Assembly: GCA_902773135.1 (NCBI GenBank)
Contig: CACYDP010000002.1
Coordinates: forward strand, 1 to 57,940
DNA: 57,940 bases
Direction of reading: 5' to 3'
Origin: an uncultured Ruminococcus sp.
GTDB lineage: Bacteria; Bacillota; Clostridia; Oscillospirales; Acutalibacteraceae
Shown: piece by piece, positions 1-57,940 of the stretch
How positions within the stretch are numbered: the first letter of the stretch is position 1
Layout of the letters: the number at the start of each line of letters is the position of its first letter
Position numbers and translations under genes: made by a program
Notes under the pieces: model-generated
Told to the model about the DNA's origin: nothing
The model's input: only the letters and a program-made list of their open reading frames with translations
Database searches by the model: none

Positions 1-35
1 CCACGGGGATTTCTGTTTTTTCTTCTGCCTGCCAT
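1..35 (-). CDS. Partial CDS leaving the window, basic N-terminus
   Basis: The complement of position 35 is an ATG preceded, 8 bases upstream, by a perfect GGAGG (complement of 44-48). The readable N-terminus is only eleven residues (MAGRRKNRNPR) before the window ends. It is highly basic, as in small phage DNA-binding proteins such as terminase small subunits or repressors, but no family can be assigned. It is divergent from the ImmA-like gene and lies inside the mobile element, so it is probably another element gene. Confidence 0.5.
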   Translation of the reverse strand, partial: MAGRRKNRNPR

Positions 36-91
36 TATTTTTTCCTCCATATCGTTGTTTCCTTTCGTTTAATATATCACACCCTATCAGA

Positions 92-145
92 AAAATAAAG
101 TGTATAAGTCAGTTCTCTTCTTTCTGTACTTACACACTTTATTTT
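92..145. repeat. 18-bp inverted repeat at the 5' end of the ImmA-like gene
   Basis: Arms 92-109 and 128-145 are complementary in 17 of 18 positions around an 18-base spacer. The right arm contains TTACACACTTTA. It overlaps the first possible start codon of the following ORF, so that start lies in repeat DNA rather than in native coding sequence. It could be a hairpin, an operator, or the scar of an IS terminal repeat. Confidence 0.6.
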
Positions 146-693
146 ACACTATCGTTTTAGAGCAATTTGGCAATATTAAACTTCCTGTTCCTATCAAAAA
201 GATTGTAAAATTTTTAGGTTACAGATTAGTTCCTTATAGTAGTTTTGCTCAACGCCATAACTTAACTTATAAAGAAACAGTTGATTATTTTGGAACTGAT
301 GATGCTTGCTCCGATTATGAAAAAAATACAAATATTTATGTCGTTTATTTTAACGATATGGATAAAGCGAAAATTGAAAACCATCGCATTCGTTGGAATA
401 TAGCTCATGAGTTGGGACACATTGTTTTAGGTCATCATAAAACTGAAAATACACGACTTTTTAGAAATTCATTAAGTTTTAAAGAATATAATCGTTTGGA
501 AGAAGAAGCAGATGCGTTTGCATCTTATATTCTTGTCCCTTACATAGTTTTGAATTTTCAGAGAATTGGAATGCCTGAAGATATAGCAAGGATTTGTAAA
601 ATTTCTGCGACTGCTGCAAAATATAGATTTACAGACTTTTTCTTGTGGGCAATACGTATAAATGCTGCACCTTTGGGGTATGGAACAAGATAA
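100..693 (+). CDS. ImmA/IrrE-family metallo-endopeptidase, probably 5'-truncated
   Basis: The motif HELGHIVLGHH (about residues 103-113) is the HExxH zinc site of the ImmA/IrrE (DUF955) family, followed by the acidic EEEADAFAS segment typical of the third ligand region. Members cleave phage- or ICE-type repressors and switch on excision genes. The only upstream start is a GTG inside the inverted repeat at 92-145 with no good ribosome binding site. Family-like sequence appears to begin near residue 20 (LEQFGNIKLP), so the true N-terminus has probably been lost. The C-terminus runs out of frame into a hicB remnant. Base composition is more AT-rich than the recombinase gene, suggesting a mosaic origin. 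Family assignment is secure; functionality is doubtful. Confidence 0.75.
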   Translation: MYKSVLFFLYLHTLFYTIVLEQFGNIKLPVPIKKIVKFLGYRLVPYSSFAQRHNLTYKETVDYFGTDDACSDYEKNTNIYVVYFNDMDKAKIENHRIRWNIAHELGHIVLGHHKTENTRLFRNSLSFKEYNRLEEEADAFASYILVPYIVLNFQRIGMPEDIARICKISATAAKYRFTDFFLWAIRINAAPLGYGTR

Positions 694-922
694 TGAGCCT
701 ATCCCTGAGCCCTCTGCACTTCGTTCAGTTGAAATTAGCAAAGATGAAATACCTACAATAATTGAAGTATTTATGCCGCCTTTCAGAGAAAAACAAAATT
801 CTCGTTTTGTTAAAAAAACACTTTCTATTCCCTATTGGCTCAATCTGGAAGCTGAACACAAAGGTATCAACTTTTCCAAACTGCTTCAGAATGCAATAAA
901 GCAGGAACTTCATTTGGCATAA
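662..922 (+). pseudogene. HicB-family antitoxin, C-terminal remnant
   Basis: The product matches the C-terminal half of HicB antitoxins: a LHLWGMEQDNEPIPEPS segment like the end of the RNase-H-like domain, then a ribbon-helix-helix-type tail with KKTLSIPYWLN and NFSKLLQNAIKQEL. The roughly 60 N-terminal residues are missing. An in-frame stop lies at 659-661, there is no ribosome binding site, and no hicA toxin is nearby. The first 32 bases overlap the ImmA-like ORF in another frame, marking a recombination joint near 655-665. It is most likely a dead relic of a toxin-antitoxin pair. Confidence 0.7.
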
Positions 923-969
923 AAAACGCACACCCCCCGAAGTCTGACTGACGATCGGAGCAAAAAAAG

Positions 970-997
970 CCCCCGCCGGTACTGGAATACCGACAGG
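970..997 (+). terminator. Hairpin upstream of the recombinase gene
   Basis: A GC-rich stem (CCCGCCGGTA against TACCGACAGGG, small bulges, 6-base loop) lies between the hicB remnant and the recombinase. It has no clear U-tract on the plus strand but has U residues on the minus-strand side (A-run at 962-968). It may insulate the recombinase or terminate minus-strand transcription. Confidence 0.4.
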
Positions 998-1027
998 GAA
1001 CATTACTATATGAAAGGAACCGATTAT

Positions 1028-2458
1028 ATGAAAATTGCCGCTGCCTATATACGTGTATCGACAGATGATCAGATTGAATACTCTCCCGCCTCCCAACTCG
1101 AAAAAATCAGGGAATATGCAAAGCGTAATGATTACATACTGCCTGAGGAATATATCTACGTGGACGAGGGTATTTCCGGAAGGCACACTGCTAAACGTGC
1201 GGCATTCAATCAAATGATCGGTACAGCCAAAACTAAACCAAAGCCTTTTGATGCGATTCTTCTCTGGAAATTCAGCCGTTTCGCACGAAACCGTGAGGAC
1301 AGTATTGTTTATAAGTCTATGCTCCGCAAGCAGTGCGGTATTGATGTTATTTCAATCTCCGAAAATCTCGGCGATGACAAAATGTCAGTGCTGATTGAGG
1401 CATTGATAGAAGCAATGGACGAATATTACAGCATTAATCTGTCGGAAGAAGTCAAGCGTGGTATGAACGAAAAAGTCAGCAGAGGTGAAGCTGTCACTAT
1501 TCCCTCTTTCGGATATGACATCAAGGACGGCACATATATTCCTGATCCTGAAACTGCTCCAGCCGTCCAAAAAATATATGCCGACTACCTGAACGGTAAA
1601 GGTATACGCACCATAGCAGTTGAAATGAATGAATGCGGCTACCGTACCCGAAGGGGGAACCGATTTGAAAACCGTACTGTCAAATATATACTGACTAACC
1701 CTGTCTACATCGGCAAAATTCGTTGGACCCCGTCAGGAAGAGCCAATCACCGTACAGAAGACAATCCGGACACACTCATTATCAACGGCACCCACGAGCC
1801 TATCATTGATCAGGAAATATGGGATAAGGTCCAAAAGAAATTGCAGGCTGCACCTAAAACGAAGTACATGCGACAAGAGCCTGCCAAAACACCGTTTATG
1901 CTTCAGGGACTTGTACGCTGCAGTGCCTGTGGAGCTACACTGTGCCAGGCAGTTAATCATACTTCCCTTCAATGTTATGCTTATGCACACGGAAAATGCA
2001 AAACCTCACACAGCATCAGCCTTAAAAAAATCAATTCTGCTGTTTTTGATGCTTTGGAAAAATCCAGCTTGACAGGAATTTTCAATCTGGAAATGATACC
2101 GAAAACGGACACAAAATCTATTGAAAATATTCCGGCACAGATTGAAAGAGAAAAGAAAAAAATAGAACGTGTAAAGGACGCTTATGAAAACGGGGCCTAT
2201 ACGCTTGATGAATTCAAGCAAAGCCGTCAGCAGATACTGAACCGGATTGCAGAGCTTGAAATGAAAATGTCACAATTGGATATTCCCGATGAGCAAAAAG
2301 AACGATTGATCATACGTAAAAAAATACACGAGCTCCTCCCTACTCTCAAATCACCCGCTGTACCCGAAGCAGTAAAAAATTCGCTCCTGAAATCCATTAT
2401 CAAAAGGATCGTATTTTATCGGAGCAACGGCGGTATAGAGATTTTTTTCTATGCCTGA
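1028..2458 (+). CDS. Large serine recombinase (site-specific integrase)
   Basis: The resolvase domain opens with AAAYIRVSTDDQ, whose serine (residue 11 from the chosen start) is the catalytic nucleophile. The arginine-rich segment LLWKFSRFARNREDS follows. A recombinase domain (about residues 150-250) comes next, then a zinc ribbon (CSACG, later CYAYAHGKC), a charged coiled coil (about 360-430) and a C-terminal tail. At about 476 aa it fits large serine integrases of phages and integrative elements. The ATG at 1028 is preferred over that at 1010 because AAAGGA sits 10 bases upstream and family members start MK-AAxYxRVS. Its stop lies about 10-25 bases from the point where cotJC is interrupted, the usual arrangement of an integrase next to its attachment site. 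It probably integrates and excises this element. Confidence 0.92.
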   Translation: MKIAAAYIRVSTDDQIEYSPASQLEKIREYAKRNDYILPEEYIYVDEGISGRHTAKRAAFNQMIGTAKTKPKPFDAILLWKFSRFARNREDSIVYKSMLRKQCGIDVISISENLGDDKMSVLIEALIEAMDEYYSINLSEEVKRGMNEKVSRGEAVTIPSFGYDIKDGTYIPDPETAPAVQKIYADYLNGKGIRTIAVEMNECGYRTRRGNRFENRTVKYILTNPVYIGKIRWTPSGRANHRTEDNPDTLIINGTHEPIIDQEIWDKVQKKLQAAPKTKYMRQEPAKTPFMLQGLVRCSACGATLCQAVNHTSLQCYAYAHGKCKTSHSISLKKINSAVFDALEKSSLTGIFNLEMIPKTDTKSIENIPAQIEREKKKIERVKDAYENGAYTLDEFKQSRQQILNRIAELEMKMSQLDIPDEQKERLIIRKKIHELLPTLKSPAVPEAVKNSLLKSIIKRIVFYRSNGGIEIFFYA

Positions 2459-2575
2459 AATGTATATCTTTTTGCAATCAGGACCGCCGTATTGTGTGAT
2501 AATAATTTTAGCAAGAGCAGGATTTGTGCATTTTATATTAACAGGATATTGAAGTTTTTTCTCATACGCCCACAT
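2351..2575 (-). pseudogene. cotJC: cotJC 5' fragment interrupted by the mobile element
   Basis: From the ATG at 2575 the first 33 residues (MWAYEKKLQYPVNIK... to ITQYGGPD) match the conserved N-terminus of CotJC, a manganese-catalase-like spore coat protein of about 190 aa. Homology stops after GGPD near 2477, and the frame continues through foreign element sequence to a stop at 2351. The gene sits directly downstream of cotJB, as in the usual cotJABC operon. The remaining roughly 155 codons should lie beyond the left edge of the window, at the other end of the element. Confidence 0.85.
2459..2485. other. Probable attachment-site junction in cotJC
   Basis: This is the boundary between recombinase-side DNA (stop codon 2456-2458) and genuine cotJC sequence (the codons for GGPD end at 2477). 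The crossover of a large serine integrase uses only a 2-3 bp core, so the exact base cannot be fixed without the other half-site. The most likely position is within 2470-2485. Confidence 0.6.
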
Positions 2576-2579
2576 AGAA

Positions 2580-2831
2580 TCATCCCTCCTGTACATCCCA
2601 GGGCCACGGATCCGAAATCCACGACCATCTGTTGCCGCCGTCATCTCTTACCGTCAGCGGACCGAATTTTTCTTCATATTGACTGCGAAGTTCGCTGCTT
2701 TTATTCTCGTATTCACGCAAGGCTTTTTCGGCTTTTTTATCATCGGGATGCGTATCAAGATATATATGGAGATCGGTCAAAGCAAAATCGTATGCCGATA
2801 AATTTCTCATCAGTCGTTCACGTTCAGTCAT
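2580..2831 (-). CDS. cotJB: Spore coat protein CotJB
   Basis: At 83 aa it has the family's usual length. It shows the CotJB signature: an N-terminal helix ending in YDFALTDLHIYLDTHP, a central charged helix and a C-terminal W-x-W-x-S-x-P-W-P-W motif. CotJB is a structural component of the inner spore coat made in the mother cell. Its ATG overlaps the end of cotJA by 8 bases, so the two are translationally coupled. The interrupted cotJC starts 4 bases after its stop. The product should be unaffected by the insertion. Confidence 0.9.
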   Translation of the reverse strand: MTERERLMRNLSAYDFALTDLHIYLDTHPDDKKAEKALREYENKSSELRSQYEEKFGPLTVRDDGGNRWSWISDPWPWDVQEG

Positions 2832-3030
2832 TCTTCATTCCTCCCGATTGACATTCAGGTGAAAACGGTTTATTTAATTCCGGAAAGATCGTTCCTGTTT
2901 GTATTCCCTGTTCGGGAGAATACAGTTTTCGTGCATTCTGATAAGGCACATACGCCATCGCAATGACTGTATCTTTCGGAAGAGGTCTGATGAAAAATTC
3001 CGAATTTTGAAGTTCTCTTATCACGTCCAT
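2824..3030 (-). CDS. cotJA: Spore coat-associated protein CotJA
   Basis: The sequence contains the CotJA core: AMAYVPYQNARKLYSPEQG, then GTIFPELNKPF. The ATG at 3030 (MDVIRELQ) is chosen because GGAGAT lies 5 bases upstream; the longer frame to 3057 has no such site. The 68-aa size matches the family. CotJA is the first gene of the cotJ operon, expressed in the mother cell during sporulation. It establishes that the organism, or its recent ancestor, forms endospores. Confidence 0.88.
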   Translation of the reverse strand: MDVIRELQNSEFFIRPLPKDTVIAMAYVPYQNARKLYSPEQGIQTGTIFPELNKPFSPECQSGGMKND

Positions 3031-3061
3031 AAAAAATCTCCTTTCTTCTGCTTTCATTCAC

Positions 3062-3088
3062 TATAATATGTAAAGTTTTTGATACTGT
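3062..3088 (-). promoter_or_regulatory. Sporulation-type promoter candidate for cotJ
   Basis: On the minus strand CATATTATA (complement of 3062-3070) fits the sigma-K -10 pattern CATAnnnTA, and an AC lies exactly 16 bases upstream (complement of 3087-3088). There is no sigma-A -35 box. The pattern is short, and sigma-E control is equally possible by analogy with other cotJ operons. Confidence 0.4.
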
Positions 3089-3091
3089 TAC

Positions 3092-3136
3092 AAAAACGGT
3101 TACTTTAAAAAATGACATTTTAAAGTAACCGTTTTT
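3092..3136. terminator. Bidirectional rho-independent terminator
   Basis: A perfect 19-bp stem (3092-3110 with 3118-3136) is bounded by A- and T-runs on both sides with a 7-base loop. It ends the rluA-type gene on the minus strand, whose stop is at 3138, and lies just upstream of the cotJ promoter. Confidence 0.85.
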
Positions 3137-3137
3137 A

Positions 3138-4088
3138 TTAATGAAAATACGAAGTAAACCATATATCCGGAGCCGTGAATGACCGATGATTTAAATAATG
3201 GAGTATTCCTGCATCAGTTGTGAATTCAAATGTTAATTGATAGGAATACAGTGCCTGCCATTTATACCCCATTTTTCTGTTAATTTCATTTTTGCCGTAT
3301 TTACCGTCACCAAGCAGCGGATGACCGATACCGGCAAGATGTGCCCGGATTTGATGAGTTCTTCCTGTCAGTAAGTCTACTTCAAGCAAACTGAAATTAT
3401 TTTTTTCCGCAATCACACGATAACGTGTCTTAATGATTTTTCTGTCGGGTCCGGGCTTATGATAAATATAAACTTTGTTTTTATTTTCATTTTTTTCAAG
3501 ATAATCAACAAGCAATGCTTCCTTTTTTTCAAATCTCCCCAAAGCAATACAAAGATATAATTTCTTCATTTCTCTGTCCTTCAGCTTCTGGTTAAGGATT
3601 CGTAAACTTTCAGCATTTTTGGCTGCAATCACAATACCTCCTGTATTCCTGTCAATGCGATTGACCAATGCAGGTGCAAACGAGTTTTCTGCTTCAGGGT
3701 CATATTCTTTTTTTTCATAAAGATAGTGCTGTACCCTCGCAATTAATGAATCAAAATGATAATTTTCATCCGGATGCACAATCAGCCCGGGTTTTTTATT
3801 TAACAAAATAATGTTGTCATCTTCATAAATAATATCTAGCTTTAAAGGTGCTTTTAAAAAATCATATTCATTCGGAACAGCTTCAAAAAACTCATCTTTG
3901 ATATACAGTGTCAGTATATCCCCTTCCTGAAGTCTGCTTGCTATTTCGCACCGTTTACCGTTCAGCTTGATGTATTTCGTTCGTATATATTTGTACATCA
4001 GAGATTTCGGCATACTTTTGAAACGTTTTGTCAGAAATTTATCAAGACGCTGCCCGCTGTCGTTTTTACTGATTTCGATTTGCCTCAT
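3138..4088 (-). CDS. RluA-family 23S rRNA/tRNA pseudouridine synthase
   Basis: An N-terminal S4 RNA-binding domain (SGQRLDKFL..., about residues 10-60) is followed by the pseudouridine synthase domain. The catalytic motif NRIDRNTGGIVIAAK includes the invariant aspartate, and the GRTHQIRAHL motif is also present. It converts uridine to pseudouridine in rRNA, and looks closest to RluC/RluD-like clostridial paralogues. Two starts are possible: ATG 4088 with AAGGGG 6 bases upstream, preferred, or ATG 4112 abutting the HAD gene stop (product 324 aa). It is co-transcribed with the upstream HAD phosphatase. Confidence 0.9.
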   Translation of the reverse strand: MRQIEISKNDSGQRLDKFLTKRFKSMPKSLMYKYIRTKYIKLNGKRCEIASRLQEGDILTLYIKDEFFEAVPNEYDFLKAPLKLDIIYEDDNIILLNKKPGLIVHPDENYHFDSLIARVQHYLYEKKEYDPEAENSFAPALVNRIDRNTGGIVIAAKNAESLRILNQKLKDREMKKLYLCIALGRFEKKEALLVDYLEKNENKNKVYIYHKPGPDRKIIKTRYRVIAEKNNFSLLEVDLLTGRTHQIRAHLAGIGHPLLGDGKYGKNEINRKMGYKWQALYSYQLTFEFTTDAGILHYLNHRSFTAPDIWFTSYFH

Positions 4089-4112
4089 ATCATTCCCCTT
4101 AGTATTGTGCAT

Positions 4113-4841
4113 TTATTCTCCAAACAATACCTGTCTTGCTTCTATCAGACTACCGCTCATAATCTGATATTTTGCAAGCAATTCTCCTTTGATTTCCGGA
4201 GAGATATTGGTATGAAGATAGAGTGAATCCAATCCTGCCTCGTAGGAACCTTTTATATCCGTGATATAATCATTGCCGATCATAATCGTTTCTTCTTTTT
4301 TCAGATGGTGTTTGTCAAGGATCAGCTGATAAAATTTTATATCGGGTTTTGCACAGCCCTCATCGGAAGAAATGATAACATCTTCAAATCGATCATAGAT
4401 TCCCATCATACGAATTTCGGGTTCGGTAAAGACACGCTGTGCATTGGAAAGCAGATAGGCTTTGCCGCCGTGTTCTTTGATGGCGTCAAACAGTTCCTCC
4501 ACACCATCATATAATTGAATATATTTGATGGATAACGCTCTGAAAGTTTTTCCGATCAATGCTATCATTTCGTCCGAACATTCAATGCCTTTTTCTGCAA
4601 ACATTTTGTAAAAGACTTTTTCAATCTGCGGTTCCGGATTGGTCGTATATTTTTCTTTCGGTACCGCTTTTATTTCGGCATCAAGGTATCGATTATAGGT
4701 CTTTTTCAATTCTGACGGACGATAGGCTGCTCCGTTCATAGAATAGATCATCGCCATATTTTTCCATAAACTTGCTTTCCATTCGTTTGTGTTAATATCA
4801 ATCAATGTTCCATAAAGATCAAATATGTAATTTTTATACAT
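4113..4841 (-). CDS. HAD-superfamily hydrolase (subfamily IA)
   Basis: HAD motif I is FDLYGTL (Asp8 nucleophile; the usual second Asp is Tyr). Motif II is LLSNAQ, and the lysine and acidic motifs are AKPD and MIGNDYITDIKGSYEAGL. The helical cap between motifs I and II places it in subfamily IA, with phosphoglycolate-phosphatase or YjjG-like enzymes. The substrate cannot be read from the sequence. At 242 aa the length is normal. GGAG lies 7 bases before the ATG at 4841. It forms a two-gene unit with the downstream pseudouridine synthase. Confidence 0.85.
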   Translation of the reverse strand: MYKNYIFDLYGTLIDINTNEWKASLWKNMAMIYSMNGAAYRPSELKKTYNRYLDAEIKAVPKEKYTTNPEPQIEKVFYKMFAEKGIECSDEMIALIGKTFRALSIKYIQLYDGVEELFDAIKEHGGKAYLLSNAQRVFTEPEIRMMGIYDRFEDVIISSDEGCAKPDIKFYQLILDKHHLKKEETIMIGNDYITDIKGSYEAGLDSLYLHTNISPEIKGELLAKYQIMSGSLIEARQVLFGE

Positions 4842-4950
4842 TGTGATTCCTCCGTCTTTATATTTCTGATTTATATTTTAATCTATAACGGAATTTTTTG
4901 CAATACCAATAGTGAATTTAAGCATTATTAACAAATAATTTAAATAATTG

Positions 4951-4979
4951 TTGTATATAGTTCTGAATTATGTTATAAT
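4951..4979 (+). promoter_or_regulatory. Sigma-A promoter of the lipoprotein gene
   Basis: TTGTAT (4951-4956), a 17-base spacer and a perfect TATAAT (4974-4979) lie 30 bases upstream of the lipoprotein start. Confidence 0.75.
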
Positions 4980-5008
4980 GCATTCATTACTGAAAGGAGT
5001 TGTATCTT

Positions 5009-5770
5009 ATGAAAAAATGGATTACGGCAATACTGGCAGGACTGATGCTTTTATCTTTTTCGGCGTGCAGCAACAATCAGACAAAAAAGACAGAATCAAA
5101 AGAAATTTCTGTTTCATCAGCGGAAACTTCCAATGATGATACGCAAAAATCCGGCAGTATGGTATCGGATTTTGTGGATACCGAAAAGTTAGATGAAAAA
5201 ACGCAAAAATATGTAACCGATGTTCTTCAGGGAGATACACTTGAACTGTCTGCGGAAGGAGATTTAGCTCTGGTTGCCGGACTATCCGCAGCAATCAACG
5301 TTGATATTGCAAAAGATAATGGCAACATTTATGTTGAAATGGGCTGCGGAGAGGCAAAAGTGAAATTCATCAGAAATGATCAAGGTACTTATCTGGTAGA
5401 TGATCATAACAAAACAGCTGCTTTGCAGACAAATACCGAGCAATCCGATGGGTCGGAAAATACGGAATCCTCTATGCGTGATAATCCCGTTGTAAAAATG
5501 GTTATTTCTTATTTTTCAAAATCGTTCGGGTTGGATTCCATAGAATACAAAGGTCAGGGAAAGGAACAATATAACGGACAGGAATGGGAATTTGAAAAAT
5601 ATACCAGTGACAGCGGCACCATCAAAGCCTATTATGATGGAACCACTCTCAAATATATTGTCAGCACTCCGTCAAACGGCAAAGAATCAGTGATTACTGT
5701 CAACAAACTCACCAACAAAACCGAAAGTTCTAAATTTGAAATTCCCTCTGATTATCAGATCGAAGAATAA
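5009..5770 (+). CDS. Secreted lipoprotein of unknown function
   Basis: The signal peptide MKKWITAILAGLMLLSFSAC ends in a lipobox with Cys20, so the mature protein should be lipid-anchored on the outer face of the membrane. After a Ser/Asp-rich linker (about residues 21-60), the C-terminal part alternates short beta-strand-like segments. It shows no motif I can name. A loose resemblance to LolA/DUF-type beta-rich lipoproteins is only a guess. The ATG at 5009 follows AAAGGAG by 9 bases. The gene stands alone, with its own promoter and a strong terminator at 5785. Confidence 0.8.
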   Translation: MKKWITAILAGLMLLSFSACSNNQTKKTESKEISVSSAETSNDDTQKSGSMVSDFVDTEKLDEKTQKYVTDVLQGDTLELSAEGDLALVAGLSAAINVDIAKDNGNIYVEMGCGEAKVKFIRNDQGTYLVDDHNKTAALQTNTEQSDGSENTESSMRDNPVVKMVISYFSKSFGLDSIEYKGQGKEQYNGQEWEFEKYTSDSGTIKAYYDGTTLKYIVSTPSNGKESVITVNKLTNKTESSKFEIPSDYQIEE

Positions 5771-5784
5771 TCATCATTACTACA

Positions 5785-5832
5785 AAAAAACACTCTGGAA
5801 GAGTTTTGAAATCATCTTTCAGAGTGTTTTTT
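5785..5832. terminator. Bidirectional terminator
   Basis: AAAACACTCTG (5787-5797) pairs with CAGAGTGTTTT (5820-5830) and a T-run follows. It separates the lipoprotein gene from the convergent dnaJ-like gene. Confidence 0.8.
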
Positions 5833-5902
5833 ATTCATTGATTGGATTTTTATGATACCGTCACGGTGAAATACTGTCTGTGAGGAGAATGGCGACTGAA
5901 CA

Positions 5903-6625
5903 TTAATTGTCGAAATGTTGATAAGGATTATCATACGGTATACTGTCACAGCAGATATTACACGCATCACATAAAAAGTCCATAAAGAAATTATCTTTGC
6001 CACCCCAACCGTACCCGGATACTCTGTTGAATTTTCTCTGATGATTCACGGATTCATACACATTTTTATAGACTTCATTTGTCGGGTTCATTGCATATGC
6101 CGTTGCTATGTAGTTTCTGTATTCTTCCAGTCTTCCCTTTCTTAAAGCGATCAATCCCATAAAATAATACCAGTCAGCATCACGGGCTACCGATGGAATT
6201 GTATTCAGCAGCATTTCTGCCTCCTTGATCTTTCCTGCACCGATCAGCAGTCTTACCTGAACATATTCCGATTTTACGTCCTGATGAAAAAACGGGTCAT
6301 CAGACCGGTCTTTAAACGGGTCTTTATAGGGATCCTGATAGGAACCTTCCTTCTGATAAGAGTGGTATGAGGTACTTTTTTCTCTGTATGGCTCATAAGG
6401 AGGTGGCTGACAGCTTGCATTTGCGTTATTTTTTCTGTCCTGCATAATCGCATCATACGCATTATTGATTTCTTTCATTTTCTCAGAAGCTTCCTGTGCA
6501 AGCGGACTATCCGCATATCTGTCAGGGTGATATTTTTTTGCAAGATTTCTGTACGCCCGTTTGATTTCTTCGTCACTTGCATAAGGAGATACGCCCAGAA
6601 TCCGATACATTTGACTGATACTCAC
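5903..6625 (-). CDS. J-domain protein with C-terminal helical region
   Basis: The N-terminal J domain (about residues 3-65) contains the HPD motif (33-35) required to stimulate Hsp70 ATPase. A low-complexity Pro/Tyr/Asp-rich linker (70-115) leads to a TPR-like helical region (about 120-195) and a cysteine-bearing tail (CDACNICCD). The zinc-finger and substrate domains of DnaJ are absent, so it is a specialised co-chaperone. It lies 3 bases downstream of the DUF5685 gene, an association that recurs in Clostridia. A joint role is likely but unknown. Confidence 0.82.
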
Positions 6626-6628
6626 CTG

Positions 6629-7495
6629 TCACACCTCTTTTCTCTTTTTCTGATATTTATCAAATAAAATTCTTTTTTGCCGGCAGGGCAATCCGTTATA
6701 CACAATATTATCTAATATTTCTTTAAATTCCGTCAATTCAATTAAATCATATGCCATTGCAAGATGTGATGCCGTCATATTTAACACTTGGTTACAATAC
6801 TCCATTGTTGCGGCAATCTCTCCGCTGTGAATCTTTTGGAACGGGTTAAAATTCTGATGTTTCATATCTTTCTCTAAATCATCTGCTGCATCCATTATGT
6901 AAATCCAGCGTCCGACAAAATATCCGAACACACCTAAGATTCGTTTTTGTTCATCCCCCGGAGAAATAACAGTACATAAGTCCGAAACAAGATGGGCTGT
7001 TGGCTCTGCCGCACGATCTATATCACTGTTATTTTGTTCCGCTTGGCGTTGCTCTTCCATCATAACAGCAACTTTATCATTGATTTCGGGATATGCTTTG
7101 ACTGCCTTGCGATAATTTCTGCGAAACAACAATTTTAAAATAGATGCCCCTGTTTTTTTTAAAAATCCGGAATCCTCTATGGTATCGGTCAGTTTATAAT
7201 ACGTCATAATGACCGATACCGCACCGGCAAAACGAAAACTATCATTCCGACATTGACAAAACAAGCATTTTTTCAGAGGATTGACAACACAATGTTTCTT
7301 CTTGATACAATATTGCTCCGAATGCAGCGACATATACAGCATCGCCAGAACTGTACAGTCATAACTGAGAGTCAGGCGGGATAAGATTCCGTAGTATTGT
7401 CCGAGATATTGACACAGTCCGCAGTAAACGCTTTTATACAGCACCCATTCTTTTACTTTTAATTCTTCTTTTTGCGGCTGTAAATATCCGAACAT
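6629..7495 (-). CDS. DUF5685-family protein
   Basis: The start MFGYLQPQKEEL and the VYCGLCQYLGQYYG segment match the DUF5685 family. A second cysteine cluster (CLFCQCR) and DAADDLEKD follow, the latter reminiscent of the aspartate-rich motifs of all-alpha prenyl synthases. That fold is only suggested. Four consecutive start codons (GTG and three ATG) lie at 7495-7504; the last is chosen because AAAGGG overlaps the first. It is encoded 12 bases after uvrA and directly before the J-domain gene. Biochemical function is unknown. Confidence 0.72.
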   Translation of the reverse strand: MFGYLQPQKEELKVKEWVLYKSVYCGLCQYLGQYYGILSRLTLSYDCTVLAMLYMSLHSEQYCIKKKHCVVNPLKKCLFCQCRNDSFRFAGAVSVIMTYYKLTDTIEDSGFLKKTGASILKLLFRRNYRKAVKAYPEINDKVAVMMEEQRQAEQNNSDIDRAAEPTAHLVSDLCTVISPGDEQKRILGVFGYFVGRWIYIMDAADDLEKDMKHQNFNPFQKIHSGEIAATMEYCNQVLNMTASHLAMAYDLIELTEFKEILDNIVYNGLPCRQKRILFDKYQKKRKEV

Positions 7496-7507
7496 CATCA
7501 TCACCCT

Positions 7508-10342
7508 TTATCCGTTTTTTTGCTCTAACATCTTTTTCAGATACTGACCCGTATAGGAATGTTCGCATTCCGCAATTTCTTCCGGCGTACCTTCTGCTAC
7601 AATGGTTCCGCCTCCGTCTCCGCCTTCCGGACCGAGATCAATGATATGATCGGCTGTTTTGATCAAATCCAGATTATGCTCTATTACAATCACAGTATTT
7701 CCTCCGTCCACAAATTTATGAAGAACGTCGATCAGCCTGTGGACATCTGCAATATGCAGTCCTGTTGTCGGTTCATCAAGAATATAAACGGTCTTGCCTG
7801 TGGAACGCCGTGAAAGTTCGGCAGCAAGTTTGATTCTCTGAGCCTCACCGCCCGAAAGAGTAGTGGATGGCTGACCAATCTTGACATAACCCAGTCCGAC
7901 ATCACAAAGGGTTTTCAGTTTGTTATAGATTTTCTGATGATTCCGGAAGAATTCGCAGCCTTCTTCTACTGTCATTTCAAGAACATCATAAATTGATTTG
8001 CCTTTATATTTTACGCTCAGCGTTTCACGGTTGTAACGTTTACCTCCGCATACGTCACAAGGCACATAAACATCGGGAAGAAAATGCATTTCGATCTTGA
8101 TGATGCCGTCACCCTGACACGCTTCACATCTTCCCCCTTTTACATTAAAAGAAAATCTGCCTGAGCCGAATCCGTGCATTTTCGCTTCATTGGTTTGTGC
8201 AAACAATTCCCGTATATCCGTAAATACACCGGTATAAGTGGCAGGATTAGAACGAGGCGTTCTGCCTATCGGTGACTGATTAATATCAATCACCTTATCA
8301 AGATTTTCTGTGCCTGTGATTTTTTTGCAGTTGACCGGAACAGGTCTTGCCCCGTTCAGATCAGATGCCAACTGTTTATACAATATTTCATTGATCAGCG
8401 AAGATTTTCCCGAACCTGAAACACCTGTTACACATATGAATTTTCCCAAAGGAAATGTGACATTGATGTTTTTCAGATTATTCTGCTTGGCACCGAATAC
8501 TTTTAATTTTTTCCCGCTGCCCTTTCTTCTTGTTTCAGGTACCGGAACATACTTCTTTTTGCTGAGATACTGACCCGTTACAGATCGTTCACAGCTCTTG
8601 ATGTCTTCTATACTTCCCTGACAAACAAGCTCACCGCCGTGAACACCTGCTCCCGGACCTATATCAATAATATGGTCAGCAGCATACATCGTATCTTCGT
8701 CATGTTCGACAACGATCACGGTATTTCCAAGATCACGCAGATTTTTCAACGTCGCTATCAGTTTATCATTGTCCCTTTGGTGCAGTCCTATACTTGGTTC
8801 ATCCAGTATATACAACACACCCGACAAAGAAGAACCAATTTGCGTAGCCAGTCTGATACGCTGGCTTTCACCGCCGGAAAGCGTACCTGCCGAACGCGAA
8901 AGTGTCAGATAAGACAAACCAACACTGTTTAAAAAATTCAATCGGCTGTCAATCTCTTTGGTAATGGATTTCGCAATCAATTTATCACGTTCTGACAGTC
9001 TGGCATTTTTCGCAAAGCTGAGTGCCTGTTCAACGGACATATCACAAAACTCGCTGATATTCCTATCTCCGACTGTTACGGCAAGGCTCTCGGGAGAAAG
9101 CCTTTTTCCCTTGCAGGCATCACACGGAACTTCCGACATATAGCTTTCGATTTCCGCTTTAATCCACGTACTCTGTGTTTCACGGAAACGTCTTTCCAGA
9201 TTATTGATGATACCCTCAAATGCCACCTGATATGTTCCGCTTCCGTATTCATTTTTTCTTTTTACGGTGATTTTTTCTCCGTTAGTGCCGTAAAGAAGAA
9301 TATTGACAACCTCATCGGAAAGTTCCTTAATGGGTGCATCAAGAGAAAAATGATACTGTTCGGCAAGGGCTTCAAAATACATTGTGGCAATCGTACTGCC
9401 CTCCATTGCCCAGCCGCTTCCTTTGATGCCTCCCTGACGAATGGATTTGTTCATATCAGGAATAATCCGATTGACATCAATTTTCATAAAGATACCCAGC
9501 CCTGTACATTTTTTACAGGCTCCGTAAGGATTATTAAATGAAAACATTCTCGGACTTAATTCATCTATACTGACACCGTGTTCCGGACAAGCATAATTTT
9601 GTGAAAAAAGAATATCTTCCCCGCCCGCAACCGAAATAACCGTCAGTCCTTTTGCCAGCTTGGAGGCTGTTTCAACCGAATCGGCAAGTCGGGAACGGAT
9701 ACCGTCTTTGATCACTAATCTGTCTACAACAATTTCAATCGTATGTTTTTTATTTTTTTCGGGCTTGATATTTTCAGAAAGATCATATATGATGCCGTCC
9801 ACACGCACACGGGCAAATCCGCTTTTGGAAGCAGCCTCAAATTCCTTTTGGTGTTCTCCTTTTTTGGCACGCACTATGGGAGCCATTACCTGAATCTTAG
9901 TGCCCTGCGGAAGTTCCATTACTTTATCCGTGATCTGATCGACGGTCTGCTGTTTGATTTCCCTGCCGCATATAGGACAATGCGGCACCCCTATCCTTGC
10001 ATACATCAGACGAAGATAATCATATATTTCTGTCACCGTACCCACAGTGGAACGGGGATTTTTGGAAGTAGTTTTCTGGTCAATGGAAATGGCAGGAGAA
10101 AGTCCGTCGATACTGTCCACATCGGGTTTATCCATCTGTCCGAGAAACATTCTTGCATAAGATGACAGCGATTCGACATATCTCCTCTGTCCTTCGGCAT
10201 ACAATGTATCAAATGCGAGAGAGGATTTTCCCGACCCGGAAAGTCCCGTGACAACAACAAATTCGTCACGAGGTATATCAACATTGATATTTTTCAGATT
10301 ATGCTCCCTTGCCCCTTTAACGCTTATCTTTTTGAATGCCAT
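7508..10342 (-). CDS. uvrA: Excinuclease ABC subunit A
   Basis: The 944-aa protein is collinear with UvrA. It has two ABC ATPase modules, with Walker A at residues 33-41 (GLSGSGKSS) and again at GVSGSGKSS, and paired LSGGE signatures. Zinc-binding CPxC...C and CxxCxGxG modules are also present. It recognises bulky DNA lesions and loads UvrB during nucleotide excision repair. uvrB and uvrC are not in the window. No clear LexA operator was found in the 78 bases upstream. Confidence 0.98.
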
Positions 10343-10388
10343 TGCTGTTTTTCCCTTTCTTTCACATACTTGGATAGTATTAAAACAT

Positions 10389-10411
10389 AAGGAGTGCGGA
10401 ACGCACTCCTT
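10389..10411. terminator. Hairpin between ftsH and uvrA
   Basis: A perfect 10-bp stem AAGGAGTGCG/CGCACTCCTT has a 3-base loop just after the ftsH stop. On the minus strand it is followed by a weak U-rich stretch, so termination may be partial, leaving some readthrough into uvrA. Confidence 0.65.
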
Positions 10412-10420
10412 ACATCATTG

Positions 10421-12313
10421 TTATTCTTCGTCTTCTGCTTCATCGTCCGAATCATCAGAATCCTCTTCAACAGGAATCGGCTTTCCTTCCATTGCACAGG
10501 TAAACTGCTCCCCGGACATTTTTTCATTCTCAAAGAGGAATTTCGCTACAACATGAAGTTCCGGCGTATGCTCTTTCAGAATTTCTTCTGTCTTGCGATA
10601 GCCTTCAGTAATATATTCTTTTACTTCAGCATCAATTTCAGCAGCTGTTTCTTCGGAATAAGTCTTATTATGACCGAATTCTTTTCCAAGAAAAACTTCC
10701 CCGTCAGAAGAACCGTAAGTGATCGGACCAAGTTTCTCACTCATACCATATTTAGTAATCATCGAAAAAACAAGATTGGTAGCACGTTCTATATCATTCG
10801 ATGCACCTGTGGATATATCCCCGATAATCAGGGCTTCTGCCACACGTCCTCCCAGGAGAACGACAATTTCTTCGAGCATTTCATTGCGTGAACGATAAGA
10901 TCTGTCTTCCGACGGAAGTGACATTGTAAATCCGCCTGCCATACCTCTCGGTATAATAGAAATCTGATGAACAGGATCTTGTGTAGGCGAAAAATACGTG
11001 GCGATAGCGTGACCGGCTTCGTGATATGCCGTAAGTTTCTTTTCTTTATCGCTCATTACACGGGATTTCTTTTCCGTACCTACAACTACCTTAATGGTAG
11101 CTTCTTCCACTTCACTCATTGTAATTGCTTTCAGATTTTTTCTTGCTGCTAACAAAGCCGCTTCGTTCAGAAGATTTTCAAGGTCTGCACCGGTAAATCC
11201 TGCCGTAGACTTGGCAATCGTTTTAAGTTCTACATCAGGTGCAAGCGGCTTGCCCTTTGCATGCACTTTCAGAATCTCTTCACGTCCCTTAATATCGGGT
11301 CTGCCTACAATCACCTGTCTGTCAAAACGTCCCGGACGCATCAGAGCGGGATCCAATATATCGGGTCTGTTGGTAGCGGCAATCATAATCACGCCTTCAT
11401 TCGCACCGAAACCGTCCATTTCAACCAACAGCTGGTTCAGTGTCTGTTCACGTTCATCGTGTCCTCCGCCAAGACCGGCACCTCTCTGCCGTCCGACAGC
11501 ATCAATTTCATCAATGAAAATAATACAGGGAGAATTTTTCTTTGCCTGTTCAAACAAATCTCTGACTCTTGACGCACCGACACCGACAAACATTTCCACA
11601 AAATCAGAACCGGAAATGGAGAAAAACGGAACGCCTGCCTCACCGGCAACCGCTCTTGCAAGCAGTGTTTTACCTGTACCGGGAGGTCCGACAAGGAGTA
11701 CACCTTTAGGAATTCTTGCACCAAGCTCATTATATTTTTTAGGATCTTTCAGGAATTCAACGATCTCACGAAGTTCTTCTTTTTCCTCATCGGCACCTGC
11801 CACATCGGCAAAAGTCGTCTTTCGTTTTTCATCGCCCATATTTTTAATTTTTGCTTTTCCGAAACTCATCTGCTTTCCGGGATCACCCATCGTGCCGGAC
11901 AGTTTATGCATAAAGTACCACCAGACGACACCAAGCAGTACAATCAGAATCAGGTTCGGCAGCAAATTCAGCCACCACGAATTATCGGTTGCCTGTTTCC
12001 AGGTAAACTTCATCGGTTTATCGTTGTTTTTGTTGTATTCATCAACATAATCATCAATAGAATCAAGAAAAAGAGCAACACTGGCAACATTGGTTTCTAT
12101 CTTTTTCCCGTTGGTCTTTTTGATGGTCAGATCACCGGAACCAAAATCAAGCGTATATTCTTTTACTTGCTGATCACGGAAAAGATAAATGATTTCCGAT
12201 GTTGAGTATTCCTGCTTTGGCTGTACCGAAAACGCTATTGACATAATTATAATAAGTATGATCGGTATACCGAGATAGATCAAAAGTCTTTGCATTGTTT
12301 TCTTGTTATCCAA
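10421..12313 (-). CDS. ftsH: ATP-dependent zinc metalloprotease FtsH
   Basis: Two transmembrane helices (about residues 10-28 and 110-130) flank an extracytoplasmic segment. The AAA module carries GPPGTGKT (Walker A), [11 protein letters not shown] (Walker B) and the second region of homology, followed by the HEAGH zinc site of the protease. It degrades membrane and short-lived cytosolic proteins. The C-terminus is a strongly acidic tail. It is the last gene of the tilS-hpt-ftsH cluster, an order conserved in Firmicutes. Confidence 0.98.
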
Positions 12314-12320
12314 GAGCTTG

Positions 12321-12887
12321 TCACTCCTTTGTTTTATTTTGGTTTTGATAAACTTCTTCCTTCAGAATCCCTACATAAGGAAGATTTCTGTAACGTTCGT
12401 CATAGTCAAGTCCGTATCCTACGACAAAAAAATCTTCAATCACCGCACCTGCATAATCAGCATAGATTGGTTTGGTCCTTCTGGACGGTTTGTCGAGAAG
12501 CGTACAGATTTTCACAGAAGCCGCACCTTTCCGGAATATGTATTCTTTGACATAGGAAAGTGTATTTCCCGTATCAAGAATATCCTCCACGATCAAAACG
12601 TGCCGGTCGGTAAGATCCTCCGAAAAATCTTTGGTTAACCTGATATGCCCCGAAGATTCGGTGCTGGCACCGTAACTGGACACGGCAATAAAATCAAGTG
12701 TACAGTCTGCCGTTATTTTTTTCATAAGATCCGCAAGAAAAATGAAACTTCCTTTCAGAACCCCTACTATCAGAATAGATTTTCCTTTATAATCGGAATT
12801 GATCTGTTCTGATATATCCACAGTGATTTGTTCGAGTCGGTTTTCATCAAGCAGAATTTCCGAAATATCTTTGTTCATTTTACTCAA
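12321..12887 (-). CDS. hpt: Hypoxanthine phosphoribosyltransferase
   Basis: The PRPP-binding motif [14 protein letters not shown] is present, with the FLADLMKKI and [11 protein letters not shown] segments typical of type I purine phosphoribosyltransferases. It salvages hypoxanthine and guanine to IMP and GMP. The start overlaps the tilS stop (ATGA), indicating translational coupling. At 188 aa the length is usual. Confidence 0.96.
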
Positions 12888-14257
12888 TCGTTTTCACTTC
12901 TATCCTTTCGTTTCTGAATTCCGGTCGAAATGACAAGCACTTTTTCAGAAGAATCGGTGACTTTGTACGGTTCCGACACACCTAAATTTTCAGCCCATAA
13001 CACATCGTTGTCACTTGCAAAGACAACCAGCTGATCACGCTGTTCGGAGGGTATTTTCTGCTCCGTCATCATTTTCCGGAGCTGTTTGGTAATATTCCTG
13101 CCGACAGGCTTAAACAGATCGCCCGCGTGTCTTGACCTGAAAACCGAGCCTAAGGGTATTGTATCATAATCAAGAGAATTATGAAATAAAAATTTATCAT
13201 TTTTTTTACGGTTGTCAAATTCCGATATATTTAGTATTTCCGGTGAAATAATTTTATTATGAATAGCAATATTTTTTTGACCGGCAAATAGAATTTCGCT
13301 ATCCGGATTGTTTTTTTCATATTGAAACGCTCTTAGTATTCCCTGTTTTGATATAACATATCTATTTTTTCGTATTTCCACTGCACCGCCTTTGCATACA
13401 ATTTTCCTGATAAGCTCAATATGCGATGCTTCGGGAACCAGATTGTATTCTTTTAAAATCAGTCTGATAGCTTTATCAAAAACCGGAAGCGGCAATTGAC
13501 TCAAAACCGCTGTGGAATATCCTGATGTTGTTTTGGCAGCTGAAAGAGCGTTTTCAGCATTTTTTTCTATAAAAACATCTGTTTCCCTCATTCTTTCCGA
13601 CATTCCCGCAACAGTGTTTTCAAAACTCGGGTTAATGCTTTTCAGAACAGGAATCACTTCCAGACGTATCTTGTTGCGTGTATACTGATCGGTCAGATTC
13701 GTACTGTCTGTGACATATGAAATATGGTTGTCCCGACAGTAACGCTCGATTTCCTCTCTTGTCACTTCAATCAAAGGCCGTATGATACGATCTCTCACCG
13801 GAGGAATCCCGCTCATTCCCGCAATACCGCTCCCTCTTGCCAGATGAAACAATACTGTTTCGGCATTGTCAGAGGCTGTATGGGCTGTTGCGATCATAGC
13901 GTGATATTTTTCGGCAATTTCGGAAAAATATTCGTAGCGTATCTCCCTGCCGCACTGTTCTGTCCCGATCTTTCTTTTAGACGCTTCGGATGCCACATCT
14001 GCTTTTAAAACAAACAGCGGTACATTATATTTTCGGCAGAAATCCGCAACAAATTGTTCATCATTGTCGGATTCCTGTCCCCTGAGAGAATGATTGATAT
14101 GACAAGCATAGATTGTTAAATTCATTTCTTCACGAAGCGACAACAAAAAATGCATCAAAGCACACGAATCCGCTCCGCCCGAAAAACCGACTGCTACGCT
14201 GTCACCGACATTCAGCATATGATATTTTTTAACAGTCTGCTTCGCTTTATTCTTCAT
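12884..14257 (-). CDS. tilS: tRNA(Ile)-lysidine synthase
   Basis: The PP-loop ATP pyrophosphatase motif SGGADS (residues 26-31) is followed by the TilS N-terminal domain and by an RNA-binding C-terminal domain (GDLFKPVGRNITKQLRKMM). It installs lysidine at C34 of tRNA-Ile(CAU), an essential modification for reading AUA. It overlaps dnaB by 11 bases and hpt by 4, so translation of the run is probably coupled. Confidence 0.96.
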   Translation of the reverse strand: MKNKAKQTVKKYHMLNVGDSVAVGFSGGADSCALMHFLLSLREEMNLTIYACHINHSLRGQESDNDEQFVADFCRKYNVPLFVLKADVASEASKRKIGTEQCGREIRYEYFSEIAEKYHAMIATAHTASDNAETVLFHLARGSGIAGMSGIPPVRDRIIRPLIEVTREEIERYCRDNHISYVTDSTNLTDQYTRNKIRLEVIPVLKSINPSFENTVAGMSERMRETDVFIEKNAENALSAAKTTSGYSTAVLSQLPLPVFDKAIRLILKEYNLVPEASHIELIRKIVCKGGAVEIRKNRYVISKQGILRAFQYEKNNPDSEILFAGQKNIAIHNKIISPEILNISEFDNRKKNDKFLFHNSLDYDTIPLGSVFRSRHAGDLFKPVGRNITKQLRKMMTEQKIPSEQRDQLVVFASDNDVLWAENLGVSEPYKVTDSSEKVLVISTGIQKRKDRSEND

Positions 14258-15614
14258 TGATGGTATCCTGTGAGGTAAACCGCATAAATTCTCCCTGCCA
14301 GAAAAGCGGTACAGAACGTGTTTCGCCGTGTCGGTTTTTGGCTACAATACATTCACCGCTGTTCTTATTGGTATCAGGATCTGCCCCTTCGGTATTTTTA
14401 TAATAATCTTCTCGGTAAAGAAACAGTACAATATCCGCATCTTGCTCAATAGAACCGGAATCTCTCAGGTCGGAAAGCTGCGGTCTGTGTTCTGTTCTCT
14501 GCTCACTGGCACGTGACAGCTGTGAAAGCGTAATGACAGGAACATTGAATTCCTTGGCAAGAATTTTAAGATTTCGGGTGATTTCCGATATTTCCTGCAC
14601 ACGATTGTCAATTCTTCTCGAAGAAGACATCAGCTGAAGATAATCTATAATCACCAGATCAACATATTTCAGTCTCCGCAGTTTTGCTTTGATCTCCGGC
14701 ACGGTGATGCCGGGGGTATCGTCCATATACAGATCCGCTTTGCTGAGCACATCTCCCGCTTCGATCAGTCTTGTCCATTCATCGCTTGACAGCTGACCTG
14801 TACGGAGTTTGGTACCCTGGATAAGCCCTTCTGTCGACAGCAAACGGGAAGAAAGCTGTTCCTTCGTCATTTCCAGCGAAAAAAATGCTACCCGTTTTTT
14901 TGCTTTCACGGAAACATAACGGGCAATATTCAACGCAAAAGAAGTTTTTCCCATACCGGGACGTGCCGCCAGCAATATCAGATCGGAACGATTCAGACCC
15001 GTTATGGTATTATCCAAAAGTCCGATTCCCGTAGAAATTGCCTTGAAATTTTCATTATCAGGAGAATTCAGTAAATCAAGTCTGTCGAATGTTTCCAGAA
15101 TCACATCATCAATACGTTCCAGTCCCTTGACGCTTTTATTGTCACGAATATCAAAAATTTTCTGTTCGGCAGCATCAATGAGTTTGGTAACATCATCTTC
15201 CGGCTGTGAAGCATCATCAATAATTTCTCTTGATGACAAAATCAAACTCCGGACAAGATATTTGTCACGAACGATTTTTGCATATTCTTCTGCACGGGAA
15301 ATGGACGGAACAATATCGGCAAGCTGCATTAAATATGTCTTGGCGGAACGTTCATCAAAGTCCTTTTCATTTCTGAGCTGATTTAATACCGTCACAAAGT
15401 CAACCGGTTTACTCAAAGTAAACAGTTCTATCATAGCGGAATAAATCATTTTATGCATCGACATATAGAAATAATCTTCCGAAGAAAGTATTTCCATTAC
15501 ATCGGCAAGACAATCGGAATCCAACAAAACAGCCCCCAGTACAGACTGTTCTGCTTCGGCACTGAACGGTAAATTCATACCGTCAAAATTAAAAGACAAT
15601 TCATTGCCCGCCAT
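14247..15614 (-). CDS. dnaB: Replicative DNA helicase DnaB/DnaC
   Basis: The N-terminal primase-interacting domain (FSAEAEQSVLGAVL) and linker precede the RecA-like ATPase with Walker A (ARPGMGKTS), Walker B and the arginine-finger region. It unwinds DNA at the fork. Tandem ATG codons occur; the second (15614) sits 6 bases after GGAGG and is preferred. No intein is present. It follows rplI, as in Bacillus. Confidence 0.97.
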   Translation of the reverse strand: MAGNELSFNFDGMNLPFSAEAEQSVLGAVLLDSDCLADVMEILSSEDYFYMSMHKMIYSAMIELFTLSKPVDFVTVLNQLRNEKDFDERSAKTYLMQLADIVPSISRAEEYAKIVRDKYLVRSLILSSREIIDDASQPEDDVTKLIDAAEQKIFDIRDNKSVKGLERIDDVILETFDRLDLLNSPDNENFKAISTGIGLLDNTITGLNRSDLILLAARPGMGKTSFALNIARYVSVKAKKRVAFFSLEMTKEQLSSRLLSTEGLIQGTKLRTGQLSSDEWTRLIEAGDVLSKADLYMDDTPGITVPEIKAKLRRLKYVDLVIIDYLQLMSSSRRIDNRVQEISEITRNLKILAKEFNVPVITLSQLSRASEQRTEHRPQLSDLRDSGSIEQDADIVLFLYREDYYKNTEGADPDTNKNSGECIVAKNRHGETRSVPLFWQGEFMRFTSQDTINEE

Positions 15615-15634
15615 CATTATCCTCCATCGTCATT

Positions 15635-15683
15635 GATAGTAAACGACCCCGGCATCCGCCATTTTTTTATGTCGTTTACTATC
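15635..15683. repeat. 13-bp perfect inverted repeat between rplI and dnaB
   Basis: GATAGTAAACGAC (15635-15647) and its exact complement (15671-15683) enclose 23 bases in the short rplI-dnaB gap. In the minus-strand transcript it forms a stable stem ending just before the dnaB ribosome binding site (15621-15625). There is no U-tract, so it is more like an mRNA-processing or attenuation structure than a terminator. Confidence 0.7.
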
Positions 15684-15704
15684 GGTCACTGTCAATTACA
15701 CCAA

Positions 15705-16160
15705 TTATTTTTGTTCGGCTTCAGTTACTTTTACTTTAATATTTGCCGATATACCTGTATAGAGTTTGACTTCGGCATGATAGGTTCCGAAAGACTTGAT
15801 GTCACTTTCAAGAACAACTTTGCGTTTATCAACGGAGATGCCGAAGATACGCTGCAGTTCGGCTGCCACTTCCTTGCTGGTAACAGAACCGAACAGTTTG
15901 CCGCCTTTTCCTGCTTTTGCTTTCATTTCGATAATTTTGTCATCAAGACGCTTTTTATTTTCCTTTGCTTCGGCAGTTTCAACATCAATTTTATGCTGTT
16001 TTGACTGTTCTGCATTTTTCAGTTCGTTAAGAGCCTGTGCATCTGCCTCTTTGGCAAGTTTGCGGGGCAAAAGAAAATTTCTTGCATAGCCGTCTGATAC
16101 GTTAGCAAGCTCTCCCTTTTTTCCCGTGCCTTTTACATCCTGCAACAATACTACTTTCAT
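15705..16160 (-). CDS. rplI: 50S ribosomal protein L9
   Basis: The N-terminal rRNA-binding domain [17 protein letters not shown]... with [13 protein letters not shown] is diagnostic. A long connecting helix and the C-terminal domain follow. The 151-aa length is standard. It lies between gdpP and dnaB in a conserved order. Confidence 0.98.
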
Positions 16161-16181
16161 TGATATTTCCTCTTTTCTTGA

Positions 16182-18164
16182 TTAATTTGCCGATGCCTGC
16201 ACATTCGGCTTTTTGTTAATATCCAGATCATTGATAATGGATACCAGTCTTTCTCTGGCTTCCGCCATACTGACATCTTCCATCTGACAAGCTGCCATTG
16301 ACTGATGACCGCCTCCGCCCAGTGCTTCCATAATCACCTGTACATTCATATCACCAAGCGAACGTGCGGATATATTAATGGTTTTTCCTGTCTTATACAT
16401 CACAAAAGATGCCTTTACATTTTCAATTCCGAGAAGTTCGTCTGCTGCCTGTGCGGACGCAATCCGTATATCCGGTATATCTTCATCCGCAAAGGCAATG
16501 GCACAGTAATTGAAAATCTCAGCTTCACTGACTAATTTATATTTTACCTTATAAGTATCGATCGAATTGGAGAACATCCGTTTTACTTCAACGGTATCAG
16601 CACCTTTGCTTCTCAGGTAGGCAGCCGCTTCAAAAGTACGTACTCCTGTACGCAGCACAAAATTTTTGGTATCAAGCATAATGCCTGCCAGAAGGGCTTC
16701 ACTTTCCAGACGGCTGATCGACTCACTTCCGAGATACTGTACCAGTTCTGCTGTCATTTCCGAGGCAGAAGAGGCATACGGTTCGTGATAAAACACTAAG
16801 GCATTATCAATATGATTGACCATCATTCGATGATGATCAATTACCACGACTCTTTTACAGTTTTCATATACGGCTTTCGATTCCAGAAAATTGGGAGAAT
16901 GTGTATCTACAATAATCAAAAGTGTATGCTCATCCATAATATCAAGAGCTTCACTCTCGGATTTAAAAATACTTTCAAACCCCGCTTTATCAAAACTTGC
17001 TACCAACGGTTTTGCCAGTGTCTGCTGTTTATTGATAACAATATACGCATTCCTGTGCAGTCCTTTGACTACGGCACTCCACATTCCGATCGCCGCTCCC
17101 ACAGAATCCAGATCTGAAAATCTGTGACCCATAATCAATACATTGCTGCTGTTGGTAACGTGATTGGTCAACGTGGCAGCAATGACACGGGTACGAACCT
17201 TGTCACGCTTTTCAATTCCTTTGGAAACGCCCCCAAAGAAATGATAACTTTCGGCTTTTTTAACAGCCGCCTGATCGCCGCCTCTGCCGAGAGCCATTTC
17301 AAGAGCCTTTCTTGCCCAGAGTTCATTTTCTCTGTAAGTACTTCCGCCGTGACCGATTCCGATAGAAATGGTTGCGTTGATTCTGTCGTTGATTTTGATA
17401 GCACGAATTTCTTCGAGAATCTTGAATTTTTCTTCAATAAACTGTTTTAAACATCTTTCTTCCATCACAGCAAGATAACGATCACCGCTGATCTTTTTGT
17501 AGAAACCGTTAGCAGATACGACCCACTTTACAATGATTTTTTCTACGGTCACTACAATCTGAGCGGCTTTTCCGTCTTCATGTTCACGTTCCAGCTCCTC
17601 ACTGTTGTCAAAAGAGATGATCGCTATGACGGGACGGGTATTGACATATTCATCAGAATTCGATTTATAGGTATGATTGTCAATAAAATAGATGACAGAA
17701 CCGGGACCGTTTTTGACCCCGAAGGCAATATACCAATGATCGTTGATCAGCGTATCAACACCGTTATCATCATAAAGCGAGTCGGGATTTTGATTGGAAA
17801 GATAAAATGAAATATTATCATTAACAGGTTCTTCGTTTTTGCATACTATTTCTTTGAAAAGTTTATTAGAAACCAATATTTCATTATTTTCACCGATAAT
17901 CACCGCTGCAACCGGTATATTGTTAATGGTTCGTTCGTCATTTTCTCCTATGGCGTTCATACCTCCGGCAATAACCGCCGATACATATTTTTTTAAATTA
18001 ACGAAACTGGCAGCCACTACGGCGAAAGCTCCCAATGCGATAATTAATTCCGAAATGAAGATCAAACCGTTCCAAAAAACAGAGATTGCCGCCATAAGCA
18101 ACATTGCAGCAGCAAACGCAATAAAAAGCGGTGTTACAAAACGGGTTCCTTTTTTCTTTTTCAA
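16182..18164 (-). CDS. gdpP: Cyclic-di-AMP phosphodiesterase GdpP (DHH family)
   Basis: Two N-terminal membrane helices are followed by a PAS-like domain and a degenerate GGDEF domain (SGDRYLAVME). The DHH/DHHA1 phosphodiesterase carries GHRFSDLDSVG, DTHSPNF, IDHHRM and the GGGGHQ signature. It hydrolyses c-di-AMP to pApA and so controls turgor and cell-wall homeostasis. The start is probably the TTG at 18164 (MKKKKGTRF) with AGTAGGTG 8 bases upstream; the longer ATG frame to 18200 lacks a ribosome binding site. It sits in the rnj-gdpP-rplI-dnaB order. Confidence 0.95.
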   Translation of the reverse strand: MKKKKGTRFVTPLFIAFAAAMLLMAAISVFWNGLIFISELIIALGAFAVVAASFVNLKKYVSAVIAGGMNAIGENDERTINNIPVAAVIIGENNEILVSNKLFKEIVCKNEEPVNDNISFYLSNQNPDSLYDDNGVDTLINDHWYIAFGVKNGPGSVIYFIDNHTYKSNSDEYVNTRPVIAIISFDNSEELEREHEDGKAAQIVVTVEKIIVKWVVSANGFYKKISGDRYLAVMEERCLKQFIEEKFKILEEIRAIKINDRINATISIGIGHGGSTYRENELWARKALEMALGRGGDQAAVKKAESYHFFGGVSKGIEKRDKVRTRVIAATLTNHVTNSSNVLIMGHRFSDLDSVGAAIGMWSAVVKGLHRNAYIVINKQQTLAKPLVASFDKAGFESIFKSESEALDIMDEHTLLIIVDTHSPNFLESKAVYENCKRVVVIDHHRMMVNHIDNALVFYHEPYASSASEMTAELVQYLGSESISRLESEALLAGIMLDTKNFVLRTGVRTFEAAAYLRSKGADTVEVKRMFSNSIDTYKVKYKLVSEAEIFNYCAIAFADEDIPDIRIASAQAADELLGIENVKASFVMYKTGKTINISARSLGDMNVQVIMEALGGGGHQSMAACQMEDVSMAEARERLVSIINDLDINKKPNVQASAN

Positions 18165-18259
18165 AATGAATACACCTACTTTACAAACCAAACATATCAT
18201 ATCGATATTTTTGGTTAAAATAATGCAGTTTCATGACAGCACTATATTTTGCTGCCGGT

Positions 18260-20236
18260 TTAAATTTCCATAATAATCGGAAGAATCATCGGGCTTCTTC
18301 TTGTTTTATCATACAAAAGTTTTGAAAGTTCATCTTTGACGGTATTTTTGATAACACCCCATTCGTGTACACCGCTCCTCAGACATTCTTCCAATGCTTC
18401 AATTACAGCTCTTCTGGCATTATCCATCAAAGGCTCACTTTCACGGACATATACAAATCCTCTGGATACAATATCGGGACCGGCAATAATTTGTCCGTTC
18501 TCACGATCAATGGTCACTACTACCACAATCAATCCGTCCTGACCCAGATGTTTTCTGTCACGAAGAACAATACTTCCGACATCGCCCACGCCAAGACCGT
18601 CAACCAATACCTTGCCTGCCGGTATGCTCGGAAGCTGTTTCATATAATTCTTGTTCAATTCCACAACATTGCCTATATCACCGATAAATATATTGGAGCG
18701 TGCCATTCCCATATTCATCGCCAGTTCGGCGTGCTTGATAAGATGTTTCTGTTCTCCGTGTACCGGAATAAAATATTTCGGCTTTGTCAAGCCTTGTATC
18801 AGTTTCAGTTCCTCACGGCAAGCGTGTCCCGAAACATGCACTTCATACATAGATTCATAAACAACTTTACAGCCGTGTTTCATCAGTTCATTGACAACGG
18901 AACCAACCATTTTTTCATTGCCGGGTATGGGATTCGCCGAGATGATAATGCAGTCATCGGGACCTACTTCGACTTTTCGGTGGTCAGAATATGCCATTCT
19001 CGACAGTGCAGACATCGGTTCGCCCTGACTTCCCGTTGTAACAAGCACGATTTCATCTTTGGAATATTGACCCAGCATATCTATATCAATAATCAGCCCG
19101 TCGGGTACTTTAACATATCCGAGTTCTGTGGCAATTGCCATATTGTTGACCATACTCCGTCCGGAAAAAGCCACTTTGCGTCCGTATTTTGCCGCACAGT
19201 CAAGAATTTGCTGGATTCTGCCGATATTGGAAGCAAACGTTGCGATGATAATCCTGTTCTTTTCTGCTTCTTTAAACAAAAGGTCAAAGGTATGTCCTAC
19301 CTTTTGTTCTGTCATCGTATAGCCTTCTCTTTCAGCATTGGTAGAATCCGCCATCAATGCGAGAACGCCTTTTTTACCGAGTTCCGCAAAACGTGCAAGA
19401 TCAATCATTTCTCCTGTTGTCGGAGTGCAGTCGATTTTAAAATCTCCCGTATGAACAATGGTGCCGGCAGGTGTATGAATCGCAATACCGACGGAATCCG
19501 GAATGGAATGATTGACGTGGATAAATTCTATGGACATACAGCCAAGCTTGATTCTTTGTCCCGGATTCACGGTGTTCAGTTTGGCTTTATTCTGAAGATT
19601 ATGCTCTTTCAGCTTGCTGCTGACAAGACCAAGCGTAAGTGATGTGCCGTAAACGGGGAAATTCATATTTTTAAGAAGATAAGGAAGTGCACCGATATGA
19701 TCTTCGTGTCCGTGTGTAAGAACTACACCTTTGATCTTATCTTTATTACGTTCAATATAAGTAAAATCCGGAATGACGAGATCGACACCAAGCATATCAC
19801 CGTCCGGAAATGCCATACCGCAGTCCAGCAGGAACATATCATCATTACATTCAAAAAGGGTAATATTTTTTCCGATTTCATTCAGACCGCCCAAAAATGT
19901 AATTTTTACCGAACTTTTACCGCCGTTTTGATATTGGCTATATTTTGGCTGATAAGTGCTCTGTACTCTGCGGTAGCTGCGATTGGACAAGCTTTTTCCG
20001 TCACGTTCATCCACACGTTTTCCACTTGAAGACATAATGTCGCTTACCGTAAGATTATTGCCGCCTATCTGCTGATCTGCAATGCGGTGCGGCGGAACAA
20101 CACGTTCAAATAATTTTGTATCCGATCTTTCCGAATAAAATCTTTTTCTGGTCTTCATATCGGGACGCTTGTAATCCGATGCGGAACGATTTCTGCCATT
20201 TTTCGGCATATTTTTTTTGTTATAATCTGACAACAC
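18260..20236 (-). CDS. rnj: Ribonuclease J
   Basis: The metallo-beta-lactamase/beta-CASP core begins near residue 108 (VKITFLGGLNEIGKN) and carries the HGHEDH zinc motif. RNase J combines 5'-3' exonuclease and endonuclease activity in mRNA decay and rRNA maturation. The first 105 or so residues form a basic, Ser/Arg/Tyr/Gln-rich, probably disordered extension not found in Bacillus RNase J1; similar extensions occur in some Clostridia and Actinobacteria. The start is GTG, 10 bases after GGAGG. Confidence 0.95.
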   Translation of the reverse strand: MLSDYNKKNMPKNGRNRSASDYKRPDMKTRKRFYSERSDTKLFERVVPPHRIADQQIGGNNLTVSDIMSSSGKRVDERDGKSLSNRSYRRVQSTYQPKYSQYQNGGKSSVKITFLGGLNEIGKNITLFECNDDMFLLDCGMAFPDGDMLGVDLVIPDFTYIERNKDKIKGVVLTHGHEDHIGALPYLLKNMNFPVYGTSLTLGLVSSKLKEHNLQNKAKLNTVNPGQRIKLGCMSIEFIHVNHSIPDSVGIAIHTPAGTIVHTGDFKIDCTPTTGEMIDLARFAELGKKGVLALMADSTNAEREGYTMTEQKVGHTFDLLFKEAEKNRIIIATFASNIGRIQQILDCAAKYGRKVAFSGRSMVNNMAIATELGYVKVPDGLIIDIDMLGQYSKDEIVLVTTGSQGEPMSALSRMAYSDHRKVEVGPDDCIIISANPIPGNEKMVGSVVNELMKHGCKVVYESMYEVHVSGHACREELKLIQGLTKPKYFIPVHGEQKHLIKHAELAMNMGMARSNIFIGDIGNVVELNKNYMKQLPSIPAGKVLVDGLGVGDVGSIVLRDRKHLGQDGLIVVVVTIDRENGQIIAGPDIVSRGFVYVRESEPLMDNARRAVIEALEECLRSGVHEWGVIKNTVKDELSKLLYDKTRRSPMILPIIMEI

Positions 20237-20446
20237 TGATAAATTACCTCCATCATATTATTTTAATTTATTCATACTGAGGCAAAAAATGAAAATAATC
20301 AACCTCACCAATATATCGAACAACATTTTTTTAAATGTACATATCGGTGTTTATCCGGCATATATTCAAATTTTCACGCACAGTTTCAGCCGTTAAAAAA
20401 CAAATCAATTTTGATTGTATGCAATAAAATATCCGAACACAACTAT
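20237..20446 (-). other. Long 5' leader of rnj, no gene
   Basis: About 210 bases separate the predicted start of transcription (near 20446, from the promoter at 20454-20482) and the rnj GTG. No reading frame or recognised riboswitch was found. Long leaders can host autoregulation by the RNase itself, but that is inference. Confidence 0.4.
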
Positions 20447-20453
20447 ATAGAAC

Positions 20454-20482
20454 ATTTTACTATTTAACTTCGACATTGTCAA
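20454..20482 (-). promoter_or_regulatory. Sigma-A promoter of the rnj-gdpP-rplI run
   Basis: On the minus strand a perfect TTGACA (complement of 20477-20482), a 17-base spacer and TAAAAT (complement of 20454-20459). Confidence 0.7.
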
Positions 20483-20548
20483 TAGCATTATAAAATTCAC
20501 AATTATTGTAAGGCGATTCCATTTTTTTGTCCGGCATACTCTTAATGA

Positions 20549-20577
20549 TTGCAAAAAATACGTGATTGTTTTATAAT
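20549..20577 (+). promoter_or_regulatory. Sigma-A promoter of rnhA
   Basis: TTGCAA (20549-20554), a 17-base spacer and TATAAT (20572-20577), 34 bases before the rnhA start. Confidence 0.75.
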
Positions 20578-20610
20578 AAAATTATTCTATCAAGAATCCG
20601 GAGGAATTTT

Positions 20611-21054
20611 ATGAAACATATTGATATTTTTACCGATGGTGCGTGCAGCGGAAATCCCGGTGCAGGAGGTTGGGGAGCTGTTCTGAAATATAAAGATCAC
20701 GAAAAGGAACTTTCGGGAGGAGAAAAATCAACCACCAACAACCGAATGGAAATGATGGCTGTCATAGAAGCATTGAAAGCACTCAAAGAACCCTGTGATG
20801 TAACCGTAACAAGCGACTCCCAATATGTATGCAACTCACTCAACAAGGGCTGGGCTAAAAAATGGCAGCAGAATAACTGGATAAAAAGTGATAAATCTAA
20901 AGCCAAAAATACCGAATTATGGGAAGAACTTCTCTCCCTGACGGAAAAACACCGGGTTAAAATGGTTTGGATTAAAGGACATGCCGGTCATACTGAAAAC
21001 GAAAGATGTGACTTTTTAGCAAGACAAGCCGCAGAAAAAATCAAACAATCATAA
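20611..21054 (+). CDS. rnhA: Ribonuclease HI
   Basis: The protein opens with IFTDGACSGNPGAGGWG and has the catalytic acidic residues: Asp in TDGA, Glu in NNRMEMMA, Asp in SDSQYV and the C-terminal HAGHTENERCD. It degrades the RNA strand of RNA-DNA hybrids. GGAGG lies 6 bases before the ATG at 20611. The 147-aa size is that of the minimal E. coli-type enzyme. The gene is monocistronic, with a strong terminator behind it. Confidence 0.97.
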   Translation: MKHIDIFTDGACSGNPGAGGWGAVLKYKDHEKELSGGEKSTTNNRMEMMAVIEALKALKEPCDVTVTSDSQYVCNSLNKGWAKKWQQNNWIKSDKSKAKNTELWEELLSLTEKHRVKMVWIKGHAGHTENERCDFLARQAAEKIKQS

Positions 21055-21084
21055 AGGAATCTCTAATCCTTTTATTCTAAGCAG

Positions 21085-21135
21085 AAACCTTTTGTTTATT
21101 TATGTTTTTGTGCAAAATAAACAAAAGGTTTTACT
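21085..21135 (+). terminator. Terminator after rnhA
   Basis: A perfect 17-bp stem (21085-21101 with 21115-21131) with a 13-base loop, ending in T residues. The stem is AT-rich but long. Confidence 0.75.
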
Positions 21136-21229
21136 TAAAACGTTAATTCATACTATTTTAATATGAATTATATAAATAGTATTGATTTCTTAATTTGATA
21201 GGTGTATGATGTATTTGGCAGAAACAAAC

Positions 21230-21272
21230 TACCAATATTAATTATATGTTGTTTTCTTACCAATATTATAAT
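21230..21272 (+). promoter_or_regulatory. Direct-repeat operator candidate and -10 box upstream of the Fe-S genes
   Basis: TACCAATATTA occurs twice, at 21230-21240 and 21258-21268, with a 28-base period. The second copy overlaps a TATAAT (21267-21272). A repressor on this site would cover the promoter. Fe-S operons are often controlled by Rrf2-type regulators, but no match to a known consensus is claimed. Confidence 0.4.
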
Positions 21273-21312
21273 AAATTTACGTATTTTAATACACAGAAAC
21301 GAGGTTGATGAA

Positions 21313-22500
21313 ATGTCAAAATTTGTATATGCCGACAACGCTGCAACAACAAAACTTTCTGCAAGGGCGTTCGAAGCGATGAAACCGTATTTGACCGAAT
21401 ATTACGGAAATCCTTCCAGCCTTTATCATATAGGTGCACAAACAAGGCAGGCTGTTGATAATGCAAGAGCTGAAATTGCCGCCCTTCTGAACGCATCGAA
21501 ACCGAATGAAATATTTTTTGTATCGGGCGGCAGTGAAGCGGATAACTGGGCAATCAAAGGTGCTGCGGAAATTGGGGCACGAAAAGGCAAAAAACACATC
21601 ATTTCCAGTAAATTTGAACATCACGCCGTTCTTCATACCCTTGAATACCTCGAAAAACACGGATATGAAATCACTTTGCTCGATGTTCACGAAGACGGTT
21701 TGGTTAGACCCGAAGAACTGGAAAATGCCCTGCGTGACGACACCGCATTGGTAACTATTATGTACGCCAACAACGAAATCGGCACCATTCAGCCTATTAA
21801 GGAACTGGCGGCTATCGCCCATCAGCACAAAGTGCTGTTCCATACAGATGCTGTTCAGGCAGTGGGATCTATCCCTGTCGATATTCAGGATCTGGGCGTA
21901 GACTTGCTTTCTTTCTCTTCCCATAAATTTCACGGTCCCAAAGGTGTGGGCGGTCTTTATATCAGAAAGGGCATCCGACTGCCGAACCTGATACACGGCG
22001 GTGCTCAGGAACGGGGACTTCGTGCCGGTACAGAAAATATTCCCGGCATTGTCGGCACAGCAGAAGCACTGAAAGAATCTGTGGAAAATATGCCTGAGAG
22101 AAATGCAAGGCTTGAAAAAATTCGTGATAAAATCATGGATCAGCTTTTAAAAATTGATCGTTCAAGAGTCAACGGCGACCGTACACACAGACTTCCCGGC
22201 AATGTGAATATGTGCTTTCACGGTCTTGAGGGCGAATCTCTTCTCCTGATGCTTGATCTGAAAGGCGTTGAGGCTTCATCGGGTTCTGCCTGCACATCAG
22301 GTTCTCTTGATCCCAGTCACGTCCTTCTTGCGATAGGTCTTCCTCACGAAGTGGCACACGGTTCGTTAAGACTTTCGTTCAGTGATGAAAACACCGAAGA
22401 AGATGCTGATTATATTCTTGAAATACTCCCCCCCATCATAGACAGACTTCGTTCGATGTCACCGCTTTGGGAAAAAATTATCAGCAGCGACAAAAAGTAA
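21313..22500 (+). CDS. nifS: Cysteine desulfurase (NifS/IscS type)
   Basis: A class V PLP enzyme: [10 protein letters not shown] at the N-terminus, the HTDAVQAVG segment, the PLP lysine in [12 protein letters not shown] and the catalytic cysteine in [17 protein letters not shown]. It removes sulfur from cysteine for Fe-S clusters. The ATG at 21313 follows GAGG by 8 bases; the longer frame to 21202 adds a spurious hydrophobic tail. The scaffold gene follows 37 bases later. At 395 aa it is typical. Confidence 0.95.
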
Positions 22501-22537
22501 TGAAGTTCTCTAAATATATAAAGAAAAGGTGATTGTT

Positions 22538-22972
22538 ATGGCATACAGCGAAAAAGTAATGGATCATTTTACAAATCCGAGAAATGTCGGCGAAATGGAA
22601 AATGCCGACGGTATCGGTGAAGTGGGTAATCCGAAATGCGGAGATATTATGAAAATGTATATCAAAGTTGACAATGATGTGATTACAGATGTCAGCTTTA
22701 AAACATTCGGCTGCGGTGCGGCTATTGCAACCAGTTCTATGGCAACCGAACTGGTAAAGGGAAAAACCATTCCCGAAGCACTTCAGCTGACCAACAAAGC
22801 CGTGATGGAAGCACTTGACGGACTTCCGCCGGTAAAGGTACATTGTTCCGTTCTGGCAGAACAGGCAATCAAAGCCGCTCTTTCAGATTATTATCAGAAA
22901 CAAGGTATCGACCCCGAACCCATTGTCGGAAAAATATCCGAATGTGAAGAATGTCATTTTGAAGAAGAATGA
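22538..22972 (+). CDS. nifU: Fe-S cluster assembly scaffold NifU/IscU
   Basis: The IscU-type fold has the three cluster-ligand cysteines in NPKCGD, TFGCGAAIA and VHCSVLAE, and YSEKVMDHFTNPRNVG at the N-terminus. It receives sulfur from the desulfurase encoded just upstream. A C-terminal tail with CEECH is an addition seen in some clostridial members and might bind metal. The ATG at 22538 has AAGGTG 7 bases upstream. Confidence 0.95.
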   Translation: MAYSEKVMDHFTNPRNVGEMENADGIGEVGNPKCGDIMKMYIKVDNDVITDVSFKTFGCGAAIATSSMATELVKGKTIPEALQLTNKAVMEALDGLPPVKVHCSVLAEQAIKAALSDYYQKQGIDPEPIVGKISECEECHFEEE

Positions 22973-23004
22973 TAGAACAACACAACAGGTTTCCTGTTTT
23001 ACAG

Positions 23005-23048
23005 GCAGACAGCCGTAACCATATGCCGTTACGACTGTCTGCTTTTTT
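23005..23048 (+). terminator. Terminator after the Fe-S pair
   Basis: A 15-bp stem (23005-23019 with 23028-23042, one G-U type mismatch) is followed directly by six T residues. Confidence 0.88.
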
Positions 23049-23083
23049 GTTGGACAAGTGTTTATAAAATCATCAAAAAACTG

Positions 23084-23113
23084 TTGTTATGTTCAAGAAA
23101 AATATGTTATAAT
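23084..23113 (+). promoter_or_regulatory. Sigma-A promoter of pyrK-pyrD
   Basis: TTGTTA (23084-23089), an 18-base spacer and TATAAT (23108-23113). No PyrR-type attenuator was recognised in the 70-base leader. Confidence 0.65.
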
Positions 23114-23184
23114 AATGCAGATATTGTTTTGCAGCAAATGCAGAACATTTTGATGTTTTAGCATAATCGAAAGGATTGATACTA

Positions 23185-23943
23185 TTGAAATACGATGCTC
23201 AGGATTGTATTCTTGTTTCCAAAAAACAGCTCACTTCTACTGTTTATGATTTCAGATTAAAAAATCAACACCTTGCCGAAATCACAAAACCCGGTCAGTT
23301 TGTACAGGTTTTAGTACCCGGAAAAACACTTCGCCGTCCTATCTCCGTCTGTGATGTGGAAGATGACATCATTCGTATTGTTTTTGAAGTAAGAGGTGAC
23401 GGCACACGCATAATGTCTGAGATGAACGTAAATGATAAAGTCAATATCATTGCTCCGCTTGGCAGAGGTTTTGATATAGATAAAGAAAAGAAAACCATTT
23501 TTATCGGCGGAGGTATTGGTGTTCCGCCAATGCTGTACAGTGCCAGACAAGCCGGAAAAAATGCCGTTGTCATCAACGGATTCCGGAATAAAGATGCTGT
23601 GATTCTGTCAGAAGATTTTGAAAAATATGTATCCAGACTGATTATCACCACAGATGACGGCAGCTGCGGTATTCACGGCTTTGTAACGCAGCCTCTTGAA
23701 GATGAAATTCATACCGCAGAGATGATTTGTGCCTGTGGTCCCCTCCCTATGCTGAAAAACATCGCCAAAATGGCAAAAGAACACGGTGTTCCCTGCTATG
23801 TTTCTCTTGAACAGCGTATGGCGTGCGGTATCGGGGCTTGTCTGGGCTGTGCGGTTGCAGTAAAACGTTCGGACAATGAAACATTTTTTCAGCACGTCTG
23901 CAAAGACGGTCCTGTATTTAATGCTGAGGAGGTTGATTGGTAA
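23185..23943 (+). CDS. pyrK: Dihydroorotate dehydrogenase B, electron-transfer subunit
   Basis: An FAD/NAD-binding ferredoxin-reductase fold (RRPISVCD flavin site, FIGGGIGVPPM nucleotide site) ends in a [2Fe-2S] cysteine cluster (MACGIGACLGCAV ... HVCKDGPVF). It passes electrons from PyrD to NAD+. The start is most likely TTG 23185, 9 bases after AAAGGA; the TTG at 23176 abuts that site. The stop overlaps the pyrD ATG by one base. Confidence 0.95.
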   Translation: MKYDAQDCILVSKKQLTSTVYDFRLKNQHLAEITKPGQFVQVLVPGKTLRRPISVCDVEDDIIRIVFEVRGDGTRIMSEMNVNDKVNIIAPLGRGFDIDKEKKTIFIGGGIGVPPMLYSARQAGKNAVVINGFRNKDAVILSEDFEKYVSRLIITTDDGSCGIHGFVTQPLEDEIHTAEMICACGPLPMLKNIAKMAKEHGVPCYVSLEQRMACGIGACLGCAVAVKRSDNETFFQHVCKDGPVFNAEEVDW

Positions 23944-24851
23944 TGGCTAATTTAGGAGTAGATATTGCAGGAGTACATTTTAACAATCCGATTATTGCGG
24001 CTTCGGGTACTATCGGATTCGGACACGAATACAGCGAATTTTATCCCCTTTCTGTGCTTGGAGGTATTTCCTGCAAGGGAACCACACTGAAAGAACGTCC
24101 CGGCAATCCTCCGCCAAGAATCGCCGAAACACCTATGGGTATGCTGAATGCGGTAGGTCTTCAGAATCCGGGCGTGGAACATTTTATTAAAAACGATCTG
24201 GAATGGCTGAAACAACAAAATACAGTCATTATCGCCAATGTTGCCGGAAGTACACAAGAAGATTACTGCAAAATGGCTGAAATCCTTTCCGATACGGATA
24301 TAGATATGATTGAACTGAATATATCCTGCCCGAATGTCAAGGAAGGCGGCGTTCAGTTCGGTACATCGTGCGAATCAGTCGGTACAATTACAAAAGCTGT
24401 AAGAAAATACTGTCAAAAACCGCTGATTATCAAACTCTCCCCCAATGTTGCGGATATTGCAGAAATTGCCAAAGCCGCCGAAAGCGAAGGGGCTGATGCG
24501 GTTTCACTGATTAATACATTGACGGGTATGCGTATTGATATTCATACCAGAAAACCTATTATCAAAAATATTACCGGAGGTATGTCAGGACCTGCTGTTT
24601 TTCCCGTAGCGGTAAGAATGGTCTATCAGGTAAAAAATGCGGTTTCTATCCCTGTAATCGGTATGGGCGGCATATCAACCTGGGAAGATGCTGTTGAAAT
24701 GATGATGGCAGGTGCTGATGCCATACAGATCGGAACCGTTCTGTTTCACGATCCGTATGCACCAATTAAAATTGCCGATGGACTGAACCAGTATCTTGAT
24801 AACCATCATATGACCTCTGTGACCGAATTGACAAAAAGCGTTATCGTATAA
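23943..24851 (+). CDS. pyrD: Dihydroorotate dehydrogenase B, catalytic subunit
   Basis: A class 1B FMN enzyme. It has the GHEYSEFYPLSVLGG and IELNISCPNVKEGG segments, the INTLTGM loop and the C-terminal GMGGISTWEDAVEM FMN phosphate site. It oxidises dihydroorotate to orotate in pyrimidine synthesis and works as a complex with PyrK. The start codon overlaps the pyrK stop (TAATG), so the two are coupled. Other pyr genes are not in the window. Confidence 0.96.
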   Translation: MANLGVDIAGVHFNNPIIAASGTIGFGHEYSEFYPLSVLGGISCKGTTLKERPGNPPPRIAETPMGMLNAVGLQNPGVEHFIKNDLEWLKQQNTVIIANVAGSTQEDYCKMAEILSDTDIDMIELNISCPNVKEGGVQFGTSCESVGTITKAVRKYCQKPLIIKLSPNVADIAEIAKAAESEGADAVSLINTLTGMRIDIHTRKPIIKNITGGMSGPAVFPVAVRMVYQVKNAVSIPVIGMGGISTWEDAVEMMMAGADAIQIGTVLFHDPYAPIKIADGLNQYLDNHHMTSVTELTKSVIV

Positions 24852-24871
24852 AAGAATGTGAGGAATTGAAA

Positions 24872-25489
24872 TTGACAAAACTTATCATTATCAGACATTG
24901 CCAGGCAGAAGGAAATCAAAAACGATTTTTCCAGGGACGCATTGACAGTGATATTACCGCTCTGGGCAGAAAACAGATCGGGCAGGTCAGCGAAACACTC
25001 TGTGCGGAACCAATCGATGTATTTTATACCACTTCCTACATAAGAGCCAGAAAAACTGCCGAAGGCATCAATGTTTATCACGAATGTGAAATACGCACGG
25101 ATGATGATCTGGCAGAAATCGATCCGGGCGACTGGGAAGGTATGTATCTTACGGAGATAGAGGAAAAATATCCGCAGGAATATGATAACTGGAAAAACCA
25201 TCCCGCTGTCTTTCAGGCTCCGAACGGTGAAAGTATGAGTGATGTTTATGAACGTGTCAAAAAGGCACTGACAAGAATCGTCAATGATAATCCGGAAAAA
25301 ACCGTTTGTATTGTTTCTCACGGCTGTGCTATCCGCAATATGATGTGCTTTGCACACGGTCGCAGCGTTTCCGGTATTGATACGGTACCGCTTGGCACCA
25401 ATACATCAATCAATGTTGTCAAGTTTGAGAATGATATGACCCCTCACATCATTATGGATAATTACACCGACCATCTGGGGACTGTCTGA
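24872..25489 (+). CDS. Histidine phosphatase family protein
   Basis: The RHCQAEGN motif supplies the phospho-accepting histidine of the phosphoglycerate-mutase-like superfamily. ITALGRKQ, RARKTAEG, EIDPGDWEG and the second histidine in IVSHGCAIR complete the active site. It is a phosphatase of the CobC/GpmB/PhoE type; the substrate is unknown. TTG 24872 is preferred (GAGG 8 bases upstream). It follows pyrD by 20 bases and is probably co-transcribed. Confidence 0.88.
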   Translation: MTKLIIIRHCQAEGNQKRFFQGRIDSDITALGRKQIGQVSETLCAEPIDVFYTTSYIRARKTAEGINVYHECEIRTDDDLAEIDPGDWEGMYLTEIEEKYPQEYDNWKNHPAVFQAPNGESMSDVYERVKKALTRIVNDNPEKTVCIVSHGCAIRNMMCFAHGRSVSGIDTVPLGTNTSINVVKFENDMTPHIIMDNYTDHLGTV

Positions 25490-25503
25490 TGGATGTTTTG
25501 TTT

Positions 25504-25612
25504 TATAACAGCGGCAATAGGGATGGTGCAGCCCGAATTTACGCCTGTGGAGTCAGTAGGTTACGAGGACGATGAAGCAGGAAGCCCATTGCTTCAGACA
25601 ATGGGTATTCAC
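25504..25612 (+). mobile_element. IS200/IS605-family right-end relic (tnpB 3' tail plus RE hairpin)
   Basis: In frame 25504-25575 the translation (NSGNRDGAARIYACG..., then stop) resembles the extreme C-terminus of TnpB, where a D-R-D-x-N-A-A-x-N-I type motif holds the last RuvC-like acid. A GATGAAGCAGGAAGCCC segment, a CCCATTG/CAATGGG hairpin (25585-25605) and a terminal TTCAC (25608-25612) follow, as in IS605 right ends, the region that also encodes the TnpB guide-RNA scaffold. No tnpA, left end or tnpB body is present. It is a solo right end in the pyrD-ruvX operon. Confidence 0.65.
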
Positions 25613-25680
25613 TGTTGTTTGCTATTAATCAAGGACAGACCAAATAAGCTGTCCATAACGAAAAAACGGAGATATAAATT

Positions 25681-26100
25681 ATGATTATTTTGTCTGTTGA
25701 TTACGGACGTGTAAGAACAGGTATCGCCGTGTGCGATAAAAAAGAAATTATTGCCTCGCCCGTTGAGGTGATCAAAGAAGTGAATATGGAAAAGCTTGCA
25801 GACAGAATAAATGCTATCGCAAAAGAAAAAAATGCGGAACAGATTGTATTGGGATTACCTGTCAATATGGACGGCAGCGAAGGCGGCAGTGCGGAAAATG
25901 TCCGTATTTTTGCAGAGATTCTGAATCAAAAAACAGGTATGGAAATTGTTTTGCGTGATGAACGCTGTACCACCGTGACGGCACATGAATATCTGAACTT
26001 AACCGATACCAAAGGAAAAAAACGAAAAGCGGTGGTCGACAGCGTGGCCGCTGTGATTATCTTGGAAGATTATCTGAATTTCAGGAGGAATCGCCTATGA
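25681..26100 (+). CDS. ruvX: Putative Holliday junction resolvase / pre-16S rRNA nuclease RuvX (YqgF)
   Basis: An RNase-H-like fold with ILSVDYGRVRTGIA at the start, VLGLPVNMDGSEG, and RDERCTTVTAHEYL followed by VDSVAAVIILEDYL. YqgF matures the 5' end of 16S rRNA in E. coli and was earlier proposed as a resolvase. At 139 aa it is the usual length. GGAG precedes the ATG. The stop overlaps the next gene (ATGA). Confidence 0.95.
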   Translation: MIILSVDYGRVRTGIAVCDKKEIIASPVEVIKEVNMEKLADRINAIAKEKNAEQIVLGLPVNMDGSEGGSAENVRIFAEILNQKTGMEIVLRDERCTTVTAHEYLNLTDTKGKKRKAVVDSVAAVIILEDYLNFRRNRL

Positions 26101-26963
26101 GTGTTCTCCCCAACCAAAAACTCACGATGAGTGAACTGTGTATTTCCATAGGAGCAGGTCTGATGCTTTATCTTCTTCCCAATGATGCCGAAAGCCAGAC
26201 GATTTCATCCTCATTGGCGGAAGGAATGGTGTTTATTGCTGCTCTTGCCATAACAGTTGCCCTTTTTCTGATTGTGAAACGTTATCAGGCAGTGGGAGCG
26301 GCAATCCTCAGTTGTTCGTCCATTACGGTGGCAGCATTCATCATTGATATGATAAAAGGCATTTTTACAAAGGGTTCGGATTACTGGCCGGGATTCACAG
26401 AATATCGGCTGATAACGATGTTCCTGCTATGGACGCTGCCCTTTTTTACAGCTGTTTTCATACGGCTCTTATCTCACGGGAGTATGGATACCGCCGAAGC
26501 AAGAATCGGATTCAACAGATTCCTTTCATTCAGTCTGCGGGCATTGATGATGATCTATATACTGGTCATCATATTTCAAATGCTTTTGCCGTCAAAACCT
26601 AATATGACTTCCGAAAGAATGATCAACTTTGTACCTTTCGGGAGAATTACCGAATGTCTGAACGGTGTACACGAAAACGGTACGATGTATCTTTTGTGGC
26701 ACAGTCTGATACTGGCTCCCTTGACATTCAGCCTTTTGATTCTGAATCCAAACATTAAACTATGGCATTTATTGATCATATCGGCTTCCGCAGGACTGAC
26801 GATCGAAGTGATACAGTATTCGTTCAATACGGCAGCAGCCTGTCTTGATGACATGATGATGTATCTGATCGGGGCCGCTGTGGGCATTGTCCTCAAACGT
26901 ATGATCGATAAAATCCGAAATATCACCACAGCAGGAGAAGAATACCATATGCTCCATCTTTAA
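26097..26963 (+). CDS. VanZ-like membrane protein
   Basis: About seven hydrophobic segments. The C-terminal half has VanZ-like signatures: MINFVPFGRI, then SLILAPLTFSLLIL and GLTIEVIQYSFNTAAACLDDMMMYLIGAAVG. VanZ relatives are small integral membrane proteins; one confers low-level teicoplanin resistance, but for most the role is unknown. An extra N-terminal domain of four helices makes this one longer than classical VanZ (about 160 aa). It is coupled to ruvX by a 4-base overlap. Confidence 0.75.
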   Translation: MSVLPNQKLTMSELCISIGAGLMLYLLPNDAESQTISSSLAEGMVFIAALAITVALFLIVKRYQAVGAAILSCSSITVAAFIIDMIKGIFTKGSDYWPGFTEYRLITMFLLWTLPFFTAVFIRLLSHGSMDTAEARIGFNRFLSFSLRALMMIYILVIIFQMLLPSKPNMTSERMINFVPFGRITECLNGVHENGTMYLLWHSLILAPLTFSLLILNPNIKLWHLLIISASAGLTIEVIQYSFNTAAACLDDMMMYLIGAAVGIVLKRMIDKIRNITTAGEEYHMLHL

Positions 26964-26992
26964 CCCCATCATCTTGAAAGAAAGGCATTGCA

Positions 26993-28792
26993 ATGGAAGA
27001 CAATTACAAATTTAAAGTCAATCTGGGAGGTATGATCGATATACTTTCCAATCATCTTTACAGTTCACCAAATGTTTTTGTTCGTGAACTGCTTCAAAAC
27101 TGTACCGATGCTGTCAGTGCAAGAATCGCAGCCGATACAAATTTTACCAAGAATGACGCACTCATTGAAATTGAAGCAACGGACGGAAAAACCATTATTT
27201 TCCGTGACAACGGTACGGGACTGGACGAAGAAGAAATTCATCAGTTTTTATCCGTTATCGGTCAGTCCTCCAAATATGATATTATCAACAGCCGTTCTAA
27301 CGGTGATTATATTGGTCGGTTCGGCATTGGTTTGCTGTCGTGTTTTATGGTGACGGATTGTATCACTGTCCACACCTCTTCCTATAAAACCCCCGGAAAA
27401 GTGTTGGAATGGAAAGGTATGTCTGACGGCACTTATACCATCAGCACCATTCATAAAACAATGAATACGGGTACGGAAATCATCCTCGAAAACAATAAAA
27501 AAAACAAAGAAGACTGGGTCAATGATTATTACCATCTTGACGAGATTGCTACTCTTATCTATTATTACGGCTTATTTCTTCAATACCCTGTCTATACCGT
27601 CAGCGGAAGTGAGCGTACACGGCTGAATCTGGAATACACGCTCGATGCAGACAAAAACAAGGAACGCTGTATGAAAATGGGAAAAATGTTTTTAGGAGAA
27701 GAGTTCCTTGACTGCTTCAATCTGAGATCCGAAAATGATCTTTTTGAAGGCATTGCCTACGTCCTCCCCTATCCCGTTGCGGCAAACGCTCATAATATGC
27801 ACCGCATCTATCTCAAAAATATGCTTTTGACAGAAAGCGGTGAAAAACTTCTTCCCGAATGGGCTTTCTTTATCCGCTGTATCATCAACACCAATCAACT
27901 GACTCCTACATCATCAAGAGAAGATTTTTACGAGAATGAAACGCTTTATCAGGCACAGGAAGAAATTGCGGACTGCATTTCCAATTATTTTGAAGAACTG
28001 GACTATCAAAACAGTGAATTGCTCAAAAAAATCGTACATATTCATCATTTAGCGGTAAAATCCGTTATCGCCAACGAGGACAGAGCCGATAACGTTCTGT
28101 TGCCCTACATTACCTTTATTACCTCTCTCGGAGAACTGAACGGAAAAGAAATCATCAACTTCGGCGGCAACGTGTTTTATACGGCAGATGAAAACCAGTT
28201 CAACCAGCTTGTACCGTTTTATTCTCAGCGTTCGGAGCTTTTTATCAATGCAGGCTATGTTTACGATAATGCAATCATTCAGAAATTGGCAGAGAAAAGC
28301 ACCAAAACCAATATTGTCAAAATCACCGAAACAGATATTGATCTGATGCTGGAAGATTCGGATATGGACGGCGACGAGGAAACAGAACAGTTTTTGGCAA
28401 ATGTATCGAAAATTCTGCGGAAATATGACTGTAAATCCTATGTCAAACAGTTCAGTCCTTTTGATATTCCTGCACTTTATACCATTAATGAACAGGCTAA
28501 AAATGCAAGACAAATACAGCGTTCACTGGAAAGTGCCAATGATATTTTCGCAGATATGCTCTCCTCTTTCGGAAGCGATATTTCTAACAAGACACAGGCG
28601 TGTATGTATTTTAATACCAATAATCTGACAGTGCGTAAACTGATTCAGACAAAAGATCAGGAACGTTTGAAGTGCTTTATTGAAATTCTGTATGTTCAGT
28701 CGCTTTTATCGGGTCATTTTCCACTGCTTCACAATGAAATGAAAACACTGAACGAAAATCTCTGCAAAGTGATTGACTTTAGTATTGAATGA
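26993..28792 (+). CDS. HSP90-family ATPase (divergent HtpG-like)
   Basis: The GHKL ATPase domain shows ELLQNCTDA (Glu32, Asn36), DNGTGLDEEE (Asp72) and the lid glycine motif GRFGIGLLSCF (108-118), all in HSP90 order. Residues 120-340 resemble the middle domain. The last 60 residues (TVRKLIQTKD..., then FIEILYVQSLLSG) resemble the C-terminal dimerisation helices. At 599 aa it is shorter than HtpG, and the middle region has an acidic insertion (LEDSDMDGDEETEQ). It is encoded 15 bases before a large helical-repeat protein, a plausible dedicated partner. Confidence 0.85.
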   Translation: MEDNYKFKVNLGGMIDILSNHLYSSPNVFVRELLQNCTDAVSARIAADTNFTKNDALIEIEATDGKTIIFRDNGTGLDEEEIHQFLSVIGQSSKYDIINSRSNGDYIGRFGIGLLSCFMVTDCITVHTSSYKTPGKVLEWKGMSDGTYTISTIHKTMNTGTEIILENNKKNKEDWVNDYYHLDEIATLIYYYGLFLQYPVYTVSGSERTRLNLEYTLDADKNKERCMKMGKMFLGEEFLDCFNLRSENDLFEGIAYVLPYPVAANAHNMHRIYLKNMLLTESGEKLLPEWAFFIRCIINTNQLTPTSSREDFYENETLYQAQEEIADCISNYFEELDYQNSELLKKIVHIHHLAVKSVIANEDRADNVLLPYITFITSLGELNGKEIINFGGNVFYTADENQFNQLVPFYSQRSELFINAGYVYDNAIIQKLAEKSTKTNIVKITETDIDLMLEDSDMDGDEETEQFLANVSKILRKYDCKSYVKQFSPFDIPALYTINEQAKNARQIQRSLESANDIFADMLSSFGSDISNKTQACMYFNTNNLTVRKLIQTKDQERLKCFIEILYVQSLLSGHFPLLHNEMKTLNENLCKVIDFSIE

Positions 28793-28807
28793 GGTGACAC
28801 AAACATA

Positions 28808-30886
28808 ATGTATTACAGTGATTATGAAAAAATGTTTTTTGAAAATATCGAACACGGAACAGTCAGATTTGAGGCTGTCAAAAAAGCTCTTGATTCCGCT
28901 ATGGACAACCAGGATGCTGAAGCTGCTCTGTACCTGTATTATGAGCTGATGTACGAAGATGTTTTTCATGGTAATTGTTACAACAGCACCATTTTATTTC
29001 CGGAATACTTGGCTTACTTTGAAAAACATCCCGAACTGGAACAAGAACATTCCCATAATGTGATGTGGGCATATAAGTGGGTGATCCATAATCTAAAAAA
29101 TTTCCATCAGATTCCCCTTGCTCAGATCGAAAAAATCTATGATCAGTATGCGGTATTCTGCAAAAAGTTCGGTTACAGTATGAGAAGCTATTACGAATTT
29201 CTGGCGTGTTTTATTATGGATCAGATGGAAAAAGAACAAAAATTCTGTGATCTTACTTCCATCGAAGCTCTGCAAAAAATGCTGAAATGCAAAAGAGATG
29301 ATCTCAGCGACTGCAGAGCCTGCGAACTTGATAAACAGGCAGAACTCAGTCTTAAGATAGAAGACGATCCCGATAAGGCATTGAAAATCATCAAACCTGT
29401 TTTTGACGGTATGGTGAAATGTGCGGAAGTACCTGATGCAACTTATGCCAATTTCGGACAATATTATTTTGAAAAAGGCGATCTTCAGACAGCTGTACAG
29501 TATGCGGAAAAATCTTATCGAATGATTGACCGAAAATACGGAAATGACAACGGCTTGTTGGATTATAAAGCAATTTGTGCCAATATCATTGCTTATGCCA
29601 ATCCACAGAAAGCTTTGAAAATGATTAAAAAAATCATTCCTTTTATTGAAAACAGCTCGAACGGATGGGATTGTTTTGAATTTTTTCTTGCTGCTTATCA
29701 TACAATGCTTTGTCTTGAAAGTATCGGAAGAACCAAAGTCAAAATCAATCTTCCGTTCAAAAATGATGCCATCTATCAGGACAGCGGTATTTACAATATA
29801 GAAGACATCAAGAACTATATGTATGAAAAAGCAAAGTATCACGCTGATCGTTTTGATGCAAGAAACCGCAACAAAAAATACAATCAAAGATTATCTAAGG
29901 TCTATCAATTTGATGATCAATTCAGTTTGAAAAAAGATGAAAGTTTGGATATACCGGTTTTACAGTATATAGAAGAAAATATCGATGAAGGCATTCTCCC
30001 CGAAAACTTTTCTCTCCCTCGTCCCTCTTCCAAAGACGAATCTGCATTTGCCGACGGAACATCAGACGGTATTACATTGTATCATACCGAGCCTGTACAG
30101 TACGATATTGGTGATCTTGCAGAATTGATCCATATTGCCGGTCAAGGCAAAACAAAGCTCGCCGCTGCTAAAATCGAAAATTATTTTAAGAACAGCGATA
30201 CAAAAGTCATTTATATTTTTGAAACGGTTCAGAATTATATTATCGAAAATAAAGAAAATTTGCCGGCTCAAGATATTTTTAATCTGGGTATCACTTTAAC
30301 GGTGCATGGTATTCATTATGAAACGGTCAAACTCGGATTGATTATCCTGTCTTTATTTTCAGATTTCAACGAGCATCTTATGGAGGCAATCATCACGCTT
30401 GCTGCCTGCAACGAATTTACATTATTCTGTCTGATGGCTGTTGAAGAACTGGAAAATGCCAATGAAATTAAATTTAAAATGGCACAAAATGTTTTTGGCT
30501 GGGGCAAAATTCATACCCTCAATCATCTTGAACCGGAAAACGACGAAATCAAAGAATGGATTCTGTATGAGGGAATCAAAAACAATGTGCACCCCGGTTA
30601 TTCTGCAATACGCTGTTTTCAGAAAGCTGATGTACATACACGTCTGGAAAATGGTCTGAAACAAGAAGAACTGACTCCTGTCGGTATGATCCTGATGTTT
30701 TTAATAGAAGACGGTCCTACCATCGGAATCGAAGCGTTTGAGGACGGTGACAATATGATTGATCGGTATCTTGACAGTGCCGAAAAACTGGAACTGAGTG
30801 AAACAGACCGCCAAATCATTGAATTTATTTCAAAAAATTATGACAACGATACTATCTGCCAGCGATGCAAAAGTCTATTACCTTAG
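28808..30886 (+). CDS. Large helical-repeat (TPR-like) partner of the HSP90-like protein
   Basis: A 692-aa cytoplasmic protein, mostly alpha-helical by composition. The clearest TPR-like unit is near residues 210-245 (YANFGQYYFEKGDLQTAVQYAEKSY). An Asp/Ser-rich linker near 385-430 divides two helical halves. There is no signal peptide, membrane segment or enzyme motif that I recognise. It ends with an isolated CQRC pair. It follows the HSP90-like gene by 15 bases, suggesting one transcript. By analogy with eukaryotic TPR co-chaperones it could dock on that chaperone, but the C-terminal MEEVD ligand is absent there, so any contact must differ. Confidence 0.6.
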   Translation: MYYSDYEKMFFENIEHGTVRFEAVKKALDSAMDNQDAEAALYLYYELMYEDVFHGNCYNSTILFPEYLAYFEKHPELEQEHSHNVMWAYKWVIHNLKNFHQIPLAQIEKIYDQYAVFCKKFGYSMRSYYEFLACFIMDQMEKEQKFCDLTSIEALQKMLKCKRDDLSDCRACELDKQAELSLKIEDDPDKALKIIKPVFDGMVKCAEVPDATYANFGQYYFEKGDLQTAVQYAEKSYRMIDRKYGNDNGLLDYKAICANIIAYANPQKALKMIKKIIPFIENSSNGWDCFEFFLAAYHTMLCLESIGRTKVKINLPFKNDAIYQDSGIYNIEDIKNYMYEKAKYHADRFDARNRNKKYNQRLSKVYQFDDQFSLKKDESLDIPVLQYIEENIDEGILPENFSLPRPSSKDESAFADGTSDGITLYHTEPVQYDIGDLAELIHIAGQGKTKLAAAKIENYFKNSDTKVIYIFETVQNYIIENKENLPAQDIFNLGITLTVHGIHYETVKLGLIILSLFSDFNEHLMEAIITLAACNEFTLFCLMAVEELENANEIKFKMAQNVFGWGKIHTLNHLEPENDEIKEWILYEGIKNNVHPGYSAIRCFQKADVHTRLENGLKQEELTPVGMILMFLIEDGPTIGIEAFEDGDNMIDRYLDSAEKLELSETDRQIIEFISKNYDNDTICQRCKSLLP

Positions 30887-30933
30887 GGTCTGTTTAAAAT
30901 CTTCGCACCGTACAGATATGAAACAGGCTCTTG

Positions 30934-30996
30934 AATTCAGCGGTTTTAGGAAAAGGGTTTTCCCCGGGAAACTGCCCGACAACATTGATTTTCGTG
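30934..30996 (+). repeat. Dispersed repeat, copy 1 (upstream of glyS)
   Basis: This 63-base core matches the complement of 53247-53308 at all but about six positions, including the palindromic TTTTCC(C)CGGGAAA centre and the ATTGATTTyCGTG end. Weaker similarity extends left to about 30896. The outer inverted terminus of the second copy is missing, so this copy is truncated. It lies between the TPR gene stop and the glyS promoter. Confidence 0.8.
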
Positions 30997-31014
30997 TTAT
31001 TTCAATGATAACAC

Positions 31015-31043
31015 TTGCAGTCCTAAAGAAAAAATGGTAAAAT
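31015..31043 (+). promoter_or_regulatory. Sigma-A promoter of glyS with upstream hairpin
   Basis: TTGCAG (31015-31020), a 17-base spacer and TAAAAT (31038-31043). A 7-bp inverted repeat GTGTTAT/ATAACAC (30994-31014) abuts the -35 box and could be the terminator of the preceding operon or an operator. Confidence 0.65.
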
Positions 31044-31078
31044 AATAACGATTTCATTTCGTTATGGAGGAAAGAAAA

Positions 31079-32455
31079 ATGAAAAATACAGAAAAAACAC
31101 TTGACAAAATTGTTGCTCTCTGCAAAAACAGAGGATTCGTCTATCCCGGCTCCGAAATTTACGGCGGTCTTGCCAATACCTGGGATTACGGCCCTCTTGG
31201 CACAGCATTGAAAAACAATATAAAATCTGCCTGGCTCAAAAAATTTGTACAGGAAAATAAGTACAATGTAGGTCTGGATTCCGCTATTCTGATGAATCCT
31301 CAGACTTGGGTCGCATCGGGTCATCTGGGCGGCTTTTCCGATCCCCTGATGGACTGTAAAGAATGTAAAACACGTCACCGTGCTGATAATCTGATCGAAG
31401 AATTTGACGGTACCAACGTTGCCGGCTGGACCAACGAACAACTGACCGATTATATCAACGAAAAAAATATTCCCTGCCCCGACTGCGGAAAACATAATTT
31501 TACCGATATTCGTCAGTTTAACCTGATGTTCAAAACATTCCAGGGTACAACGGAAGGTACGAAAGATGAACTCTATCTTCGTCCCGAAACGGCTCAGGGT
31601 ATTTTTGTCAACTTCGCCAATATTCAGAGAACCAGCCGTAAAAAAGTGCCTTTCGGTGTTGCTCAAATCGGAAAGTCCTTCAGAAACGAAATTACCCCCG
31701 GTAAATTCATCTTCCGTGTACGTGAATTCGAGCAGATGGAACTTGAATTTTTCTGCAAACCCGATACTGACCTCGAATGGTTCTCCTACTGGAGAGGTTT
31801 CTGCCGTGATTGGCTTTATTCGCTGAATATTAAAGAAGAAAATCTCAGACTGCGTGACCACGAGCCCGAAGAACTCAGTTTCTATTCCAAAGCAACCACA
31901 GATTTTGAATATCTTTTCCCGTTCGGTTGGGGCGAACTCTGGGGTATTGCCGACAGAACCGACTATGACCTGACTCAGCATATCAACACAAGCGGAAAAA
32001 GTCTGGAATACTTCGACCCCCAGACAAACGAAAAATATATTCCGTATGTTATAGAACCTTCACTCGGCGTGGAGCGTCTTTTCCTTGCTGTTGTTTGCGA
32101 AGCATATGACGAAGAAACCATCGACGAAAAAGATACCAGAGTGGTACTTCACTTCCACCCTGCTCTTGCACCTGTCAAAGCTGCCGTACTTCCGCTTTCC
32201 AAAAAACTGGGTGAAAAAGCAGACGAAGTTTATACACTTCTTTCCAAACATTTTGCCGTTGAATATGACGATGCCGGTTCTATCGGAAAAAGATACCGCC
32301 GTCAGGACGAAATTGGTACACCTTTCTGTATCACCTATGATTTCGACAGCATTGAAGACGGCTGCGTTACTGTTCGTGACCGTGACACAATGCAGCAGGA
32401 AAGAGTTCCTGTTGATCAGTTGGTTGACTTTATCAACAACAAACTTGCATTTTAA
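31079..32455 (+). CDS. glyS: Glycyl-tRNA synthetase (dimeric type)
   Basis: A class II synthetase of the single-chain alpha2 type. It has [18 protein letters not shown] and WDYGPLG at the start, a Cys cluster (CKECKTRHR ... CPDCGKH), and motif 2 [23 protein letters not shown]. Motif 3 (PSLGVERLF) and the anticodon-binding domain follow. It charges tRNA-Gly. The ATG at 31079 is chosen because GGAGG precedes it by 8 bases; the upstream in-frame ATG contains that site. At 458 aa it is normal. No T-box is present upstream. Confidence 0.96.
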
Positions 32456-32465
32456 TCCTATCAAA

Positions 32466-32506
32466 AACAGGGAGCAAACCGAACGTGGTTTGCTCCCTGT
32501 TTTTTT
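32466..32506. terminator. Strong bidirectional terminator between glyS and hisE
   Basis: AACAGGGAGCAAACC (32466-32480) pairs with GGTTTGCTCCCTGTT (32487-32501). An A-run precedes it and a T-run follows. It serves both convergent units. Confidence 0.92.
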
Positions 32507-32514
32507 CATTACTA

Positions 32515-32850
32515 TCAGGTATTTTTATCTACCTGATGAAATGTTTTCAGATTCCCGGTTTTTCCGCTGCGTTTTGCCAGCTCGTCCATCACTTCGTCAA
32601 CGCTGATTCCCTGCTCTGCCATCATTACAAACAAATGATAGATCAGGTCTGAAATTTCAAGAACGGTTTCTTTATTATCACCGTTTTTAGCGGCAATAAT
32701 GGTTTCGGAACATTCTTCTCCTACTTTTTTCAAAATTTTATCAAGACCCTTTTCAAACAGATAGCAGGTATAAGAACCTTCCTGATGTGAATTTTTTCTG
32801 CTTATAATAGTTTCATAAAGCTGATAAAGCTCATTTTGATTACTGCTCAT
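32515..32850 (-). CDS. hisE: Phosphoribosyl-ATP pyrophosphatase
   Basis: An MazG-like all-alpha fold with [18 protein letters not shown] and [19 protein letters not shown]. It performs step 2 of histidine synthesis. The ATG at 32850 follows GGGAGG by 9 bases and overlaps the end of hisI by 11 bases. It is separate from hisI here, not fused. It is the last gene of the hisBAIE unit. Confidence 0.95.
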
Positions 32851-33190
32851 TTTGAAATTCCTCCCATATGTTGTTAAAGAAGCAAGAATGACTGCCCGTA
32901 TGACAGGCAGCACCTGTCTGCTCTACGATGACAAGAAGTGTATCTTTATCGCAGTCACCCTTTATATCAATGACTTTCTGAAGATGACCGCTTGTGGCAC
33001 CTTTATTCCAAAGTTCCTGACGGGAACGGCTGTAAAACCACGTATAGCCCGTTTCAAAGGTTTTACGCATCGACTCACGGTTCATATACGCAAGCATCAG
33101 CACCTGATTAGTATCTTTTTCCTGCACCACAGCAGGAATCAAATCGGACTTTTGAAAATAATCTTCTATAAAATCAAATTGATTGTTCAT
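32840..33190 (-). CDS. hisI: Phosphoribosyl-AMP cyclohydrolase
   Basis: It shows [31 protein letters not shown] and the zinc and magnesium ligands in [12 protein letters not shown] and CHTGSHSCF. It opens the purine ring of PR-AMP (step 3). At 116 aa it is typical of the stand-alone enzyme. It lies 16 bases after hisA. Confidence 0.96.
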
Positions 33191-33206
33191 AAATTACCTC
33201 ATCTGA

Positions 33207-33932
33207 TTATTGTTTGATACTGCCTGCCTCGATCGCCTGAGAAAGCTCCAAAGAACCGGTATAAATCGCTTTGCCGGTGATAGCACCGTAAATGCCCAGA
33301 GCCGAAAGATTAATAATATCTTTCAGATTTGCAACACCGCCTGAAGCAATGATATTGCATTTTACGGAGGCTTTCAGTTCGTCCAGCATCGGCAGATTTG
33401 GACCGGACAGCATACCGTCTTTGGAAATATCCGTAAAGATAATATACTGTATACCTATTTTTTCCATTTGCTTTGCCAGATCAATATAATGAACTTCGGA
33501 AGTATCTGTCCAACCTTCTGCTGATACCATACCGTTGCGGGCATCAATGCTGACTGCAATTTGCGAAGCATATTTACTAACAGCTTCCTGTACAAATTCG
33601 GGGTCTTTGATCGCTGCCGAACCAAGTATCACACGGTCAATACCGTTTTCGATGTAATAATCGACCGAGTCCATAGAACGTATACCGCCGCCTACCTCTA
33701 TCTTGATCTGCGGACAATTTTTTCTGACATTCAATATTACGTCGGAATTGACTCTTTTGCCATCTTTTGCACCGTCAAGATCTACCATATGCATAAACCC
33801 GGCACCTGCGTCAATAAATTTTTTCGCTGTGTCAACGGCATCTTCGGCTACCTTATGTGCGGTAGAATAATCACCCTTATATAAACGTACACAATTTCCG
33901 TCCTTAATATCAATTGCCGGTAAAACTAACAT
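33207..33932 (-). CDS. hisA: ProFAR isomerase
   Basis: A TIM barrel with the catalytic Asp in LPAIDIKDGNCVRL and the phosphate-binding segments VGGGIRSMDSV and ASGGVANLKDI. It isomerises ProFAR to PRFAR (step 4). The next enzyme, the HisH-HisF synthase, is not encoded beside it, which is unusual for Firmicutes. The 46-base gap to hisB holds no gene. Confidence 0.96.
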   Translation of the reverse strand: MLVLPAIDIKDGNCVRLYKGDYSTAHKVAEDAVDTAKKFIDAGAGFMHMVDLDGAKDGKRVNSDVILNVRKNCPQIKIEVGGGIRSMDSVDYYIENGIDRVILGSAAIKDPEFVQEAVSKYASQIAVSIDARNGMVSAEGWTDTSEVHYIDLAKQMEKIGIQYIIFTDISKDGMLSGPNLPMLDELKASVKCNIIASGGVANLKDIINLSALGIYGAITGKAIYTGSLELSQAIEAGSIKQ

Positions 33933-33978
33933 AAATCCTCAACCTTCCTTTTTACAAATCAAATCATATGTATATCTG

Positions 33979-34556
33979 TTAAAGCACCCCTTTGGTAGAC
34001 AAAGGTTGGCTGTTTTCAGTAGGTTTCACAGCCGCATTGAGTGCATGAGCCAAAGCCTTGTACAGTGCTTCCGTAATATGATGGGAATTCTTTCCGTAAC
34101 AGGATTTCAGATGCAGCGTAATGCCTGCATTATAGGCAAATGCCCTCATAAACTCTTCTGTCATACAGCTGTCATATCCCCCGATTTTTTCCTCCGGAAA
34201 ACAGCGTCAAAAACCAGAAACGGTCTGCCGCTTATATCAAGAGAACAAAATCCCAGTGCCTCGTCCATAGGAACATAAAAAGAGCCGAAACGTGCAATTC
34301 CGCCTTTATCCCCCAAAGCCTTATCAAAAGCCTTTCCGAGAACGATTCCTGTATCCTCCACCGTATGATGACAATCAACATAAAGATCTCCGACAGCCTT
34401 GACTTTCAGCCCGAAACCGCCGTGCACCGAAAATGCGGTAAGCATATGGTCAAAAAAACCGATACCCGTATCGATCAGTGTTTCTCCTCCGTCGATATTC
34501 AATTCAACACAAATCTGTGTTTCTTTTGTTTTTCTTTCTACTGCCGCATTACGCAT
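33979..34556 (-). pseudogene. hisB: Imidazoleglycerol-phosphate dehydratase, frameshifted
   Basis: The 5' part (34556 to about 34198) encodes the HisB N-terminus through FFDHMLTAFSVHGGF and HHTVEDTGI to RPFLVFDAVF, then goes out of frame and stops. The 3' part, in another frame, continues with FPEEKIGGYDSCMTEEF and the second metal site GKNSHHITEALYKALAHAL to STKGVL. One extra T in the minus-strand run at 34198-34201 (four present, five needed) restores one continuous 192-aa HisB. It is either a real mutation or a homopolymer sequencing error. The start is ATG 34556, 8 bases after GAGG. Confidence 0.92.
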
Positions 34557-34585
34557 TTTCATCACCTCGTGTTAATTGCGTGTAT

Positions 34586-34614
34586 AGTATAACTCATTTT
34601 CTTTGATTTGTAAA
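34586..34614 (-). promoter_or_regulatory. Internal promoter for hisBAIE
   Basis: On the minus strand TTTACA (complement of 34609-34614), a 17-base spacer and TATACT (complement of 34586-34591), 30 bases before hisB. The 114-base gap between hisC and hisB and this promoter imply two his transcription units. Confidence 0.7.
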
Positions 34615-34670
34615 CACTGTTGTATGGAAATAAATGCTATTTTATAATTTTTTTACATACTCATCAAAAA

Positions 34671-35753
34671 TTAATGACTTTCGGTAATATATTTTTCAAG
34701 AATGTATCTTTCGATATATTTCAGCACTTCTGTATTTTCGTATTCAGAACCACAAGTGATTCTGAGTGCTGATATATTGGCAAAGAAACGAACGGCTATT
34801 CCTTTATCCAGAAGATATTCAAATACATCTTTTGCAAAATCAAATCTCACCAATACAAAATTAGCACAAGGTTGAAAGATCTCAAAGGGAAGCTGATATT
34901 GATCTTTCATCACCTGTATCTCTTGATAAAGTTGTTTGGTATTGTCAATGATTTTCCGGCACTCGCCTTTCAGCAAAGCCTTGTGGGAATATACACAGGT
35001 TCCTATTTTCTGTGTCAAGGTATTGACATTATAAGGTGATTTTACGGCTCTGAGTGCCTTCGTGATTTTCTTTGAGGATACCGCAAACCCCAGTCGTAAT
35101 GCCGCAAATCCGACGGCTTTTGACGCTGTTTTAAGAATAATGAGATTATCATAATCAGCAGCCTCACAAAGCAGCGGCTGATCCCAAAAATCCATATAGG
35201 CTTCATCAAGAACAACCAGAGCATTCACACTTGTAACAAGTTTCCTTGCATCTTCGGCGGTAATTCCCTGACCGGTGGGATTACAAGGATTTGAAAAAAT
35301 CAGCATATCCGCATTGTTATCATTGACGGTTCTGATCAATTCATCGACATCGATCTGAAGGCTGTCGGATTTACTGAATGAAATCACCTGATTTTCGGAG
35401 ATAGATGAATAAAATCTGTACATTGAAAAATCCGGTTCAACTACCACCACTTTGCTGTTTCTTTGCAGCATAGCAGAAGACAGAATATACAGCATTTCGT
35501 CCGAACCGTTTGATGCCGTTACCGTATCGGGATCAATATCGTAAAATGCGGAAAATGATTGGATCAATTTTTCCGCTGTCGGATCGGGATAGCGGTTAAA
35601 ATCAATATTGTCAATGATGCTGTGTACTTCTTTTTTAATTTCCTCGGGTATATTGTAAAAAGACTCGTTGGCATCCAGTCTGATTCTGTAATTTCCTTTT
35701 ATGGGTTCATAAGGTTCAAGATTACGAACCTTTTCGCAAAGTTCATATGACAT
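34671..35753 (-). CDS. hisC: Histidinol-phosphate aminotransferase
   Basis: A fold-type I PLP aminotransferase. It has IRLDANESFYN, SNPCNPTGQGI, the aspartate in LDEAYMDF, the PLP lysine in LKTASKAVGFAALRLGF and the C-terminal arginine region. It converts imidazole acetol phosphate to histidinol phosphate (step 7). At 360 aa it is normal. It lies 18 bases after hisD. Confidence 0.95.
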   Translation of the reverse strand: MSYELCEKVRNLEPYEPIKGNYRIRLDANESFYNIPEEIKKEVHSIIDNIDFNRYPDPTAEKLIQSFSAFYDIDPDTVTASNGSDEMLYILSSAMLQRNSKVVVVEPDFSMYRFYSSISENQVISFSKSDSLQIDVDELIRTVNDNNADMLIFSNPCNPTGQGITAEDARKLVTSVNALVVLDEAYMDFWDQPLLCEAADYDNLIILKTASKAVGFAALRLGFAVSSKKITKALRAVKSPYNVNTLTQKIGTCVYSHKALLKGECRKIIDNTKQLYQEIQVMKDQYQLPFEIFQPCANFVLVRFDFAKDVFEYLLDKGIAVRFFANISALRITCGSEYENTEVLKYIERYILEKYITESH

Positions 35754-35771
35754 AGAAACACCTCTTGAGCA

Positions 35772-37067
35772 TTATTCCTTATTTTCAAAACGAACGGCAA
35801 TGGAATTAGCGTGTGCCGTCAATCCTTCGGCATTGGCAAAACGAATAATATCATCTTGATCCGCACCAAGTGCCTCTTCCGTATAATAGATAAAACTTGA
35901 TTTTTTAATAAAGCTGTCAACGGAAAGCGGAGAGAAAAATCTTGCTGTACCGCTGGTGGGAAGAACGTGGTTGGGACCTGCAAAATAATCTCCGAGCGGT
36001 TCAGGAGAATAATTTCCGAGAAATACAGAACCGGCATTATCGATTTTTCCAATATATTCCATAGGATTGACACAGCATACTTCCAAGTGCTCGGGAGCAA
36101 GCTCATTTGCCATTTGTACCGCTTTGTCCATATTATCACAAACAATAATCACACCGTAATTGGTGAGGGATTCTTCAATGATCTCTTTTCTGGAAAGTGT
36201 CTGCATCTGACGTTCCAATTCCTGAACCGTTGCATCTGCCAGCTGCTTTGATGTTGTAACCAGAATTGCTGATGCCAATCTGTCGTGTTCTGCCTGTGAC
36301 ATCAAATCTGCCGCAAGGAATTTCGGGTTGGCACTTTCATCCGCAAGTACGAGAATTTCGCTCGGACCTGCTATCATATCTATATCTACTGTTCCGTACA
36401 GGAGTTTTTTTGCCGTTGCCACAAAAATATTGCCCGGTCCTACGATTTTATCTACTTTTGGCACGCTTTCCGTTCCGTAAGCAAGTGCAGCGACCGCTTG
36501 TGCACCGCCCATCAGAAAAACTCTGTCAACGCCTGCTATGGCTGCTGCTGCCATAATATCGGGATTTGGTTTGCCGTTTTTCAGAGGAGGCGTTACCATA
36601 ATCAACTCTTTTACCCCTGCAATTTTGGCAGGAATCGCATTCATCAGCACAGATGACGGATACGCTGCCGTACCGCCCGGCACATAAAGACCGACACGCT
36701 CCAACCCTCTTACACGCTGTCCGAGTATGACACCATTTTCCTTGGTGGTCAGCCAGCTTTGCTGTTTCTGACGAGCGTGGAAATCACGGATATTCTCTGC
36801 GGCTTTGCGGAGTGTTCTGACCAACTGTTCATCGCACTGCTGTAAGGCGGTTTCAATTTCCTCTTTGGAAACTTCAAAACAATCCGGTGCTTTTCCGTCA
36901 AATTTGACTGTATATTCCCGCACGGCTTTGTCACCGTTTTTTCTTACGTTCTCTATGATGTCAGCTACCACAGCTGTAACGTCCTTATTGGTATCGCTGC
37001 TTCTTTCACGCAGCTTTGAAAGAAATTCCACTTCGGTTTTTCCGTCTGCAATTACCGTATTAATCAT
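35772..37067 (-). CDS. hisD: Histidinol dehydrogenase
   Basis: It shows LYVPGGTAAYPSSVLMNAIPA, FLMGGAQAVAALAYGTE, KIVGPGNIFVA and the catalytic segment NELAPEHLEV. The zinc-dependent enzyme oxidises histidinol to histidine with two NAD+ (final steps). Its first 8 bases overlap the hisG end. At 431 aa it is typical. Confidence 0.97.
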   Translation of the reverse strand: MINTVIADGKTEVEFLSKLRERSSDTNKDVTAVVADIIENVRKNGDKAVREYTVKFDGKAPDCFEVSKEEIETALQQCDEQLVRTLRKAAENIRDFHARQKQQSWLTTKENGVILGQRVRGLERVGLYVPGGTAAYPSSVLMNAIPAKIAGVKELIMVTPPLKNGKPNPDIMAAAAIAGVDRVFLMGGAQAVAALAYGTESVPKVDKIVGPGNIFVATAKKLLYGTVDIDMIAGPSEILVLADESANPKFLAADLMSQAEHDRLASAILVTTSKQLADATVQELERQMQTLSRKEIIEESLTNYGVIIVCDNMDKAVQMANELAPEHLEVCCVNPMEYIGKIDNAGSVFLGNYSPEPLGDYFAGPNHVLPTSGTARFFSPLSVDSFIKKSSFIYYTEEALGADQDDIIRFANAEGLTAHANSIAVRFENKE

Positions 37068-37704
37068 TTTGTTTCGCCCTTTCCTTTTCCATTTTTTCTG
37101 CCAGTTCTTCTATTTCCGTTTTTCTCAGTTTCAGGCTTGCCGTGTTAGCGATCAGTCTTGCCGAAATAGGTGCGACATTATCTTCTATGATTTCCAGTCC
37201 GTTTTCTTTTAAAGTAGAACCTGTTTCCACAATATCTACAATCGCATCAGAAAGTCCGAGCAAAGGTGCCAGTTCCACAGAACCTTCTATTTTGATGACA
37301 CGTATATCCATTCCCTTGCCCTCAAAGAAATTGCGGGTAACATTCGGATATTTGGTAGCGATTGTGATCGCATTATAACCCGAAAGAAAATCCGTTCCCT
37401 TTTTTCCGGCAAGAGCAAAACGGCATCTTCCGAATCCTAAATCGAGAATTTCATAAAAACTTCTTCCGTTTTCCATAATGGTATCTTTGCCGACAACGCC
37501 GAGATCACAGACACCGTTTTCGACATAAGTAATGACATCAGCTGCTTTGGCAAGAACGACTTCGATTTCTCCGCTGCCGATTGGAAGGATCAATTTTCTG
37601 CCTTTTTCACGAACCGCTGTACAATCGTATCCGGCACTTTCAAGAAGTCTGATCGTATCTTTTTCCAGTCTGCCTTTTGTTAATGCTATTCTTAAAGGTT
37701 TCAT
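37060..37704 (-). CDS. hisG: ATP phosphoribosyltransferase, short form
   Basis: It starts MKPLRIALTKGRLEKDTIRL and has the PRPP-binding segment IVDIVETGSTLKENGL. It commits ATP and PRPP to histidine synthesis (step 1). At 214 aa it is the short form that lacks the regulatory domain and requires HisZ, encoded 5 bases upstream. Confidence 0.96.
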   Translation of the reverse strand: MKPLRIALTKGRLEKDTIRLLESAGYDCTAVREKGRKLILPIGSGEIEVVLAKAADVITYVENGVCDLGVVGKDTIMENGRSFYEILDLGFGRCRFALAGKKGTDFLSGYNAITIATKYPNVTRNFFEGKGMDIRVIKIEGSVELAPLLGLSDAIVDIVETGSTLKENGLEIIEDNVAPISARLIANTASLKLRKTEIEELAEKMEKERAKQND

Positions 37705-37709
37705 ATTAT

Positions 37710-38909
37710 TTAAACTCCTGTATCCGTTGTTGTTATTTCTTCGCCGACAATCGCTATTTTTTTGATTCCGTTAGCTCTTGCATAGGCAAGTGCTTCTTCT
37801 TCGGTTTCAAAAACGCTGTTTTCTCCGATAATATTCGCTTCATAAAGTGTGGAGGTATATTTGATGGCTTCTGTTTCATAGCCTTTTTTACCGTGTACCA
37901 GAACATCTGCATTTTTCTTTTGCGGAACATTTCCTCTTTTCATCATCACTCTTGCAATCTCATCTACATTGATGCCAAATCCTATCGCAGGAGCGGGTGC
38001 ATCAAAACTGTCAAGGAGATTGTCATAGCGTCCTCCTATGAGTATTGGTTCTCCCGAACCCTCCACATATCCGCTGAAAACAATATCGCTGTAATAATCG
38101 TTTCTCTGAACAAGTCCCAAGTCGATGATCAATTTTTCGCCCAGCCCGAATTTGGAAAGGTCATTATAGATTTCCCGTACGTATTCCAATGTTTTCAGAG
38201 CTTCTTCATCATCACAAAGTTTGCACGCTTCATCAAGAACTTCAATTCCTCCGAAAAGGCGGGGAAGTTTTCTGATAACATTGACTGCCTGTGTCTGTTC
38301 GAGAGAATCAAGTGCAGAGTTGAGTGCGGAGTAATTTTTGGATTCTATAAAATAACGTATCTCTTCACGTTCACTCCGGCTGACGGGAAGTTTCTGTGCG
38401 AGTGCCCTGAAAAATCCTGCATGGCCGAGTTCGATACGATAATCGGGAATACATTTTGAAAGAGCTTCAAGAGCGGTTGTAATCACTTCAAGGTCGGCGT
38501 GTTTACCTTTTGCCCCAATCAGTTCAATGCCTGTCTGCATTACTTCGTTGCTTCTGCCGGTCAGTCCGGGGTTGTATCTGTAAACCCGCTGATTATAATA
38601 AAGTCTGATCGGTTGGGAAATATTTTTCAGTCTTGTTGTTACCATACGTGCAATTGGCAGTGTGGAATCGGGACGCATTACCATCAAACGTCCTTTGGAA
38701 TCGCTCATTTTGAACATATATTCCATCGGGATTCCTGAAATCGATTCCGAAAACAAATCGTAGAATTCAATACCGGGAGTCAATACCTCGTGAAAGCCAC
38801 GATGCGAAAATACATTTCCTAATATAGACGAAACGGTTCTGTTGGCAAAACATTCTTCAAAAAGAAGATCCTTAGTTCCTACGGGGGTTATCTTTGCATA
38901 ATTTTTCAT
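37710..38909 (-). CDS. hisZ: ATP phosphoribosyltransferase regulatory subunit
   Basis: A catalytically dead class II aminoacyl-tRNA synthetase paralogue. It has the HisRS-like LRPDSTLPIARMV and LYYNQRVYRY segments, and YDNLLDSF near the C-terminus. It is 399 aa, includes an anticodon-domain-like tail (VHGKKGYETEAIKYTSTLYEA), and does not form a charged tRNA. It assembles with short HisG and confers histidine feedback. It is first in the hisZGDC unit. Confidence 0.93.
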   Translation of the reverse strand: MKNYAKITPVGTKDLLFEECFANRTVSSILGNVFSHRGFHEVLTPGIEFYDLFSESISGIPMEYMFKMSDSKGRLMVMRPDSTLPIARMVTTRLKNISQPIRLYYNQRVYRYNPGLTGRSNEVMQTGIELIGAKGKHADLEVITTALEALSKCIPDYRIELGHAGFFRALAQKLPVSRSEREEIRYFIESKNYSALNSALDSLEQTQAVNVIRKLPRLFGGIEVLDEACKLCDDEEALKTLEYVREIYNDLSKFGLGEKLIIDLGLVQRNDYYSDIVFSGYVEGSGEPILIGGRYDNLLDSFDAPAPAIGFGINVDEIARVMMKRGNVPQKKNADVLVHGKKGYETEAIKYTSTLYEANIIGENSVFETEEEALAYARANGIKKIAIVGEEITTTDTGV

Positions 38910-38956
38910 TGTAAATTCAACCTCAATCTTTCCTGTATGTCACTTCATCGTGGTAA

Positions 38957-39002
38957 AGTAATAATGTAATGATATGATAACATATTATTACTCTGCTGTC
39001 AA
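38957..39002 (-). promoter_or_regulatory. hisZGDC promoter with inverted-repeat operator candidate
   Basis: On the minus strand a perfect TTGACA (complement of 38997-39002), a 17-base spacer and TATCAT (complement of 38974-38979). AGTAATAAT (38957-38965) and ATTATTACT (38984-38992) form an inverted repeat that brackets the -10 box, as a repressor site would. No T-box leader is present. Confidence 0.55.
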
Positions 39003-39015
39003 GACAAAAATATGC

Positions 39016-39057
39016 CCTCTGCACGAATTTTGACATCAGACAAAATTCATACAGAGG
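39016..39057 (-). terminator. Terminator upstream of the his promoter
   Basis: CCTCTG and GAATTTTG (39016-39032) pair with CAAAATTC and CAGAGG (39041-39057), with a symmetric 3-base internal bulge. On the minus strand T-rich sequence follows. It ends the acyltransferase unit. Confidence 0.7.
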
Positions 39058-39082
39058 ACAATCCTATGTAGATCGAACAATA

Positions 39083-40152
39083 TCAATATAAATGCTGATA
39101 ATCTTCGGCATTAAGCAATTCCAATCTTTTTCTGGCATAAATAATATGGTCGGCATTTTCGACAGTCAGTTCCGTTTTGGCGATATTTTCCCATACTTCC
39201 GATTCGTTCACCACATCACGCTTTTTATAATCTCCGGTAACTTCCATCGAATGATCGTAATATTTTCCGATTTTGTCAATGCTTTTTTCAGCAGATTTTC
39301 CCAGCAGTCCGATAACTTGGAATACTTTTCTTTTAATTCATCTCTCGACACAAACGAATATTTCTCTATCAAATGGTATATTTCCGTATTCATATCATCA
39401 CGCAGTTTTTCCAGTGCCGTCTGCATATCACCGTATTTTGATACATCCAAAGCAGCAAGACGTGAGCTGTATATTTTTTTCTTGACCGGAAGATGAACAA
39501 TCGGAACGATCATTGCATTTGACTGCTGTGCAATTTTGACAACTCCGGGCCAGAAATTCAAAGTCAGTTTTTCCGGCGTTTTATTCCATACCCCCTCAGG
39601 ATATATAATGAGGTTGCCGCCCCTTTTCAAAAGGCTGACAGCTTTGTCAACAGACGAATTCCGGCTTTCCTTATTTCTCCTGTTGACGAGAATTGCCCCG
39701 TATAAATAAAACGCCAGTCCGTTAATCGTATTGAAAAAATTCGGCAGGCTTCCGAACAAAAAGAAAGCGTGTCTTTCAGACATAACAATCGTACTCATCA
39801 CATCTTCGATGAATCCGTGATTCACAGCGTAAATAATCGGTCTGTCCTTTGGAAGTTCCTCAATTTTTTCTTTGATCAATTTTTTACCGTTTAAATATAA
39901 CGGCGACAAAGCTCTGAAAAAACGGTAAGCATATTTTTGCCTTAATTTGATGGCATCATTGCTGACAATATCAATTTTGGATGCCAGCTGCTTTCCAAAC
40001 AATTTTGACATCACAAAAAACAGCGGAGAGCCCTTGTTTACTTTTCCCGACTTATCTCTTCCAAGCAAATCGGATATATCACCTATATTCGGAATGTTCT
40101 CCATCACCCATTTTTCGTGTTTTTCCCGAAGAGATTTCCATAAACCGCTCAT
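39083..40152 (-). pseudogene. PlsC-like glycerophosphate acyltransferase, frameshifted near the 3' end
   Basis: The acyltransferase motif NHGFIED (residues 111-117) and YPEGVWN are intact, so this is a lysophosphatidic-acid-acyltransferase-type membrane enzyme. The frame as given stops at 39208 after a tail ending in SVMW. Another frame continues plausibly from the A-run (complement of 39283-39288) as SIDKIGKYYDHSMEVTGDYK... to LNAEDYQHLY and a stop at 39083. Adding one A to that run gives one 356-aa protein. The catalytic domain lies upstream of the shift, so activity may survive. Confidence 0.7.
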
Positions 40153-40221
40153 AACATCACCCTGATTTTCAACATATCTTTATGCCGCAGCATACAATCA
40201 TTTCCACTACTATATAGGTTA

Positions 40222-40250
40222 ATTATACTATTTTTTTCCACACTATACAA
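40222..40250 (-). promoter_or_regulatory. Sigma-A promoter of the acyltransferase gene
   Basis: On the minus strand TTGTAT (complement of 40245-40250), a 17-base spacer and TATAAT (complement of 40222-40227), about 70 bases upstream of the start. The remaining 40251-40463 gap holds the alaS terminator and no gene. Confidence 0.65.
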
Positions 40251-40343
40251 TACTTTTTCTCAAAAATTAACAGAATATTGACATATCATATTCCACTCGG
40301 CAGTTTAGAAACCGCTGTCTGGCACAAAAAGATGAAAACGAAA

Positions 40344-40389
40344 AAAATCCCGAATGAATCAATCCGTTGTATGATTCATTCGGGATTTT
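40344..40389. terminator. Terminator after alaS
   Basis: A perfect 18-bp stem AAAATCCCGAATGAATCA/TGATTCATTCGGGATTTT with a 10-base loop and flanking A- and T-runs, about 75 bases past the alaS stop. Confidence 0.88.
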
Positions 40390-40463
40390 AATTTACTGTA
40401 TACTGCTGTTATCTATGTGAAATCCTTCGGCAATCGACATATCATATCGCTGCGTAATATCAC

Positions 40464-43091
40464 TCACTGAATAAAACCTAATACAATATTATCTATCTTG
40501 GCAAGTGAAGCATCAATTTTAGCAGCATCTCCGACACCAGCCATCGCTCTCTCGGGCTTGCCGCCGCCTCTGCCGTCTACCAGTGCAGCCACTTCTTTGA
40601 TAATTTTACCGGAATGTGCTCCTTTTGCCTGTGCTTCTTTGCCGCAGGCAACGGCAATATTGGCTTTTTCGCCGTCTTTTCCGAACAGTACAGCAACTGT
40701 ATCCGGAGCAATCTCCAGTACACGATCACACATACTTTTCAAAGATGCTGTATTAACAGAATCAAATTTGCCCTTGATGATCCTGATACCGTTTTGAGAT
40801 TCAGCTTTGCCCAAAAGACCGTCTATATTCATTACGGAAAGTTTGGCAGTCAGTTTTTCGATTGCCTTATCCTTTTCTTTGACTTCATTCACCGTATGCT
40901 CACAAGAAGTTACAAAATCATTGATGTTGGTAGTTTTCAATATTTTCATTGATTTTTCTATGATTCCCGCATACTCATCAAGCACTGCCAAAACAGCCTT
41001 TCCGGTCACTGCTTCTATTCTTCTGACACCCGAAGCAACAGAACCCTCGCTGAGTATTCTGAACAAACCAATCTTGGAAGTGTTATCAATATGTGTACCG
41101 CCGCAGAATTCTTTGGAATAGTCATCGACCATTACGACACGTACAATATCACCGTATTTTTCACCGAAAAGTGCCATTGCACCAAGTTTTTTGGCCTCGT
41201 CGACAGGCATCTCCTTTGTGATAACATCGATACCTTGGAAGATGACATCATTGACCTGTTTCTCTATTTGGGCAAGTTCTTCCTGTGAAAGTGCGGAGAA
41301 ATGTGTAAAGTCAAAACGCAGTTTATCAGCTGTGACAAGCTGACCTGCCTGTTCAACGTGTGTACCGAGAATATTTCTCAGAGCAGCCTGAAGAAGATGT
41401 GCTGCTGTATGATTACGCATAATGGAACGGCGTACTTCTTCGTTTACTTCTGCCCGTACATTGTCGCCGACTTCGATGGTACCTTCCACAATTTCGCAGC
41501 GATGCATATAAATGCCGTTGTTGTCCTTCACCGTATCAAGCACCTTGACTTTAGCATTATCAGACGTTATGATACCGGTATCTCCTACCTGTCCGCCGCT
41601 TTCGGCATAAAACGGTGTTTGACCAAGAACAATAACAACATTTTCACCCGTGCCGCCAAACTGTACTTTTTCGCCGTCTTTTACGACTGCCAGTATCGTT
41701 GAATCCGCAGCAAGCTGTGTATAACCGACAAACTCCGTTCTTTCGATTCCGCTGAAATCCACCGCATCACTGAGCCACGCATCTGCACCGGCATTTTTTC
41801 TTGCGTTTTTCGCACGGACCTTTTGTTCTTTCAGCAGCTCGTTATAACCGTCAATATCAACTGTCATACCTTTTTCTTCGGCAACTTCTTTGATCAGGTC
41901 GATCGGGAATCCGAAAGTATCATTCAGCTTGAAAGCATCTTCACCGGAAATCCGATTAACAGAAGACTTTTTAATAATGTCATCAAGAAGTGCAAATCCC
42001 TGATCCAGTGTTCTGCCAAAAGATTCTTCTTCCGTTTTAATAACCTTGACAATCAGATCACGTTTTTCCGAAAGTTCCGGATAAGCGGGGTTTTCCCGGA
42101 CCACCGTATCGACTACTTGATACAAGAAAGGTTCTTTGACACCAAGCAGTCTTCCGTGACGTGCTGCACGGCGAAGCAGTCTTCTGAGAACGTATCCCCT
42201 GCCCTCGTTGGACGGCATTACACCATCGCTGATCATAAATGTAGTACTTCTGATATGATCGGTAATAACACGAAGCGATACATCGGTTTTTTCGTTTTCG
42301 CCGTAAACAGCATGAACAAGTTCACTGATTTTTTTCATAATGTTCTGGACTGTATCAACAAGAAACAGATTATCAACCCCCTGAAGAATACAGGCAAGTC
42401 TTTCAAGACCCATACCGGTATCAATATTCGGGTGATCCATCGGCGTATAGTTTCCTTTGCCGTCACTGACAAACTGTGAAAATACATTATTCCAGAATTC
42501 AACATACCTGTCACACTCACAGCCAACGCCGCAAGTGGGTTTTCCGCAGCCGTACTTTTCTCCTCTGTCAAAATAAAGTTCCGTACAAGGACCGCAGGGA
42601 CCTTCTCCGTGTTCCCAGAAGTTATCTTCTTTGCCTAAACGCACAATACGCTCGGGTGAAACTCCGACATTTTTTGTCCATATATCAAAAGTTTCATCAT
42701 CATCTTCATAAATCGAGATCCATATTTTATCCACAGGCATTTCCAGTACTTCCGTACAGAATTCCCACGCCCATTTGGTTGCATCGGTTTTGAAATAGTC
42801 ACCAAAAGAGAAATTTCCCAGCATTTCAAAAAATGTACCGTGACGTGCTGTGATTCCCACACGTTCAATATCGGGGGTACGGATACATTTCTGACAAGTG
42901 GTTACACGCTTGCGGGGCGGTGTGACTTCTCCCGTAAAGTATTTTTTCATAGGTGCCATACCCGAGTTGATCAGCAGCAAGCTGTTATCATTCTGCGGAA
43001 TCAACGGAAAACTCGGAAGTCTGAGATGTTCTTTCGACTCAAAAAAAGACAAATATTTTTCTCTTAATTCATTAAGACCTGTCCACTGCAT
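40464..43091 (-). CDS. alaS: Alanyl-tRNA synthetase
   Basis: At 875 aa it is the full-length class II enzyme. It has the aminoacylation domain (INSGMAPMKKYFTGE, and DIERVGITARHGTFFEMLGNFSFGDYFK across motif 2) and the tRNA-recognition domain. The editing domain has RNHTAAHLLQAAL and CGGTHIDNT zinc ligands, and a C-terminal DHHA1-type glycine-rich domain (GRGGGKPERAMAG) follows. It charges tRNA-Ala and hydrolyses misacylated Ser- and Gly-tRNA-Ala. It is regulated by the T-box leader upstream. Confidence 0.98.
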   Translation of the reverse strand: MQWTGLNELREKYLSFFESKEHLRLPSFPLIPQNDNSLLLINSGMAPMKKYFTGEVTPPRKRVTTCQKCIRTPDIERVGITARHGTFFEMLGNFSFGDYFKTDATKWAWEFCTEVLEMPVDKIWISIYEDDDETFDIWTKNVGVSPERIVRLGKEDNFWEHGEGPCGPCTELYFDRGEKYGCGKPTCGVGCECDRYVEFWNNVFSQFVSDGKGNYTPMDHPNIDTGMGLERLACILQGVDNLFLVDTVQNIMKKISELVHAVYGENEKTDVSLRVITDHIRSTTFMISDGVMPSNEGRGYVLRRLLRRAARHGRLLGVKEPFLYQVVDTVVRENPAYPELSEKRDLIVKVIKTEEESFGRTLDQGFALLDDIIKKSSVNRISGEDAFKLNDTFGFPIDLIKEVAEEKGMTVDIDGYNELLKEQKVRAKNARKNAGADAWLSDAVDFSGIERTEFVGYTQLAADSTILAVVKDGEKVQFGGTGENVVIVLGQTPFYAESGGQVGDTGIITSDNAKVKVLDTVKDNNGIYMHRCEIVEGTIEVGDNVRAEVNEEVRRSIMRNHTAAHLLQAALRNILGTHVEQAGQLVTADKLRFDFTHFSALSQEELAQIEKQVNDVIFQGIDVITKEMPVDEAKKLGAMALFGEKYGDIVRVVMVDDYSKEFCGGTHIDNTSKIGLFRILSEGSVASGVRRIEAVTGKAVLAVLDEYAGIIEKSMKILKTTNINDFVTSCEHTVNEVKEKDKAIEKLTAKLSVMNIDGLLGKAESQNGIRIIKGKFDSVNTASLKSMCDRVLEIAPDTVAVLFGKDGEKANIAVACGKEAQAKGAHSGKIIKEVAALVDGRGGGKPERAMAGVGDAAKIDASLAKIDNIVLGFIQ

Positions 43092-43133
43092 TTTTAATCA
43101 CCCTTTTATTTTGTTCTGATTTTGCCGCAAATG

Positions 43134-43376
43134 AAAAAATAAACACGAATTTCATCGTCTGTATGGGACGAAAAAATCCGTGTTACCACCCAAATTGTAT
43201 ATCATTACCAATCATATACCACTCTGCAACCTTAACGCGGTTTAACGTTGTATTTTGTACAAAGCTCCGAGTCAGCCCAAACAGCCTGTTACAGAAATCT
43301 TTCAGCCAAATGATCTCTTCTCTGGAAGTAACGGTTCTGCTCTTTTTCTCATCACAGCATCAATATTTATTTTATA
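43134..43376 (-). promoter_or_regulatory. T-box riboswitch (alanine) controlling alaS
   Basis: On the minus strand the conserved T-box TGGGTGGTAACACGG (complement of 43177-43191) is followed by a terminator. AACACGGATTTTTTCGTC pairs with the complement of 43142-43159 and a U-run follows at 43134-43140. Its 5' half can pair in the antiterminator with the T-box instead. A candidate specifier codon GCU (alanine) lies at the complement of 43263-43265. Uncharged tRNA-Ala should permit readthrough into alaS. Confidence 0.9.
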
Positions 43377-43381
43377 TAGAT

Positions 43382-43409
43382 ATTATAACTCATTTTCGCC
43401 GACTGTCAA
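43382..43409 (-). promoter_or_regulatory. Promoter of the T-box-alaS transcript
   Basis: Perfect TTGACA (complement of 43404-43409), a 16-base spacer and perfect TATAAT (complement of 43382-43387). It places the transcript start about 285 bases before alaS. Confidence 0.75.
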
Positions 43410-43569
43410 GTATCTTTTTGAATTCTCTCCGAAGAGAAATCTCAATGGAAATAAGTGTTTACTTATCCTGAATCATATAATATAATAGATATAATTCATT
43501 TAATTTTGATAATGATTTTGTATAATATATTGAAACAAAGTCAAAAACATCATTCGGGAGGAAAGCATT

Positions 43570-44118
43570 ATGGCAGGTTTTTGCAGATATTGCGGAAAGA
43601 GTTTTTCAGACGGTGATCGTTTTTGTTCGGGCTGTGGGGCATCTGTGTCGGATATTCCCAATGCCGATGTACAGAAACCGATACTTCCTCAGGGAATGAC
43701 CGTTAACAAAGACGGAAGTATCACTTGGTTTTACTCCGGACAATATCAAAAACAAAAGGTTCTTTATCATATGACCTCTGAAAAAATAGGCTATCGTTAT
43801 CTAAGCGAAAAAAAGGAAGAAACAGTCGGTTCGGCATTCAAAAATTTTCTGCTGAGCGGTCTGGCAATGGCGGCAGATTCAGCGGTAATGAACAGCGATA
43901 CATACAGCGGACAGGATATGCCGTGGGATTTTGATCATAATGATCCCGGTATGATCTATCTTGAATTTTTCTATATTAAACAGATCAAAGCAATCGAAAA
44001 GCAATACTGCATTAAAATCAGCCAAAATGGTACTTTTAAGCTTTATTTTGAACCACAGCATTATCATTTTGTACTGGATTATATAATCCGACATTCTCCG
44101 AACGCAAAACTGAAATAA
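43570..44118 (+). CDS. Zinc-ribbon protein of unknown function
   Basis: An N-terminal zinc ribbon, CRYCGKSFSDGDRFCSGCG (residues 5-23), is followed by a short linker. A roughly 140-residue C-terminal domain comes next, with alternating beta-strands, a short hydrophobic Ala-rich segment (LLSGLAMAADSAV) and a helix near the end (YHFVLDYIIRH). The C-terminal domain resembles a PH-like or DUF-type membrane-associated fold, but this is a guess. GGGAGG precedes the ATG. The gene is monocistronic, divergent from alaS. Confidence 0.75.
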   Translation: MAGFCRYCGKSFSDGDRFCSGCGASVSDIPNADVQKPILPQGMTVNKDGSITWFYSGQYQKQKVLYHMTSEKIGYRYLSEKKEETVGSAFKNFLLSGLAMAADSAVMNSDTYSGQDMPWDFDHNDPGMIYLEFFYIKQIKAIEKQYCIKISQNGTFKLYFEPQHYHFVLDYIIRHSPNAKLK

Positions 44119-44121
44119 ACC

Positions 44122-44158
44122 AAAAACACAGCTGCAAATGATACAGCTGTGTTTTTTG
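44122..44158. terminator. Bidirectional terminator
   Basis: AAAAACACAGCTG (44122-44134) pairs with CAGCTGTGTTTTT (44144-44156). It is shared by the zinc-ribbon gene and the convergent icd. Confidence 0.9.
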
Positions 44159-44165
44159 TCATATA

Positions 44166-45377
44166 TTATGCATACATTGCCGCAAGGCGTTTGTTGATTT
44201 CGATGAGGAAAGTTTCTGTGTCAACCTTGGTTTTATTTTCAAGTGTTGAAAGAGCTGCCAGGTCACCGGTCATAATGCCGTCCTCGATCGTAGCAATGGT
44301 AGCTTTTTCAAGTTTATCGGCATAATCAACGAGTTCGGGAGTACCATCCAGTTCGCCTCTTTTTCTCAAAGCACCCGACCACGCAAAGAGAGTAGCAACA
44401 GAGTTGGTAGAGGTTGATTCTCCTTTGAGGTGTTTGTAGTAATGACGCTGTACTGTACCGTGTGCAGCTTCGTATTCATAGATACCGTCCGGAGAAACAA
44501 GAACCGATGTCATCATAGCAAGTGAACCGAAAGCAGTTGCTACCATATCGGACATTACGTCGCCATCATAGTTTTTGCACGCCCAGATATAACCGCCGTC
44601 CGAACGAACCACTCTTGCAACAGCATCATCAATCAAGGTATAGAAATAGGTAATACCGGCTTTTTCAAATTTATCCTTGTACTCATTTTCAAATATCTCA
44701 TTGAAAATATCTTTGAAACGATGATCATATTTCTTAGAAATGGTATCTTTGGTAGCAAACCAGAGATCCTGCTTTTTGTCAAGTGCAAAGTTGAAGCAAG
44801 CTCTTGCAAAACTTCCAATGCTCTTATCGATATTGTGAAGTCCCTGTATAATACCGGGAGTCGCAAAATCATGAATCAGCTGGCGTGTTTCGTTTCCGTC
44901 CTTGTCTGTTACGATCAATTCGGCTTTGCTGCCGCCGTCAACGACCATTTCGGTATTCTTATAAACATCGCCGTAAGCGTGACGTGCGATAGTAATCGGT
45001 TTTGTCCACGTAGGAATATACGGAGTAATGCCTTTGACAAGAATAGGTGTTCTGAAAACAGTACCGTCCAGAATTGCTCTGATAGTACCGTTGGGCGATT
45101 TCCACATCTGAGTAAGATTATATTCTTTTACTCTTTCCGCATTGGGAGTAATGGTCGCACATTTAACGGCAACACCGTATTTTTTGGTTGCCTCTGCGGA
45201 ATCAACTGTTACCTGATCTTTGGTCTTTTCTCTGTTTTCAAGACCGAGGTCATAGTATTCGGTTTTCAGATCAACATAAGGAAGAATCAGTGTATCTTTG
45301 ATCATCTTCCATATGATTCTGGTCATTTCGTCGCCGTCCATCTCAACGAGAGGAGTTACCATTTTAATTTTTTCCAT
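44166..45377 (-). CDS. icd: Isocitrate dehydrogenase, NADP-type (eukaryotic-like)
   Basis: At 403 aa it belongs to the homodimeric IDH family shared with eukaryotes. It has [14 protein letters not shown] at the start, KSPNGTIR (substrate phosphate loop), [14 protein letters not shown], and [30 protein letters not shown] near the C-terminus supports NADP preference. It oxidises isocitrate to 2-oxoglutarate for glutamate synthesis. It lies 24 bases after acn and is co-transcribed. Confidence 0.95.
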
Positions 45378-45401
45378 AATCCATACCTTCCTTTGATTTT
45401 A

Positions 45402-47333
45402 TCAGCTGTTTTGTTTTGTGTAGTCCAACAGACCGCCTGCAAGGATAATATCTCTTGTACGACCGGAAAGCTCACATTCAACGGGGATTTCCTTACCGGT
45501 TGTCTTATTGATGATAACGAGGTTTTTGCCTTCGCTTACAAGCTGTCTTACGTTCGGCAAAGAAAGTTCATCACCCTGCGAAATGGAATCGTAATCTTCT
45601 TCGTTGACAAAAGTAAGCGGAAGAATACCTGCGTTGATCAGGTTGGAACGATGAATACGAGCGAACGATTTTACAACAACAGCCTTGACACCGAGATAAA
45701 GAGGAGCAAGAGCAGCGTGCTCACGTGATGAACCCTGACCATAATTGACACCGCCTACAATAATGCTGCTGCCGAGTTCTTTTGCACGTGCGGGGAAATC
45801 CTTGTCGCACACGGTAAAGCAATGCTGAGAAATCGCAGGAATATTGGAGCGGAGCGGCAGTATTTTGGCACCTGCGGGCATAATATGGTCTGTTGTGATA
45901 TTATCCCCTACTTTCAGAGAACAGGGAACATTGATATTTTCCTCCAGAGGTTGTGTTTCGGGATAAGGTTTGATATTGGGACCTCTGAGAATTTCAACAC
46001 TGTCCATTTCCTCAACGGGAGCAGGTGCTATCACCATATTGTCATTATATTCAAATTTCTCGGGCAGAGGAATATCCGCCGCATCGCCGAGCGTTCTCGG
46101 GTTGGTGAATACGCCTGTCAGAGCCGAAGCAGCAGCTGTTTCAGGACTGACAAGATAAATCTGTCCGTCACGTGTACCGGAACGACCCTCAAAGTTACGG
46201 TTGAATGTACGCAGAGAAATACCCTTTGAGTTGGGTGACTGACCCATACCGATACAGGGTCCGCACGCACATTCCAATATTCTGGCACCGGCTTCTATAA
46301 TGTCGGCAAGAGCACCATTTCTTGCGAGCATATTATAAACCTGTTTTGAGCCGGGAGCAATGGCAAGGCTGACATCGGGATGCACCGTTTTTCCTTTCAG
46401 AACAGCAGCCACTCTCATAAGGTCCAGATAAGACGAATTGGTGCAGGAACCGATACATACCTGATCGATCTTCTGAGGACCAATTTCTTCAATTGTCTTA
46501 ACATTGTCGGGGCTGTGAGGACATGCAGCCATAGGAACAAGTTTGGAGAGATCAATATTGATCACTTCGTCATATACCGCATCATCATCAGCAGAAAGTT
46601 CTGTCCAGTCTTCTTCACGACCCTGAGCTTTCATAAATGATTTGGTGATTTCATCAGACGGGAAAACAGAGGTAGTCGCACCGAGTTCGGCACCCATATT
46701 GGTAATCGTTGCTCTTTCGGGAACAGTCAGTGTTTTTACACCCTCTCCGCCGTATTCTATAATTTTTCCGACACCGCCCTTAACAGACATAATACGGAGA
46801 ACTTCCAGAATAATATCCTTTGCGGAAACCCAAGGCTGCAGTTTGCCTGTAAGATTGACTCTTACCATTTTGGGCATTGAGATATAGTAAGCACCGCCGC
46901 CCATTGCCACAGCTACGTCAAGACCGCCTGCACCGATAGCGAGCATACCGATACCGCCGCCTGTGGGTGTATGGCTGTCCGAACCGATGAGTGTTTTTCC
47001 GGGTTTGCCGAATCTTTCAAGGTGAACCTGGTGACAAATGCCGTTGCCGGGTCTTGAAAAATAGATGCCGTGTTTTTTAGCAACCGACTGAATAAAACGG
47101 TGGTCGTCCGCATTTTCAAATCCTGTCTGAAGTGTATTATGGTCGATATAAGCGACACTTTTTTCCGTTTTTACTCTCGGCACACCGATAGCTACAAATT
47201 CAAGATAAGCCATTGTACCGGTTGCGTCCTGTGTGAGAGTCTGATCAATTTTAAGCCCTACTTCGCTGCCTGCGGTCATATCTCCGCTTAACAGGTGAGC
47301 TTTAATGATTTTCTGAGCAATAGTATAACCCAT
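45402..47333 (-). CDS. acn: Aconitate hydratase
   Basis: The [4Fe-4S] ligand cysteines lie in VCIGSCTNSSY and CACGPCIGMGQ. SDSHTPTGGGIG near the N-terminus and the swivelling domain SIIVGGVNYGQGSSREHAAL follow. At 643 aa it is the shorter, mitochondrial-like aconitase A of clostridia, not the 900-aa AcnA. With icd it forms the oxidative half-path from citrate to 2-oxoglutarate. A citrate synthase gene is not in the window. Confidence 0.94.
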   Translation of the reverse strand: MGYTIAQKIIKAHLLSGDMTAGSEVGLKIDQTLTQDATGTMAYLEFVAIGVPRVKTEKSVAYIDHNTLQTGFENADDHRFIQSVAKKHGIYFSRPGNGICHQVHLERFGKPGKTLIGSDSHTPTGGGIGMLAIGAGGLDVAVAMGGGAYYISMPKMVRVNLTGKLQPWVSAKDIILEVLRIMSVKGGVGKIIEYGGEGVKTLTVPERATITNMGAELGATTSVFPSDEITKSFMKAQGREEDWTELSADDDAVYDEVINIDLSKLVPMAACPHSPDNVKTIEEIGPQKIDQVCIGSCTNSSYLDLMRVAAVLKGKTVHPDVSLAIAPGSKQVYNMLARNGALADIIEAGARILECACGPCIGMGQSPNSKGISLRTFNRNFEGRSGTRDGQIYLVSPETAAASALTGVFTNPRTLGDAADIPLPEKFEYNDNMVIAPAPVEEMDSVEILRGPNIKPYPETQPLEENINVPCSLKVGDNITTDHIMPAGAKILPLRSNIPAISQHCFTVCDKDFPARAKELGSSIIVGGVNYGQGSSREHAALAPLYLGVKAVVVKSFARIHRSNLINAGILPLTFVNEEDYDSISQGDELSLPNVRQLVSEGKNLVIINKTTGKEIPVECELSGRTRDIILAGGLLDYTKQNS

Positions 47334-47364
47334 TTTTGTTCCTCCCTTAAATGATTAAATTCGT

Positions 47365-47420
47365 TTGTATTGTATCATAAAATACAATTATATTATCGCT
47401 TAAAATCAGAAATTTGTCAA
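47365..47420 (-). promoter_or_regulatory. acn-icd promoter with palindromic operator candidate
   Basis: On the minus strand TTGACA (complement of 47415-47420), a 17-base spacer and GATAAT (complement of 47392-47397). A palindrome TTGTATT-9-AATACAA (47365-47387) covers the expected transcription start, a position suited to a repressor. The owner of the site is unknown. Confidence 0.55.
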
Positions 47421-47542
47421 TCTATTTATCATCAGGTAAATAATTTTTTGCGTCACCATCAAATAATAAGGTGTAAAACTTCACTTTGAAAAATCAACAA
47501 GTGATAAATAAAATTTATATTTGTGATAATACATCATTTTAA

Positions 47543-47572
47543 TTGACACTTAATCCTATTCAATGGTATAAT
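47543..47572 (+). promoter_or_regulatory. Promoter of the TPR-SUFU gene
   Basis: Perfect TTGACA (47543-47548), an 18-base spacer and perfect TATAAT (47567-47572), 32 bases before the ATG at 47604. It is divergent from the acn promoter. Confidence 0.8.
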
Positions 47573-47603
47573 ATTTTAGTATAACAAAATACGGAGGCCG
47601 AAA

Positions 47604-49034
47604 ATGGATTACGAATATATGGAAGAATTGGAAGAACTGATGTTCAACGACAAATATGAAGAAGCCATTGAATTGATCAATTCTCTGGATGAAGATGAAA
47701 TCAGTACAGAAATCACCATTCTGCTCGCACACGCATACAGCTGTATCGACAAAAATAAAAAAGCACTGAAAACACTTCTTGATATTTCCGATGACATTGA
47801 TGACAGCAATATCCCGTATTACTTTGAACTTGCCCATTGCTATTACTCCATTCATAAATATCATCTTGCCATCAAAGCATTGGAAAAATGTATGGAAACC
47901 GATGAAAATTTTACAGACGGCTGGATGCTGATGTGCTTTATTGCCATTGATAAAGATGATTCGGAATTATTTGAATATGCGTCCGCCAAAGCAAAGGAAC
48001 TGGACGAAGAAGATTGGGAAGAATTTTTCGGTGAAAATGCGGTTTCAAACGAACTGAGTCACTACACAGAAGATGAATACAATGCCGTGATCAACCATAT
48101 TGAAAAATATTTCGGGCATATCGATCATTTTCTGGATATTCCCGAAAAAACATTTGACAACATCAAAATCGCCTGTATTCCGCCGTCCGACAAGTGCCGT
48201 ATGCTGACCTTTATTACTGTGGGTATGGGTTCGTACAAAATGAATCTACCGGAGGGGTATGAAAATATCTTTTCGTCAAGAACTGAATTGGTGGCATATC
48301 TTCCTACCGAATGGGATCTGAAGAGTACATCACCCGAAAATACCTGGATTTCAAGATATATGCTGACACTTGCCACCATGATTCAGTTCGATGACTCGTG
48401 GATCGCTCCAGGACATACTATTTCTAACGGGTCCCCCTTTGCTCCGAATACCAAGTTCAACGGCGTGATTATTGATAATCTGATATTGATGAACGATAAA
48501 GCTGTCAATGCTGTTCTGCCGAACGGCGATACAATCACATTCTATCAGTTTATTCCGATTTATGAAGAAGAAATGGTCTATAAAATCAATAACGGCTGTG
48601 ATGCTCTGCTGAAATTACTGACCGAAAAACTTTTTGTGAGTTTCAGAGGTGCTATTAATATCAACCGCCAAAATGTATGCGAAAATTTAAAAGAAAAAAA
48701 TTGGGCAATTCCCAAAAGCAGTATCGAACATATTTTAGAATGGTCGGGTTCGGACGGCTGCTATGCCACTGATAAAATAATGGTGGAAAACAAACCCGTA
48801 GGTTTTATGTACAGGGAAAAACCGCAAAGCGAATATGACAGCGGATGGCGTTTTATGGCAGGCGATGAAACCCAGGAATATATGGATAATTCCGAAAATA
48901 TGGGCATATACAGTCTGAATACCTTATGCAATTATGACATCGATATAAGCGATTATCTCGAAAGTCCTGTCGGATCGGCTTTTTATCGCAATCAAAAAGG
49001 CGATTTTGTAGAAGCGGATCCTAAAAATATCTGA
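47604..49034 (+). CDS. TPR-SUFU-DUF2185 fusion, immunity-protein-like
   Basis: Residues 5-110 form TPR-like helices. Residues about 160-345 match the suppressor-of-fused domain (MLTFITVGMGSYKMNLPEG, RTELVAYLPTEWDL, GHTISNGSPFAPNTKF). Residues 365-472 match DUF2185/Imm33 (DSGWRFMAGDETQEYMD, GIYSLNTLCNYD, SPVGSAFYRN). Both the SUFU and DUF2185 families occur as immunity proteins of polymorphic toxin systems, so this may neutralise toxins of competitors. No toxin gene is adjacent. It is cytosolic, with no signal peptide. GGAGG precedes the ATG. Confidence 0.78.
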   Translation: MDYEYMEELEELMFNDKYEEAIELINSLDEDEISTEITILLAHAYSCIDKNKKALKTLLDISDDIDDSNIPYYFELAHCYYSIHKYHLAIKALEKCMETDENFTDGWMLMCFIAIDKDDSELFEYASAKAKELDEEDWEEFFGENAVSNELSHYTEDEYNAVINHIEKYFGHIDHFLDIPEKTFDNIKIACIPPSDKCRMLTFITVGMGSYKMNLPEGYENIFSSRTELVAYLPTEWDLKSTSPENTWISRYMLTLATMIQFDDSWIAPGHTISNGSPFAPNTKFNGVIIDNLILMNDKAVNAVLPNGDTITFYQFIPIYEEEMVYKINNGCDALLKLLTEKLFVSFRGAININRQNVCENLKEKNWAIPKSSIEHILEWSGSDGCYATDKIMVENKPVGFMYREKPQSEYDSGWRFMAGDETQEYMDNSENMGIYSLNTLCNYDIDISDYLESPVGSAFYRNQKGDFVEADPKNI

Positions 49035-49050
49035 GGAAGTGCAATGTGAT

Positions 49051-50004
49051 TTGACCGCTAACAACAAATTGACCCAAAATCTGTTTTTTGTTGCCGTGAT
49101 TGCCGTGATCTGCACAATGCTGTGGGGAACGGCTTTTCCGGGAATCAAAATAGGCTATGAACTTTTCAGGATAGACAGCTCCGATATTCCGTCAAAACTT
49201 GTCTTTGCAGGCGGACGTTTCGCTCCTGCGGGGCTGATCGTATTACTGATCGGACTGTTTACCAAGGATAGAAAAAAATTAAAACTCAGAAAAAAGGATC
49301 TTGTACCTGTTTCCATATTGGGATTTTTCCAGACCTTTTTGCAGTATCTTCTTTTATACACGGGAATTGTTCATATTACCGGAGCAAAAAGTTCGCTGCT
49401 GACATCAGTTGCAGCATTCGGTTCGGTGATTCTGTCCGCTTTATTTTTCAGAAACGATCAGCTTACCTTCCAAAAAGTCATCGGCTGCATCATCGGCATT
49501 ACGGGAATCATTGTTATGAATATCAATGGCAGCGGTATGGGAGGATTTTCCATTGAGGGAGACGTGCTTGTGATCCTCTCTAATCTTTCGGGAGCCATCG
49601 GCAATATTATCAGCAAGAAAATATCCGATGACAGAAGTCCGATACAAATTTCAGGCTATCAGCTTATCTTCGGCGGCACGGCACTAACTCTTCTGGGGCT
49701 TTTGTCCGGAGGCAGACTGATTTTTTACGATATTAACTGTGTTTTGATTCTGATGTACCTTGCGGCAATGGCAGGAATCGCTTTTATGCTGTGGACAATG
49801 CTGCTGTTTTACAATGATGTGAGCCGTGTTGCTGTATTTAATCTTCTGATACCGGTATTCGGCACGATCTGGTCGGGAATTTTCCTCGGTGAGAATATTT
49901 TCACCGCAGAGAATATGCTGTCACTCCTGCTGGTGTGTTCGGGAATTTTCCTTGTAAACTTTACTTTAAAAAAGAAGGCTGACAACATTGAACAAACAAA
50001 ATGA
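49051..50004 (+). CDS. EamA-family (DMT) transporter
   Basis: Ten hydrophobic segments are arranged as two five-helix EamA repeats (GTAFPGIKIGYELFR in the first; LSNLSGAIGNIISKK in the second). Drug/metabolite transporters of this type export amino acids or small metabolites; the substrate is unknown. The start is uncertain: TTG 49051 has GGAAGTG 9 bases upstream, while GTG 49039 is only 2 bases from GAGG. It begins within 20 bases of the previous stop and is likely co-transcribed. Confidence 0.88.
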   Translation: MTANNKLTQNLFFVAVIAVICTMLWGTAFPGIKIGYELFRIDSSDIPSKLVFAGGRFAPAGLIVLLIGLFTKDRKKLKLRKKDLVPVSILGFFQTFLQYLLLYTGIVHITGAKSSLLTSVAAFGSVILSALFFRNDQLTFQKVIGCIIGITGIIVMNINGSGMGGFSIEGDVLVILSNLSGAIGNIISKKISDDRSPIQISGYQLIFGGTALTLLGLLSGGRLIFYDINCVLILMYLAAMAGIAFMLWTMLLFYNDVSRVAVFNLLIPVFGTIWSGIFLGENIFTAENMLSLLLVCSGIFLVNFTLKKKADNIEQTK

Positions 50005-50049
50005 AGTCATCAATCAATGCTTTAATCTATCAAATGCGGAGAATGGAAA

Positions 50050-50832
50050 ATGAAAAATATTGATTTAAAAAACACCCATATTTTAAAACAACTTTTTAAT
50101 GACACAACCGACAGCTGTACAGAAAGCTGTTTTCAAGGTATTGCGGGAAGAGCGTTTGCCGATGATGACAAACAGCCCTCCGCCGCAGCCATTGTACTCG
50201 GCGAATATATGTATATGGACGGCGATGCCGACAAAAAGGATTTCATTATCAAGGCTGCCGAGTATGCTAAACATAAAAAACTCACCATCATTACAATGAA
50301 CACAAAAATGAGATCTTATCTGTTATCACATTACGAAAAAAATATTAAAATCAAAAAACGTTACCAAAACAATACAACGCCCGATCTTAAAATGAAAAAG
50401 CTTTATAAAAATATTGATACACTTCCTTCTGAATTTGAACTTGCCGTTATTAATGAAAGTATTTATTTGCAGTCATTAAAAAATACCTGGTCTGAGTACT
50501 TTGTTAAAAATTTCAAAAATTACCAAGATTTTTCCGAACACGGTCTGGGGTATGCGGTACTCTGCAAAGGTAAACTTGTCAGTGGGGCATCAAGCTATTC
50601 GTACTGCCGTACAGGCTATGAAGTGGTTGTTGCAACCGATCCCGATTTTCGCAGACAAGGTCTTGCTCTCACCTGTTCGTCTGCTTTTCTGATTGAGTGT
50701 GCCAAGCGAAATAAGATTCCGTACTGGGATTGTGCCAATAAAAAATCCCTCTCACTCTCCAAAAAAATCGGATACAGTCTTGTAAGAGAATACGAGGGAA
50801 TCCGTATCGTCACAACGGATACAATATCATAA
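50050..50832 (+). CDS. GNAT-family N-acetyltransferase
   Basis: The C-terminal GNAT fold is visible in YEVVVATDPDFRRQGLALTCSSAFLIECAKR, where R-x-x-G-x-A is the acetyl-CoA loop, followed by PYWDCANKKSLSLSKKIGY. The arrangement fits the GNAT group that includes ZmaR-like resistance enzymes (PF12746-type). The N-terminal 130 residues are a family-specific domain. The acceptor substrate is unknown. It lies 45 bases after the EamA gene and probably belongs to the same transcript. Confidence 0.78.
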   Translation: MKNIDLKNTHILKQLFNDTTDSCTESCFQGIAGRAFADDDKQPSAAAIVLGEYMYMDGDADKKDFIIKAAEYAKHKKLTIITMNTKMRSYLLSHYEKNIKIKKRYQNNTTPDLKMKKLYKNIDTLPSEFELAVINESIYLQSLKNTWSEYFVKNFKNYQDFSEHGLGYAVLCKGKLVSGASSYSYCRTGYEVVVATDPDFRRQGLALTCSSAFLIECAKRNKIPYWDCANKKSLSLSKKIGYSLVREYEGIRIVTTDTIS

Positions 50833-50847
50833 TTTTTCTCAAAACAA

Positions 50848-50885
50848 ATGCGGACATTCCGATGGAATATCCGCATTATTTTTAT
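50848..50885. terminator. Terminator between the convergent GNAT and zinc-ribbon genes
   Basis: AATGCGGA (50848-50855) pairs with TCCGCATT (50871-50878), with an inner ATTCC/GGAAT stem and a following T-run. It overlaps the 3' end of the convergent gene. Confidence 0.75.
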
Positions 50886-52207
50886 TGGTTATTAAAAGCA
50901 CTTGACGCAGCATTATCGTTGTCATTTTTTTCAAGCTGCATCGGTTGTGCCGTTGTCTGTACGGGCTGTACTGCCTGAGGTACCTGATTCTGTACAGGCT
51001 GTGCCGGTGCCTGCGGCATTTGATTCTGTACAAACTGCTGTCCGTTATACGGTGCAGGATAAGGAACATTGGCATTGGTCGGTACTGCCGCACGTACTGT
51101 ACTGCGTCTGATCAGTGCGATGACACCCGCAACGAGCGAAAGAGCAGCCAGTGCAAAGAACACATATCCGATGATAGTGAAATGCAGTTCGGGGTATTTC
51201 GCAACAAAGAGATAGGAGTTGGATGACTGACCCGATTTAACAAAAAACTCGAGCAGCACACACAAAACACCAAGCGTATCAAGAACCGGAACAAACAGAA
51301 CCGAAAATTTTGAAAGTGTCTTATTTTTATTGTCAAGGAAAGAGCGGGCAAACGGTTCATAGGTAGCAAATATCAATATGAATGCCAGTATAATCAACAC
51401 TCCTCCGAATGCCGACAATCCGAATACATTCAGCACACGCGGCAAGGAAGACTGGTACAGACTATACGTACTGATATGAATATTGTAACAAGATGCAATC
51501 GGCAGGAACATCACAATAAAAAGCACAATCGCCATCAGGTTGGTAAAATGACGTGCAATCGAACCGATCAGATCCGGATTCTTGATAACATCAATGAAGT
51601 TATTGAGCCATCCCTTGAAATAATTGCCGGCGGTAACAGGTGGTTTCAGACTTTTTCCGCAGCTGGTGCAGTTCGGACTTCCCGGTACTGCCTGTGCTCC
51701 GCAGCTGTGACAATAACCTGCTCCCTCTCCGTATCTTGTACCGCATTTAGTGCATATAGGTCTGCCTTGGAACATCTCTTCGCCGCAGTTACGGCAGTAT
51801 CCTATTTTTCTCGGAGGAGCATAATACTGCTGCTGTCCCGGCATACCATTCTGATTCGGATACGGTTGTCCGGGCATACCGTTCTGGTATGGCTGCTGCA
51901 TCGGCATATTATTCTGATACGGCTGTGCCGGTGCTGCATTTTGCTGCATTTGCGGCGGTGTATTGGCAAACGGCGAATTTCCGGGGTTTAATACCGTTGT
52001 ACCCTCGTCCGCATTGCCGCCGGCAGCCATGTTCGGCTGATTTTGCTGAACCTGCGGCGGTGTATTGATAAACGGTGAATCTTCGGGTCTTAATACCGTT
52101 GTACCTTGTTCTGCATTGGCATCAGCCTGTACTTCCGTTTTTGTACCACAGTTGGTACAAAACGCAGAACCGTCCGGTAATTGAGCCCCACATTTTTTAC
52201 ATAACAT
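50882..52207 (-). CDS. Multi-zinc-ribbon membrane protein with TTVL repeats
   Basis: An N-terminal zinc ribbon (CKKCGAQLPDGSAFCTNCG) is followed by two copies of an E/D-x-GTTVL...SPF-NTPPQ repeat and a Pro/Gln/Asn/Met-rich linker. Further zinc ribbons follow (CRNCGEEM..., CTKCGTRYGEGAGYCHSCG, CTSCG), then four membrane segments (about residues 225-385) and a second Pro/Gln-rich tail. The GTTVL motifs resemble phosphothreonine sites bound by FHA domains. Function is unknown; a signalling or scaffold role at the membrane is inference. Confidence 0.78.
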   Translation of the reverse strand: MLCKKCGAQLPDGSAFCTNCGTKTEVQADANAEQGTTVLRPEDSPFINTPPQVQQNQPNMAAGGNADEGTTVLNPGNSPFANTPPQMQQNAAPAQPYQNNMPMQQPYQNGMPGQPYPNQNGMPGQQQYYAPPRKIGYCRNCGEEMFQGRPICTKCGTRYGEGAGYCHSCGAQAVPGSPNCTSCGKSLKPPVTAGNYFKGWLNNFIDVIKNPDLIGSIARHFTNLMAIVLFIVMFLPIASCYNIHISTYSLYQSSLPRVLNVFGLSAFGGVLIILAFILIFATYEPFARSFLDNKNKTLSKFSVLFVPVLDTLGVLCVLLEFFVKSGQSSNSYLFVAKYPELHFTIIGYVFFALAALSLVAGVIALIRRSTVRAAVPTNANVPYPAPYNGQQFVQNQMPQAPAQPVQNQVPQAVQPVQTTAQPMQLEKNDNDNAASSAFNNQ

Positions 52208-52242
52208 TCATATACCTCCTATAAAGTAACAAACTTAATATA

Positions 52243-52271
52243 ATAATAACCCAATATTTGTATTTCGTCAA
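52243..52271 (-). promoter_or_regulatory. Promoter of the zinc-ribbon membrane protein gene
   Basis: On the minus strand TTGACG (complement of 52266-52271), a 17-base spacer and TATTAT (complement of 52243-52248), 36 bases upstream of the ATG. Confidence 0.65.
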
Positions 52272-52323
52272 GATGTTTTAAAACGTCAATTCATATCGGC
52301 TGTGAAATTTTCATAATGCACTT

Positions 52324-53130
52324 TTATTTTCCCAGTTCCTCCGCTCTTTTTGTACAAGCTGCCATCGCCTCTTTGATGGCATCGGGAACATTTCTTTCAT
52401 TCAGAATTTTTAATGCCTCTATGGTTGTACCGCCCTTTGAAGAAACCTTTTGGATCAATGTTTCCGGTGAGTCACCGCTGGAACGCAGCATTTCGGCACT
52501 GCCTTCAAACGTTTTGCATACCAGTTTCAATGCAACATCACCGTCGATTCCGACAGAAACGGCATAATCTACCATTGCTTTCGCAAACAGATACACGTAA
52601 GCCGGACTGCTGCCGTTCACAGAGATAATCTCGTTCATTTGTGATTCCGGAAGAACAACAGCTTCACCCGAAAGTGCAAACATATCATATATTTCGCTGA
52701 AATCTTCTTCTGATATGTTTTCCGAGCGGCATACAGCCGTTGCTCCTTTTCCCAGCAAAAGCGGTGTATTCGGCATCACTCTTACCATAGGACAATTTTT
52801 ACCGAGCTGACGCTGCACATACTCGATGGAAATTCCCGCTGCTATCGTTACAAACACTTTATCTTGATGAACGGCACTTTTAATTTCGGATAATACTTCT
52901 TCATAATTCTGCGGTTTGACAGCAAGTACGATAATATCGCTTTTTTCTGTCAATTCAATCCCTGTTGAAACCGTATCAACACCTTTTTCTTTCATAGCGG
53001 AAAGTTTTTCTCCGTCCAGATCGAAAACAGAAATCATATTGGCTGGTTTCGCTTTATTTTTCAGTATTCCGTTAATAATAGCGGTTGCCATATTTCCTGC
53101 ACCGATAAATCCTAATCGTTTTTCACTCAT
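52324..53130 (-). CDS. proC: Pyrroline-5-carboxylate reductase
   Basis: A Rossmann nucleotide site, LGFIGAGNMATAIING, at the N-terminus, AVKPQNYEEVL, and the C-terminal family signature VSSKGGTTIEALKIL. It reduces pyrroline-5-carboxylate to proline with NAD(P)H. At 268 aa it is normal. Monocistronic; proA and proB are not in the window. Confidence 0.96.
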   Translation of the reverse strand: MSEKRLGFIGAGNMATAIINGILKNKAKPANMISVFDLDGEKLSAMKEKGVDTVSTGIELTEKSDIIVLAVKPQNYEEVLSEIKSAVHQDKVFVTIAAGISIEYVQRQLGKNCPMVRVMPNTPLLLGKGATAVCRSENISEEDFSEIYDMFALSGEAVVLPESQMNEIISVNGSSPAYVYLFAKAMVDYAVSVGIDGDVALKLVCKTFEGSAEMLRSSGDSPETLIQKVSSKGGTTIEALKILNERNVPDAIKEAMAACTKRAEELGK

Positions 53131-53199
53131 AATGCATTACCTCATCAAATCATTTTTTTGCTGTCGTCTGTTGGTACAGAGCGGCAGCCTATACATTAC

Positions 53200-53228
53200 A
53201 TTTTACTATTAATTGACAAATTTATCAA
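53200..53228 (-). promoter_or_regulatory. Promoter of proC
   Basis: On the minus strand TTGATA (complement of 53223-53228), a 17-base spacer and TAAAAT (complement of 53200-53205), 70 bases upstream of the start. Confidence 0.6.
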
Positions 53229-53246
53229 TACCCCAAACAAAAAACA

Positions 53247-53393
53247 CACGGAAATCAATTTTGTCGGGCAATTTCCCGGGAAAACCCTTTTCCCAAAACC
53301 GCTGAATTGTGTCATATCCTACTGACAGCGAAATCGTCGAGAAAGAAATACAGAAACTTCTTTGATGTCAGATTTTTTTAATTGATTTCCGTG
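53247..53393. mobile_element. 147-bp MITE-like element (dispersed repeat, copy 2)
   Basis: Perfect 14-base terminal inverted repeats, CACGGAAATCAATT (53247-53260) and AATTGATTTCCGTG (53380-53393), bound a non-coding segment. One half (53247-53308) reappears in inverted orientation upstream of glyS at 30934-30996. A TTTCCCGGGAAA palindrome lies inside. It sits between proC and the terminator of the lysozyme gene. No clean target duplication was recognised. Confidence 0.65.
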
Positions 53394-53396
53394 CAA

Positions 53397-53428
53397 AAAT
53401 CGGAACGGCATTTTTACCGTTCCGATTT
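53397..53428 (-). terminator. Terminator after the lysozyme gene
   Basis: AAATCGGAACGG (53397-53408) pairs with CCGTTCCGATTT (53417-53428) around an 8-base loop, 3 bases past the stop codon at 53432. Confidence 0.85.
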
Positions 53429-53431
53429 ATG

Positions 53432-56035
53432 TTAAAATGATAAACAAGAGGGACTTGGGAAATGATGCTGATTGCTTCTGCCGTCTGCCGTGTAATCATT
53501 ATAGAGGAACATTTCGAGTTCATCTACACGCCTGTAAAGCAGTCCGTAATAACATACACTGCCGGCATGATGATAAGAAAGCAATTCTTTGATCAGAGCA
53601 TTTTTATTAACGGAATTGAGATTTCTTCCGGCACTTCCGCCTGACGATGAAATATTCAGATATGTACCGCTGCAATAGCCGGTTTTTCCGCTGCTTGTTT
53701 TTACTTTATACCATACGCTGTTATATTTGGTTGTACTCAGCAATGTCACCTTTGAACCGTTAGGCAGTACCTCTAATATATTTGATGATGTAGTGGCTGA
53801 TTGACGTAGATTCAATGCGTCGGCATTGACTGTTGCCGTCATCGTTGTGCTGCCGGAAATTTTCGTTCCGTCATAGGAATTCAAAAGAATATTTTTCAGG
53901 TCGGAAGAATAAGTCCAGCCTGTACCCAGATTATACGAAAAACTGACAAGTGCATCAAACTGCTGCTGATTGTACTTGATATGATTTTCCTGCAATACAG
54001 CATTGACTCTGGAGGTATAACTGTCATTATTCACTGCATCAATCAAAAGTGCGAATGCTTCATTCTTCGTCATATTATTATAAAAAGCATTTCCTGTCCA
54101 GACAACATAACCGTATCCGATGGTCGGAATATTATTAGCAAGCGTATCATAGGTGATTTCTGATACAAAACCTTCTTTTTCACCTATAAACCGAATCACA
54201 TTGTCACTGGCACGCAGTGTATCCAGACCGGTCTGATTAGCTTTTGTTTTGGAAGTAACATACAGATCGCAGCTTCCGTCACTGCAGGTTTTCCAGGAAC
54301 CGTCCTTGAAGGAATAGGCTTTGACTGAAAATGTACCTGCTGCTGTTGTTTTATAAGTACCTTTCCATATCAATGTATTTCCGTCTGTGGTTTTACTGGA
54401 CGCCTTTACTTCCACATTTTTTCCGCCGACATTAATAACAAACTTCACGTCACTTCTTGTTTTGTCTGTAATCGCAACAAGCGTTGCATTGGAATTAATG
54501 GTTGCCGAGTTGGGAGAAGAATAGGCAAATCTTATGGGAGCTGCTTCCGTAACCGTTACGGTACAGACTGCTCTCTGACCGCTTGCATTTTTATAGGATA
54601 TAGAAACCTTGCCGGGCTTTTTGCAGTATATGAATCCTCTTGAAACGGTGGCAATGGACGAATCGCTTGTTTCCCAGCTGCCGGAACCGTAGCCTTTAAT
54701 ATAGATAGTTTTTCCCGCATTGGTGGTTCGGGTGGAATGTGATACGGAAAGCGAACCGGAGGAAACTTTTTTGACTGTTACTTTACAAGCAGCTTTTACC
54801 GTTCCGCTTGTATTTGATACCGTAATGGTTGCTGTACCTGCTTTCAGACCGCTTATTTTTCCGTTAGAAACACTTGCTATATCTGAATTGCTTGATGTCC
54901 ACTTCAGTACGGTTGAAGCATTCAGCGTTTTGGCGGTGATAGAAACGGACGAACCCGTATTAACGCTGACCGATGTCTGAGAAAGTGTTATTTTTTCAGC
55001 TAAAGTCACTGTTACTTTACAGTCTGCTGTCACCGTATTGGTAGAATCGTAAGCCGTAATGGTTGCTGTTCCCACACTGACTCCTGTCACCTTACCATTT
55101 GCATCCACTGTGGCAACAGAAGTATCGGAGGATTTGAATTTAACTTTATTGGAAGTCGCCGGCACCGTCACTGCTTTTAAAGTAAATGATTTTGCAACGT
55201 CCACTGTTTTGGCAGAAGCATCAAGGCTGACAGATGTAAAATCCGGTTCTTTGACCGTAACCAGACATTTTGCCGATTTTCCCGTTTCGGTGTCGGTTGC
55301 CGTAACGGTAACTTTACCGCCTTTGATTCCCTTTACCGTGCCGGTGGCACTGACAGATGCCGTAGCATCGTCCGAAGATGTCCAGAGAACCGTACCGGAG
55401 GCATATCTTGCCACCAGTTTCTTAGTGCTGCCCGCCATCACCGTAACAGAATTTTCAAAAAGTGTAATATCCGATGCAGCAGTTTCACTGATCTGCCTTA
55501 CCGCAGCGGACGACTGGATTTTTCCCGAAACATACGCAATGTCCGAACATTCAACATATCCGCTTGTACCGTCTTCCAGTAATACTTTCGCCCAATTATT
55601 ATCTAAAAACGCCGTTATATCCAAGGTCATACCCGGAGCTGCCGTTTTAATCACCGTATCTTTCACAGACGAATCGCTGTATATTTTCGTTGCCGTAAGA
55701 GATTTGGCATCGGTCGTTATATCAACAAATTCGGAAGAACAATACCCAAGTGCTCCCCCTGCTGTTTTGACATAATACCATTCGGCATTGACAACCTCAA
55801 GAATGGTAATATTTGTATTCTTTGGCAAAACCTTTACAGCAGCTGCTGTTTTATCAGCAGATTTTTGCAGATTAACTTTTGCCGTAATTTTGGCTGTGAT
55901 CGGAATAGTACTGCTCTGAACCGCAGCAGCATCAGCATTAAAAGAAACTGCCGGTATTACAGATGAGATGAGCAGTGCCGAGCAAAGAAGTGCCAATTTT
56001 CTTTTGAATTGATTTTTATGGTGTTCGACTTGCAA
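53432..56035 (-). CDS. Secreted SH3/Big2 protein with GH24 lysozyme domain
   Basis: A signal peptide (about residues 10-37, ending ADA-AA) is followed by two SH3b domains (45-105 and 110-168), four Big_2 immunoglobulin-like domains (about 190-496), a further beta-rich domain (500-595) and a phage-type GH24 lysozyme. The catalytic glutamate is in IGEKEGF (Glu621) and PTIGYGYVVW follows. A third SH3b domain (about 735-795) is inserted before the last lysozyme helices (HHAGSVCYYGLLYRRVDELEMF). The start is probably TTG 56035, 9 bases after AAAGGA. It probably binds and cleaves peptidoglycan. Confidence 0.85.
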   Translation of the reverse strand: MQVEHHKNQFKRKLALLCSALLISSVIPAVSFNADAAAVQSSTIPITAKITAKVNLQKSADKTAAAVKVLPKNTNITILEVVNAEWYYVKTAGGALGYCSSEFVDITTDAKSLTATKIYSDSSVKDTVIKTAAPGMTLDITAFLDNNWAKVLLEDGTSGYVECSDIAYVSGKIQSSAAVRQISETAASDITLFENSVTVMAGSTKKLVARYASGTVLWTSSDDATASVSATGTVKGIKGGKVTVTATDTETGKSAKCLVTVKEPDFTSVSLDASAKTVDVAKSFTLKAVTVPATSNKVKFKSSDTSVATVDANGKVTGVSVGTATITAYDSTNTVTADCKVTVTLAEKITLSQTSVSVNTGSSVSITAKTLNASTVLKWTSSNSDIASVSNGKISGLKAGTATITVSNTSGTVKAACKVTVKKVSSGSLSVSHSTRTTNAGKTIYIKGYGSGSWETSDSSIATVSRGFIYCKKPGKVSISYKNASGQRAVCTVTVTEAAPIRFAYSSPNSATINSNATLVAITDKTRSDVKFVINVGGKNVEVKASSKTTDGNTLIWKGTYKTTAAGTFSVKAYSFKDGSWKTCSDGSCDLYVTSKTKANQTGLDTLRASDNVIRFIGEKEGFVSEITYDTLANNIPTIGYGYVVWTGNAFYNNMTKNEAFALLIDAVNNDSYTSRVNAVLQENHIKYNQQQFDALVSFSYNLGTGWTYSSDLKNILLNSYDGTKISGSTTMTATVNADALNLRQSATTSSNILEVLPNGSKVTLLSTTKYNSVWYKVKTSSGKTGYCSGTYLNISSSGGSAGRNLNSVNKNALIKELLSYHHAGSVCYYGLLYRRVDELEMFLYNDYTADGRSNQHHFPSPSCLSF

Positions 56036-56070
56036 GTCCGCACGTCCTTTCATACATATGACAAAATTGT

Positions 56071-56118
56071 AACTAAATCATTAGTTCCCATTATAACTTG
56101 TTTGAAGCAATTTCGCAA
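56071..56118 (-). promoter_or_regulatory. Lysozyme-gene promoter with palindrome
   Basis: On the minus strand TTGCGA (complement of 56113-56118), a 17-base spacer and TATAAT (complement of 56090-56095). The palindrome AACTAA-atca-TTAGTT (56071-56086) covers the expected start of transcription and may be an operator. The rest of the gap to 56327 is AT-rich with no gene seen. Confidence 0.55.
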
Positions 56119-56327
56119 CCGTCATTTTAACTAAACTATTATTCATAAATACAGATAAAATGACAATTTATCCTATTTTTTGATATATTTTCGCATTTTT
56201 CTTAACTGTTTTCATTAATACATAGAGAGATTATCAGACACAAAATATTTTTTTGAAATTATAATTTTAATGATTGATACAAATTTGTAACTTTTGTGTG
56301 TTTCGCTGCTTTCCTGTGAAAATGAAA

Positions 56328-56355
56328 ATAACACTGCAGTGAGATGCAGTGTTAT
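56328..56355 (-). terminator. Terminator after the DUF4317 gene
   Basis: ATAACACTGCA (56328-56338) pairs with TGCAGTGTTAT (56345-56355) with a 6-base loop. T-rich sequence follows on the minus strand. Confidence 0.78.
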
Positions 56356-56413
56356 ATCCTGTTTCATATCTGTGCCGTGCGGTGCGAGGATTTGAAATCG
56401 GCTCTTATTTCGA

Positions 56414-57577
56414 TCAATTCTGTGATTCTGTTTTTTCCTGTATATTTTCCGGAAAATTAATACTGACACCGTTGACTTCCACTCCCTCTTCCGCACGAAT
56501 CATAATATACTTGACACCGTCAATCATTTTCGTTTCAAGCATATAGCTGCGTTCGGGATTCACTTTGATCGTTACATCGGGCGTTTTTACTTCAAACTGC
56601 TTCGGATCAATAATATTCTGAGGATGCAGTTCGGTTTTTTCTCCGAAACTGGTATCATATTTTTCTTCAAAGGTGACAATATCCTTTTCATCGGCTCCGC
56701 AGTTTTCAAGAACACGCTTTACATCTTTTTTACCAAGCACCAATGGTTCGGGACGTTTATTAGTCTTATGTTCCTCTATCATTTCGGAAAGATGGTCGTG
56801 CACCGACTGTACAAATTCATAACTTCTGTCTTTTTCGACGGTTTCGGCAATCAGATTCCGGAATGTTTCCTTCTGCTCTGCCGCAGGCATAGGAATAAAT
56901 GTATTAAACAACAAGTCTGCCACTTCCTTATAGTTTTCACTGGTGCTGCGTGTATAATAAAGTACGCTGTAAATATCGGTGCTTCTGTCATTGAATGCCG
57001 GAAACATAAATCCCATTTCAGGGGCATTGACAGCAGTATCCGCACCTATATTTCTGAATGAATTGTCCAGTACCGAAAAACCCAATCCCGATCGGGTCAG
57101 TTTGACAGGGCATATACTGCAAAGAAAATATTTGAACACTTCCTCCGATGCATCATCAAGTTGTTCGTCATTTTTATCTTTTCGGGGAATGTCATAAACA
57201 TCACTCACCAAAAGAATCAGGTAATTGGTATCGGTGTGATAGGAAATCATAATTTTTTCGTACAGAGCTTTTACGGCATCTTCATCACCAAGTTCACTGT
57301 CACGAAGCTTCATCAATAAGCCGTGTTCTTCGCCGTCACTAACCTGAGCGGCAGAAAATTCGATATTATTCAGATTCTTGCCGATGGCACCTGAAAGCGT
57401 TTTTTTTAGTATTTTAAACAAAGATTCACTTTCTTCCAGTGACAAAAGGCTGAGCGACTGTGTAAATTCCGCTATGATTTCTTTCTTATCGCTGACATAG
57501 CAGCCTTTGAGTTTCACAATATTATTTTTATCCGGCTTAAATCTTCTGCGTATTTCCGCTACTTCTTTTTCTGTCAT
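56414..57577 (-). CDS. DUF4317-family protein
   Basis: The N-terminus (MTEKEVAEIRRRFKPDKNNI... with GCYVSDKKEIIAEF) and overall layout match the DUF4317 family, common in Clostridia and without known function. It is soluble, 387 aa, with no catalytic motif I recognise. The ATG at 57577 is preferred (AGAGG 8 bases upstream) over the longer frame to 57649, which would run through the promoter. Monocistronic. Confidence 0.85.
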   Translation of the reverse strand: MTEKEVAEIRRRFKPDKNNIVKLKGCYVSDKKEIIAEFTQSLSLLSLEESESLFKILKKTLSGAIGKNLNNIEFSAAQVSDGEEHGLLMKLRDSELGDEDAVKALYEKIMISYHTDTNYLILLVSDVYDIPRKDKNDEQLDDASEEVFKYFLCSICPVKLTRSGLGFSVLDNSFRNIGADTAVNAPEMGFMFPAFNDRSTDIYSVLYYTRSTSENYKEVADLLFNTFIPMPAAEQKETFRNLIAETVEKDRSYEFVQSVHDHLSEMIEEHKTNKRPEPLVLGKKDVKRVLENCGADEKDIVTFEEKYDTSFGEKTELHPQNIIDPKQFEVKTPDVTIKVNPERSYMLETKMIDGVKYIMIRAEEGVEVNGVSINFPENIQEKTESQN

Positions 57578-57614
57578 TGACAATTCCTCTTTCCTGTTGA
57601 TAAATTCATATTTA

Positions 57615-57643
57615 TTTATACAATCTGTTTTGCATTTTGTCAA
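57615..57643 (-). promoter_or_regulatory. Promoter of the DUF4317 gene
   Basis: On the minus strand perfect TTGACA (complement of 57638-57643), a 17-base spacer and TATAAA (complement of 57615-57620), 38 bases before the ATG. Confidence 0.78.
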
Positions 57644-57705
57644 GTACAAGACAAAATCAAGTCAGTGTAACCGCACGAAAGAATCAAGAAAATTTGTTAA
57701 AAATA

Positions 57706-57789
57706 ATGGTTGACAAAAATTCATCATCAAAAGAACATTTGAAACGTTTGGCTTTGAGACTTAACTTAACCGAATTAAAAGATTTATAG
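57706..57789 (+). pseudogene. Short ORF, possible relic of an IS-encoded gene
   Basis: A 27-codon frame (MVDKNSSSKEHLKRLALRLN...) ends in TAG. The helical, basic sequence looks like the start of a DNA-binding or transposon helper protein that was cut short. Other frames stay open downstream for a while. There is no clear ribosome binding site. The identity is uncertain. Confidence 0.25.
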
Positions 57790-57860
57790 AGATTTGTTGC
57801 AATATGCCTGAGAAGAGCGAAATTTTCACTGCTGTTGAGATCAAGTTTTTTACGGCGTGT

Positions 57861-57886
57861 TTGTCAAGTAAAGTGTGTAAATTATT
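57861..57886 (+). mobile_element. IS-like terminal sequence at the right edge
   Basis: The sequence TTGTCAAGTAAAGTGTGTAA resembles the outer ends of IS256-type elements in Firmicutes (TTACACACTTTACTTGACA in reverse). Its TAAAGTGTGTAA (57869-57880) is repeated, inverted, at 130-141. No transposase is visible before the window ends. The assignment is from memory of the family and unverified. Confidence 0.35.
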
Positions 57887-57940
57887 TTTTGAGTATTAGT
57901 GATGTACAATAAAACGAACAGATAAGTTGATTGAAATAGG

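Follow-up and report, generated by a model that had tools for sequence, protein, structure and literature searches.

Large serine recombinase elements interrupt the spore coat gene cotJC at recurring sites, a candidate for skin-like excision

Intervening elements, in the accessible parts of the cited reports, are elements with a large serine recombinase (LSR) that lie inside a mother-cell sporulation gene and whose excision reconstitutes that gene, as skin does for sigK in B. subtilis and C. difficile (PMC5025042). The C. difficile skin LSR is there described as constitutive, with only the directionality factor being mother-cell specific (PMC5025042). The corresponding parts of other reports describe SP-beta in spsM of B. 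subtilis, a prophage whose excision in sporulation rebuilds a spore-envelope gene (PMC4191935, PMC5025042), gin in gerE of B. cereus ATCC10987, an intervening element of non-phage type that carries serine recombinases (PMC5595907), and yin in yabG of C. botulinum V73, a prophage-like element that is excised from the chromosome and is unique to one strain (PMC10747680). For phi027 of C. difficile R20291, a CotJC-like gene (ORF 1465) is placed just downstream of attR (PMC11222575). In the open-access literature searched, we found no case of such an interruption of cotJC.

The gene cotJC, part of the cotJ operon, encodes a manganese-catalase-like coat protein. The window analysed here, a stretch of 57,940 nucleotides starting at the first base of contig C2, belongs to a 140-contig assembly of an uncultured Ruminococcus sp. 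As a sequence-only reading of the window had stated, cotJA (2824..3057, minus strand; Pfam PF11007 CotJA, 5.3e-17) and cotJB (2580..2831, minus strand; PF12652 CotJB, 4.3e-28) are intact, and cotJC ceases to match after 33 codons where a serine recombinase element begins. The 5' piece of cotJC (2477..2575, minus strand; MWAYEKKLQYPVNIKCTNPALAKIIITQYGGPD) comprises codons 1-33 and matches positions 1-33 of PF05067 (E 5.4e-5) and the CotJC HMM (E 1.7e-14). Upstream of cotJA is a -10-like element, CATATTATA (3062..3070, minus strand), that recurs in the genus; motifs of this type, with at most one mismatch, occur in 12 of 26 cotJA upstream regions versus 1.8 expected from mononucleotide shuffles, and the element may be a mother-cell sigma site.

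One end of the interrupting element (element 1) fills positions 1..2476 and runs past the edge of C2, and its other end lies on contig C51. The C51 side carries the end of a CW_7 endolysin gene, so that element 1 may be a prophage, the remainder not being assembled as one piece. The C2 end carries, all on the plus strand, an ORF for an IrrE-like peptidase (Peptidase_M78; 100..693; PF06114, 5.2e-11), a small ORF without a Pfam match (662..922) and LSR1 (1010..2458), a 482-aa recombinase of the site-A family (Pfam Resolvase, Recombinase and Zn_ribbon_recom; PHROG 95 integrase) that shares 45-94% identity with 14 further recombinases of site A. LSR1 and the two further recombinases described below, LSR2 and LSR3, all match PF00239, PF07508 and PF13408, the zinc ribbon of LSR1 scoring 23.6 bits, below the curated cut-off of 25.3. 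Of the 10 ORFs scanned at the two ends of the 38-kb site-A element of genome G189, some encode tape measure, tail and holin proteins, and some cotJC elements are small islands with no phage genes visible.

Joint A, between cotJC and element 1, can be read directly from the contigs. Alignment of the two half-sites, which the sequence-only reading had proposed as a check, gave a 19-bp core (2477..2495; ACAATACGGCGGTCCTGAT on the cotJC strand) that is the longest stretch common to the C2 and C51 joints, and the LSR1 stop codon (2456-2458) lies 18 bases from the end of this core, close to the distance of about 20 first claimed. Joined across the core, the C2 and C51 halves of cotJC read in frame (...AKIIITQYGGPDGELGASLRYLSQRYSVPY). 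The element-side arm (2461..2476) forms, together with the C51 arm, an inverted repeat flanking the core (TATATCTTTTT ... AAAAAGATATA), which is an attP-like arrangement. Both a direct-repeat core and in-frame joining of two gene parts, as expected of an intervening element of the class of skin, SP-beta, vfbin, gin and yin, were thus found at site A in this genome, where joints B and D have one side each visible. The core readings used are the motif-restoring ones only (this genome, F. jeddahensis, D33t1 site A, RUG10802, G209 and DHOL site B); the automatic longest-common-stretch cores of G119, G189, G007 B, D33t1 B and DUNN B were wrong and were left out.

The expectation that the rest of cotJC would be found beside the other half-site was correct in part. 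Contig C51 (L003) carries codons 33-65 in frame, and what follows is not one block, having been cut again by different recombinases, at codon ~65 by LSR2 and at ~168-172, where codons ~168-198 adjoin LSR3 on contig C115. This cotJC is therefore in at least four pieces, with three joints and three different LSRs on C2, C51 and C115, and a recombinase gene is carried near each joint, the gene end of LSR2 being about 25 bases away and that of LSR3, by reading, about 60. Protein searches and a degenerate DNA pattern did not find codons 66-167 in this assembly, and no intact cotJC was found elsewhere in it.

That the assembly consists of 140 contigs, with the joints spread over three of them, raises the prospect of an assembly or binning artefact, which we regard as very improbable. 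The contigs continue beyond the joints, 40 further assemblies of the genus have breaks at these sites, named-strain records (e.g. L232 and L238) show the same breaks, joint A included, and Clostridium sp. D33t1_170424_F3 has three cotJC pieces, in order, on a single contig. In Faecalispora jeddahensis JCD, cotJC is split by a single small element. By contrast, the split spoIVA of this genome and of G201 is broken at contig edges with identical overlaps of 85 and 82 bp, and was rejected as an insertion. At joint A, the missing fragment, the shifted frame and the assembly join named beforehand as dangers to the sequence-only reading were all absent, since the C51 fragment is in frame and the joint exists in other assemblies.

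Interruption of cotJC is frequent in the genus. Among 64 genomes, the gene was intact in 9, broken at least once inside a contig in 41, present as pieces that end only at contig edges in 6 and without a match in 8, so that it is interrupted in 41 to 47 of the 56 gene-bearing genomes. Within-contig joints occur at one site in 26 of the 41 genomes, at two sites in 13 and at three sites in 2. Non-natural piece ends numbered 97, with 79 inside the windows of four sites (A-D), 17 at contig edges and 1 elsewhere; 79 of 80 within-contig breaks therefore fall in windows that make up roughly 28-38% of the gene. Internal stop codons were flagged in some cotJC matches, and open frames read with the CotJC HMM end those pieces at joints. 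The sporulation gene spoIVA is present in 59 of the 64 genomes, with its domain unbroken in 54, and in all 26 genomes with a completeness of 90% or more and a contamination of no more than 5%. Two of 26 good-quality genomes have no cotJC match, and cotJC can therefore perhaps be lost in the genus. In one genome (G203), the 5' and 3' pieces lie on one contig in opposite orientation, an arrangement from which simple excision could not restore a complete cotJC.

Each recombinase family found uses one site. Clustering of LSRs, which covered 41 of 43 rows, with the sites of rows beside short pieces assigned by eye, gave components of 14, 11, 8, 4, 3 and 1 sequences, each with one cotJC site; site B has three components, two of them from outside the genus. 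In named genomes, 71 of the best 80 of 187 relatives of the site-A LSR abut cotJC, a set that overlaps with the genus survey. Seven of the best 80 genomic relatives are not next to cotJC, as is also the case for 45 of 80 from virus contigs, and, since some virus cores also diverge from the cotJC motif, it is possible that site-A LSRs have targets other than cotJC. Virus contigs contained no relatives of LSR3, and no CW_7-like ORF was found within 3 kb of attP at 47 loci. Identity between LSRs correlates poorly with identity between hosts (r 0.25, 0.56 and -0.23 for families A, B and D; 65, 36 and 7 pairs), which does not support an old vertical domestication of the elements and suggests that insertions come and go and that each may be young.

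Such turnover of mobile elements is what one would expect if cotJC were dispensable and its conserved motifs were simply good attB sites, with temperate phages and islands inactivating the gene and CotJC being lost. By reading, several virus contigs that lack flanking cotJC have, after the recombinase, arms resembling that of joint A, so that an attP-like palindrome stands there in place of the gene, and the two good-quality genomes without a cotJC match would also agree with a tolerated disruption, as would the suggestion of the phi027 authors, in the part of their report available, that the C. difficile CotJC-like gene is functionally redundant (PMC11222575). We nevertheless consider this explanation unlikely, since a gene interrupted in so many genomes is broken at four sites and not by scattered stops, and since its pieces are as constrained as intact genes. 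Split-split pairs (457) had a median pn of 0.127 and pn/ps of 0.153, versus 0.123 and 0.155 for intact-intact pairs (36); the mean difference between split and intact was 0.0053, with a label-shuffle sd of 0.0147, and 36% of shuffles gave a difference as large. The pieces and the intact copies evolve at equally slow rates, and decay is not visible. Given that nearest neighbours differ at a median of 0.65 of synonymous sites, a discarded cotJC would require almost every insertion to be of very recent date. That most related species have the gene cut and its pieces well preserved suggests that cotJC is rejoined when spores need it, and it is on this constraint that reconstitution of the gene would rest; if each insertion is young, the constraint could partly reflect time before insertion.

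We therefore favor, with a probability of about 0.62, the reading that the cotJC elements are skin-like intervening elements, excised by their own LSRs so that the gene is rebuilt, probably in the mother cell. Each LSR would first integrate its element at a conserved cotJC motif by attP x attB recombination, and later attL x attR recombination by the LSR would excise it and restore a complete cotJC. By analogy with C. difficile skin and SP-beta, excision would most likely be limited to the sporulating mother cell, such that the germ line would retain the elements and the spore would still receive CotJC; a gene with three elements would require three excisions. In one MAG (G193), site-A-empty and site-A-filled contigs coexist, their codons 33-65 differing by a single base. 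Together with the virus contigs that lack flanking cotJC, this could indicate that active prophages or islands leave at any time in part of the population, cotJC working in the excised minority with no sporulation control. We find this more doubtful still than a tolerated disruption, and the two G193 contigs may derive from two strains. As for a mother-cell promoter before the LSRs, the idea is unsupported, as the cotJA-type motif is not enriched there (2 of 14 for A, 3 of 15 for B and 0 of 6 for C and D together, with 0.86, 1.06 and 0.41 expected; 35 of 41 LSRs usable), and a one-mismatch site 54 bases before the start of LSR2 in this genome is within chance. The skin-like strategy that the sequence-only reading put forward has indirect support in the placement of the breaks and the constraint on the pieces, and the LSR upstream regions and the two good-quality genomes without cotJC weigh against it.

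A broader idea, which we hold tentatively and at somewhat less than even odds, is that cotJC is a multi-piece bacterial gene, akin to one with DNA introns, from which at least three elements with different recombinases would be excised per mother cell for the sake of one enzyme, and that several LSR families target it since it is needed only in a dying cell. The association of mobile elements with sporulation genes now becomes testable, both as to whether such elements are safe in a gene that serves only the doomed mother cell and as to whether several excisions in one gene can be coordinated. Many recombinases with known attachment sites, along with named strains, become accessible for experiments.

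Intervening elements in the cited literature amount to one element in one gene, whereas in cotJC integration recurs at four sites, with at least six recombinase clusters that use one site each, and the gene can be cut into four or more pieces. The phi027 case differs in that its CotJC-like gene, by the published description, neighbours the prophage and is unsplit. Yin is described as confined to one strain, while cotJC is interrupted in most gene-bearing genomes of the genus. SP-beta is likewise a prophage in a spore-envelope gene, but a single element at a single site. Gin resembles those cotJC elements that are small islands without visible phage genes; its single element carries three recombinases and occupies one site, where the cotJC studied here is cut at three sites by three elements. 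The likeness to skin in sigK is that of an LSR element within a mother-cell sporulation gene; here the target is cotJC, the excision is one that we infer, and a single gene holds up to three elements, with different LSR families at each site.

In the window, cotJA and cotJB are intact and the cotJC family match (2477-2575, minus strand) ends after 33 codons at a recombinase element, both as the sequence-only reading had claimed. The large serine recombinase (LSR) concerned, LSR1 (1010-2458, plus strand), adjoins the 5' piece of cotJC, and its stop, earlier put about 20 bases from the joint, lies 18 bases from the core. A PF05067 profile search located a second cotJC piece of this genome on contig C51, and alignment of the two half-sites, which had been proposed as a way to find the core, yielded 19 bp, ACAATACGGCGGTCCTGAT, common to the joints on C2 (the contig that the window takes in from its first base, 57,940 bases) and C51. 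Once joined, the flanks of these joints read ...AKIIITQYGGPDGELGASLRYLSQRYSVPY in frame. The arms flanking the core of joint A form an inverted repeat, as is expected for the attP of a serine integrase. Element 1, which carries LSR1, is probably a prophage, since the C-terminus of a CW_7 endolysin lies at the end of its side on C51.

The sequence-only reading had proposed looking for the remaining codons of cotJC in frame beside the other half-site. The C51 piece is indeed in frame there, but it is cut again at about codon 65 (TDIGTEE), some 25 bases from another recombinase, LSR2. With a broader protein search, codons 166-198 were placed on contig C115, where by reading homology begins at about codon 168-170; the stop of LSR3, the third recombinase, is roughly 60 bases away from this point. 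LSR1 and LSR2 share 23% identity, and each of the three recombinases belongs to a separate 40%-identity cluster. Codons 66-167 were absent from the assembly by protein search and DNA pattern, and therefore joints B and D are each known from one side. Element 2, that of LSR2, contains a Fic-domain protein with a winged-helix domain (2135-3388 of the C51 locus, L003).

A search for CotJC covered 64 genomes of the genus; listed pieces were then mapped on their sequences and intact genes were taken from the search loci. The gene is intact in nine genomes, has at least one joint within a contig in 41 (one site in 26, two in 13, three in two), is represented in six by pieces ending at contig edges only, and has no match in eight, two of them good-quality; 24 of 26 good-quality genomes have a match. 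Breaks recur at four sites: A (QYGGP/DGE, 18 genomes), B (DIGTEE/LAHLE, 14), C (EDLAA/EQKAR, 8) and D (QRFGEA/LR, 18). The 85 pieces have 97 non-natural ends, of which 79 fall in the four site windows, 17 are contig edges and one lies elsewhere, this last being an in-frame tandem duplication of 14 cotJC codons beside a site-A joint (genome G196, locus L150). That 79 of 80 breaks fall in the site windows is far above scatter, even though the windows are wide enough for a stop within one to escape notice: for 5' ends they take in about 77 of the 202 codons, for 3' ends about 56.

As a control, the ATPase domain of spoIVA (237 positions) was followed in the same 64 genomes. It is present in 59 and unbroken in 54; the 59 include all 26 genomes with a completeness of at least 90% and a contamination of no more than 5%. 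Pieces in G196 and G156 are at contig edges, and the domain in G153 is without its first 26 positions. Apparent splits in our own genome and in G201 are contig-edge breaks with identical overlaps of 85 and 82 bases, respectively.

Clustering at 40% identity sorted the 41 LSRs beside joints into components of 14, 11, 8, 4, 3 and 1. Site labels being partly reassigned by eye, each component uses one site, A (14), B (11), C (3) or D (8), with site B shared by the two further components, of 4 and 1 sequences, both of which come from outside the genus. Among the best 80 of 187 site-A relatives in named genomes, a set that overlaps the genus survey, 71 have a cotJC piece no more than 120 bases from the LSR stop, two end at a contig edge and seven do neither, one of the seven (Clostridium methylpentosum DSM 5476) having a piece 0.9 kb away. 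For the best 80 of 163 site-A relatives in virus contigs, 21 abut cotJC, 14 meet a contig edge and 45 do neither; the respective counts for 67 LSR2 relatives are 15, 17 and 35, and no LSR3 relative was found in virus contigs. By reading, several virus contigs not abutting cotJC carry an attP-like palindrome directly after the LSR, with a core that is GGNGGNCC-like in a number of them and different in some. The site-A LSR may adjoin the 5' piece, running antisense to cotJC, or adjoin the 3' piece, reading the same way as the gene, and in virus contigs the core follows the LSR in both orientations.

The 38-kb element of G189 is a prophage, as a scan of 10 ORFs at its ends met tape measure, tail and holin genes. 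That of G119 is 2.3 kb, with two sizeable genes, for an Amidase_6 protein and an LSR, both along the cotJ operon direction. A site-B element of 14.4 kb, lying on one contig of G007, holds a surface-polysaccharide gene cluster (L036 3607-15717; genes named by reading, UDP-GlcNAc 2-epimerase by Pfam). In Faecalispora jeddahensis JCD, an element of about 4.5 kb encodes a peroxiredoxin, TspO and a hydrolase, and in Clostridium sp. D33t1_170424_F3 a single contig of 127,073 bases carries three cotJC pieces in order, separated first by an element that encodes a superoxide dismutase and measures about 3.2 kb, then by one of about 60 kb at site B. The superoxide dismutase gene (L238 3444-4229) and the peroxiredoxin gene (L232 3099-3845) are thus carried by small elements that sit inside catalase-like cotJC.

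LSR identity follows host identity poorly, indicating that the elements turn over, and a lineage therefore seems to be interrupted for most of its time. Median pn is 0.127 between split genes (457 pairs) and 0.123 between intact ones (36 pairs), and pn/ps is 0.153 and 0.155; the difference in mean pn is 0.0053 against a label-shuffle standard deviation of 0.0147, computed on the 42 genomes that offered 60 or more usable codons, with 14 of 56 set aside. Because synonymous sites are near saturation, the comparison measures constraint and gives no date. In the closest split pair, G209-G210, dN/dS is 0.026. We infer from these sequence comparisons that cotJC functions in interrupted cells, the main argument being unrelaxed constraint in a gene that seems mostly interrupted. 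MAG G193 holds site A both empty (L093 1-195) and filled (L094 2506-2634), with codons 33-65 one base apart, reflecting either excision or a strain mixture. In G203 (L089 44-10182), a single contig carries the 5' and 3' pieces in opposite orientation, separated by host-like genes, and cotJC would therefore not be rebuilt by excision alone.

Beyond the genus, cotJC is matched in 116 of 150 family genomes; by eye, partial matches end near codons 30, 62 or 150 in at least about 50, of which 15 were read in sequence. It is matched in 98 of 149 phylum genomes (at least 90% completeness requested), and the match listing gives complementary pieces in five besides our own (G276, G274, G298, G353 and G340; sequences retrieved for G276, G274 and part of G353). 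G218 may be a further split gene, or a contig break. G098 (L040), G145 (L042), and G303 and G332 (L327-L329) show another pattern, in which cotJC is intact and has additional partial copies downstream of it; perhaps these are elements that supply their own 3' half, restoring cotJC upon integration.

Literature judged mostly from titles and abstract openings yielded no report of an interrupted cotJC; the sporulation genes that the consulted portions of PMC5595907, PMC10747680 and PMC5025042 give as interrupted are sigK, spsM, spoVFB, gerE and yabG. A CATATTATA-like motif recurs upstream of cotJA (12 of 26, 1.8 expected) and is not enriched upstream of the LSRs. While not positive evidence for the cotJC elements, this lack of enrichment is compatible with the C. 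difficile skin element, whose LSR, according to the consulted portion of PMC5025042, is constitutive and whose directionality factor is mother-cell specific.
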